A stretch of 42,836 nt of DNA, from positions 1 through 42,836 of the forward strand of contig CABYXQ010000005.1 in the NCBI GenBank assembly GCA_902522915.1, written 5' to 3'. The position numbers were made by a program, and so were the translations under genes. The notes under the pieces are model-generated. The model had not been told where the DNA came from, made no database searches, and saw only the letters and a program-made list of their open reading frames with translations. This stretch comes from an uncultured Pelagibacteraceae bacterium (GTDB lineage: Bacteria > Pseudomonadota > Alphaproteobacteria > Pelagibacterales > Pelagibacteraceae). Shown piece by piece: positions 1 to 42,836 of the stretch (positions are counted from its first letter, which is position 1; the number at the start of each line of letters is the position of its first letter).

Positions 1-711
1 TTCAAATCCAAAATGATGATCTTTAGTAAAATGACCTAATTTACCTCTCCATAAACAAACAGCTAGGAATATTGTGCCTATAATTACATGAAACCCATGA
101 AATCCAGTTGCCATGTAAAATACTGCTCCATATATATGTCCAGAATATTCAAACGTGGCATGATGATATTCATAAGCTTGGAGTAAAGTAAAAAAGAAAC
201 CTAGAATAACAGTTAATGTTAAGCCCTGGATAAAACTTTTTCTATCATCTTCTAGTAATGCATGATGAGCCCAGGTTACTGTTGTTCCAGAAAGTAATAA
301 AACTAACGTATTTATTAACGGAATATCCCATGGATCAAAAGTTTCTATATCTTTTGGAGGCCAAACATTTCCAACAAATTCATTTGGAAATAAACTGATA
401 TCAAAATATGCCCAAAACCATGCTACAAAAAACATAACTTCAGAAGCAATAAATAATGTCATTCCATATCTATGATGAATTTGAACAACAGGAGTATGAT
501 GACCTTGATGTTCAGCTTCAATAACAACATCTCTAAACCACATATAAGCCCCATAAAAAAGTAGAGCTAATCCAAGGTACATTCCCCAAGAAATATCGTT
601 ATGCATGTAGAAAATCGTACCAATTGCCAATACCAAACAAGAAAATGATAAATATATAGGCCAAGGACTTGGATCTACTAAATGATAATCGTGTTTTTTT
701 TCAGCTGACAT
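1..711 (-). CDS. coxC: Cytochrome c oxidase subunit III (3' end outside window)
   Basis: Third core subunit of the aa3-type cytochrome c oxidase, an inner-membrane, mostly helical subunit that stabilises the catalytic subunit I. The frame is open from the ATG at 709-711 to the window edge (237 codons), so the C-terminal end is missing. It starts MSAEKKHDYHLVDPSPWPIY and contains subunit III hallmarks: the segment MWFRDVVIEAEHQGHHT, and TATGFHGFHV-like text (MATGFHGFHVIIGT) near the end of the visible part. Several hydrophobic helices are visible. It follows ctaG by 8 bases and is the last visible gene of the coxB-coxA-ctaB-orf41-ctaG-coxC operon. No strong Shine-Dalgarno site precedes the start. 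Family assignment is secure. Confidence 0.95.
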   Translation of the reverse strand, partial: MSAEKKHDYHLVDPSPWPIYLSFSCLVLAIGTIFYMHNDISWGMYLGLALLFYGAYMWFRDVVIEAEHQGHHTPVVQIHHRYGMTLFIASEVMFFVAWFWAYFDISLFPNEFVGNVWPPKDIETFDPWDIPLINTLVLLLSGTTVTWAHHALLEDDRKSFIQGLTLTVILGFFFTLLQAYEYHHATFEYSGHIYGAVFYMATGFHGFHVIIGTIFLAVCLWRGKLGHFTKDHHFGFE

Positions 712-719
712 TGTCGTGA

Positions 720-1253
720 TTATGATTGTTTATAATAATCTGTCGAGAAAAAAGTATAAGACATAGTTACATCCTCAAGATTCTTTGTATTTGGATCATT
801 AACAAGTTCAGGATCCAAATAAAAAGTCATTACAAAAGTTGCCTTTTGACCTGCTTTTAAGGATTGTTTTTCAAAGCAAAAACAACCCAATTTACTATAG
901 TATTTACCAAAACTTGAAGGTGATACATTAAAACTTGCAACTCCATAAGTTGTTTCATCACTATAATTTTCTACTTCAAATTCAATTCTATTAACTTCTC
1001 CAACTTTTACATCAATTACATTTGATTTAGCTTTAAAATCCCACGTAAGATTATTTACATTTGTATCAAATCTAACACTTACGACTTTATCCAATACAAT
1101 ATTAGGTGCATCTTTAGATGTCTGTGTAGTTCCCCCAAAACCAGTTATTCGACAGAACATATCATAGAGTGGAACTGCAGCGAAAGATAATCCAAGCATA
1201 AGAATAAAAACTCCTGCTAATAAAATTGGAGTTAAAGTTTTTTTATTAATCAT
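720..1253 (-). CDS. ctaG: Cytochrome c oxidase assembly protein CtaG/Cox11
   Basis: Copper chaperone that delivers Cu to the CuB site of oxidase subunit I. The 177 residues have the family layout: a short cytoplasmic N terminus, one membrane helix (about residues 8-28), and a periplasmic beta-rich domain. The copper-binding pair Cys124-Phe-Cys126 (motif GCFCF) is present, as is the Cys34 just after the helix. Length matches the usual 180-200 residues. Its ATG overlaps the stop of the upstream 41-codon gene (ATGA), which suggests translational coupling in the cox operon. Confidence 0.95.
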   Translation of the reverse strand: MINKKTLTPILLAGVFILMLGLSFAAVPLYDMFCRITGFGGTTQTSKDAPNIVLDKVVSVRFDTNVNNLTWDFKAKSNVIDVKVGEVNRIEFEVENYSDETTYGVASFNVSPSSFGKYYSKLGCFCFEKQSLKAGQKATFVMTFYLDPELVNDPNTKNLEDVTMSYTFFSTDYYKQS

Positions 1254-1375
1254 ATCTGTCTTTCAAAAACTCCTACATTATAAAGAGTAAATACAAACAA
1301 AAAAATCATAAATGCAATTATAGCAAGAGCAGTTAATAAATTCTTTTTCTTGGTTTTTTTGTCAAGTCTAATCAT
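1250..1375 (-). CDS. Small single-helix protein in the cox operon (41 aa)
   Basis: An open frame of 41 codons fills the gap between ctaB and ctaG exactly. Its ATG (1373-1375) overlaps the ctaB stop as ATGA, and its own TGA (1250-1252) overlaps the ctaG ATG as ATGA. The product begins MIRLDKKTKKKN, then has one hydrophobic helix (about residues 13-33, LLTALAIIAFMIFLFVFTLY), and ends NVGVFERQI. Other alphaproteobacterial cox operons carry a small CoxF-type or unnamed protein at this place; equating this one with those is inference from position and shape. A role in oxidase assembly or stability is likely but not shown. Double ATGA coupling makes a chance open frame improbable. Confidence 0.75.
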   Translation of the reverse strand: MIRLDKKTKKKNLLTALAIIAFMIFLFVFTLYNVGVFERQI

Positions 1376-2283
1376 ATAATTTTATCAATTAAAAAAAAAA
1401 CAAACACTAAGAATAAATATAAAATTGAATATCCGAATATTGATTTTGCTTTTTTTGCATTAAATTTATTTCTTTTAAATTTATAAAGTTCAAAACATAA
1501 AAAATTATAATATAAGGTCAAAATTAAAGATGGGATTAAAAATACTAAAGTTACAAATCCAATTGCATAAGGTAGAATTATTACTGGCAGCATAACTAAA
1601 GAATAAACTAATATATTCAATTTTGTGCTCTCTATACCGTTTGTAAGAGGTAGCATTGGTATATTGGCTTTTTTGTAATCATCAGATTTATATAAACTTA
1701 GTGCCCAAAAATGAGATGGGGTCCAAAAAAAAATTATTAAAAAAAATGTTAATGCCTCAAATGAAATAGAATTTGTTGCTATAGTCCAGCCAATAACAGG
1801 TGGCAATGCTCCTGCAGCACCACCAATAACAATATTTTGTGGAGTTTTTCTCTTTAACCAAATCGTATAAATTAATACATAAAATAAGATTGTAAATAAC
1901 AATAAACCTGCTGAAATTCTGTTAGCAAAATAATCTAAGGCAATTACTGAAAATATTGAAAGTATAACACCAAAAATCAAAGCTTGATTTTTATTAACCT
2001 TTCCTGTTGGTATGGGTCTAAGACAAGTTCTGCTCATTAATGCGTCTAAATCTGACTCATACCACATATTCAGTGCTCCAGCTGCACCAGCACCAATTGA
2101 TACAAGTATAATCCCAACAATTGCATCTTTTGTTGGAATAATATTGGGTGCCATTAACAAACCTACTGCACAAGTAAATATTACTAGTGACATTACCCTT
2201 GGTTTCATCAACCTGAAGAGTTCGGAAATATTAAAAATATCTCCCTGACTTAAATTTCTATTTTTTGATTTAGACTTAATCAT
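1372..2283 (-). CDS. ctaB: Protoheme IX farnesyltransferase (heme O synthase)
   Basis: UbiA-superfamily integral membrane enzyme that adds a farnesyl chain to heme b to give heme o, the precursor of heme a for the neighbouring oxidase. The 303 residues fit the family. The prenyl-diphosphate site is seen around residues 72-90 (NMWYESDLDALMSRTCLRP), with the conserved RT-x2-RP that marks CyoE/CtaB rather than UbiA. The family's W-TPSHFWALSL segment is present near residues 187-197. About nine membrane helices are expected. It lies 31 bases downstream of coxA and overlaps the next small gene by four bases. Confidence 0.96.
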   Translation of the reverse strand: MIKSKSKNRNLSQGDIFNISELFRLMKPRVMSLVIFTCAVGLLMAPNIIPTKDAIVGIILVSIGAGAAGALNMWYESDLDALMSRTCLRPIPTGKVNKNQALIFGVILSIFSVIALDYFANRISAGLLLFTILFYVLIYTIWLKRKTPQNIVIGGAAGALPPVIGWTIATNSISFEALTFFLIIFFWTPSHFWALSLYKSDDYKKANIPMLPLTNGIESTKLNILVYSLVMLPVIILPYAIGFVTLVFLIPSLILTLYYNFLCFELYKFKRNKFNAKKAKSIFGYSILYLFLVFVFFLIDKII

Positions 2284-2314
2284 TTTTATTAATTTGAAAA
2301 ATCTAATTTATTTA

Positions 2315-4767
<2,453 letters not shown>

Positions 4768-4828
4768 TTTTTTTTACTATATAGAGCGTCTTTGAAAAAA
4801 ATACACTTTTACTTTTAGCGACAAAATA

Positions 4829-5527
4829 TCAATTAATCGCATAATTTATGATTGATATTGCAGAAATTACAGCTGTTTCTGATCTTAGGATATTTTCATT
4901 GATTTTAATGGGTTGAACACCATTAAATTTGAGAATCTCCCCCCTCTCCTCTTCAGAAAAATCTCCCTCAGGTCCTATGATTACACACTTAGGCTTAGTA
5001 GTTAACTTTTTAAGATTAATCTTTGTATTAGCAGTATTGAGATCAGTAAATAATAAATCCATATCATTCTTAAGAAAATTTTTTAATTTCTGAGGTGCCT
5101 CAATTATTGGGACTGTTATTCTGTTTGATTGTTCTGCCGCTTCTATAATTACCTTTTTCAATCTCTCGTTATTAATCTTTCTGACAATCGTTCTATCGAA
5201 AATAATTGGTAAAAACTTAGTCACACCAAGCTCTGTTGCTTTTTGGATCATGAAATTAAAGTAATTTGATTTAATTGGTGAAAAAGCCAACCAAAGCTCT
5301 TTGGTATTTTCTTTATGTCTTAATCGCTTTGTAATACTAAACTCAACTATATTTTTAGAAATATTCAAAATTTTAGCCTCCCATTCTCCACTGCTGTTAA
5401 ATAAAGAAAAAACCTCATTCTCTTTAACCCTCATGACTTTTGAAATATAGTGAGATTGTGATTTATCTAGATTGTCGGTTAAATTAAGGGATAAACTTTT
5501 TGCAAAAAATAATCTAATGTTGCTCAT
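4829..5527 (-). CDS. rsmE: 16S rRNA (uracil-1498-N3)-methyltransferase
   Basis: SPOUT-class, SAM-dependent enzyme that methylates N3 of U1498 in the decoding region of 16S rRNA. The 232 residues match the family length. Visible motifs are QKATELGVTKFLPI (about 95-108), EAAEQSNR (129-136), the SAM-binding GPEGDF (185-190), and LRSETA (214-219) of the trefoil knot. An N-terminal PUA-like domain precedes them. It reads toward the cox operon, with 61 bases between, and starts 16 bases from the divergent dehalogenase gene. Confidence 0.95.
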   Translation of the reverse strand: MSNIRLFFAKSLSLNLTDNLDKSQSHYISKVMRVKENEVFSLFNSSGEWEAKILNISKNIVEFSITKRLRHKENTKELWLAFSPIKSNYFNFMIQKATELGVTKFLPIIFDRTIVRKINNERLKKVIIEAAEQSNRITVPIIEAPQKLKNFLKNDMDLLFTDLNTANTKINLKKLTTKPKCVIIGPEGDFSEEERGEILKFNGVQPIKINENILRSETAVISAISIINYAIN

Positions 5528-5543
5528 ATTGATAAGTTAGTTT

Positions 5544-6206
5544 ATGAAAAATATTAAAGCAATAATTTTTGATGCATATGGCACTTTGTTTGATGTCAAT
5601 TCTGCTGCTGAAAAGTGTAAACATAAAATTGGAGATAAATGGGAGCCTTTTGCAAATTATTGGCGCACTACACAATTAGAATACACTTGGCTAAGAAGTT
5701 TAATGGGAAGACATAAGGATTTTTGGGGAGTTACAGAAGATAGTTTAGATAAATCAATGAAAGCTTTTAGTTTAGATCCTTCAATGAGAAATGAATTATT
5801 AAATTTATATAAAGTTCTATCACCATTTAAAGAAGTGCCAGAGGTTTTAAGAACCCTTTCAGAAAAAAAATTTAAGTTAGCTATTCTTTCCAATGGGACC
5901 CCATCTCTTCTAAACGAATTGGTTAAAAGTAATAACTTAAATAATATTTTTGATGACTTATTTTCAGTTGAACAAGTTGGAGTTTATAAACCAGACTCAA
6001 AAGTTTATGATATACCAATTAAAAAATATCAAATACAAAAAGATGAGGTCGTTTTTTTAAGTGCTAATACTTGGGATGTATCTGGGGGTGGAAATTATGG
6101 CTACAAAGCTATATGGGTAAATAGAAATAATAATATCTTTGACAATTTAGATTATGAACCTAATTTTGAAATTAAAGATTTGTATGGATTATTAAGTAAA
6201 ATTTAA
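5544..6206 (+). CDS. L-2-haloacid dehalogenase-like HAD hydrolase (type II)
   Basis: Member of the HAD superfamily, most like (S)-2-haloacid dehalogenases, which replace a C2 halogen of short haloacids by hydroxyl. The 220 residues are the family length. I can place the full catalytic set known from L-DEX-type enzymes: Asp10 nucleophile and Thr14 (FDAYGTLFD), Arg41, Ser116 (SNGTPS), Lys149 (YKPDSK), Tyr155, Ser173, Asn175 and Asp178 (SANTWD). Halide release is therefore plausible, though substrate cannot be read from sequence. It heads a plus-strand run with DoxX, pirin and a quinone reductase, with only 17 bases to the next gene. Confidence 0.85.
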   Translation: MKNIKAIIFDAYGTLFDVNSAAEKCKHKIGDKWEPFANYWRTTQLEYTWLRSLMGRHKDFWGVTEDSLDKSMKAFSLDPSMRNELLNLYKVLSPFKEVPEVLRTLSEKKFKLAILSNGTPSLLNELVKSNNLNNIFDDLFSVEQVGVYKPDSKVYDIPIKKYQIQKDEVVFLSANTWDVSGGGNYGYKAIWVNRNNNIFDNLDYEPNFEIKDLYGLLSKI

Positions 6207-6223
6207 TATATAATTAATTATTT

Positions 6224-6592
6224 ATGACAAAAATTTTAGACCTAATAGGAAGAATTTTTATCTCAGTAGTTTTTTTGTTAAGTGGATTTAATAAGATAGG
6301 AAATTACGAAGGAACAGTTGGTTGGATGGAAAGCTTTGATCTTCCAGGTTTTTTAATAATCCCAGCAATTATTTTAGAAATTGTTGCACCAATATTAGTC
6401 ATTATCGGCTATCAAACTAGAATTGCTGCTGGAACTTTAAGTTTATTTTGTATAGGTACAGCTATTATCTTTCACACAGATTTTTCAGATCAAATGCAAT
6501 TAATTGCTTTTATGAAAAATTTTGCTTTAGCAGGTGGTTTTTTATTCTTAGTGATAAACGGCGCCAAAGGTTACTGTTTAGATAAAAAATAA
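6224..6592 (+). CDS. DoxX family membrane protein
   Basis: A 122-residue protein with four predicted membrane helices. It has the DoxX-family opening (ILDLIGRIFISVVFLLSGFNKI), the GWMESFDLPG segment, and a helix around PAIILEIVAPILVIIGYQTR. Bacterial DoxX proteins are linked to quinone or thiol redox homeostasis, but most members have no proven function. Here it sits between a HAD enzyme and a pirin, which favours a redox or stress role by context only. No Shine-Dalgarno site is clear. Confidence 0.85.
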   Translation: MTKILDLIGRIFISVVFLLSGFNKIGNYEGTVGWMESFDLPGFLIIPAIILEIVAPILVIIGYQTRIAAGTLSLFCIGTAIIFHTDFSDQMQLIAFMKNFALAGGFLFLVINGAKGYCLDKK

Positions 6593-6628
6593 TATTGAAT
6601 TATTAAGTGCAATTACTATTTAGGCTAT

Positions 6629-7465
6629 ATGAATAAAATCGAGATAAGTAAAATTATTGAACCCACTCCAGCTTCAGATGGTGCAGGAGTTAAATTAAAG
6701 AGAAGTATTGGTGTTGAACCAAATTATTTTGATCCTTTTTTAATGCTAGATGAATTTGGATCAGAAAATAGTGAAGATTACATTGCAGGTTTTCCTCCCC
6801 ACCCTCATAGGGGAATAGAAACAGTAACTTATATGTTGGCTGGTGAATTTGAACATAAAGATAGTACTGGTGGTGAAGGAAGAATGACTGCTGGAGATGT
6901 TCAATGGATGAAGACGGGAAGTGGAATAATTCATTCCGAAATGCCCACAATGAAAGACGGTAAACTTCACGGTTTTCAATTATGGATAAATATGCCAGCT
7001 AAACTAAAGATGAGTAAGCCTGAATATATTTATATTGATGCAGATAAAATGAGTTTTCATAAAGATGATGACAAGCAGGTTAAGGTAATAGCTGGAAAGT
7101 TTGGGAAAGCTGAAGGCCCCGTCAAAGGTCATAATGTTGAACCAGTTTATTTTGATGTCGAGTTAAAAAAAGACAAAAAGTTTGATTTTAAATTATCATC
7201 AACTCATAATACTTTTGTTTATTTAATTAATGGTGAGATAGAAATTGGAAATGAAAAACACGACCAATTAATAGACAGTACTTTAATATTACTCACTAGA
7301 GGTGAAGATTTAAGTATTAAAGCTAGATCAAATGCTAAGTTCTTAGTTATTTCGGGCAAACCAATTAATGAAGAAATTGCTAGAGGTGGGCCATTTGTAA
7401 TGAATACAAAAGCAGAAATCTTGCAAGCAGTTCAAGATTATCATAATGATACATTTGTAAAATAA
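6629..7465 (+). CDS. Pirin family protein
   Basis: Bicupin protein of the pirin family; some bacterial members act as quercetin 2,3-dioxygenases and others bind metabolic enzymes. The 278 residues carry the N-terminal cupin metal ligands His58, His60, His102 and Glu104 (motifs PPHPHRGIE and GSGIIHSEMP). The C-terminal cupin is more degenerate, ending with the usual ARGGPFVMNTKAEI segment. It lies 36 bases after the DoxX gene and 3 bases before a quinone reductase gene, a redox-themed set. Substrate is not predictable from sequence. Confidence 0.93.
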   Translation: MNKIEISKIIEPTPASDGAGVKLKRSIGVEPNYFDPFLMLDEFGSENSEDYIAGFPPHPHRGIETVTYMLAGEFEHKDSTGGEGRMTAGDVQWMKTGSGIIHSEMPTMKDGKLHGFQLWINMPAKLKMSKPEYIYIDADKMSFHKDDDKQVKVIAGKFGKAEGPVKGHNVEPVYFDVELKKDKKFDFKLSSTHNTFVYLINGEIEIGNEKHDQLIDSTLILLTRGEDLSIKARSNAKFLVISGKPINEEIARGGPFVMNTKAEILQAVQDYHNDTFVK

Positions 7466-7468
7466 ATT

Positions 7469-8440
7469 ATGAAAGCAGTAGAAATTAATAAAATTGGTGG
7501 ACCTGAAGTTTTAGAAATTAAAGATATTAATTTAGATAAACCAAGCCCTGACCAAGTAACTATCGAACATAAAGCAATTGGTCTTAATTATATTGACACT
7601 TACCATAGATCAGGACTGTACCCATTAAAGCTACCAATTGGTTTGGGGTTAGAAGGTGCTGGGATTATTACTGAAGTTGGAGAGGAAGTAAAAGACTTTA
7701 AGGTTGGTGATAAAATTTCTTATGCTGGAATTCCTCTGGGCTCTTATTCTTCACATAGAAATTATCCAACAAAAAATCTTGTAAAAGTACCAGATAGTAT
7801 TGATCTCGAAATAGCAGCAACATTAATGACAAAAGGTCTAACAACTTTTTATCTATTGCATAAAACTTTTCCAGTAAAATCAGATCAAATAATTTTATTC
7901 CATGCAGCAGCTGGTGGTGTTGGTCAGATTTTTGGCCAATGGGCTAAAAGCTTAGGATGTACAACAATAGGAACTGTTGGATCGGATGAAAAAGTAAACA
8001 TAGCTAAAGAAAATGGTTACGACCATGTAATTAATTACAATAAAGAAAGTTTTGCGAAAAAAGTTTTAGAGATCACAAATGGAAAAGGTGTTCCAGTTGT
8101 TTATGATGGTGTTGGTAAAGATACATTAGACGGATCTATCGAATGTTTAGCGATCAGGGGTATGATGGTGTCATTTGGGAACGCATCAGGACCATTATCT
8201 GAGATTAATGTTCCTAAAGTTATTCAGCCAAAAGGGCTTTATCTTGTTAGACCTTCTATGCAACAATATCTTTCAACTAGAGAAGAATTAAACGAAGCGT
8301 CAAAAATTATGTTTGAAAAAATAATTTCAGGTAAAGTGAAAATAAAAATATTCAAAAAATATAATTTATATGAAGTGGTTCAGGCTCATCGAGATTTAGA
8401 GGCAAGAAAAATTTTAGGCCCAGCTGTTATAATTCCTTAA
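7469..8440 (+). CDS. Quinone oxidoreductase (zinc-free medium-chain reductase)
   Basis: NADPH-dependent quinone reductase of the medium-chain dehydrogenase/reductase superfamily, cytosolic. The 323 residues have the GroES-like N-terminal domain and a Rossmann domain with nucleotide loop HAAAGGVGQ (145-153). The cysteine/histidine ligands of zinc alcohol dehydrogenases are absent, as expected for the QOR group. The IGLNYIDTYHRSGLYP segment (about 37-52) is a strong QOR signature. The start is 3 bases after the pirin stop. The 3' end overlaps the convergent DUF2721 gene by four bases. Confidence 0.93.
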   Translation: MKAVEINKIGGPEVLEIKDINLDKPSPDQVTIEHKAIGLNYIDTYHRSGLYPLKLPIGLGLEGAGIITEVGEEVKDFKVGDKISYAGIPLGSYSSHRNYPTKNLVKVPDSIDLEIAATLMTKGLTTFYLLHKTFPVKSDQIILFHAAAGGVGQIFGQWAKSLGCTTIGTVGSDEKVNIAKENGYDHVINYNKESFAKKVLEITNGKGVPVVYDGVGKDTLDGSIECLAIRGMMVSFGNASGPLSEINVPKVIQPKGLYLVRPSMQQYLSTREELNEASKIMFEKIISGKVKIKIFKKYNLYEVVQAHRDLEARKILGPAVIIP

Positions 8441-8862
8441 TCAACTTTTACGTCCATATCAGACATATGAAGCTTTAATGCGTTGGTTGAAATATGGATT
8501 TCCCTTATAAAGAAAAGAATTGAAATAATCATAGATAAGCAGCATGATCCAAAAATTAATCTAGCAATCAAAATTTCATTTAAATAAAGACCAAACACTG
8601 TCAACATGTTAAATAAAAAACCAAATGCAGCAAACATGATTGTCCATCTTAGAAGAGTAATCCTTCCACTTAAATTAATAAACTGTTTTTTCCATTCATT
8701 AGGAACATGATTTTCGTAAACATGCTCATCATGAAGTTCTCTAATTAGTATACTTAAAGAATGAAACCTGTTGCTATAAACGCTCATTAGCAAAGGAATT
8801 GCCGGAAACATTAATGCTGTTACAGTATAATCTATATTCATACGAATCAGTTTGATTATCAT
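8437..8862 (-). CDS. DUF2721 family membrane protein
   Basis: A 141-residue membrane protein with three hydrophobic helices: about residues 12-30, 73-98 and 103-128. The FPAIPLLMSVYSNRF opening and the basic, histidine-rich loop SILIRELHDEH match the DUF2721 layout. Function is unknown for the family. Met8 (MNIDYT) is an alternative start that would remove a short basic leader. It is convergent with the quinone reductase and 31 bases from the divergent ubiA start. Confidence 0.75.
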   Translation of the reverse strand: MIIKLIRMNIDYTVTALMFPAIPLLMSVYSNRFHSLSILIRELHDEHVYENHVPNEWKKQFINLSGRITLLRWTIMFAAFGFLFNMLTVFGLYLNEILIARLIFGSCCLSMIISILFFIREIHISTNALKLHMSDMDVKVD

Positions 8863-8893
8863 TGTTGCCTTTGTTATTTACAAGTAATTTTTT

Positions 8894-9757
8894 ATGAACC
8901 AACTAAATTTATTTATAGAACTTACTAGAATTAAAAGACCCATTGGTTATATGCTGCTTTTTTGGCCTTGTTCATGGGGATTAACTATTGGGTTTGATTT
9001 CTCAAAAGAATTAAAGATTTATTTTTTTTATTTACTTTTATTTTTACTAGGATCTATTTTAATGAGATCAGCAGGTTGCATAGTTAACGATATTGTAGAT
9101 AGAAAATTTGATAAAAAAGTTTTTAGAACAAAAGATAGACCAATTGCTTCGGGAAATGTAACTGTTCAGCAAGGTCTGTTATATGTTGTAATTCTTTGCT
9201 TATTGGCATTTTTTATTTTAATAAACTTCAATTATATTACAATTTTTTTAGCCTTAGGGTCGATGCCATTAGCATTTACATATCCATTTATGAAAAGGTT
9301 TACGTATTGGCCACAATTATTTTTGGGCATAACATTTAATTATGGCTTAATACTTGGTTGGTTTTCAACAGATAATGAAATAAGTATTGTTCCATTAATT
9401 TTTTATTTGGGCGCCATATTTTGGACATTAGGATACGACACTATATATGGGTTTCAAGATATTAAAGATGATGAAATAATTGGATTAAAATCAACTTCTA
9501 TAAAATTTAAAAATAATCCATATAAATTTCTTAAATTATGCTACATAGTTTTTTTAACAAATCTTTTAATTGTTGGTTTTCTATTAGAACTAAACAAATT
9601 ATATTATTTACTATTTATTTTAATTTTTTTGCAATTGTTTTATTTTCAACTTAAAAAGCTTGATGTTAAAGTTCCGAAAAAATGTTTAGATGTATTTAAG
9701 TCTAATAATTTTTTAGGGTTATTGGTACTTTTGAGCTTAATAATTGGTAAAATTTAA
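8894..9757 (+). CDS. ubiA: 4-hydroxybenzoate polyprenyltransferase
   Basis: Inner-membrane prenyltransferase of ubiquinone synthesis that joins the polyprenyl chain to 4-hydroxybenzoate. The 287 residues show two aspartate-rich sites: N65-D-I-V-D69-R-K-F-D73 and, in the second half, GYDTIYGFQDIKDDE. The N-terminal ELTRIKRPIGYMLLFWPCSWG segment is typical of proteobacterial UbiA. Eight to nine helices are visible. Its stop is 3 bases before msbA, so it probably shares a transcript with the LPS genes. Confidence 0.94.
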   Translation: MNQLNLFIELTRIKRPIGYMLLFWPCSWGLTIGFDFSKELKIYFFYLLLFLLGSILMRSAGCIVNDIVDRKFDKKVFRTKDRPIASGNVTVQQGLLYVVILCLLAFFILINFNYITIFLALGSMPLAFTYPFMKRFTYWPQLFLGITFNYGLILGWFSTDNEISIVPLIFYLGAIFWTLGYDTIYGFQDIKDDEIIGLKSTSIKFKNNPYKFLKLCYIVFLTNLLIVGFLLELNKLYYLLFILIFLQLFYFQLKKLDVKVPKKCLDVFKSNNFLGLLVLLSLIIGKI

Positions 9758-9760
9758 ATA

Positions 9761-11497
9761 ATGACTAATATTCAAATATTAAGAAGACTTTATAAAAGTT
9801 ATACTAAGAAATATTTAAAAAAAATTCTTATATCAGTCTTTTTTACAGTTTTATTAGCTGCAAGTACTTCTTCAGTAGCTTATTTACTTGATCCAGCTAT
9901 TAAGCAACTTTTTATTGAAAAGAAAAAATCTTTAATCCTTATTATTCCAGCTTTAATTATTTTAGCATTTGCCGTTAAAGGAGTATCTTTATATCTTGCT
10001 AAGGTTATTATGATAAGTGTAGCAGCAGATGTTACTAGAGATATACAAGTTGATATATTTTCTTCATTAATAAAAGCAGACACTAAAATAGTAGATAAAA
10101 AGCATTCTGGATCATTTATAGCGAATCTCACTAATGATGTAACTATGATTACCAATCTAGTTAGTACAGTAATTTTAAATATATTTAAAGATAGTCTTAC
10201 TTTAATAGGCTTATTATCAGTTATGTTTTATCAAAATTGGCAATTATCATTACTAGCTATAATTATGATACCAATTGCTAGTATAGCTGCAAAATCACTT
10301 GGAAAAAGAATAGGAAAAGTAACTCTAAAACAAATGGATAGTGCTGCAATTTTGAGCTCATATCTCATTGAAATTTTTAAAAATCATAAACTTACTAAAA
10401 TATTCCAAAAAGAAATTTATGAAAACAAAAGAGCAAGCGAGTATATTAATTCTTTAAAAGAAAACTCAAAAAAAATAGCTATAATTTTTGTGAGAGCATC
10501 ACCAATTATGGAATTTCTAACAGGAATTATGATTGCAGTTTTAATTTATTTTTCTGCACAACTTATTTCAAAAAACGAACTTGAGATAAGTAATTTTTTT
10601 TCTTTTCTTGCAGCTATGATGTTAGCTTACCAACCTGTTAGGTCGCTAGCGACAATTAATATGGCAATTCAACAAGGATTAAATGGTGCAAAAAGAGTTC
10701 TTCCTATTATCGATGATGTCCCTGAAATTCAAGATAGTAAAAATTCTAAGGAATTGAATGTAAAAATTGGTGAGATTAATTTTGAAAATGTAAATTTTGA
10801 ATATAATAAAAGTGAAACTCAAATTATAAATTCTATAAACTTAAAAATGACTGGTCAAAAAATGACGGCTTTAGTCGGTCCTAGTGGAGCTGGAAAATCA
10901 ACTATTTTAAATCTTATTCCTCGATTTTATGACATAAATACAGGGGATATTAAAATTGATAATCAATCAATTTATGACACTAAAATTTATTCATTGAGAA
11001 AAAATATTTCTCTAGTAAGTCAAGATACAACACTATTTGATGATACAATTTTTAATAATATCGCTTATGCAGACCTTGATGCATCGAAAGAAGACATAGA
11101 AGAAGCTTCAAAATTTTCATTTTCAAATGAATTTATAGAAAAATTACCCAATAAGTATGATACTTTAATTGGTGAAAATGGCCTTAGGCTTTCAGGAGGA
11201 GAAAAACAACGATTGTCAATTGCAAGAGCAATACTCAAAAAAAGTCCTATAATCTTATTAGATGAAGCAACTTCATCTTTAGATGCTGAAACAGAAAATA
11301 AAATTCAACAAGCAATAACATTTTTAACAAAAGGAAGAACATCAATTGTCATCGCACATAGACTTTCAACAGTGCTTAATGCAGATAAAATTTATGTAAT
11401 AGATAATGGTAAAGTTGTTGGAGAAGGAAAACACGACGAACTATTAATTTCATCACAATTATATAAGAACTTTTATGAAAAACAAATTCAAAAATAA
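9761..11497 (+). CDS. msbA: Lipid A/lipopolysaccharide export ABC transporter MsbA-type
   Basis: Half-size ABC exporter that flips lipid A core across the inner membrane, working as a homodimer. The 578 residues comprise a six-helix transmembrane domain (about 20-320) and an ATPase domain. Motifs are Walker A GPSGAGKST (373-381), signature LSGGEKQR (477-484), Walker B ending Asp501-Glu502, and the H-loop His533 (IAHRLST). ABC exporters of this shape can carry other lipids, but the adjacent waaA-lpxK-acyltransferase genes support the lipid A assignment. It is followed after 2 bases by waaA. Confidence 0.9.
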   Translation: MTNIQILRRLYKSYTKKYLKKILISVFFTVLLAASTSSVAYLLDPAIKQLFIEKKKSLILIIPALIILAFAVKGVSLYLAKVIMISVAADVTRDIQVDIFSSLIKADTKIVDKKHSGSFIANLTNDVTMITNLVSTVILNIFKDSLTLIGLLSVMFYQNWQLSLLAIIMIPIASIAAKSLGKRIGKVTLKQMDSAAILSSYLIEIFKNHKLTKIFQKEIYENKRASEYINSLKENSKKIAIIFVRASPIMEFLTGIMIAVLIYFSAQLISKNELEISNFFSFLAAMMLAYQPVRSLATINMAIQQGLNGAKRVLPIIDDVPEIQDSKNSKELNVKIGEINFENVNFEYNKSETQIINSINLKMTGQKMTALVGPSGAGKSTILNLIPRFYDINTGDIKIDNQSIYDTKIYSLRKNISLVSQDTTLFDDTIFNNIAYADLDASKEDIEEASKFSFSNEFIEKLPNKYDTLIGENGLRLSGGEKQRLSIARAILKKSPIILLDEATSSLDAETENKIQQAITFLTKGRTSIVIAHRLSTVLNADKIYVIDNGKVVGEGKHDELLISSQLYKNFYEKQIQK

Positions 11498-11499
11498 AT

Positions 11500-12750
11500 A
11501 TGTTTTTTCTGTATCAAATTACTTTAACACTCATAGTTTTAATATCACCAATTATAATTATAATTAGAATTATTAAAAATAAAGAGGATAAAAATAGATT
11601 TTTAGAAAAATTTTCTTTTTTTTCAAAAAAAAGAGGTTTTGGTAAATTAATATGGTTTCATGGCGCAAGCGTAGGAGAAATATTAAGTATTATTCCAATA
11701 ATAGAAAAATATGAAAAGAAAGAATCAATAAATAAAATTTTAATAACCTCTAGTACTTTAAGCTCATCAAAAGTATTAAAAAAATTTAAATTTAAAAAAA
11801 CGATACATCAGTTTTATCCAATAGATCATATTTTTTTTACAAACAAATTTTTAAATTATTGGAAACCAGACTTAGCAATATTTATTGAGTCGGAAATTTG
11901 GCCATGCATGTTTAGAAAATTAAAAGAAAATAAAATTCCATTAGTTTTATTAAATGCAAGAATAACTAAAAAAACATTTAATAGATGGATGATGATTAAA
12001 AATTTTACCAAGTCAACTTTTAGCAAAATTACAGTTGCTTATCCACAAAATATTGAAACTAAAAGATTCTTAAAAAAACTTAAAATTAATAAAATAAATC
12101 TCATTGGTAATTTAAAATTTGCAGAAAATGATTACGAAAGGTTAAATTCAATTAATGAAAATTTAAAATTTCAATTTAATAAAAAGAAAATTTGGATTGC
12201 ATCAAGTACACATGCAAATGAAGAAATTTTTTGTGCAAAAACACATATAGAACTTAAAAAAAAGTATAAAAACTTAATAACTATTATAATTCCAAGACAT
12301 GTTCATAGAGTTAAAGAAATAATTTCTCAAATAAACAATCTAGGACTAAAAGTAGTAAGTCATAGCTCTAATTTTAAAAGTATTAAAAATGTTGATATTT
12401 ATATTGTGGATACATTTGGTGAAACAAAAAAATTTTATAAAATTGGGTCCTCTGTATTTTTAGGAGGATCTATTATAAAAAGGGGTGGACAAAATCCATT
12501 AGAAGCTGCTCGGTATGGCGCAAAAATTTTTCATGGGCCTAACGTTGATAATTTTAGAGATGTGTACAAACTACTTGAATTATTAAAAATTTCTAAAAAA
12601 ATAACTTCTCCAAAAAAACTTGCTTCTTTAATTTATTTCAAGAAAAAAAAGATTGCTGTTAAAAAGGTTAAGAAAATTGGAGAAAGAATTTTAAAGAAAA
12701 CTATAAAGGAAATAGATAATTTAATTATTAATGAATTTAAAAAAACCTAA
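11500..12750 (+). CDS. waaA: 3-deoxy-D-manno-octulosonic acid (Kdo) transferase
   Basis: Membrane-anchored GT30 glycosyltransferase that adds Kdo from CMP-Kdo to the lipid A precursor. The 416 residues have an N-terminal hydrophobic anchor (about 5-25), then the conserved WFHGASVGE (52-60) with the catalytic-type Glu60, the ESEIWP motif (about 130), PRHVHR (about 266), and the donor-site segment GGSIIKRGGQNPLEAA. The sequence is very lysine-rich, as in its neighbours. Its 3' end overlaps lpxK by 20 bases. Confidence 0.94.
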   Translation: MFFLYQITLTLIVLISPIIIIIRIIKNKEDKNRFLEKFSFFSKKRGFGKLIWFHGASVGEILSIIPIIEKYEKKESINKILITSSTLSSSKVLKKFKFKKTIHQFYPIDHIFFTNKFLNYWKPDLAIFIESEIWPCMFRKLKENKIPLVLLNARITKKTFNRWMMIKNFTKSTFSKITVAYPQNIETKRFLKKLKINKINLIGNLKFAENDYERLNSINENLKFQFNKKKIWIASSTHANEEIFCAKTHIELKKKYKNLITIIIPRHVHRVKEIISQINNLGLKVVSHSSNFKSIKNVDIYIVDTFGETKKFYKIGSSVFLGGSIIKRGGQNPLEAARYGAKIFHGPNVDNFRDVYKLLELLKISKKITSPKKLASLIYFKKKKIAVKKVKKIGERILKKTIKEIDNLIINEFKKT

Positions 12751-13675
12751 ATTTTGGGACTACAAAAAACCAAGTGTATACTCATATTTATTATTACCAT
12801 TTGCATATTTGCTTAAAATTTCAAGCATATTCAAGAAAAGACAAAAATATCTAAATTCAAAAATCAAAATTATCTGCGTCGGAAATATTTATGTTGGTGG
12901 AACTGGCAAAACCTCTTTGTGTATAAAAATTAATGAAATTTTAAAGAAACAAAAAATCAAATCATGTTTTATAAAAAAATATTACCCAGATCAAATAGAT
13001 GAACAAGAACTTTTGAAAAATAAAGATAAACTTTTTTTAAATTCAAAAAGAATAGATGCAATCAACCAAGCTGAAACTGAAGGATATGAGGTTGCAATTT
13101 TAGATGATGGTTTACAAGATACTTCAATAAATTATGATATAAGCTTTGTCTGCTTTAATAACTTAAACTGGATTGGTAATGGATTGACGATTCCTGCAGG
13201 TCCACTAAGAGAGAGTATAAACAATTTAGTAAAATTTGAACATATATTCTTAAATGGAAACTTAGAAAATTTAGATGTTATAAAAAAATACGTATTAAAA
13301 ATTAATCCAAAAATTAATATACATATCGGCAAATATGTTCCTTCAAACCTTAAAGAATTTGATTATCAAGATAAATATTTAGTTTTTTCAGGGATAGGAA
13401 ATCACAAAACTTTTATATCAATGATCAAAAATTGTGGATTAAACATTATCAAGGATATAGAATTTCCAGACCATTATAATTATACTGATGAAGATATTAA
13501 TAAAATTTTAAATCAATCAAATGCCATGAATGCAAAAATAATAACTACTGAAAAAGATTATCATAGATTGAAAAATAAAAAAATTGATAACATTAAAATT
13601 ATAAAATCTGAACTTAGGATAATTGATGAGAAAAAACTTGCTAATATAATTATGAAAAAATATGAAACTAATTAA
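12731..13675 (+). CDS. lpxK: Tetraacyldisaccharide 4'-kinase
   Basis: Inner-membrane P-loop kinase that phosphorylates the 4' position of the lipid A disaccharide. The 314 residues begin with the usual FWDYKKPS segment, a membrane-associated helix (about 15-33), then the P-loop GNIYVGGTGKTS (51-62). A LDDGLQD motif follows (about 118-124), and HYNYTDED with TTEKDYHRL near the C terminus completes the family pattern. The start lies 20 bases inside waaA, and its end overlaps the acyltransferase gene by 14 bases. Confidence 0.94.
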   Translation: MNLKKPKFWDYKKPSVYSYLLLPFAYLLKISSIFKKRQKYLNSKIKIICVGNIYVGGTGKTSLCIKINEILKKQKIKSCFIKKYYPDQIDEQELLKNKDKLFLNSKRIDAINQAETEGYEVAILDDGLQDTSINYDISFVCFNNLNWIGNGLTIPAGPLRESINNLVKFEHIFLNGNLENLDVIKKYVLKINPKINIHIGKYVPSNLKEFDYQDKYLVFSGIGNHKTFISMIKNCGLNIIKDIEFPDHYNYTDEDINKILNQSNAMNAKIITTEKDYHRLKNKKIDNIKIIKSELRIIDEKKLANIIMKKYETN

Positions 13676-14522
13676 ATACTTTTTCCAATTTTTGTTTGTA
13701 ATTATCTTCTTTTTTTTTTTTAAAATACTGGGTTTCAAGTTGTCTTCAGCTTTAGGGGGTAGATTATTCGAAATAATAGGACCTTTATTTAGGTCAAAAA
13801 ATTTAATTCACACAAATATAAAAAAAGCTTTTCCAAATATTAGTACTGCAAATTTAAATAAAATGACAAAGTTAATGTGGAATAACTATGGGAGAGTTTT
13901 TGCAGAATATATTTTTATTAAAGATTTTAGAAGTGGCAAGCTCAACTCTAAAATTAAAATAGAAGGTCAAGAAATATTAGATGAAATAACAAAATTTAAT
14001 AAGCAAGTCATTTTTATTTCAGGCCATTTTGCTAATTTTGAATTAATGGCAATGCATTTAGAGAAAGCTGGAATAAACTTATCTGCAATATATAGACCCT
14101 TAAATAATATATTTTTGAATAAAATAATGGAGCGAATAAGAAAAAAATATATATGTAAAAATCAAATTAAAAAAGGTATTGGCGGTATGAAAAAACTTAT
14201 TAATTTGATGAATAACAATGCGTCAACAGCACTTATGATTGATCAGAGAGTCACGGAAGGTATTAAATCTGCTTTTTTTAAAAAAGAAGCTTCAACAACT
14301 ACAGTGCCTGCACAGTTAATTAAGAAATTTAAGATACCAGTTGTGCCTGTCTTTATAGAAAGAATTGATGACACTAACTTCAAATTAACAATTGACCAGC
14401 CAATAAATTTTACAAATGAAATGTCTATAAAAGATATAACGGATAAATTGAATCAAGTTCTAGAAAAAATGATAATTAGAAAGCCAGAAGATTGGATTTG
14501 GTCACATAATCGCTGGAAATAA
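13662..14522 (+). CDS. Lipid A biosynthesis acyltransferase (LpxL/HtrB family)
   Basis: Late acyltransferase that adds a secondary acyl chain to Kdo-lipid A, anchored by an N-terminal helix (about 5-24). The 286 residues contain the catalytic H-x4-E motif His122-F-A-N-F-Glu127 within SGHFANFELMA. A MIDQRVTEG segment and a DWIWSHNRWK ending are typical of the LpxL/LpxM family. Which acyl chain it adds cannot be told. It is the last plus-strand gene of the lipid A set. Confidence 0.9.
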   Translation: MKLIKYFFQFLFVIIFFFFFKILGFKLSSALGGRLFEIIGPLFRSKNLIHTNIKKAFPNISTANLNKMTKLMWNNYGRVFAEYIFIKDFRSGKLNSKIKIEGQEILDEITKFNKQVIFISGHFANFELMAMHLEKAGINLSAIYRPLNNIFLNKIMERIRKKYICKNQIKKGIGGMKKLINLMNNNASTALMIDQRVTEGIKSAFFKKEASTTTVPAQLIKKFKIPVVPVFIERIDDTNFKLTIDQPINFTNEMSIKDITDKLNQVLEKMIIRKPEDWIWSHNRWK

Positions 14523-14526
14523 CATT

Positions 14527-14724
14527 TTAAGCGTTATTAATTTTTTCTCTTTTTTGATTAGCTTCTTTATAGGAAAAATAAGCCTCCTGTAATTCTACAT
14601 TCCAATAACTTAAATTTTCGATACTTATTTGCTTTCCGGATATGGCACATATAACATGGTCTCCTTCTTCTATGATTTGGAAGTTATTGGGTAAAAACTT
14701 TATTTTAGCTAATTTTTTATTCAT
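14527..14724 (-). CDS. DUF2093 domain protein
   Basis: A 65-residue protein with the DUF2093 pattern: KIKFLPNNFQIIEEGDHVICAISGK, then ISIENLSYWNVELQEAYFS. Members are small, lie next to lpxK/LPS genes in many alphaproteobacteria, and have no known function. Here it is on the opposite strand, 4 bases from the acyltransferase stop, so it is not part of that operon. The start is 21 bases from the divergent purD. Confidence 0.8.
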   Translation of the reverse strand: MNKKLAKIKFLPNNFQIIEEGDHVICAISGKQISIENLSYWNVELQEAYFSYKEANQKREKINNA

Positions 14725-14745
14725 TTATAGTTTATATACTTCTAT

Positions 14746-16008
14746 ATGAAAATTGGAATAATAGGAAGCGGTGGAAGAGAACATGCTATTTGTCAAATTT
14801 TAAAAAATTCAAATAAAGTAACCAAAATTTTTTGTTTTCCAGGAAATGCTGGGACAGCAAATATTGCAGAAAATATTAATTTAGATTTAAATGATTTTAA
14901 AAATATAAAACATTTTATATTAGAGAAAGAAATCGATTTAGTGGTAGTTGGACCAGAAAAACCTTTAGTTGATGGAATAGTAGATTATTTAGAAAAATTT
15001 AATATTAAAACATTTGGCCCAAATAAAATAGCCTCACAGTTAGAAGGGTCAAAAATTTTTACAAAAAAACTTTGTGAAAAACTTAATATACCAACTGCTA
15101 AATTTGGAATTTTTTATAATAAACTAGATGCAAAAAAATTTACAGAAACTATAAAGTTCCCTACTGTAATTAAAGCAGACAACTTAGCTTCAGGAAAAGG
15201 AGTTTATATTTGCAATAATATAAAGGAAACTGATGTTGCTATTGATGAAATTTTTGATGGAAAATTTGGTGATGCTGAAAATTTACTAATTGAAGAATTT
15301 CTAGAAGGTGAAGAAATGAGTTACTTTATTATTAGTGATGGTAAAAATATTAAAAGCTTTGAAACGGCTCAGGATCATAAAAGAGTTTTAGAGGGAGATA
15401 AGGGTAAAAACACAGGGGGCATGGGTGCTTATTCTCCATCAAGACTTATCACAGAAGAATTAGAAAAAAAAATATTAAATAAAATTATTAAACCAACATT
15501 AGATGGAATAAAAAATCTTAAAACACACTATAAGGGGTTTTTATATGCTGGCTTAATGATTATTGATAATGAACCTTTTTTAATTGAATATAATGTTAGA
15601 ATGGGAGATCCAGAGTGTCAAACAATACTTCCAAAGCTTAAAACAGATTTATTTGAAATATTTATGGCTTGTTGTGATCAAAAATTAAATGAAATTAATA
15701 TTGAGTGGTCTAATAAAAAAAGTTTGTGCATAGTATTATGTTCAAAAGGTTATCCAAATACCTTTGAAAAAAATGTAGAAATTAAAAACTTAGATAAAAT
15801 TAATCTCAATAGTGATAATTATTTATTTCATGCTGGGACTTCAGAAAAGAATAAAAAGATATACGCTGTTGGTGGAAGAGTATTGAATTTCGTTTCTCTT
15901 TCAGATGATTTTAAAAATTCTAAAAATAATATTAAAAAAAGTCTTGATAAATTAAATTGGGATGGTGGTTTTTATAGAAAAGATATTGGCTATAAAGTAA
16001 TAAAATAA
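14746..16008 (+). CDS. purD: Phosphoribosylamine-glycine ligase
   Basis: Second enzyme of de novo purine synthesis, an ATP-grasp ligase joining glycine to phosphoribosylamine. The 420 residues have the N-terminal GIIGSGGREHAI motif, FPGNAGTANIA, the ATP-grasp segment FPTVIKADNLASGKGV, EEFLEGEEMSYF, AQDHKRVLEGDKG, NTGGMGAYSP, and EYNVRMGDPECQ near residue 284. All are diagnostic. Its last base overlaps the rsmD ATG (TAATG), so the two are coupled. Confidence 0.97.
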   Translation: MKIGIIGSGGREHAICQILKNSNKVTKIFCFPGNAGTANIAENINLDLNDFKNIKHFILEKEIDLVVVGPEKPLVDGIVDYLEKFNIKTFGPNKIASQLEGSKIFTKKLCEKLNIPTAKFGIFYNKLDAKKFTETIKFPTVIKADNLASGKGVYICNNIKETDVAIDEIFDGKFGDAENLLIEEFLEGEEMSYFIISDGKNIKSFETAQDHKRVLEGDKGKNTGGMGAYSPSRLITEELEKKILNKIIKPTLDGIKNLKTHYKGFLYAGLMIIDNEPFLIEYNVRMGDPECQTILPKLKTDLFEIFMACCDQKLNEINIEWSNKKSLCIVLCSKGYPNTFEKNVEIKNLDKINLNSDNYLFHAGTSEKNKKIYAVGGRVLNFVSLSDDFKNSKNNIKKSLDKLNWDGGFYRKDIGYKVIK

Positions 16009-16565
16009 TGCGAATAATATCTGGAGATTTCAAAGGAAAAAAAATTTTAGAACCGAAAGATATTAGTACAAGACCATTAAAAGATTTAACAAAAGAGTCT
16101 ATTTTCAATATACTTAATCATTCTAATAAGATTAAAACAAATCTAAAGATATCAAATGTTTTAGATTTATTTTCTGGAGTTGGTTCATTTGGTTTAGAAT
16201 GTTTATCAAGAGGTGTAAAATATGTGACTTTTGTTGAAAATTATCATGGTGTTTTACCAATATTAAAAGAAAATTTATTAAGATTAAAATCTTTGGAGAA
16301 CTATGAAATTATTAAAAGAGATATAAATGCTGACAATTTTTTTTTTGAACTAAATAGAAAGTTTGACATCATATTTCTAGATCCACCTTATAAAGATAAA
16401 AATATAAAAAATATATTAGAAAATATAAATGACAAACAGATTTTAAATAAAAATGGAGTCATAATTATACATAGACATAAGAACGCAAAAGATTTGTTGC
16501 CAGAAAATTTCAAAATAATTGAAGAAAAAAAATACGGTTTATCAAAGATAATTTTTTTAAATTAA
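16008..16565 (+). CDS. rsmD: 16S rRNA (guanine-966-N2)-methyltransferase
   Basis: SAM-dependent enzyme that methylates G966 of 16S rRNA. The 185 residues show the N-terminal MRIISGDFKGKKI pattern, STRPLKDLTKESIFNIL, the SAM-binding VLDLFSGVGSFG (51-62), and the catalytic DPPY (125-128). Length fits the family. It is fused by overlap to the purD stop. The 3' end overlaps the convergent pgi by nine bases. Confidence 0.95.
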   Translation: MRIISGDFKGKKILEPKDISTRPLKDLTKESIFNILNHSNKIKTNLKISNVLDLFSGVGSFGLECLSRGVKYVTFVENYHGVLPILKENLLRLKSLENYEIIKRDINADNFFFELNRKFDIIFLDPPYKDKNIKNILENINDKQILNKNGVIIIHRHKNAKDLLPENFKIIEEKKYGLSKIIFLN

Positions 16566-17711
16566 CAAATTTTTTGTTTCATTTTTAATCAATTCAACTG
16601 CAGGCTGATCATAAGGATTTAAATTTAGTGCTTGGCCAATTAAAATCGTCTCTAGCATAAAAAAACAAAATAATGCTCCTAAACTTTTTTCATCTCTTCG
16701 ATTGACTTCAAAACTTCGAAAAGGAATATTTTTTTTTATAAAAATATTTTCAGTGGCTTTTTTTTGAGCAAATGTAATCTTTCCTAAACTTTTATTTTTA
16801 AGATAATCTAAAGATGATGTTATAAAATTATTATTAAGTTTTTCAGATTTTTTCTCATTTACGTAAAAAAATGTAAAAAAATTATTTTTAAAACCGTCAA
16901 GATACAATTGCATAACACTGTGATTATCTCTAGGCATATTTGAGAGAATTGGTAAAAGACCCTTTTTTTTCTTTCCTAAACTTTCTGCAACTAACTGTTG
17001 GTACCATTTAAATAAATTTTCAGATTTTTCATCGTAATTAATTATTACTGAATTAAATTTTTTTTTTTTTTGAAAATGAAGTATTGCACCCACATTTTTA
17101 ATTAAAGCATTAAAAAATATTTTGTTTTTAATCAAGGAATTTAAATTTTTAAATTTACTAGAACGTAATCCCATTAACTCTGCTGGTAACATTCCTACTT
17201 CAGACAAAACTGAATATCTTCCTCCAATAAAATTATTGTGATGAATTATGTCAGCTTTTAATTTTTCTGCCAAAAGATAGAGATAGCTATCTTTTTTTTC
17301 TGTAATAAAAATATTATTATCTTTTTTTTTAACAAAAATATTTGTGTTAATAATGGTTTCAATAGTATTACCAGATTTAGAAATAACTAAATTTGTAAAA
17401 TTAGTTTTTTTGTCGATTTTTTTACTAGCTTGTAAATTGTCAATAAATAAAAAATTTTTTTTTATTTTATTTTTTAAAAAATCATAAATTGCATGTGCTC
17501 CTAAAGAGGATCCACCCATTCCAATAATTCTATAATTTGAAGATTTTTTATATTTATTTAATTTTTTTTTATTAAAATTAGCTTTATAGCTTTTGTCAAA
17601 AGATTTAATTACTTGATTTTTTTCTTTAATCAAAAAATTAAGTTTTTTTTTTAAAAATGAAGTTTTTGAATTTACTTTAAAGTTTGTAAAATTAATTCCA
17701 GAGGTTAACAT
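16557..17711 (-). CDS. pgi: Glucose-6-phosphate isomerase (short form)
   Basis: Interconverts glucose-6-phosphate and fructose-6-phosphate. The protein has 384 residues, far below the about 550 of E. coli-type enzymes but in line with compact bacterial forms. Family motifs remain: GMGGSSLG (64-71), SKSGNTIET (111-119), and GGRYSVLSEVGMLP (163-176). PRDNHSVMQLYLDG supplies the active-site His region, and the C terminus has NPYDQPAVELIKNE. It is extremely lysine-rich with long in-frame A/T runs, yet uninterrupted. The start abuts the DUF3035 gene stop. Assignment is secure; activity is presumed. Confidence 0.9.
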   Translation of the reverse strand: MLTSGINFTNFKVNSKTSFLKKKLNFLIKEKNQVIKSFDKSYKANFNKKKLNKYKKSSNYRIIGMGGSSLGAHAIYDFLKNKIKKNFLFIDNLQASKKIDKKTNFTNLVISKSGNTIETIINTNIFVKKKDNNIFITEKKDSYLYLLAEKLKADIIHHNNFIGGRYSVLSEVGMLPAELMGLRSSKFKNLNSLIKNKIFFNALIKNVGAILHFQKKKKFNSVIINYDEKSENLFKWYQQLVAESLGKKKKGLLPILSNMPRDNHSVMQLYLDGFKNNFFTFFYVNEKKSEKLNNNFITSSLDYLKNKSLGKITFAQKKATENIFIKKNIPFRSFEVNRRDEKSLGALFCFFMLETILIGQALNLNPYDQPAVELIKNETKNLLI

Positions 17712-18034
17712 TAATTATTTTTAATTTTATTAAGCAAAAGCTCTTCAAAAGTTGATCTGTTATTTGTTGAGTTATCTGAGTTTGAAGAGTTGTTGTCTGA
17801 CCTTGTAATTAATTTTTTTATTTCATCATTTTGATTATTCTCTAATATGCTTTCTGATTTGGGAATGGGTAGCTCATTAAAGTTTGGTGGCATTAAAAGA
17901 GGCGATTTTTTTTCAACCAAAAATTCATCGCTATTATCTTTTTTTTGCATTGAAAATCCTTCTTTAACAGTGCCACATGAGGCAAGTAAGAGAAGCATTA
18001 AATTAAATATTAAAAAAATTCTAATTTTTTTCAT
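17711..18034 (-). CDS. DUF3035-like lipoprotein
   Basis: Small lipoprotein with a signal peptide and lipobox: MKKIRIFLIFNLMLLLLASCGT, cysteine at residue 20 of this start. The mature part has the LMPPNFNELPIP segment seen in DUF3035 proteins, then a low-complexity Asn/Ser tail. I chose the ATG at 18032-18034 because it gives a normal basic N terminus; ATGs at 18040 and 18058 would add MIM or MIIIKIMI. Either way the start lies inside lspA, the gene for the peptidase that would process it. Function is unknown. The assignment rests on lipobox, motif and the usual lspA neighbourhood. Confidence 0.75.
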   Translation of the reverse strand: MKKIRIFLIFNLMLLLLASCGTVKEGFSMQKKDNSDEFLVEKKSPLLMPPNFNELPIPKSESILENNQNDEIKKLITRSDNNSSNSDNSTNNRSTFEELLLNKIKNN

Positions 18035-18527
18035 AATCATTATTTTTATTATTATCAATTAATTCTAATAAAATCATAAAAATTACACCTAGAGTTATAA
18101 AAATGTCAGCTATATTAAACACAAACCAATGAAATTCTCCAATGTGAAAATCTATAAAATCTGGAACTGCTCTATAAAAAACTCGATCATATAAATTTCC
18201 AATTGCTCCTCCTAAAATCATGATTAATGAATATTTTTTAAGACCAATATTTTTAATTACCATTATAAGTATAACTAGAATTACAACTGAAATAATAATT
18301 GTTAAAAAATTATATAAATCTGTTCTATTAAAAGAAAGTAAACCAAATGCAATTCCTTCATTCCACATCAAATCAATATTTAAGTATTTTGATTGAAATA
18401 TTGCTGAGTCGTAATATTTTTTGTTTAAATAAATTATGTAAATCTTCGATATCCTATCAAAGCTGAAAATTAAAAATATAAATATTAAGTTAATAACAAA
18501 ATTTTTTTTAAAATAATTTAAAATCAT
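18021..18527 (-). CDS. lspA: Lipoprotein signal peptidase
   Basis: Inner-membrane aspartyl peptidase that removes signal peptides from prolipoproteins. The 168 residues have four helices and the two catalytic aspartates: Asp123 (VPDFIDF) and Asp141 (FNIADIFI). GGAIGNLYDR (106-115) and NEGIAFG (56-62) are the other conserved boxes. Its ATG overlaps the ileS stop by four bases, the ileS-lspA coupling common in proteobacteria. Confidence 0.95.
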   Translation of the reverse strand: MILNYFKKNFVINLIFIFLIFSFDRISKIYIIYLNKKYYDSAIFQSKYLNIDLMWNEGIAFGLLSFNRTDLYNFLTIIISVVILVILIMVIKNIGLKKYSLIMILGGAIGNLYDRVFYRAVPDFIDFHIGEFHWFVFNIADIFITLGVIFMILLELIDNNKNNDYEKN

Positions 18528-21241
18528 TGAGGGTGTCTAATGCAAGGACCTTCATTTATTTTCCAACATACTGGACACTTAGATCCTTTAGCTTTAAAAG
18601 TTTTTACATTTAACTCTGCATTTTTTTCGTAAGAAATTTCTGCTTTAGACGTGATGCACAGTTCTGCAAAATCTATATCTTTTGTGGCTTCTAAAAATTT
18701 ATTATCTAATTTAATTTCTAACTCTGCTTCTAAACTTGATCCAATTTCTTTGCTAGCTCTTTTTTCCTCAATACTAATATTACAAATATTTCTAATTTTA
18801 ATTAGCTCTAACCACTTTTCATTTAATTTAGGATTATAAAAATTTTGAGGGAAATTTATAAATTTTTCAAGATGAACACTTTTTTTACTGTCAAACAATA
18901 ATCTATAAATTTCCTCAGTTGTGAAAGAAAGTATTGGAGCAAACCATTTTAATAATGAATTTAAAATTATATTCAGTAAAATAATTGTTGATTTTCTTTT
19001 TTTGGAGTTTATTGGATCGCAATACAAAGTATCTTTTCTTATGTCGAAATAGAATGCTGACAAATCTACAGTACAAAAATTTAATAATTCTTTATAAAGA
19101 TTATGAAAATCATAATTCTTAAAATACTTTTCAAAATTATGATTTAGCGAATAAATTTTATGTAACATAAAAAGTTCTAATTCGGGTAAATCTTTTAAAT
19201 TTACTTTATTTAAATTAATTTCTTCAAATCTATCGTTTATATTTCCAAGCAAATATCTAAAAGTATTTCTAATTTTTCGATATGACTCAGCGTGCTGATC
19301 AAGTATAGAATAATCTATTCTTAGATCTTCTGCATAATTTGATGATGCAACCCAAATCCTTAAAATATCTGCTCCATATTTTTTTAAAATATCCTCAGGC
19401 GCAATGACATTGCCCAATGATTTTGACATTTTTAATCCTTTTCCATCAACAACAAACCCATGAGATAAAATTGAGTCAAAAGGAGCTCTACCTCTAGTTC
19501 CACATGACTCTAAAAGCGATGAATGAAACCAGCCTCTATGTTGGTCAGATCCTTCTAAGTACATTGAAGCGGGCCACTTTAAATCATTTCTCTTTTCTAA
19601 AACAAACGAATGCGTTGAACCGCTATCAAACCAAACTTCAACAATATCAGTCATTTTTTCATAATCTGCAGCCTTATATTTGCTTCCTAAAAACCGTTGA
19701 GGATTATCAGAGAACCAACAATCTGATCCTTCCATCTCATATATGTTTGCTATATTTTCATTAACTTCATCATCTACTAAAATTTCTTTCGTTGCTTTGT
19801 TAATAAATATTGGAAGAGGAACACCCCAAACCCTTTGTCTTGATACACACCAGTCAGGTCTAGTTTCTATCATAGACTTTAATCTTTCTTTTCCTTTGCT
19901 TGGATAAAAAGTGGTTTCATCTATTGCTTTCAATGCTTTATCTCTCAACTCATGACTTTCCATTGATATAAACCATTGAGGTGTTGCTCTATGCACAAGT
20001 GGAGCTTTAGATCTCCATGAATGTGGATAAGAATGAATTAGTTCACCATTAAATAATAATTTCTTTTGTTCTTTAAGTTTCTCAATAACTATCGGATTAG
20101 CTTTAAAGATATGAATGCCATCAAATAATTTAACATTTTTTGTATATTTTCCATCATCATCAACTGTCTCAATAGCCTTAATTCCATTGTTTAAACATAA
20201 ATTAAAATCATCTGGTCCATGACTTGGTGCACAATGTACTATACCAGTTCCTTGTTCTGTCGTAACAAACCTTGCTTGAAGCATTGGGATATCATAATCA
20301 AAACCTAAATCTAAAAATGGGTGATAACAAATTGTATCTTTTAACTCTTTACCTTTAAATTTTTTAATTTCTTTAAAGTTTTTAATTGAACATTCTTGAA
20401 CAACAGAATTTAATAATGCTTGAGCTATTACTATTTTTTTATTTTTAAAATCACCATCATTATCTATTTGAATTAGTATATAATCTAAACCTTCATTATA
20501 AGCTAAAGCTTTATTTGCTGGTATTGTCCAAGGAGTAGTTGTCCATATTATAATTTCACTACCTGCAAGCTCCTTAATATTTGAAAACTTAACTGGAAAT
20601 GAGGTATAAATGGTATCTGACTTGTGATCATGATATTCAACTTCTGCATCTGCAAGGGCAGTTTTTTCAACTGTTGACCATAGCACTGGTTTAAAACCTT
20701 TATATAAACTTCCTTCTTTTAAAAATTTACCAAGCTCTCGAACAATTTGTGCTTCTGCATCAAAACTCATTGTAGAATAATAATTTTCCCAATCTCCAAC
20801 AACTCCTAATCTTTTAAATTGACTTTTATGAACTTCAATCCATTTTTCAGCAAAGGATCTACACTCTTTTCTGAACTCTACTATTGGTACTTCATTTTTA
20901 TTTTTTTTATTTTTTTTATATTGCTCTTCTATCTTCCATTCAATAGGAAGGCCATGACAATCCCAACCGGGCACATAAATAGAATCTTTTCCATCCATTT
21001 GATGAAACTTTACAATTATATCTTTTAAAATTTTATTAAGTGCGGTACCCATATGAATATTACCATTTGCATATGGGGGTCCATCATGAAGCACAAATTT
21101 TTCTTTGCCTTTGCTAGATCTTCTTAATTCCTTATAAAGATCAATTTTTTTCCAAAATTCTAATATTTCTGGCTCTCTTACTGGTAAATTAGCTTTCATA
21201 GAAAAAGCAGTTTTTGGGAGATTTATTTGTGACTTACTCAT
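18524..21241 (-). CDS. ileS: Isoleucyl-tRNA synthetase
   Basis: Class I synthetase that charges tRNA-Ile and edits valine. The 905 residues fit the bacterial type. The HIGH-equivalent lies at GPPYANGNIHMG (54-65), the WDCHGLPIEWK segment follows, and the editing domain shows WTTTPWTIPAN. The KMSKS loop is LKMSKSLGNV in the second half, preceded by EGSDQHRGWFHSS. The C terminus carries the zinc-binding CPVCW box ending GPCIRHPQ. It overlaps ribF upstream and lspA downstream by four bases each. Confidence 0.98.
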   Translation of the reverse strand: MSKSQINLPKTAFSMKANLPVREPEILEFWKKIDLYKELRRSSKGKEKFVLHDGPPYANGNIHMGTALNKILKDIIVKFHQMDGKDSIYVPGWDCHGLPIEWKIEEQYKKNKKNKNEVPIVEFRKECRSFAEKWIEVHKSQFKRLGVVGDWENYYSTMSFDAEAQIVRELGKFLKEGSLYKGFKPVLWSTVEKTALADAEVEYHDHKSDTIYTSFPVKFSNIKELAGSEIIIWTTTPWTIPANKALAYNEGLDYILIQIDNDGDFKNKKIVIAQALLNSVVQECSIKNFKEIKKFKGKELKDTICYHPFLDLGFDYDIPMLQARFVTTEQGTGIVHCAPSHGPDDFNLCLNNGIKAIETVDDDGKYTKNVKLFDGIHIFKANPIVIEKLKEQKKLLFNGELIHSYPHSWRSKAPLVHRATPQWFISMESHELRDKALKAIDETTFYPSKGKERLKSMIETRPDWCVSRQRVWGVPLPIFINKATKEILVDDEVNENIANIYEMEGSDCWFSDNPQRFLGSKYKAADYEKMTDIVEVWFDSGSTHSFVLEKRNDLKWPASMYLEGSDQHRGWFHSSLLESCGTRGRAPFDSILSHGFVVDGKGLKMSKSLGNVIAPEDILKKYGADILRIWVASSNYAEDLRIDYSILDQHAESYRKIRNTFRYLLGNINDRFEEINLNKVNLKDLPELELFMLHKIYSLNHNFEKYFKNYDFHNLYKELLNFCTVDLSAFYFDIRKDTLYCDPINSKKRKSTIILLNIILNSLLKWFAPILSFTTEEIYRLLFDSKKSVHLEKFINFPQNFYNPKLNEKWLELIKIRNICNISIEEKRASKEIGSSLEAELEIKLDNKFLEATKDIDFAELCITSKAEISYEKNAELNVKTFKAKGSKCPVCWKINEGPCIRHPQ

Positions 21242-22161
21242 TTTGTTTTTTTTGCAATATTCAAATCAATTTTGATCTGGCTTCTTAACTGACTTATATT
21301 ATTAAATTTTCTCTCTTTTCTTATAAATTTTAAAAACTCAACTGATAAATACTTATTATAAAGATTGCCAGAAAAATTAAATAAATGGACCTCTAATAAG
21401 ATTTTTTTTTGGTTAAATGTAGGTCTATAACCAAGATTAGCGATACCTTTAATATATCTATAATTATTTTTTCTCAAAACTTTAACGGCATAAACACCTG
21501 GCTTGGCTAGTACATAATCTTTAATATCTATGTTACATGTAGGGAACCCCATTTTCTTTCCTACTTGTCTTCCTTTTTGCACAATCCCCTCTACACACCA
21601 TTTTCTATTTAAGAGTTTATTCGCTTTATTCAAAAATCCTTTTTCTAAAAGATTTCTAATTAATGTTGATGATACAATTTTATGACTTTTTATAAGTGGT
21701 TTGGGTTTAATAACTTTATAATTATAACTTTCTTCATAACTAATTAATAATTTTACGTCGCCTTCTCTCTTATTTCCAAATCTAAAATTATTACTTACAA
21801 ATATAAATCTAGCGTTTAACTTGTTATATAAAACTTGTTTAATAAAAATAGATGATTTAATTTTAGAAAAAATTTTATCGAATTTTTTAGTTATAATAAA
21901 GTCTACTCCTAATTTTTTTAATAAATTTATTTTTTGACTTCTACTTGATAGTCTAAAATTATTTAATGATTTATTAAAAAACATTTTTGGCATAGGATCA
22001 AAACCTACAACTCCAATCTTAAGCTTATATTTTTTTTTATATTTTTTTGCTAAATTAAATAATTTTTGGTGACCTAGATGAACTCCATCAAAGTTACCAA
22101 TTAATATGATTGATCTTTTATGTTTTTTATTAATATCAAAATTCTTATATAACTTTACCAT
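21238..22161 (-). CDS. ribF: Bifunctional riboflavin kinase / FAD synthetase
   Basis: Makes FMN and FAD from riboflavin. The 307 residues have an N-terminal nucleotidyltransferase domain with LIGNFDGVHLGHQ (20-32) and SSTLIRNLLEKG (about 164-175). The C-terminal flavokinase domain shows GRQVGKKMGFPTCNI and PGVYAVKV. It overlaps the upstream HAD gene by 7 bases and ileS by 4. The ribF-ileS-lspA order is widely conserved. Confidence 0.95.
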   Translation of the reverse strand: MVKLYKNFDINKKHKRSIILIGNFDGVHLGHQKLFNLAKKYKKKYKLKIGVVGFDPMPKMFFNKSLNNFRLSSRSQKINLLKKLGVDFIITKKFDKIFSKIKSSIFIKQVLYNKLNARFIFVSNNFRFGNKREGDVKLLISYEESYNYKVIKPKPLIKSHKIVSSTLIRNLLEKGFLNKANKLLNRKWCVEGIVQKGRQVGKKMGFPTCNIDIKDYVLAKPGVYAVKVLRKNNYRYIKGIANLGYRPTFNQKKILLEVHLFNFSGNLYNKYLSVEFLKFIRKERKFNNISQLRSQIKIDLNIAKKTK

Positions 22162-22973
22162 TTTAAATCTGTCTGTATATAATTAACAACTGACTCATAT
22201 TCTTTTGAGACTTCTTTTATTCCTTTAGCTTTTATTTCATTGGCATGGACTCCATTTGAAATTAACAACGAGTCATAATTTAAAAGGTTTGCACCTCTAA
22301 TATCAGTATTTAAATTATCTCCAATAGATAAGATTTTTTTGTCAATATTATCAATTGATTGATTATACACTTCGGGATAGGGTTTTCCAAAGTAAATAAC
22401 TTCCCCTCCCATTTTTTCAAAAACCATTGCTACTGATCCTGCACATAATTCTCTTACATTTCCACGATCAACAATTAAATCAGGATTAGTACAAATCATT
22501 TTTTTATTTATATATTTTTCAAATAATTTTTTGTAATAATTTAAATTTGTATCATAATTATCAAAAAGACCTGTACATAATAAATATTGAGAATTTTCTA
22601 AATCTTCACATTGATTTTTTTTAAAATCATTAAATAAATCAAAATCTCGGGGTGGCCCAATATGAAAAAATTTTTCTGAATTTAAAAATTTCTTAAGATA
22701 ATTTAATGATGCCTGACCTGAAGTAAAAACATGATCTGTAATTTGTTCATTCATGCCCATATTCTTTAAAAATACTTTTACTGTTTCATTAGGTCTTGGC
22801 GCATTTGTTAAAAGGACAAAATTCTTATTCATCTTAATTAGTTCGTTAAGAGCTATAATGGCTTTATCATGAAGTTTTATTCCATTATGGATCACTCCCC
22901 ATAAATCTATATAAAATAAATCATAATTATCAGCAATTGACCGTAAGCCCTCATTATCTAAATTTTTAGTCAT
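22155..22973 (-). CDS. HAD superfamily class IIA hydrolase (TIGR01459-like)
   Basis: Phosphatase-like HAD protein of 272 residues. Motif I is FYIDLWGVIHNG with Asp23, motif II is LLTNAPRP (about 54-61), and the C-terminal motif is SIGDNLNTDIRGA with FGKPYPEVY before it. The Asp-x-Trp-Gly form of motif I is the variant seen in the TIGR01459 subgroup common in alphaproteobacteria. The substrate is unknown. It is the first gene of the HAD-ribF-ileS-lspA-DUF3035-pgi set and diverges from groES. Confidence 0.88.
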   Translation of the reverse strand: MTKNLDNEGLRSIADNYDLFYIDLWGVIHNGIKLHDKAIIALNELIKMNKNFVLLTNAPRPNETVKVFLKNMGMNEQITDHVFTSGQASLNYLKKFLNSEKFFHIGPPRDFDLFNDFKKNQCEDLENSQYLLCTGLFDNYDTNLNYYKKLFEKYINKKMICTNPDLIVDRGNVRELCAGSVAMVFEKMGGEVIYFGKPYPEVYNQSIDNIDKKILSIGDNLNTDIRGANLLNYDSLLISNGVHANEIKAKGIKEVSKEYESVVNYIQTDLKW

Positions 22974-23040
22974 AATTTAAGGTATAAACTATAAAATTCA
23001 CAAATTCCTAGGATTTTTAGCAACTAATTGCTTATCTTAT

Positions 23041-23069
23041 CTTGAAATAGACGTGACAATATCTATATG
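23041..23069 (+). promoter_or_regulatory. Heat-shock-type promoter of groESL
   Basis: CTTGAAA at 23041-23047, then a 13-base spacer and ATCTATAT (23061-23068). The first box is a perfect sigma-32 -35 element; the second shares the C-x-A-T-x-T positions of CCCCATnT. The same DNA also reads as a sigma-70 site: TTGAAA, 16 bases, TATATG (23064-23069). The hsp20 promoter in this window has the same first box and spacer length, which favours heat-shock control. No CIRCE element is present. Confidence 0.6.
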
Positions 23070-23095
23070 AAGCTCATATTTATAAAGGAGAATTT

Positions 23096-23386
23096 ATGAA
23101 ATTTAAACCGTTACATGACAGAGTTTTAATCGAAGTTTTAGATAGTAGTGAAAAAACTGCTGGTGGAATTATAATCCCAGACTCAGCCCAAGAAAAACCT
23201 CAAGAAGGCAAAGTGGTTGCTATTGGTGGTGGTGCAAAAACAGAAGATGGAAAATTAATTCCAATGGATGTTAAAGTTGGCGATAAAGTTTTATTTGGTA
23301 AATGGTCAGGAACTGAAGTCAAAATTAATGGAAAAGAATACAGCATAATGAAAGAGTCAGACATTATGGGTATTTCGGGTAAATAA
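23096..23386 (+). CDS. groES: Co-chaperonin GroES
   Basis: Heptameric lid of the GroEL folding chamber. The 96 residues are full length, with [12 protein letters not shown] at the start, the mobile-loop [16 protein letters not shown] (23-38), and [19 protein letters not shown] strong Shine-Dalgarno site, AAGGAG at 23085-23090, lies five bases before the ATG, unlike most genes in the window. It is followed by groEL after 23 bases. Confidence 0.98.
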
Positions 23387-23391
23387 TTTAA

Positions 23392-25074
<1,683 letters not shown>

Positions 25075-25098
25075 TCCCATACTCACAAAAAGAAATTC

Positions 25099-25129
25099 AA
25101 AGGCCACCTTTTAGGTGGCCTTTTTTTTT
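25099..25129 (+). terminator. Rho-independent terminator of groESL
   Basis: AAAGGCCACCT (25099-25109) and AGGTGGCCTTT (25113-25123) form a perfect 11-base-pair stem with a TTT loop. A run of nine T (25121-25129) follows the GC-rich stem. It is the clearest terminator in the window and lies 25 bases after the groEL stop. Confidence 0.95.
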
Positions 25130-25159
25130 GATTAGATGATAAATATCAAATAAATATTA

Positions 25160-26086
25160 ATGATAAATATATTCTTAGGTTTAACTCCCTTTATTTTTAT
25201 AACTCTAATAGGATTTCTTTTTGGACGTTTTAGAATATTAGATCTTAATCATGCAAAAGTTTTAAACTTATTTTTATTCTATATAGCTGTTCCAGCGCTG
25301 ATAATAAAATTTATTGCAAAAAGTGAAATTAATCAAATAGATTTAACACAAATAACATCATACTTTTTAATGCAATTTATTTGTGGGACTTTTACATATT
25401 TTATTTTAACAAAATATTTTAAACGACCAATACCAGAGTCGATAATTTGGGTTCTTACTGTAGCATTATCAAATCATGTAACATTACTTCTTCCAATTAC
25501 AAAACTTTATTTTAATGACTCTGTAGTTACACAAGTTGGAAGTATTATTTTAATGGATGGAATAATTTTACTATCAGTAATTACTTTTTTTTTAGAAGTT
25601 TCAACAAAGAAAAATATTAAATTGCTTGGATTTTTAAAAAATATTTTATTAAATCCAATGATTTTATCTGTATTGATTGGTTCTTTTATATTTTTAATTA
25701 ATTTTGATATAAGTAATACTCCTGTTGATTATACTCTTTCTAAACTTACAGCCTGCGTGTCTCCTGTTGGTTTATTTGCGATAGGCATAATTTTATCATT
25801 TAATACCAAAAATATTATTAACAAATTGACCACCACAATTTCGATTTTAAAATTAGTTATTTCACCATTAATCTTAGTATTAGTTGGAATTTTATTATTT
25901 GATTTTAGCTCTCCAAAAGATTTCACTGGAGCACTATTTGTTAGTGTGGCCCCATGTGGTGTGAGCGCCGTTATGTTGTGTTCAGCCTACAATGTAAACC
26001 CAGAAAACATAACTAAAGCAATATTTATTACAACGTTTGCATCGATAGGAACAATTTTTTTTGCAATTCAATACTTAACTCTTTAA
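25160..26086 (+). CDS. AEC family transporter (auxin efflux carrier type)
   Basis: An integral membrane protein of 308 residues with about ten helices in two five-helix repeats. The opening IFLGLTPFIFITLIGFLFGR, the FYIAVPALIIKF segment, and the final VSVAPCGVSAVML half match AEC/PIN-type carriers, which in bacteria move malate, malonate or other organic acids. The substrate here is not predictable. It starts 30 bases after the groEL terminator and has no clear Shine-Dalgarno site. Confidence 0.87.
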   Translation: MINIFLGLTPFIFITLIGFLFGRFRILDLNHAKVLNLFLFYIAVPALIIKFIAKSEINQIDLTQITSYFLMQFICGTFTYFILTKYFKRPIPESIIWVLTVALSNHVTLLLPITKLYFNDSVVTQVGSIILMDGIILLSVITFFLEVSTKKNIKLLGFLKNILLNPMILSVLIGSFIFLINFDISNTPVDYTLSKLTACVSPVGLFAIGIILSFNTKNIINKLTTTISILKLVISPLILVLVGILLFDFSSPKDFTGALFVSVAPCGVSAVMLCSAYNVNPENITKAIFITTFASIGTIFFAIQYLTL

Positions 26087-26095
26087 AATAAGAAT

Positions 26096-26209
26096 ATGTC
26101 AAAAAGATATAGTGGTAAATCATTTAAAGATTCAAGTGTTAGCAAAAAAGCTAAATTAAGCCTTAAAGAAAAAAGAAGATTAAAAAAAGAGAAATCTAAA
26201 AAATCCTAA
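26096..26209 (+). CDS. Small lysine-rich protein (37 aa)
   Basis: ATG at 26096-26098, nine bases after the AEC transporter stop; TAA at 26207-26209. The 37 residues begin MSKRYSGKSFKDSSVSK and end in an almost unbroken run of basic residues (KEKRRLKKEKSKKS). No membrane helix or cysteine is visible. The gene ends 2 bases from the 3' end of the helicase tail on the other strand. Composition suggests nucleic-acid or ribosome binding, but this is inference. I do not recognise a family. Its exact fit in the gap supports it as real; length alone does not. Confidence 0.55.
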   Translation: MSKRYSGKSFKDSSVSKKAKLSLKEKRRLKKEKSKKS

Positions 26210-26211
26210 GA

Positions 26212-26580
26212 TTATCTTCTCTTTTTATTATATTTTTTAAAAGTAAAATTTTTAGGTCTATTGTTTCTATTTTTAAATTTTTTCTTACGTTTAAAACTAA
26301 AATTTTTTCTTTCTTCATCAATTGATAGATTTTCTATAGGTTTTTTTCCAAAATATTTAGGATTATTTGTATATCCATTTGGTCTTGTCTTTTTTTTACT
26401 AAAAAGGTTTTTCTTTTTTTTGAAAAGAAAGTCCTTTTTTTCATCAGTTTTTACAGGTTTGTCTAACTTTCTATTTCTAAAAGATTTTCTTTGATCCCTT
26501 AAATTTGATTTACCTTTAAAATCAAAGTTTTTTTTCTCATTATTCCTTAATGATCTATCTAATCTTCTTTTTCCAAATAA
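26212..26580 (-). pseudogene. Frame-shifted basic C-terminal tail of the DEAD-box helicase
   Basis: Directly downstream of the helicase stop there is an open stretch of 122 codons plus stop with no ATG, GTG or TTG start in its frame. The frame begins just after an in-frame stop at about 26605 and passes through the A-runs. The product starts LFGKRRLDRSL and is rich in Lys, Arg, Asn and Phe (for example FKNRNNRPKNFTFKKYNKKRR, shown here in part), as in RhlE-type helicase tails. Removing one A from the A6 run (26591-26596), or adding two, joins it to the helicase as a 524-residue protein. It is either a real split, a slippage product, or a sequence error. Confidence 0.7.
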
Positions 26581-26587
26581 TTTTTTT

Positions 26588-27787
26588 TTATTTTTTAAAA
26601 CTTAATTTTTTTTCTTTTCTAATTTTACTTTTTTTATTGTTTATTCTTTTTCCTCTTCTTTTGTCTTTTATTTTCTTTCTCAAACTATTTGGTACAGATT
26701 TAAAATTGGGATCAATTAATTTATTTATTGAATTCCACATTGATCTATCTTCTGGTGTTAGAAAGGTTAGAGCCGATCCCTCTGACCCTGCTCTAGCAGT
26801 CCTTCCAATTCTGTGAATATAATCTTCTGGTACTTGTGGTAAGTCGTAATTTATAACATGTTGAATTAAAGGAATATCGAGACCTCTAGCGGCAACATCT
26901 GTTGCTATCAAGATTCTTTTTAGTCCTTTTCTAAAAGAATTTATAACTCGATCCCTTTTACTTTGACGTAAATCACCGTGAATTGCATCTACTGAGTGAG
27001 CTTCTTCTTTAAGTCTTTTAACCATTTTATCAGCACTTCTTTTAGTCTTAACAAAAACTAAGATAGACCCTTTTCTAGATAAAAATTGATCTACTAATTC
27101 ATCATATTTATTTTCTTTGAAAACCTGAAGTGTTTCCTGTTTAATTTTAGCAATAGGAATAGAAGTTGCTCCAGTAGAAATTCTTTTAGGATTTTTTAAA
27201 TATTTATCTGAAATTCTTAAAATATTTTCTGGCAAAGTTGCGGAAAATAATAATGTTTGATGATCTTTAGGAATAAATTTTAAAACTAACTCAATTTGTG
27301 GAGTAAATCCCATATCTAACATTCTGTCTGTTTCATCTAGAACAAGATATTTTGTTTTTGACAAATCCAAGCTTCTTCTTTTTAAATGATCATTAATTCT
27401 GCCAGGAGTGCCCACAATAATTCTTGATCTGTTACCTAATTGTCGAAGTTGTTTTTGCATGGCTTCTCCACCTATTAGAAGAGCAGTTTTAATGTTAATT
27501 TTATCACTAATGATACTTTTTATTGCAGACATTACTTGAGAAGCCAATTCTCTTGTTGGACACATAACTAGGGCATATGCGTTTTTATCTAATATTAATT
27601 TATTTATCAGTGGAACACAAAAAGCTAGTGTTTTTCCTGTTCCAGTTTGAGCGGTACCTAAAATATCTTTGCCCTCTAAAGCAATAGGTATTGCCATACC
27701 TTGTATTGGAGTAGGCTTTATAAAATTCATTTTTGATAATGAACTTTTTAATGATTCTTCTATTTTAATTAATTTAAAATTTTCCAT
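26588..27787 (-). CDS. DEAD-box ATP-dependent RNA helicase (RhlE-like)
   Basis: RNA helicase that unwinds RNA in ribosome assembly or mRNA turnover. The 399 residues hold both RecA domains: Q-motif FIKPTPIQ, motif I AQTGTGKT, PTRELA (Ia), GTPGR (Ib), a DETD form of motif II (VLDETDRMLDMGF), motif III SAT, and in domain 2 ATDVAARGLDIP and HRIGRTARAGSEG (VI). Motif II reads Asp-Glu-Thr-Asp rather than Asp-Glu-Ala-Asp. The frame stops after KKLSFKK in a lysine-rich linker at A-runs, and a basic tail continues in the +1 frame. RhlE-group proteins commonly have such tails, so this stop is probably not the ancestral end. Confidence 0.9.
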   Translation of the reverse strand: MENFKLIKIEESLKSSLSKMNFIKPTPIQGMAIPIALEGKDILGTAQTGTGKTLAFCVPLINKLILDKNAYALVMCPTRELASQVMSAIKSIISDKINIKTALLIGGEAMQKQLRQLGNRSRIIVGTPGRINDHLKRRSLDLSKTKYLVLDETDRMLDMGFTPQIELVLKFIPKDHQTLLFSATLPENILRISDKYLKNPKRISTGATSIPIAKIKQETLQVFKENKYDELVDQFLSRKGSILVFVKTKRSADKMVKRLKEEAHSVDAIHGDLRQSKRDRVINSFRKGLKRILIATDVAARGLDIPLIQHVINYDLPQVPEDYIHRIGRTARAGSEGSALTFLTPEDRSMWNSINKLIDPNFKSVPNSLRKKIKDKRRGKRINNKKSKIRKEKKLSFKK

Positions 27788-27979
27788 TTAATGATTAAGA
27801 AATTTATTTTAAGAGATTATGTTCTTAATTTTACGTTACATCTAATTTTACTGGGATATCTATATGTTTTTAAAACAATCACAAGAAATGAATTTTTTAT
27901 TAAAGCCTATTTATTAAGCAAATTCGGGTGTTTTTTTAAGTTTTTAAATTAAAGAATTAATGTATAAGAGCGACAAATT
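27788..27979. other. Spacer between divergent helicase and typA genes
   Basis: This 192-base AT-rich spacer is the longest intergenic stretch in the window. It should hold promoters for both genes, but I cannot pick convincing boxes. A 53-codon frame starts at 27791 (MIKKFILRDYV) and ends at 27952, discussed under findings. No hairpin with a GC-rich stem is evident. Confidence 0.5.
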
Positions 27980-29806
27980 ATGAGCAACAATATCAGAAAC
28001 ATCACTATCATTGCCCACGTAGACCACGGTAAAACTACCTTGATAGATAATCTAATGAAACAAAGTGGATCATTTAGAGAAAATGAGGTTGTTGATGAAA
28101 GGCTAATGGACTCTGGTGAACTTGAAAAAGAGAGAGGTATTACAATTTTAGCAAAACCAGCCTCGATAAACTGGAAAGACTCTAGAATTAATATTATTGA
28201 TACCCCAGGACACAGAGATTTTGCTGCAGAGGTTGAAAGAGTACTAAGTATGGCAGACGGTGCTTTATTGCTCATCGACTCAGCAGAGGGCGTGATGCCA
28301 CAAACAAAATTTGTATTATCAAAAGCTCTTAAACAAGGACTAAAACCAATAGTTGTAATTAACAAATTAGATAAAGCAGATCAAAGAGCAAATGAAGTTT
28401 TAGATGAGACTTTTGATTTATTTGTAAGTTTGGATGCAAATGAAGAGCAACTGGATTTTCCAGTTTTATACGCAAGTGGAAGATCGGGATGGGCAGATAA
28501 AGATGTAGATGGTACTCGAGAAAATTTAAATCCCCTTTTAGATTTAATTGTTGATCATGTAAAACCTGCTGAGCTTGATAAATCAAAACCTTTTGCAATG
28601 CTTTCAACTCTTCTTTATGCTGATAGTTTTCTAGGAAGAAGTTTGGTTGGAAGAATAAATCAAGGAACTGCTAAGGCTAATCAATCAATTAAGGCTATAA
28701 ATTTAAAAGGTGAAAAAGTTGATGAAGGTAAATTAACTAAAATTTTTAGATACGAAGGAACTAAAAAGGTTCCAATTGAGGTTGGTGAAGCTGGAGATAT
28801 CGTAGTTATAGCTGGTCTTGAAAATGCCAATGTAGCTGATACTATTTGTGACCCTGAGGTTAATGTACCGATACCTGCAACACCTATAGATCCTCCAACA
28901 ATGTCTATAACAATTACAGTAAATACATCACCTCTTGCAGGAACTGAAGGAAAAAAACTAACTAGTACTCAAATTAGAGATAGATTGCTCCAGGAAGCTC
29001 AAAACAATGTGGGTATTACTTTTTCAGAAAATAATGGCAATGACTCTTTTGTAGTAAGTGGTCGTGGTGAACTTATGCTTGAAATCTTACTCACTCAAAT
29101 GAGAAGAGAGGGTTTTGAAATGACGGTAAGCCCTCCTAAAGTATTATACAAAACAAATGAAAATGGAAATAAACTTGAACCAATTGAAGAAATAACTATG
29201 GATTTAGATGAAGAGCACTCTTCAAAAGTTATAGACTCAATGAATAGAAGAAAAGGTAAACTAATAGATTTAAAAGATACTGGTAAAGATAAAAAAAGAT
29301 TAATATTTCATGCTCCAACTAGGGGATTAATGGGATACACAAGTAGATTTTTAACACTCACAAAAGGTAACGGTGTAATTAATAGAATATTTCATGATTA
29401 TGGTACTTTTGAGGGTAACATGGAAGGTAGAAAAAACGGTGCTTTAATTTCGATGGAAAAAGGCAAAGCTGTAGCTTTCGCTATTTTTAATTTACAGACT
29501 AGAGGTGAAATGTTTGTAACTCACAATGATCCTGTATATCCAGGTATGATTGTTGGTTTATCTCCAAAACCAGGTGATATGATCATTAATGTTATGAAAG
29601 GTAAAAAACTAACAAATATGAGAACTCAAGGAACAGATGAGAATGTTGTATTAACTCCAGTTAGAAAAATGTCTATAGCTGAGCAATTAAGTATCCTTAA
29701 TACCGATGAAGCATTAGAAATAACTCCTGATTCTTGTAGATTGAGAAAAGCAATTCTTGATCCTCACGAGAGAAAAAAAAGCGAAAAATCTGGCGCAGCT
29801 GCCTAA
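27980..29806 (+). CDS. typA: Translational GTPase TypA/BipA
   Basis: Ribosome-associated GTPase of the elongation-factor family, involved in 50S assembly and stress or cold adaptation. The 608 residues include G1 AHVDHGKTT (12-20), the switch segment ERGITILAKPASI, G3 DTPGHRDF, and G4 NKLDKAD. The EF-G-like domains follow, including SGRGELMLEILLTQMRREG, then the TypA-specific C terminus with RGLMGYTSRFLT. Length is standard. The start has no clear Shine-Dalgarno site. Its 3' end overlaps the convergent YczE-like gene by four bases. Confidence 0.97.
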   Translation: MSNNIRNITIIAHVDHGKTTLIDNLMKQSGSFRENEVVDERLMDSGELEKERGITILAKPASINWKDSRINIIDTPGHRDFAAEVERVLSMADGALLLIDSAEGVMPQTKFVLSKALKQGLKPIVVINKLDKADQRANEVLDETFDLFVSLDANEEQLDFPVLYASGRSGWADKDVDGTRENLNPLLDLIVDHVKPAELDKSKPFAMLSTLLYADSFLGRSLVGRINQGTAKANQSIKAINLKGEKVDEGKLTKIFRYEGTKKVPIEVGEAGDIVVIAGLENANVADTICDPEVNVPIPATPIDPPTMSITITVNTSPLAGTEGKKLTSTQIRDRLLQEAQNNVGITFSENNGNDSFVVSGRGELMLEILLTQMRREGFEMTVSPPKVLYKTNENGNKLEPIEEITMDLDEEHSSKVIDSMNRRKGKLIDLKDTGKDKKRLIFHAPTRGLMGYTSRFLTLTKGNGVINRIFHDYGTFEGNMEGRKNGALISMEKGKAVAFAIFNLQTRGEMFVTHNDPVYPGMIVGLSPKPGDMIINVMKGKKLTNMRTQGTDENVVLTPVRKMSIAEQLSILNTDEALEITPDSCRLRKAILDPHERKKSEKSGAAA

Positions 29807-30450
29807 TCAAAAAGTTTATCGACTAAATATAAGCCTAGTGCAACACAAGGGCCTATTCCAAAAGCAAATAATATAGTTCCAATTCCTACCGTTCCCCCTA
29901 AATACCAACCAACACTTACCACTGAAATTTCTAAAGTTCCTCTAACTACAGCTATAGGAAAATTTGTAAGTTTTTGTAAACCTACCATTAAACCATCTCT
30001 TGGACCCGCACCTAGATTTGCAACTAAATAGATCCCTCCACCAATTCCAACTGTGATTACTGATATGACTGCTAAAATTAATTGATTAATATAGCTAGAA
30101 GGAATTGGAACAAATTTGATGCAAAGATCAATCATAAGTGCAATTATTATAGCATTTAAAATAGTAGCCATACCTGGTTTTTGACCAAGTGGTATCCATA
30201 AAATTAAAACAGTGACACTTATTAAAAATGTAAGCATTCCAATACTTAGGTTTACATTTAGCGAAAGTCCTTGAGCTAAAACACTCCAAGGAGAAGCTCC
30301 AGTAAACGAAACAATTAACAATCCTTCACCTAAACCAAATAACATCAAACCAAAACAACAAAAAAATAATGTCGAAAATTTTGGTTTAAAATTATATGGT
30401 TTTTCTGAACTCCAGTTTACTTTTGGTATTTTTTTTATTTTTAAAAACAT
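29803..30450 (-). CDS. YczE/YitT-like membrane protein
   Basis: A 215-residue protein with a basic cytoplasmic N terminus and five hydrophobic helices. NLGAGPRDGLMVGLQK (about 145-160) and FTGASPWSVLAQGLS (about 49-63) are strong matches to the YczE family of bacterial membrane proteins. Function is not established. It is divergent from the DUF6134 gene, with 52 bases between. Confidence 0.82.
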   Translation of the reverse strand: MFLKIKKIPKVNWSSEKPYNFKPKFSTLFFCCFGLMLFGLGEGLLIVSFTGASPWSVLAQGLSLNVNLSIGMLTFLISVTVLILWIPLGQKPGMATILNAIIIALMIDLCIKFVPIPSSYINQLILAVISVITVGIGGGIYLVANLGAGPRDGLMVGLQKLTNFPIAVVRGTLEISVVSVGWYLGGTVGIGTILFAFGIGPCVALGLYLVDKLFD

Positions 30451-30502
30451 TTTTGAATAAATTACTTCTTTTAAAATTAAAGTCTATTAAAGTAATGATT
30501 CT

Positions 30503-31183
30503 ATGAAAAAATTTTTATTTTTCTTATTTTTCTTAATTTATTCATTTAACAGCAGTGCACATATAGCTCACTATAACAAATTTAGTAAAATTGAAATGGA
30601 AATTTTGAAAGATGGTAAAGTTATTGGTTACAATTATTATTATTTTAAAAAAAACTCAGATAATACAACTGTTACAAATCAATTAAAATTTACAGTCAAA
30701 CTATTTGGTGCAACTATTTTTGAAGTTGAAGGGTATGGTGAAGAAAAATATATTAAGGATCAATTAATTTCTTATATTTCAAAAACACGTCAAAATAAGA
30801 AAGATAAGTATGTAAAACTTAAATTTAATGAACAAACAAATGAATATAATATTGAAGGTTCTTCTTATAAAGGCGAAGCATCAACAAAAAATGTAATTGG
30901 AAATTGGTGGAACCACAAAATATTACAAACAAATAGTCAAATAAGTCCAATATCTGGCAGTATAAAAAAACAGGTAGTCACATTTGTTGGAAAAGAAAAA
31001 ATAGAACTTTATGGAAAATATTATGATGTAGAACATTTCAAATTAACATCAAAAGATATGTCTTTACCCGAAGACAAAAGATTAGATTTTGATATTTGGT
31101 TTAATAAAAAAAATTCCTTAATATTAAAAGTTAGTTATTCTAGGATGGGAAATTGGGAGTATAGAGTTAAAAATTTTAAATAA
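30503..31183 (+). CDS. DUF6134-like secreted protein
   Basis: A 226-residue protein with a clear signal peptide: MKKFLFFLFFLIYSFNSSAH, likely cleaved after Ser-Ser-Ala. The mature part is beta-rich, with a central EVEGYGEEKYIKDQLISY segment, GNWWNHKILQTN, and WFNKKNSLILKVSYSRMGNWEYR at the end. This resembles DUF6134, a family of exported proteins of unknown function. The family call is from memory of its layout and is moderate. It is convergent with tldE, with 5 bases between. Confidence 0.65.
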   Translation: MKKFLFFLFFLIYSFNSSAHIAHYNKFSKIEMEILKDGKVIGYNYYYFKKNSDNTTVTNQLKFTVKLFGATIFEVEGYGEEKYIKDQLISYISKTRQNKKDKYVKLKFNEQTNEYNIEGSSYKGEASTKNVIGNWWNHKILQTNSQISPISGSIKKQVVTFVGKEKIELYGKYYDVEHFKLTSKDMSLPEDKRLDFDIWFNKKNSLILKVSYSRMGNWEYRVKNFK

Positions 31184-31188
31184 ATTTT

Positions 31189-32505
31189 TTATTTTCCAGC
31201 TACAGTCATGCCTTCTATAAAAATTGTTGGTGAGTTTACAGAATATCTAAATTCTAAATCATTAGCTAAAGTTATATTTTTAAACATTTCATTAAAATTT
31301 CCAGCAATAGTTATTTCATTTACAGGATATTTGAACTCACCATTTTCTACCAAAAAACCTGTAGCACCAACTGAATAATCTCCTGTCACAAGATTTGTTC
31401 CATGGCCAATGGTTTCAGTAATATATAAACTTCTGTTATCAATCCGTAATAGTTCCTCAATATTCATATTTCCATTTTCAAAATAAAGATTTGTACTACC
31501 ACCACTTCTACCGTTAGATTTTAGATTTAATTTTTTTCCATTGTAAGTATCTACTAGATAATCTTTAAGAAACCCACAATCTACTAATTTTAAAGAATCT
31601 GATTTAACACCTTCAGAGTCGAAACACTGTGAACCCATTCCTTTAACTATATCTGGTTTATCAATAATATTAATTGTTTCAGAAAAAATTTGATGGTCAA
31701 TTTTATCTTTTAAAAATGATGTGCCTCTCGCAATAGCTGAAGACGATATTGCGCTTGCAAAAGAACTTAAGAGACCTTTTGCTATTCTTTTATCAAAGAT
31801 AATACTCATTTTACCACTTTCAATCTTTTTTGGGCTAAGTTTTTTTATTGTTTGCTCTGAGGCAATTTTTCCTAAATTTTTAGGATCAATAATATCATTT
31901 AAGTGACACTTGCTTGTAAATTCATAATCTCTTTCCATACTGTTCTCATCTTTTGCAACTGCCACACATGATGCAGAAAATGAAGATGATTTGTACCCAT
32001 TACAAAAGCCATCACTATTTGCTAAAATAAAATTAGACTTATTTTCTGTAAAACCTGACTCTGTATTTATGATTTTTTTATCTATTGATGCTGTTTGTTC
32101 TAATTCTTTTAAATAATCAATTTTTTTATCATTATCTAAATGCGAATTATCATATAAATTTAAATTTTTAATTTCTTTTGCAAGTATATCTTTATCGGGT
32201 AAAGAGTTAAATTCATCCTCAGGAGTAATTTTTGTAGTTTCATAGCATTTTTCAATGAGTATTTTTAAATTTTTATCTAATAAATTTGATGATGATATTG
32301 ACGATTTTTTATTACCTATATAAGTTTCAATACTTATAGCTAAACTATCAGATCTATTGGACTCATCTAATGATTTATTTCTAAAATTTACTGACTCCGA
32401 AATTGAATTTCCAACTGTAACACTTGCATCAGTTGCCCCAAGTTTTTTTGCGAGATCTAAACAATATGATGCTTTAGATTTTAGATATTCTTGATCTTTA
32501 ATCAT
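31189..32505 (-). CDS. pmbA: TldE/PmbA-type metalloprotease subunit
   Basis: Partner of TldD; the TldD-TldE heterodimer degrades or trims peptides in the cytosol. The 438 residues have the TldD/PmbA layout, with the KGMGSQCFDSEGV segment and LVTGDYSVGATGFLVENGE near the C terminus, which are PmbA hallmarks. It lacks the HExxxH site, as expected for the non-catalytic partner. It lies 3 bases after tldD, so the pair is one transcript. Confidence 0.92.
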   Translation of the reverse strand: MIKDQEYLKSKASYCLDLAKKLGATDASVTVGNSISESVNFRNKSLDESNRSDSLAISIETYIGNKKSSISSSNLLDKNLKILIEKCYETTKITPEDEFNSLPDKDILAKEIKNLNLYDNSHLDNDKKIDYLKELEQTASIDKKIINTESGFTENKSNFILANSDGFCNGYKSSSFSASCVAVAKDENSMERDYEFTSKCHLNDIIDPKNLGKIASEQTIKKLSPKKIESGKMSIIFDKRIAKGLLSSFASAISSSAIARGTSFLKDKIDHQIFSETINIIDKPDIVKGMGSQCFDSEGVKSDSLKLVDCGFLKDYLVDTYNGKKLNLKSNGRSGGSTNLYFENGNMNIEELLRIDNRSLYITETIGHGTNLVTGDYSVGATGFLVENGEFKYPVNEITIAGNFNEMFKNITLANDLEFRYSVNSPTIFIEGMTVAGK

Positions 32506-32508
32506 AAC

Positions 32509-33921
32509 CTAAAGTTTTGTTCCACCTACGGTCATTTTATCAATTAAGATTGAGGGTTGTGCTACTCCTACTGGAACTCCTTGACCTGCTTTGCCACATG
32601 TACCAATGCCTGGATCCATCATCATGTCATTTCCAACCATCGATACTTCTTTTAATATTGAAGGTCCATCACCAATTAAAGTAGCACCTTTGATAGGGGA
32701 TCCAATTTTTCCATTATTGATCTCATATGCTTCTGTACAATTAAAAACAAATTTTCCAGATGTAATATCTACTTGTCCTCCGCCAAAACTTACCGCAAAA
32801 ATACCTTTATCAACTGACTTTATCATCTCATCCTGTGAATGATTTCCACTTAACATCATAGTGTTTCTCATTCTAGGCAAAACTATATGCTTATAATTTT
32901 CTCTTCTTCCGCTTCCAGTAGATTTGGCATTCATCAACCTCGCATTAAGTCTATCTTGCATAAAATTTTTTAAAATTCCGTTTTCTATTAAAACTGTACG
33001 TTCTGTAGGTGTTCCCTCATCATCTATTGTGAGACTTCCTCTTCTTTTATCAATAGTTCCATCATCAACAATTGTAACACCTTCACTTGCAACTTTTTGG
33101 CCCATTAAATCATGGAAAGCTGAAGTTTTTTTTCTATTAAAATCACCTTCAAGACCATGGCCTATTGCTTCATGAATAAGTATTGCCGGCCAGCCTGGAC
33201 CTAATACTACTTTCATTTCGCCAGCTGGTGCTGGTTTGCTATCTAAATTAACTGATGCAATCCTTAATGCCTCTTCACATACCTTTTTCCAATTATCATT
33301 TTTTAAATAAGCATCATAAGATTGTCTTCCACCAATTCCATATACGCCTGTTTCTTTTCTTCCATTTTTTTCAAGCATCACTGAAACATTAAATCTAATA
33401 AGTGGACGAACATCAGTTAAAGCTTCACCACTTGAACGTATAATTTCAATAGATTTTTGCTCACCACTAAAACTTGCAGTTACTTGTTTAACGTTAGAAT
33501 CTTTTTTACGTAAATAGTTATTGACTTGATTTAAAACTTCTAATTTTTCATCTAACGTTTTTTGCTCTATTGGATTAATATCATCATAAAACTTATTATT
33601 TGTTTTGGGAATCTCGTGATTATAGGTTCCTTTACTTGACTTAAGCGTAGACTTAAGATTTGCTGAAGAATTTTTTAATGAGTCCTTTGAAATTTCGTTT
33701 GAGTGAGAATAAGCAACAACTTCATCAGAAATTGCTCTGAACCCAAAACCTATATCTGAACTATAATTGGAGCTCTTGATTTTGTTATCATCTAATAAAA
33801 TTGACTCTGACTTAGCTTCCTCCAAGTATAATTCTCCGTCATCACAATTATTTAAAGTCTCAGAGACTATATTTTCCACATCTTTTCTAGTTAAATCTGA
33901 TTTGTCAAAGAACTTACTCAT
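32509..33921 (-). CDS. tldD: TldD metalloprotease
   Basis: Catalytic subunit of the TldD/TldE zinc protease, known for processing microcin B17, CcdA and other peptides. The 470 residues include the zinc motif His250-Glu251-A-I-G-His255 in LIHEAIGHGLEGDFNRKK. GGGQVDITSGKFVFNCTEAY and GIGTCGKAGQGVPVG near the C terminus are further signatures. The start is 80 bases from the divergent DCC gene. In other alphaproteobacteria tldD often lies beside coxB; here the cox operon is nearly 30 kb away. Confidence 0.96.
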   Translation of the reverse strand: MSKFFDKSDLTRKDVENIVSETLNNCDDGELYLEEAKSESILLDDNKIKSSNYSSDIGFGFRAISDEVVAYSHSNEISKDSLKNSSANLKSTLKSSKGTYNHEIPKTNNKFYDDINPIEQKTLDEKLEVLNQVNNYLRKKDSNVKQVTASFSGEQKSIEIIRSSGEALTDVRPLIRFNVSVMLEKNGRKETGVYGIGGRQSYDAYLKNDNWKKVCEEALRIASVNLDSKPAPAGEMKVVLGPGWPAILIHEAIGHGLEGDFNRKKTSAFHDLMGQKVASEGVTIVDDGTIDKRRGSLTIDDEGTPTERTVLIENGILKNFMQDRLNARLMNAKSTGSGRRENYKHIVLPRMRNTMMLSGNHSQDEMIKSVDKGIFAVSFGGGQVDITSGKFVFNCTEAYEINNGKIGSPIKGATLIGDGPSILKEVSMVGNDMMMDPGIGTCGKAGQGVPVGVAQPSILIDKMTVGGTKL

Positions 33922-34001
33922 CCAACTTACATAATGGTTTATTATTTATTTTCAACTGATCATTTTACACATGTACAAATTTCAACTTAAAAGATAAATA
34001 A

Positions 34002-34376
34002 ATGATAATAATGAAAGTATACTTTAATAACTCCTGTAAAATTTGTAGATCAGAGATAAACTTATATAAAAAAGAAAATACCAAAGATATTGATTGGATA
34101 GATATAACAAATAATTCTTTAGCAGAGAAAGAAACCTCAAAAAATGATAAAGAGCTTTTGAGAAGATTGCATGTAAAAGATAAAGAAAAAGTTATAGAGG
34201 GGGCAGAGGCATTTCTATATGTTTGGAAAAAAATTCCAAAATATAAATTTTTGTATTCATTTTTTAAACTTCCAATAATTTTTACTTTATTTAATTTTGG
34301 TTATGAAATAGTTGCATATTTATTATATCTCAAAAATAAAAAACAACTTAAAACTAATCTAAAAAAAATATCATAA
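34002..34376 (+). CDS. DCC family (DUF393) thioredoxin-like protein
   Basis: A 124-residue protein of the DUF393/DCC group, thought to be thiol-disulfide oxidoreductases. The N terminus has a CxxC pair (Cys12, Cys15) in YFNNSCKICRSEI, a variant of the usual DCC box, then IDWIDIT and the GAEAFLYVWKKIP segment. A C-terminal hydrophobic stretch (about 85-108) is present. Met4 (MKVYFNN) is a likely alternative start. It overlaps the convergent 97-residue gene by 23 bases. Confidence 0.85.
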   Translation: MIIMKVYFNNSCKICRSEINLYKKENTKDIDWIDITNNSLAEKETSKNDKELLRRLHVKDKEKVIEGAEAFLYVWKKIPKYKFLYSFFKLPIIFTLFNFGYEIVAYLLYLKNKKQLKTNLKKIS

Positions 34377-34647
34377 TTTGACTAAGTAAAGACATTGAAG
34401 CGATAAACATAATTAAAACAATTGAATACATTAATGTTATAGTTCTATTTCTTTTTCTTCTTAATCTAACAAAAGCTAAATCATCTAAATCAGATATGTC
34501 TCTTTTTCCAACAACTTGATAATCATAGCTCCACCGCCAAGTTGATTGACCAAGTCTAGGATCTAAACTGTTGAAATAATTAATCCAAGCAAGAACATAT
34601 CTTAAAATTAAATACAAAATTGCCATAATAATTATTCCAAAAAACAT
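34354..34647 (-). CDS. Two-helix membrane protein of unknown function
   Basis: A 97-residue protein with a helix at each end (about 2-22 and 71-96) and a polar middle: NSLDPRLGQSTWRWSYDYQVVG, then DLDDLAFVRLRRKRNR. The aromatic and basic loop would face one side of the membrane. I do not recognise a family. It follows the lysine-rich coiled-coil gene by 29 bases and is the last gene of that minus-strand set. The frame overlaps the DCC gene by 23 bases at the 3' end. Confidence 0.7.
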   Translation of the reverse strand: MFFGIIIMAILYLILRYVLAWINYFNSLDPRLGQSTWRWSYDYQVVGKRDISDLDDLAFVRLRRKRNRTITLMYSIVLIMFIASMSLLSQIMIFFLD

Positions 34648-34676
34648 TCTAAATATTACCGAATTAAATAAGATAG

Positions 34677-35861
34677 TTAATTGTTATTTTTGGCTCTTTT
34701 TCTCGCAATTAATTGCGTGAGAGAATCAACCATTGTATCTGAAGCATTAAAAATTTCGTTATTTTTAAACTCATGTGAAATATTTTTTTCTGGATTAGTT
34801 TTATCCTCAATGACTATTCCTTCATCGGGGGAATTATTTTTTATATATATTAAGAGTAACCACTCATCATCTAAAGATTCATCCCATTTAACAAAAACTT
34901 CTCCAGTTTCAAATCTTCTATCAATGCATCTCAAAATAGACATATGTCTCGTTATGTATTTTTTATTTAATTGAAACACTAAACTACTGGCGCTTCGATA
35001 AAAACTTTCAAGTGCAAATTCTACTTTTTGTCTAGCTAAAGTATATTCTTTTTCTTTTTGTAATAATTCATCTCTATTTTCATCTCCGTGAATTTTAACT
35101 CCAAGAGCCTCAACTCTTTCTCTAATTTTTTGATCCCTAATTATTCGATATTTTTCTTTTAATTTTTCTATTCTTTGTTGAAGCCCAGCATAATCATCCC
35201 TTTTTTCTTTGAGTGATATTTTCTCAAGTTTTTCTAATTCTTTAACTTCTCTAACTCTAAATTTTTCAATTTGTTTTTCTAATCTTAATTGTTTTAAAAA
35301 TTGTTTTTGTTTTTCAGCTTGCTCAATTCTTAGTAATGCTTGTTCTTTTCTTAAGAATAGTTTTATATCTTTTGCTCTTAGTTTGTCTAATTTGATTTCC
35401 TCTTTTAAAGTTTGTTCTTTTAGTTTGACTTTTATTTCCTCTTCTTTTTGTTTTTGATTTTGGATTTCTATTTTTTCTTGTCTTGCTCTTTCTATCTTCT
35501 CTAATTTAAGCCTTCGACTCTCATCTTTTTTTAATGATTTATACTGATTAATCATATCGGCAATTTTATCAAAAAATGCCTGTATATATTTTTCAAAACC
35601 AATTGTTATTTTAAAATTTATCTCAGGCTTTAAGGAGTTTTGAAAATTAATTATTCTTAAAATAAAATTTTCTTTTTTTTGTTTTGATTTTCTTAAAACT
35701 TTTTTAATTTTTTTAGGTGCTCTAATTTTTTTGGGTTTAAATTTTGAAGGGGTTCTTTTTATTTTTTTTTGTGTCTTTTTTAATTTTTTTACTCTTTTAT
35801 TCTTAATTATTTTCTTGATTTTTTTTGAATATTTTTTAACTTTCTTTTTTGTTTTTTTCAT
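34677..35861 (-). CDS. Lysine-rich coiled-coil protein of unknown function
   Basis: A 394-residue cytosolic protein with three parts. Residues 1-66 are histone H1-like: I count 32 lysines, with Pro-Lys spacers (SKFKPKKIRAPKKIKK). Residues about 105-275 are a charged, heptad-like coiled coil (RLKLEKIERARQEKIEIQNQ and similar). Residues about 280-394 look folded, with ALESFYRSASSLVFQLN, a FETGEVFVKWDESLDDEWLL segment, and a basic end. No enzyme motif, signal or membrane helix is visible. It lies 29 bases after cfa. Nucleoid or RNA binding is a guess from composition; I know no named family for it. Confidence 0.8.
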   Translation of the reverse strand: MKKTKKKVKKYSKKIKKIIKNKRVKKLKKTQKKIKRTPSKFKPKKIRAPKKIKKVLRKSKQKKENFILRIINFQNSLKPEINFKITIGFEKYIQAFFDKIADMINQYKSLKKDESRRLKLEKIERARQEKIEIQNQKQKEEEIKVKLKEQTLKEEIKLDKLRAKDIKLFLRKEQALLRIEQAEKQKQFLKQLRLEKQIEKFRVREVKELEKLEKISLKEKRDDYAGLQQRIEKLKEKYRIIRDQKIRERVEALGVKIHGDENRDELLQKEKEYTLARQKVEFALESFYRSASSLVFQLNKKYITRHMSILRCIDRRFETGEVFVKWDESLDDEWLLLIYIKNNSPDEGIVIEDKTNPEKNISHEFKNNEIFNASDTMVDSLTQLIARKRAKNNN

Positions 35862-35890
35862 TATAAAGGATCTTTATTTCTATCAATTAT

Positions 35891-37081
35891 TTATTGATAA
35901 ATATAGTCTCTTGTAACTGGTGTTGACCTAAAATTTTTTGTTAATTGAAATTGAAATACAACCTGGTCTCCCCATTTAAATGCCATTTCACATCCAGCTA
36001 AATAAAATTCCCACATTCGAAAAAATTTTTCATCAAACATTTGAATAATTTTTTCTTTATCCTTGTTGCAATTTTCCTTCCAGTTTCTTAGGGTGTGCAT
36101 GTAATGAAGCTTTAGAACCTCCATGTCAGATACTATTAAACCAGATTTTTCAATAGGCTTACTTACCTCGCTCAAACTTGGGGTATACCCACCTGGAAAT
36201 ATATATTTTGTTATCCAGGGATGAGGATCTCTTGGTGGATTTACTGACCCAATAGTATGTATTAAAGAAACCCCATCATCTTTAAGCAACTTTTCTACCT
36301 GCTTAAAGAACTTTTTATAAAATTTCCTTCCTACGTGCTCAAACATTCCAACGCTCACTATTCTATCAAATTTTTCGTCAAGTTCTCTATAATCAATAAG
36401 TTTAAAGTTTACTTGATTTTCCAAGTTAAGCTCTTTTGCTTTTTTGTTGCAATAATTATATTGATTTTCTGACAATGTAATCCCAGTCACCTCACAATTT
36501 GCACTCTTAGCAATATCAATCGCTAATGATCCCCAGCCGCAGCCTATATCTAATACTTTTTGATTTTCTTTAATATTAAGTTTCTTAATAATATGTTGTA
36601 TTTTATTATTTTGAGCGGTTTCTAAATTATCATTTTCATTTTTAAAATAAGCACAGGAATATTGTCTTTTTGGATCCAAAAATAAATTATACAAATCATC
36701 AGAAATATCGTAGTGGTGTGATACATTCATCTTTGACTTTCTTATAAAATTAAAATTTGTTAAATATCTGTATGTGCCTCTTAGTTTATTAATAAAATAA
36801 CTAAAATAATTAAGATGACCTCTTCCAAAATTCATCATGGCAAGGTCTAAAAAATCAGTAAGAGTTCCATTTTCAATAACTACTTCTCCATTCATATATG
36901 CTTCACCAAAGTATAAATCAGGACTTAGTAATAATTTATAATGGAGTTGTTTATTTAAAATTTTAATCTTAATTGGATTGTTACTTTTGGGTGTACCTAT
37001 AATATAACTTTTTGAATTAGCATCGACCAATATGAAGCCATCTTTCTTAATAGCTTTATTTAAGAAACTTGCTAAATACAT
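35891..37081 (-). CDS. cfa: Cyclopropane-fatty-acyl-phospholipid synthase family methyltransferase
   Basis: SAM-dependent enzyme of the Cfa/CMAS family, which methylates or cyclopropanates unsaturated acyl chains of membrane phospholipids. The 396 residues have an N-terminal lipid-binding region, YDISDDLYNLFLDPKRQYSC (about 124-143), the SAM motif VLDIGCGWG (176-184), and VSVGMFEHVGRKFYKKFF. The C-terminal NFRSTPVTRDY ending is usual. The start follows the aldolase gene stop directly. Whether the product is cyclopropane or another methylated lipid is not determined by sequence. Confidence 0.92.
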   Translation of the reverse strand: MYLASFLNKAIKKDGFILVDANSKSYIIGTPKSNNPIKIKILNKQLHYKLLLSPDLYFGEAYMNGEVVIENGTLTDFLDLAMMNFGRGHLNYFSYFINKLRGTYRYLTNFNFIRKSKMNVSHHYDISDDLYNLFLDPKRQYSCAYFKNENDNLETAQNNKIQHIIKKLNIKENQKVLDIGCGWGSLAIDIAKSANCEVTGITLSENQYNYCNKKAKELNLENQVNFKLIDYRELDEKFDRIVSVGMFEHVGRKFYKKFFKQVEKLLKDDGVSLIHTIGSVNPPRDPHPWITKYIFPGGYTPSLSEVSKPIEKSGLIVSDMEVLKLHYMHTLRNWKENCNKDKEKIIQMFDEKFFRMWEFYLAGCEMAFKWGDQVVFQFQLTKNFRSTPVTRDYIYQ

Positions 37082-37966
37082 TTAAGCCGCCATTAATGAT
37101 TTAATCGAAAAATTTAATTTTTCTAAGTTATTAATTAACTCATTCTCGTCTTGAGAATTTAAAATACTTAAAGGAGGTAAAACATTTCTATAATATTCAT
37201 TTTTTTTTGCATAATATGTATGAAGTCCTGATATTAAGTTATAATTTTCAAATACCTCTCTCACATCACAAAGTTTTTGATTAACTGTTTGCTCAGTTTG
37301 TTTTTGAAAATCTTCATAGACTTTTCTTGCTAATTCTGATGTAACATTACATGTGGCTGTAATAACCCCTGAACATCCTAATTTTAGACCTTTTAATAAT
37401 TTTGATTCTGATCCGGGTAAAACTGAAAAATTATCTAACTTTAGATTTTCAAAAAGATTGTAAGAACTATCTTTAACTCCAATAACTTGTTTTGGAAATT
37501 TTTTTACTAATTTTTCTACACATTCAACACTAAATTTATATCCACATAATTTTTCAAAATTATAAAGGATAATTTCGCATTCTGGTATTGCCGCAATTAT
37601 TTTGCTATAAAATTCAACTACCTCATTATCTCCATACTTATAATATGCAGGGGGCATAACTAAAAATTTTTGAAAGTTGAGAGATTTTGCTACTCTCATT
37701 AAATTTATTGTTTCTCCTAATGAATTTAAACCAGTGCCTATTATATATTTTTCTTTATGTTTGCTCGAAATTAAATGATTTAATAAATCAATTTTTTCTG
37801 AAACAGGTATAAGTTGAGCTTGGCCTGTGCTGCCAAATATTGCAACCCCATGACAGCCTTGATCAATCACCATTTCGGCATGTTCAATAGTTTTTGCTAC
37901 ATTTAGAGTTAAATCCTCATTTAACACTGATAATGAAGCCGCATAAATGCCGTTAATTTTACTCAT
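37082..37966 (-). CDS. DapA/N-acetylneuraminate lyase family aldolase
   Basis: A 294-residue TIM-barrel aldolase that forms a Schiff base with pyruvate-type substrates. Lys165 (GVKDSSYN) and Tyr135 (ILYNFEKLCGY) are the catalytic pair. The substrate loop reads GSTGQA (45-50) where DapA has GTTGE, and the arginine of DapA's YNxPxRTG box is missing. This argues against a true dihydrodipicolinate synthase and for another member, such as a keto-acid aldolase. It probably heads a minus-strand set with cfa, the coiled-coil gene and the two-helix gene. Confidence 0.85.
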   Translation of the reverse strand: MSKINGIYAASLSVLNEDLTLNVAKTIEHAEMVIDQGCHGVAIFGSTGQAQLIPVSEKIDLLNHLISSKHKEKYIIGTGLNSLGETINLMRVAKSLNFQKFLVMPPAYYKYGDNEVVEFYSKIIAAIPECEIILYNFEKLCGYKFSVECVEKLVKKFPKQVIGVKDSSYNLFENLKLDNFSVLPGSESKLLKGLKLGCSGVITATCNVTSELARKVYEDFQKQTEQTVNQKLCDVREVFENYNLISGLHTYYAKKNEYYRNVLPPLSILNSQDENELINNLEKLNFSIKSLMAA

Positions 37967-38015
37967 AATTAAAATTTATATAAAAATATCGATTAGTAAA
38001 GTTTATAAATTAACA

Positions 38016-38978
38016 ATGAAAATATTAGTAATTCAAAATAGAATGGGTATAGGTGATACAGTAATTTTTTTACCCTATATTCAAGCAATTTCTAAAAAGT
38101 TTAATACACCTGTAAGTATACTAGTCAAAAAAAATTCAAAGGCTGATCAATATTTAAATCAAACTAATTATATTGATAAAATTATATTTTTGGAAAGAGA
38201 TAATCATAAAAAGGAACGACATGACGGATTGATTGGTAGTTTAAGGCTTATTAAAGATTTAAAAAAATATAATTTTGATAAGATTTTTGTTTTTAATTCA
38301 TCTCTTCGTTATAATTTAATTGCAAGATTTGCTGGTATCAAAAACATACATCAATACCCTCTTTTTGAAAAAAAAAATCAGCATATTACTCAACCAGCGA
38401 TAAAATTAATAAAAAAAAATTTAGACTTAGAGATTAATGCAAATCCAGAAATTCAAATTGATGATGGTTTAATAGAAAAAGCAATTTCAAAATTTAATAT
38501 AGATAAGAACGATCTTAATATTCTTCTTGCAATCGGAGGATCGGGACCAACAAAAAGAGTTCCAGCAAAAACTTTTTTATCAGTTATTGAGAAAGTTGAT
38601 AATATTAAAAAATGTAAATTTTTTTTAGCAACTGGAAAAGATATAGAGGAGCAAAAAATTTTAAATGAAATTATAAATTCGAAGTTTAAAAATAAATGTT
38701 ATCCTCTGGATGATATGACTATATCTGAAACATTGCCAATAATAAAAAACTGTAATATTTCAATCTGTAATGATACTGGTTTTGGTCATCTATCTTCTGC
38801 GCTTGGAATAAAAACAATTACTTTAATGACTGATACCCCATTAATTTATGGTTCATATAGTTCAAATATGTATCCAATAATACCAGACGGTGAAGTAACT
38901 GTTGGTCATAAAACCCTTGGGAAAGATAAAATAAATCCTGAGAAAATATTTAATAAATTAATCTCAATTATAAATTAA
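38016..38978 (+). CDS. GT9-family glycosyltransferase (heptosyltransferase-like)
   Basis: Glycosyltransferase of family 9, the ADP-heptose:LPS transferase type, soluble or membrane-associated. From the chosen start it has 320 residues. KILVIQNRMGIGDTVIFLPY opens the N-terminal domain, AIGGSGPTKRVP marks the middle, and CNDTGFGHLSSALGIKT with TPLIYGSYS forms the donor site. I chose the ATG at 38016 because the frame upstream (from 37947) encodes only low-complexity Ile/Lys sequence and overlaps the divergent aldolase gene. It likely builds LPS or another glycan. Confidence 0.88.
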   Translation: MKILVIQNRMGIGDTVIFLPYIQAISKKFNTPVSILVKKNSKADQYLNQTNYIDKIIFLERDNHKKERHDGLIGSLRLIKDLKKYNFDKIFVFNSSLRYNLIARFAGIKNIHQYPLFEKKNQHITQPAIKLIKKNLDLEINANPEIQIDDGLIEKAISKFNIDKNDLNILLAIGGSGPTKRVPAKTFLSVIEKVDNIKKCKFFLATGKDIEEQKILNEIINSKFKNKCYPLDDMTISETLPIIKNCNISICNDTGFGHLSSALGIKTITLMTDTPLIYGSYSSNMYPIIPDGEVTVGHKTLGKDKINPEKIFNKLISIIN

Positions 38979-39478
38979 GAAATATCTTTAAGAACTATTT
39001 CTTTAGCTTCATTAACAATTGAAGATAATCTTGCAGTTTCAGGAGAAACATCTGGATGTATTTTTTTTTGAATTTTTATATAAGCCTTATTTACTAATTC
39101 TTTATTTGGTTTAGAGTTAATATCTAGATTCAATATTTTATATGCTTCTGATACAGAAATAGTAGATGAATTATTATTTTGAAAGTTATTAAAAGAAAAC
39201 CTTCCTGACCGTCTAAGTGTTTGGATAAGTCTATATAAAGAAAAAATTTGGAAAAAAGATAGTCCCTTAAGCTTAACTAGAGCCAGGCTTAAAAGTGTCA
39301 AAGGCAATGTAAGTAAAATTTTTCCACCAATTGCAAATAAAATTGCTAATATTATCAAAATAAATATTGTGAATAATCTTGTGCCTTTTGTCATTTTTTT
39401 AGATGAAATATTTGCCCACCATTTCAATAAAAAATAGAAAATGGCCAAAATTAATAGTGTATAAATTATTATATTCAT
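38975..39478 (-). CDS. Membrane-anchored J-domain protein
   Basis: A 167-residue protein with an N-terminal helix (about 1-20), a second hydrophobic block (about 35-70), and a C-terminal J domain (about 108-167). The J domain holds the HPD motif (His141-Pro142-Asp143, in IQKKIHPDVSPETA) needed to stimulate a DnaK-type partner. The layout, with the J domain at the end, is like TIM14/Pam18 and alphaproteobacterial DnaJ-like membrane proteins. It would act at the cytosolic face of the inner membrane. It overlaps the GT9 gene by four bases and starts 16 bases from oligopeptidase B. Confidence 0.85.
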   Translation of the reverse strand: MNIIIYTLLILAIFYFLLKWWANISSKKMTKGTRLFTIFILIILAILFAIGGKILLTLPLTLLSLALVKLKGLSFFQIFSLYRLIQTLRRSGRFSFNNFQNNNSSTISVSEAYKILNLDINSKPNKELVNKAYIKIQKKIHPDVSPETARLSSIVNEAKEIVLKDIS

Positions 39479-39494
39479 ATATTTCCCTAAAATA

Positions 39495-41570
39495 ATGAAA
39501 TTACCACATCTTAAAAAAAAACTAGAGATAAAATCTTGTCACAATATAGAGTGGGAGGACAATTATAGCTGGATACATCAAAAAAATATTTTAGATGTTT
39601 TAAAAGATAAAAAAAAATTAGACCCTGAGGTAAAAAAATATTTAGATGAAGAAAATTCTTACGCAGAATATCACTTAAAAGATACAAAAAATTTACAAAA
39701 AAAACTATTTGATGAAATTAAAGGAAGAATAAAATTAGACGACGAGTCTCTACCATATAAAGATCATACATATGAATATTGTACAAAAACTACAGCAGCA
39801 GGAAATTACTCGATTAAACTTAGAAAAAAAATAGGTGGTAGTGAAGTTGAAGAAATTTGGAATGGTGATGATGAAAAGAAAAAGATAGATACCGAATATT
39901 TTGGAGTTGGAGATCTAGAGGTAAGCAATAATGACAAGTATCTAGGTTATTCATTAGATATTAAAGGATCAGAATATTACACAATTTTCATAAGAGATAT
40001 TGCAACCAAAAAGATTATTACTAAAGAAATTAAAGAAACTTCTGGTGGTATTACTTTTAGCTTAGATGATAAATATTTTTATTATTCAAAGCTTGATGAA
40101 AATCATCGTGCCAGAAAAATTTATAGGCATGAAATTGGAAATTTTAAAGATGAAGATGAATTAATATTTGAAGAAAAAAGTGAAGCTTTTACCGTAAGCA
40201 TTGGTTTAAGTTCAGATGAAAAGTATTATTTTATTAATACCTCTGATCATAATACTTCTGAACAATACTATTTTAGTATTGATGAGAAAAAACCTCTACC
40301 AAAGTTAATCATGAAGCGCGAAAGAGGAATATTATACTCAGTAAATTCTTGGGATGGTAAATTTTATAACCATACAAATAAAGATGCTGAAGATTTCAAA
40401 ATTGATATTTCAGACAGTTTAATTAATCAGAATTGGGTACCATACATACTTCCAAAAAATGAGGTCTTAATTGGGGGACTTACTTTTTTAAATAATTGGA
40501 TCATTCGAGGCGAAACCTCTAATGCACTAGATAAATTATTTGTTAAAAATGTATCTTCAGGAATAGAAGAAGAATTAATATTCTCTGATGAAAAAATTTA
40601 TGTTCCTGGTGTTTCTTTAACTAAAAAAGATAGAAACACTGATTATGTTTATCTAGGATATTCATCCCCAAAAACACCCTCAAGAGTTTATTTATATAAT
40701 TTATCAACTAAATCAAAAAAACTTGTAAAAGAACAAGAGATACCCTCTGGCCATAATCCAGATGACTTTATTGTTGAGAGAATAGAATTTAAATCTCATG
40801 ATGGAAGACTGGTACCATTAACAATTACCAGACATAAAAAAACTAAAATTGATGGTTCAGCAAATTTATTACTCTATGGATATGGTTCGTATGGAAACTC
40901 AATGAGTCCTAATTTTTCTTCAACAAGACTAAGTTTAATTAATCGAGATATTATTTGGGCTACTGCACATATTAGAGGTGGAATGGAAAAAGGGATGAAG
41001 TGGTGGAAAGAAGGAAAATTAACAAATAAAAAAAATACATTTGAAGATTATGTTTATGCTGCAAAATATTTAATCGATAATAAGTATTCTTCAAAAGGTA
41101 AATTAATTGGCATGGGAGGCTCTGCTGGAGGTTTGTTGATGGGAGCAGCTGTAAATCGAGCACCAGAACTCTTTTTAGGTATCATAATGGCAGTACCGTT
41201 TGTAGACTCTTTAACAACAAATCTTGATCATTCTTTACCTTTAACAGTTGGAGAATTTGATGAATTTGGAAATGCAAAAGATAACAAAGAACATTTTGAT
41301 TATATATTTTCATATGCCCCTTATAACAATATTAAGAAAATGGATTATCCACATATGTTAATTACAACTAGTTTAAGTGACAATAGAGTTTTGTTTGATG
41401 AGCCTGCAAAATTTACTGCAAAATTAAGAGAATATAAAACTGATAATAATTTACTTCTTTTAAAAACAGAGATGAATGCAGGTCATGGAGGAAAATCTGG
41501 TAGAGATGGTGCCATAGAAGAGATTGCAATAGACTATGCTTTTGCTTTAAAGATAACAAAAAAAATTTAG
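39495..41570 (+). CDS. ptrB: Oligopeptidase B (prolyl oligopeptidase family S9A)
   Basis: Cytosolic serine peptidase that cuts short peptides after basic residues. The 691 residues form an N-terminal seven-bladed beta-propeller and a C-terminal alpha/beta-hydrolase domain. The triad is Ser543 (GMGGSAGGLLMG), Asp629 (SLSDNRVLFDEPAKF) and His664 (NAGHGGKSGRDG). LLYGYGSYGNSMSPNFS and AHIRGGMEKGMKWW are family signatures. Length is standard. The stop is 10 bases from the hsp20 promoter. Confidence 0.95.
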   Translation: MKLPHLKKKLEIKSCHNIEWEDNYSWIHQKNILDVLKDKKKLDPEVKKYLDEENSYAEYHLKDTKNLQKKLFDEIKGRIKLDDESLPYKDHTYEYCTKTTAAGNYSIKLRKKIGGSEVEEIWNGDDEKKKIDTEYFGVGDLEVSNNDKYLGYSLDIKGSEYYTIFIRDIATKKIITKEIKETSGGITFSLDDKYFYYSKLDENHRARKIYRHEIGNFKDEDELIFEEKSEAFTVSIGLSSDEKYYFINTSDHNTSEQYYFSIDEKKPLPKLIMKRERGILYSVNSWDGKFYNHTNKDAEDFKIDISDSLINQNWVPYILPKNEVLIGGLTFLNNWIIRGETSNALDKLFVKNVSSGIEEELIFSDEKIYVPGVSLTKKDRNTDYVYLGYSSPKTPSRVYLYNLSTKSKKLVKEQEIPSGHNPDDFIVERIEFKSHDGRLVPLTITRHKKTKIDGSANLLLYGYGSYGNSMSPNFSSTRLSLINRDIIWATAHIRGGMEKGMKWWKEGKLTNKKNTFEDYVYAAKYLIDNKYSSKGKLIGMGGSAGGLLMGAAVNRAPELFLGIIMAVPFVDSLTTNLDHSLPLTVGEFDEFGNAKDNKEHFDYIFSYAPYNNIKKMDYPHMLITTSLSDNRVLFDEPAKFTAKLREYKTDNNLLLLKTEMNAGHGGKSGRDGAIEEIAIDYAFALKITKKI

Positions 41571-41579
41571 CAAAATAGT

Positions 41580-41607
41580 CTTGAAAAAATTCAAATAAAT
41601 CCCATAT
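41580..41607 (+). promoter_or_regulatory. Sigma-32 (RpoH) promoter of hsp20
   Basis: CTTGAAA (41580-41586), 13 bases, then TCCCATAT (41600-41607). The consensus is CTTGAAA-N13-17-CCCCATnT, so only the first base of the second box differs. Transcription would begin near 41613-41615, giving a leader of about 57-59 bases. The groES promoter has the same first box and spacing. Confidence 0.88.
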
Positions 41608-41614
41608 AAATAAA

Positions 41615-41671
41615 GTTAGTCGCCTAATGGGGCTTTCATAAAATAAACTTGCTTAAAAAAAGGAGGATATT
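41615..41671 (+). promoter_or_regulatory. hsp20 leader with possible RNA thermometer
   Basis: The leader has two possible hairpins. AGTC-G-CC / GGGGCT (about 41617-41634) can form six pairs with a bulged G and a TAAT loop. Near the start, TTGCT (41649-41653) can pair with the AGGA of the Shine-Dalgarno site (41661-41664 or 41664-41667), leaving G51 unpaired, the arrangement of ROSE thermometers found upstream of alphaproteobacterial small heat-shock genes. The stem is weak and the call is by eye only. The strong AAGGAGG site ends five bases before the ATG. Confidence 0.4.
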
Positions 41672-42118
41672 ATGACAAGTAAGGATCTATCTATATTTAA
41701 CTCACTAAGACCCTTTTCGATTGGATTTGACGATATGTTTGACCAATTTGAAAGTATGTTGGGAAATGGAAATTTGACAATGCAGTCAAATTACCCCCCA
41801 TACAACATCAGAAAAACTGGTAAAGACAACTACGCTATAGAAGTTGCACTAGCTGGCTTTAACAAAAATGATGTTGAGGTTGAGTTTGAAGATAATTTAT
41901 TAACTGTAAGAACTAAACAAGTTAATAAATCTGAAAACAGTGATGTTAATGGAGAAATTATTCATAAAGGTATTTCTCAAAGACAGTTTGCAAGATCATT
42001 CACTATTGCTGACGATGTAAAAGTCAATGGTGCTGAGCTTAAAGACGGTCTTTTAACAATATCTTGTGAAAGAATAATTCCAGAACATAAAAAAAAGAAA
42101 CTTATTGAAATTAAATAA
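41672..42118 (+). CDS. hsp20: Small heat-shock protein Hsp20 (IbpA family)
   Basis: ATP-independent holdase that binds unfolding proteins in large oligomers. The 148 residues have an IbpA-like N terminus (FNSLRPFSIGFDDMFDQFES), the alpha-crystallin domain from about residue 35 (YPPYNIRKTGKDNYAIEVAL, AGFNKNDVEVEFEDNLLTV), and the RQFARSFTIADDVKVNGA strand region. The C-terminal I-x-I-like tail is degenerate (LIEIK). It has a sigma-32 promoter and a strong Shine-Dalgarno site, and is followed by a hairpin terminator. Confidence 0.96.
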   Translation: MTSKDLSIFNSLRPFSIGFDDMFDQFESMLGNGNLTMQSNYPPYNIRKTGKDNYAIEVALAGFNKNDVEVEFEDNLLTVRTKQVNKSENSDVNGEIIHKGISQRQFARSFTIADDVKVNGAELKDGLLTISCERIIPEHKKKKLIEIK

Positions 42119-42131
42119 GTATTAAACCTTG

Positions 42132-42155
42132 CTTGTGGGGATTTCTCCCCACAAG
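42132..42155 (+). terminator. Hairpin terminator between hsp20 and the NCS2 permease
   Basis: CTTGTGGGGA (42132-42141) and TCCCCACAAG (42146-42155) form a perfect ten-base-pair stem with a TTTC loop. It lies 13 bases after the hsp20 stop and 11 bases before the end of the convergent permease gene. The T run starts only 13 or more bases after the stem, so it is not a textbook U-tract, but the GC-rich stem between convergent genes fits a shared terminator. Confidence 0.7.
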
Positions 42156-42166
42156 TGAAAAATTAA

Positions 42167-42836
42167 TTATTTTTTTGCCATTACAGCATTTAGAACAAAT
42201 GCTAATAATCCAGCAGGTATAAGTCCGGTCGTTAAAAGTAGTTTTAAACTTATTCCAAAATCTGGAATATTTTTAACGAAGTCTGGTAATAATGACATTC
42301 CAATACCAAAAGATAAAGAAAGAGCTAAGATCAATAAATTTCTTTGATCCATTTCTGCTTTGGAAATTAATTTAATCCCAGCAGCTGCTATCATTCCAAA
42401 CATAATGATCGCCGCTCCGCCGATTACAGACTCTGGCATTGCAGCAATTATTCCGCCTAATTTTGGAAATAATCCCATTAACACCAAAATTATTCCAGCA
42501 ATAGTTCCAACATGTCTACTTATTACACCTGTAAATGCAACTAGTCCTGCGTTTTGAGAATAAGATGTATTTGGCATAGCATTAAATAATGCACCAAATG
42601 CTGTTCCAACTCCATCTCCCATGATTCCTCCTGATAATTCCTTGTCAGTTGCTTCTCGTTTAGCACCACCCATTGTCGTAGCACTTATGTCTCCTATTGT
42701 CTCAATTGTTGTAACAATTGACATAAACAACATTAGAATTATTGCACCTGGAACAAAATCAATTCCATATTGAAGAGGCATTGGAAGTGCAAACCACGAT
42801 GCGGATTCAATTTTGCCGTAGTTAACCATTCCTAGC
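42167..42836 (-). CDS. NCS2 uracil/xanthine permease (5' end outside window)
   Basis: C-terminal half of a nucleobase:cation symporter-2 membrane protein. The frame is open to the window edge, so the ATG at 42827-42829 is an internal methionine. The NCS2 region is visible: MGGAKREATDKELSGGIMGDG, NAMPNTSYSQNAGLV, TGVISRHVG, and AAMPESVIGGAAIIMFGMI. Helices follow to the C terminus. Purine or pyrimidine specificity is not clear; the FNAMPNTSYSQNAG loop is typical of xanthine/urate-type members. It would import nucleobases for salvage. Confidence 0.9.
   Translation of the reverse strand, partial: LGMVNYGKIESASWFALPMPLQYGIDFVPGAIILMLFMSIVTTIETIGDISATTMGGAKREATDKELSGGIMGDGVGTAFGALFNAMPNTSYSQNAGLVAFTGVISRHVGTIAGIILVLMGLFPKLGGIIAAMPESVIGGAAIIMFGMIAAAGIKLISKAEMDQRNLLILALSLSFGIGMSLLPDFVKNIPDFGISLKLLLTTGLIPAGLLAFVLNAVMAKK

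Follow-up and report, generated by a model that had tools for sequence, protein, structure and literature searches.

Near the end of a helicase gene in a Pelagibacteraceae genome, the reading frame breaks at a run of A's, and an open, basic tail continues in the +1 frame. Is this break a site at which two forms of the helicase are made, or is it an ordinary indel? The gene lies in the window, by which we mean the whole stretch of DNA analyzed here (42,836 nucleotides; contig CABYXQ010000005.1 of assembly GCA_902522915.1, hereafter G000). Sequence error, recent mutation, and regulated slippage had been offered as readings in the preliminary description of this DNA; the first two are retained here, whereas regulated slippage found no support. 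We conclude with high confidence that the break is a private one-base indel, left by a technical slip or a recent mutation, and that no regulated frameshift is involved.

The helicase ORF (399 aa; 26588..27787, minus strand) was defined by its translation and by Pfam; both helicase domains are unbroken and the basic tail is shortened. The DEAD domain (PF00270) matched residues 26-190 (9.2e-52; 175.6 bits against a cut-off of 26), and Helicase_C (PF00271) matched residues 228-334 (2.9e-34; 118.1 bits against a cut-off of 23.5). Together, these two domains place the protein among the superfamily 2 DEAD-box helicases. Its motif II reads DETD and not D-E-A-D, which puts it outside the D-E-A-D members proper, and because this motif is a D-E-x-D variant, we call the protein DEAD-box-like. 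The same DETD motif was seen in the relatives compared at this position, L010, L012-L015, L017, and L021. The gene had been labeled RhlE-type, a label that should be dropped because the RhlE model (NCBIfam NF007882) reached 291 bits against a cut-off of 743, and the best-scoring model was CshA (NF053631), itself below its cut-off (409 against 646 bits). None of the 25 NCBIfam models listed, of the 57 that matched the helicase ORF, reached its curated cut-off. This is an ordinary SAR11-group gene for a DEAD-box-like helicase, and its basic C-terminal tail is A-rich and evolves fast.

This helicase is patchily distributed in the family: matches at 1e-30 or better were found in 78 of 397 sampled genomes, and in 37 of 140 genomes that were at least 90% complete. 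The length of the basic tail differs widely among relatives, and tandem repeats of ~20-30 residues occur in the tails of L011 and L018. A search of the window's own genome for a second copy returned one full match and otherwise short, weak ones, and thus revealed no second copy. None of the viral contigs scanned encoded a relative of the helicase.

The helicase frame ends at KKLSFKK, with its stop codon at 26590-26588 (minus strand). This end falls within the frame-change site, TTTT-A6-T-A9 on the coding strand (26580..26600, minus strand), as had been described and as we confirmed on that strand; the nearest relative has A5 in place of A6. Before the frame-0 stop, only A6 and the neighboring TTTT can restore the frame, as A9 comes after the TAA. 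The +1 frame (26212..26601, minus strand) consists of 129 sense codons and a stop, with ~124 of the sense codons past the frame-0 stop. It is open and free of ATG, GTG, and TTG, in agreement with the preliminary description, which had however given its length as 122 codons. Its product is rich in Lys, Arg, and Asn (Lys+Arg 40%), which bears out the basic tail noticed earlier, and is a homologue of the C-terminal tail that relatives encode in frame. A/T runs of at least 6 bases are dense in this part of the gene (12 in the 487 nt of linker and tail against 1 in the 1089 nt of the core). Positions 26212-27787 span 1576 nt, that is, 3 × 525 + 1, and therefore the loss of one base gives 524 residues. 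The joined length of 524 residues proposed earlier thus follows from the arithmetic, and it is also the length of the intact frame in the relative described below.

This relative, AG-390-P19 (L038, CACEKT010000010.1), is a single-cell genome and was the nearest one found. It carries an intact 524-codon frame, and its protein is 96% identical to the helicase ORF over the first 398 residues. The whole gene, the tail, and the downstream sequence are shared with the window. Base changes aside, exactly one indel separates L038 from the window over ~1.69 kb, with A5 in the former and A6 in the latter; an end gap that arises from slice boundaries is discounted. The difference is therefore that L038, with A5, has one 524-codon frame, whereas the window, with A6, does not. 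Compared with the in-frame tail of L038, the +1 frame differs in 6 of 123 codons, 5 of them residue-changing, and the tail shows 7 nucleotide differences over 369 nt and no stop. We rejected a chance open frame because the L038 tail is near-identical in frame and because shuffling the bases of the tail 5000 times never left 122 codons open. The +1 frame is the normal C-terminal tail of the helicase gene, which a single extra A puts out of frame in this one assembly.

The nucleotide changes between the window and L038 were also sorted by their effect. There were 17 synonymous and 10 nonsynonymous changes in the core, 3 and 7 in the linker upstream of the break, and 1 and 6 in the tail. The 1:6 ratio of the tail was considered as a sign of decay or relaxed selection and rejected, as the same excess is present in the linker and in pairs of intact relatives. 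Among the 25 close intact pairs listed, many of which have members in common, nonsynonymous changes in the tail outnumbered synonymous ones in 20, the reverse held in 3, and 2 had no changes. The tail is loosely constrained anyway, and its changes therefore tell nothing of the age of the break.

The wider set of relatives was surveyed at 121 loci besides the window, among the relatives listed (the best 80 of 153 in one search and at most 30 places in another), with L022-L037, other helicases that matched weakly, excluded. At 96 loci, L038 included, a single intact frame ended in a basic tail; 1 locus was broken, 12 were duplicates (first 300 residues identical to another locus), and 12 ran off a contig end. 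A locus was counted as intact if it had a loosely defined end-motif and a tail of 55 codons or more; L018, L019, and L068 have unusual ends. Thus, a plain single frame was seen in 96 of the 97 distinct listed relatives whose sequence runs as far as a stop codon. Alignment with relatives had been proposed as a check, with ordinary single frames to count against two helicase forms, and as regards the frames this is what was found. The one broken relative (AG-422-J21; L012, identical to L076) carries a different indel, a 5-base excess located further upstream in the A-rich linker. Broken tails were therefore seen in 2 of the 98 genes compared, namely those of the window and AG-422-J21. The best relatives bear the titles Pelagibacteraceae, Pelagibacterales, or Candidatus Pelagibacter, and one is titled only Alphaproteobacteria.

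The 11 aligned relatives do not conserve the A6-T-A9 tract. L038 reads A5-T-A9, the other ten lack the A9 run, and 9 of the 11 have interruptions or changes in the tract beyond the one A, so that a slippery site is not conserved. None of the compared relatives has the extra base, which is thus private to the window, and the tail is otherwise undecayed. Because the extra A is absent in the relatives, the break is most likely a technical slip or a fresh mutation and not a two-protein switch.

Other frame breaks in the same assembly bear on the choice between these two sources. G000 (58 contigs, 1.01 Mb, 73% completeness) was compared with the AG-390-P19 genome (G451) over 563,623 aligned bp at 94.9% mean identity. 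In six rows of the comparison, the G451 ORF was intact and its G000 counterpart absent (five one-base gaps and one five-base gap). On translation, at least four breaks private to G000 were upheld, all of them +1 changes in A/T runs. These are the helicase break at C5:26596, in an A run, and the breaks at C12:19184 (L166, G000_C12), C26:4018 (L220, G000_C26), and C14:12007 (L168, G000_C14), the last of which was found from net gaps per gene; the G451 copies of all three are intact. From their motifs, we take these three genes to resemble an acyl-CoA synthetase, a Rieske-type oxygenase, and a transporter substrate-binding protein, respectively. In at least two of them, the break lies well within the coding part. 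The helicase break is thus private, located at an A/T run, and accompanied by similar breaks in its assembly, as is characteristic of a homopolymer indel.

Other candidates were set aside. In this comparison, translation places C17:5930 and C18:6107 ahead of the gene start. The overlapping ORFs at 17711-18527, considered as a second break in the window, read as separate genes in translation. The five-base gap at C1:50708 concerns a 113-codon ORF. In the reverse direction, G451 appeared broken in 15 rows (14 places), two of them at alignment ends. Seven of these rows fall in G451_C8 at ~16.8-33.6 kb (L203, L252), with a one-base excess in A/T runs and intact G000 ORFs; this crowded stretch may be an error-rich region.

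The contig ends indicate how G000 was probably obtained. Contig G000_C19 (L173, L272) ends in an inverted duplication of 3069 bp at 99.97% identity, and the one that ends G451_C20 (L215) measures 5032 bp at 100%. Long inverted duplications at contig ends are known to mark multiple displacement amplification, and both are what amplification chimeras would be expected to show. G451 is titled a single-cell genome, and the terminal inverted duplication of G000 makes it probable that G000 is one as well. AG-390-P19 is presumably a product of a single-cell workflow for marine plankton that has been benchmarked. In the available part of that benchmark, 3.0 indels per 100 kb were reported (PMC11247762), a value that is the average of three cultures and not a rate for G000. 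It would permit ~17 indels in the aligned length; the 4 coding breaks are fewer, with non-genic indels assigned to neither genome. The accessible portion of PMC5519541 contained no rate usable for comparison. On these grounds, a technical source (amplification, library, sequencing, or assembly) appears likelier than a real mutation, although, with 2 of 98 tails broken, it may also be that real frameshifts are tolerated there.

A real recent frameshift in the sampled cell or strain is the less probable but still serious alternative. It would yield a 399-residue product that retains both helicase domains and lacks most of the tail. The unbroken domains are consistent with such a product, tail length and amino acids vary among intact relatives, and the tail of AG-422-J21 is broken too. 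However, past the indel the tail has not decayed, and a real mutation would therefore need to be young. Moreover, the three further +1 breaks in A/T runs of the assembly fit a technical source at least equally well. It is also conceivable, though improbable, that the tail is a contingency region, in which dense A-runs would occasionally shift the frame and give rise to a reversible tail-less variant in some cells, such as those of the window and AG-422-J21.

We consider programmed or selected transcriptional slippage, which would make a short and a long helicase, very improbable. The frame does change at A-runs, and the second frame continues exactly. In Blochmannia and Buchnera, slippage has been described to rescue genes frameshifted in A/T tracts (PMC3017870, in excerpt), and deletions are not rare as such, as transcription deletions outnumbered insertions 921 to 72 overall in E. 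coli (PMC5574713, in excerpt). These E. coli deletions, however, were seldom located in runs (3, under 1%). In Buchnera, according to the same excerpt, homopolymeric tracts held 151 of 157 insertions against 16 of 57 deletions; insertions thus dominate at runs, whereas the window would need a deletion. Slippage by bacterial RNA polymerase is reported, in the available text of PMC6260861, to require a run of at least 7 T's and even more A's, for which A6 is too short, and of the tract only this A6 and TTTT precede the stop. A slippery run conserved in orthologues, and a need for slippage in them, would be expected of a programmed site; neither was found, as the tract varies and nearly all relatives that reach a stop do so in a plain frame. 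The suggestion of a regulated site producing two helicase forms is therefore not upheld. A rare full-length product may still be made, and nothing points to regulation. Ribosomal frameshifting (+1 or -2) at TTT AAA AAA TAA has the slightest chance of all, as the A-rich codon series would suit it and a -2 slip would presumably retain Lys pairing, but the site is unconserved and the intact relatives have no need of it.

The private one-base indel thus accounts for a locus that resembles a split gene. In A+T-rich uncultured genomes, single-base indels can be expected to produce A-run "split genes" whose second frame is open and homologous, which calls for caution, and one close relative can settle such a case. 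Should the variant be real, it would suggest that the helicase tail is dispensable in SAR11.

Besides the intact orthologue in AG-390-P19, two known systems can be compared with this locus. The slippage-rescued genes of Blochmannia and Buchnera (PMC3017870, in excerpt) resemble it in that a single base was gained or lost within an A-run, in a genome rich in A+T. In contrast to the private A6 of the window, their tracts are long (at least 9 bases; one of 11 A's), and some of the frameshifts are conserved between species. Indels of single-cell assemblies form the second system, with the difference that the window's assembly is single-cell by inference. Such indels are scattered, and their rate in the accessible part of PMC11247762 allows for the one found here.
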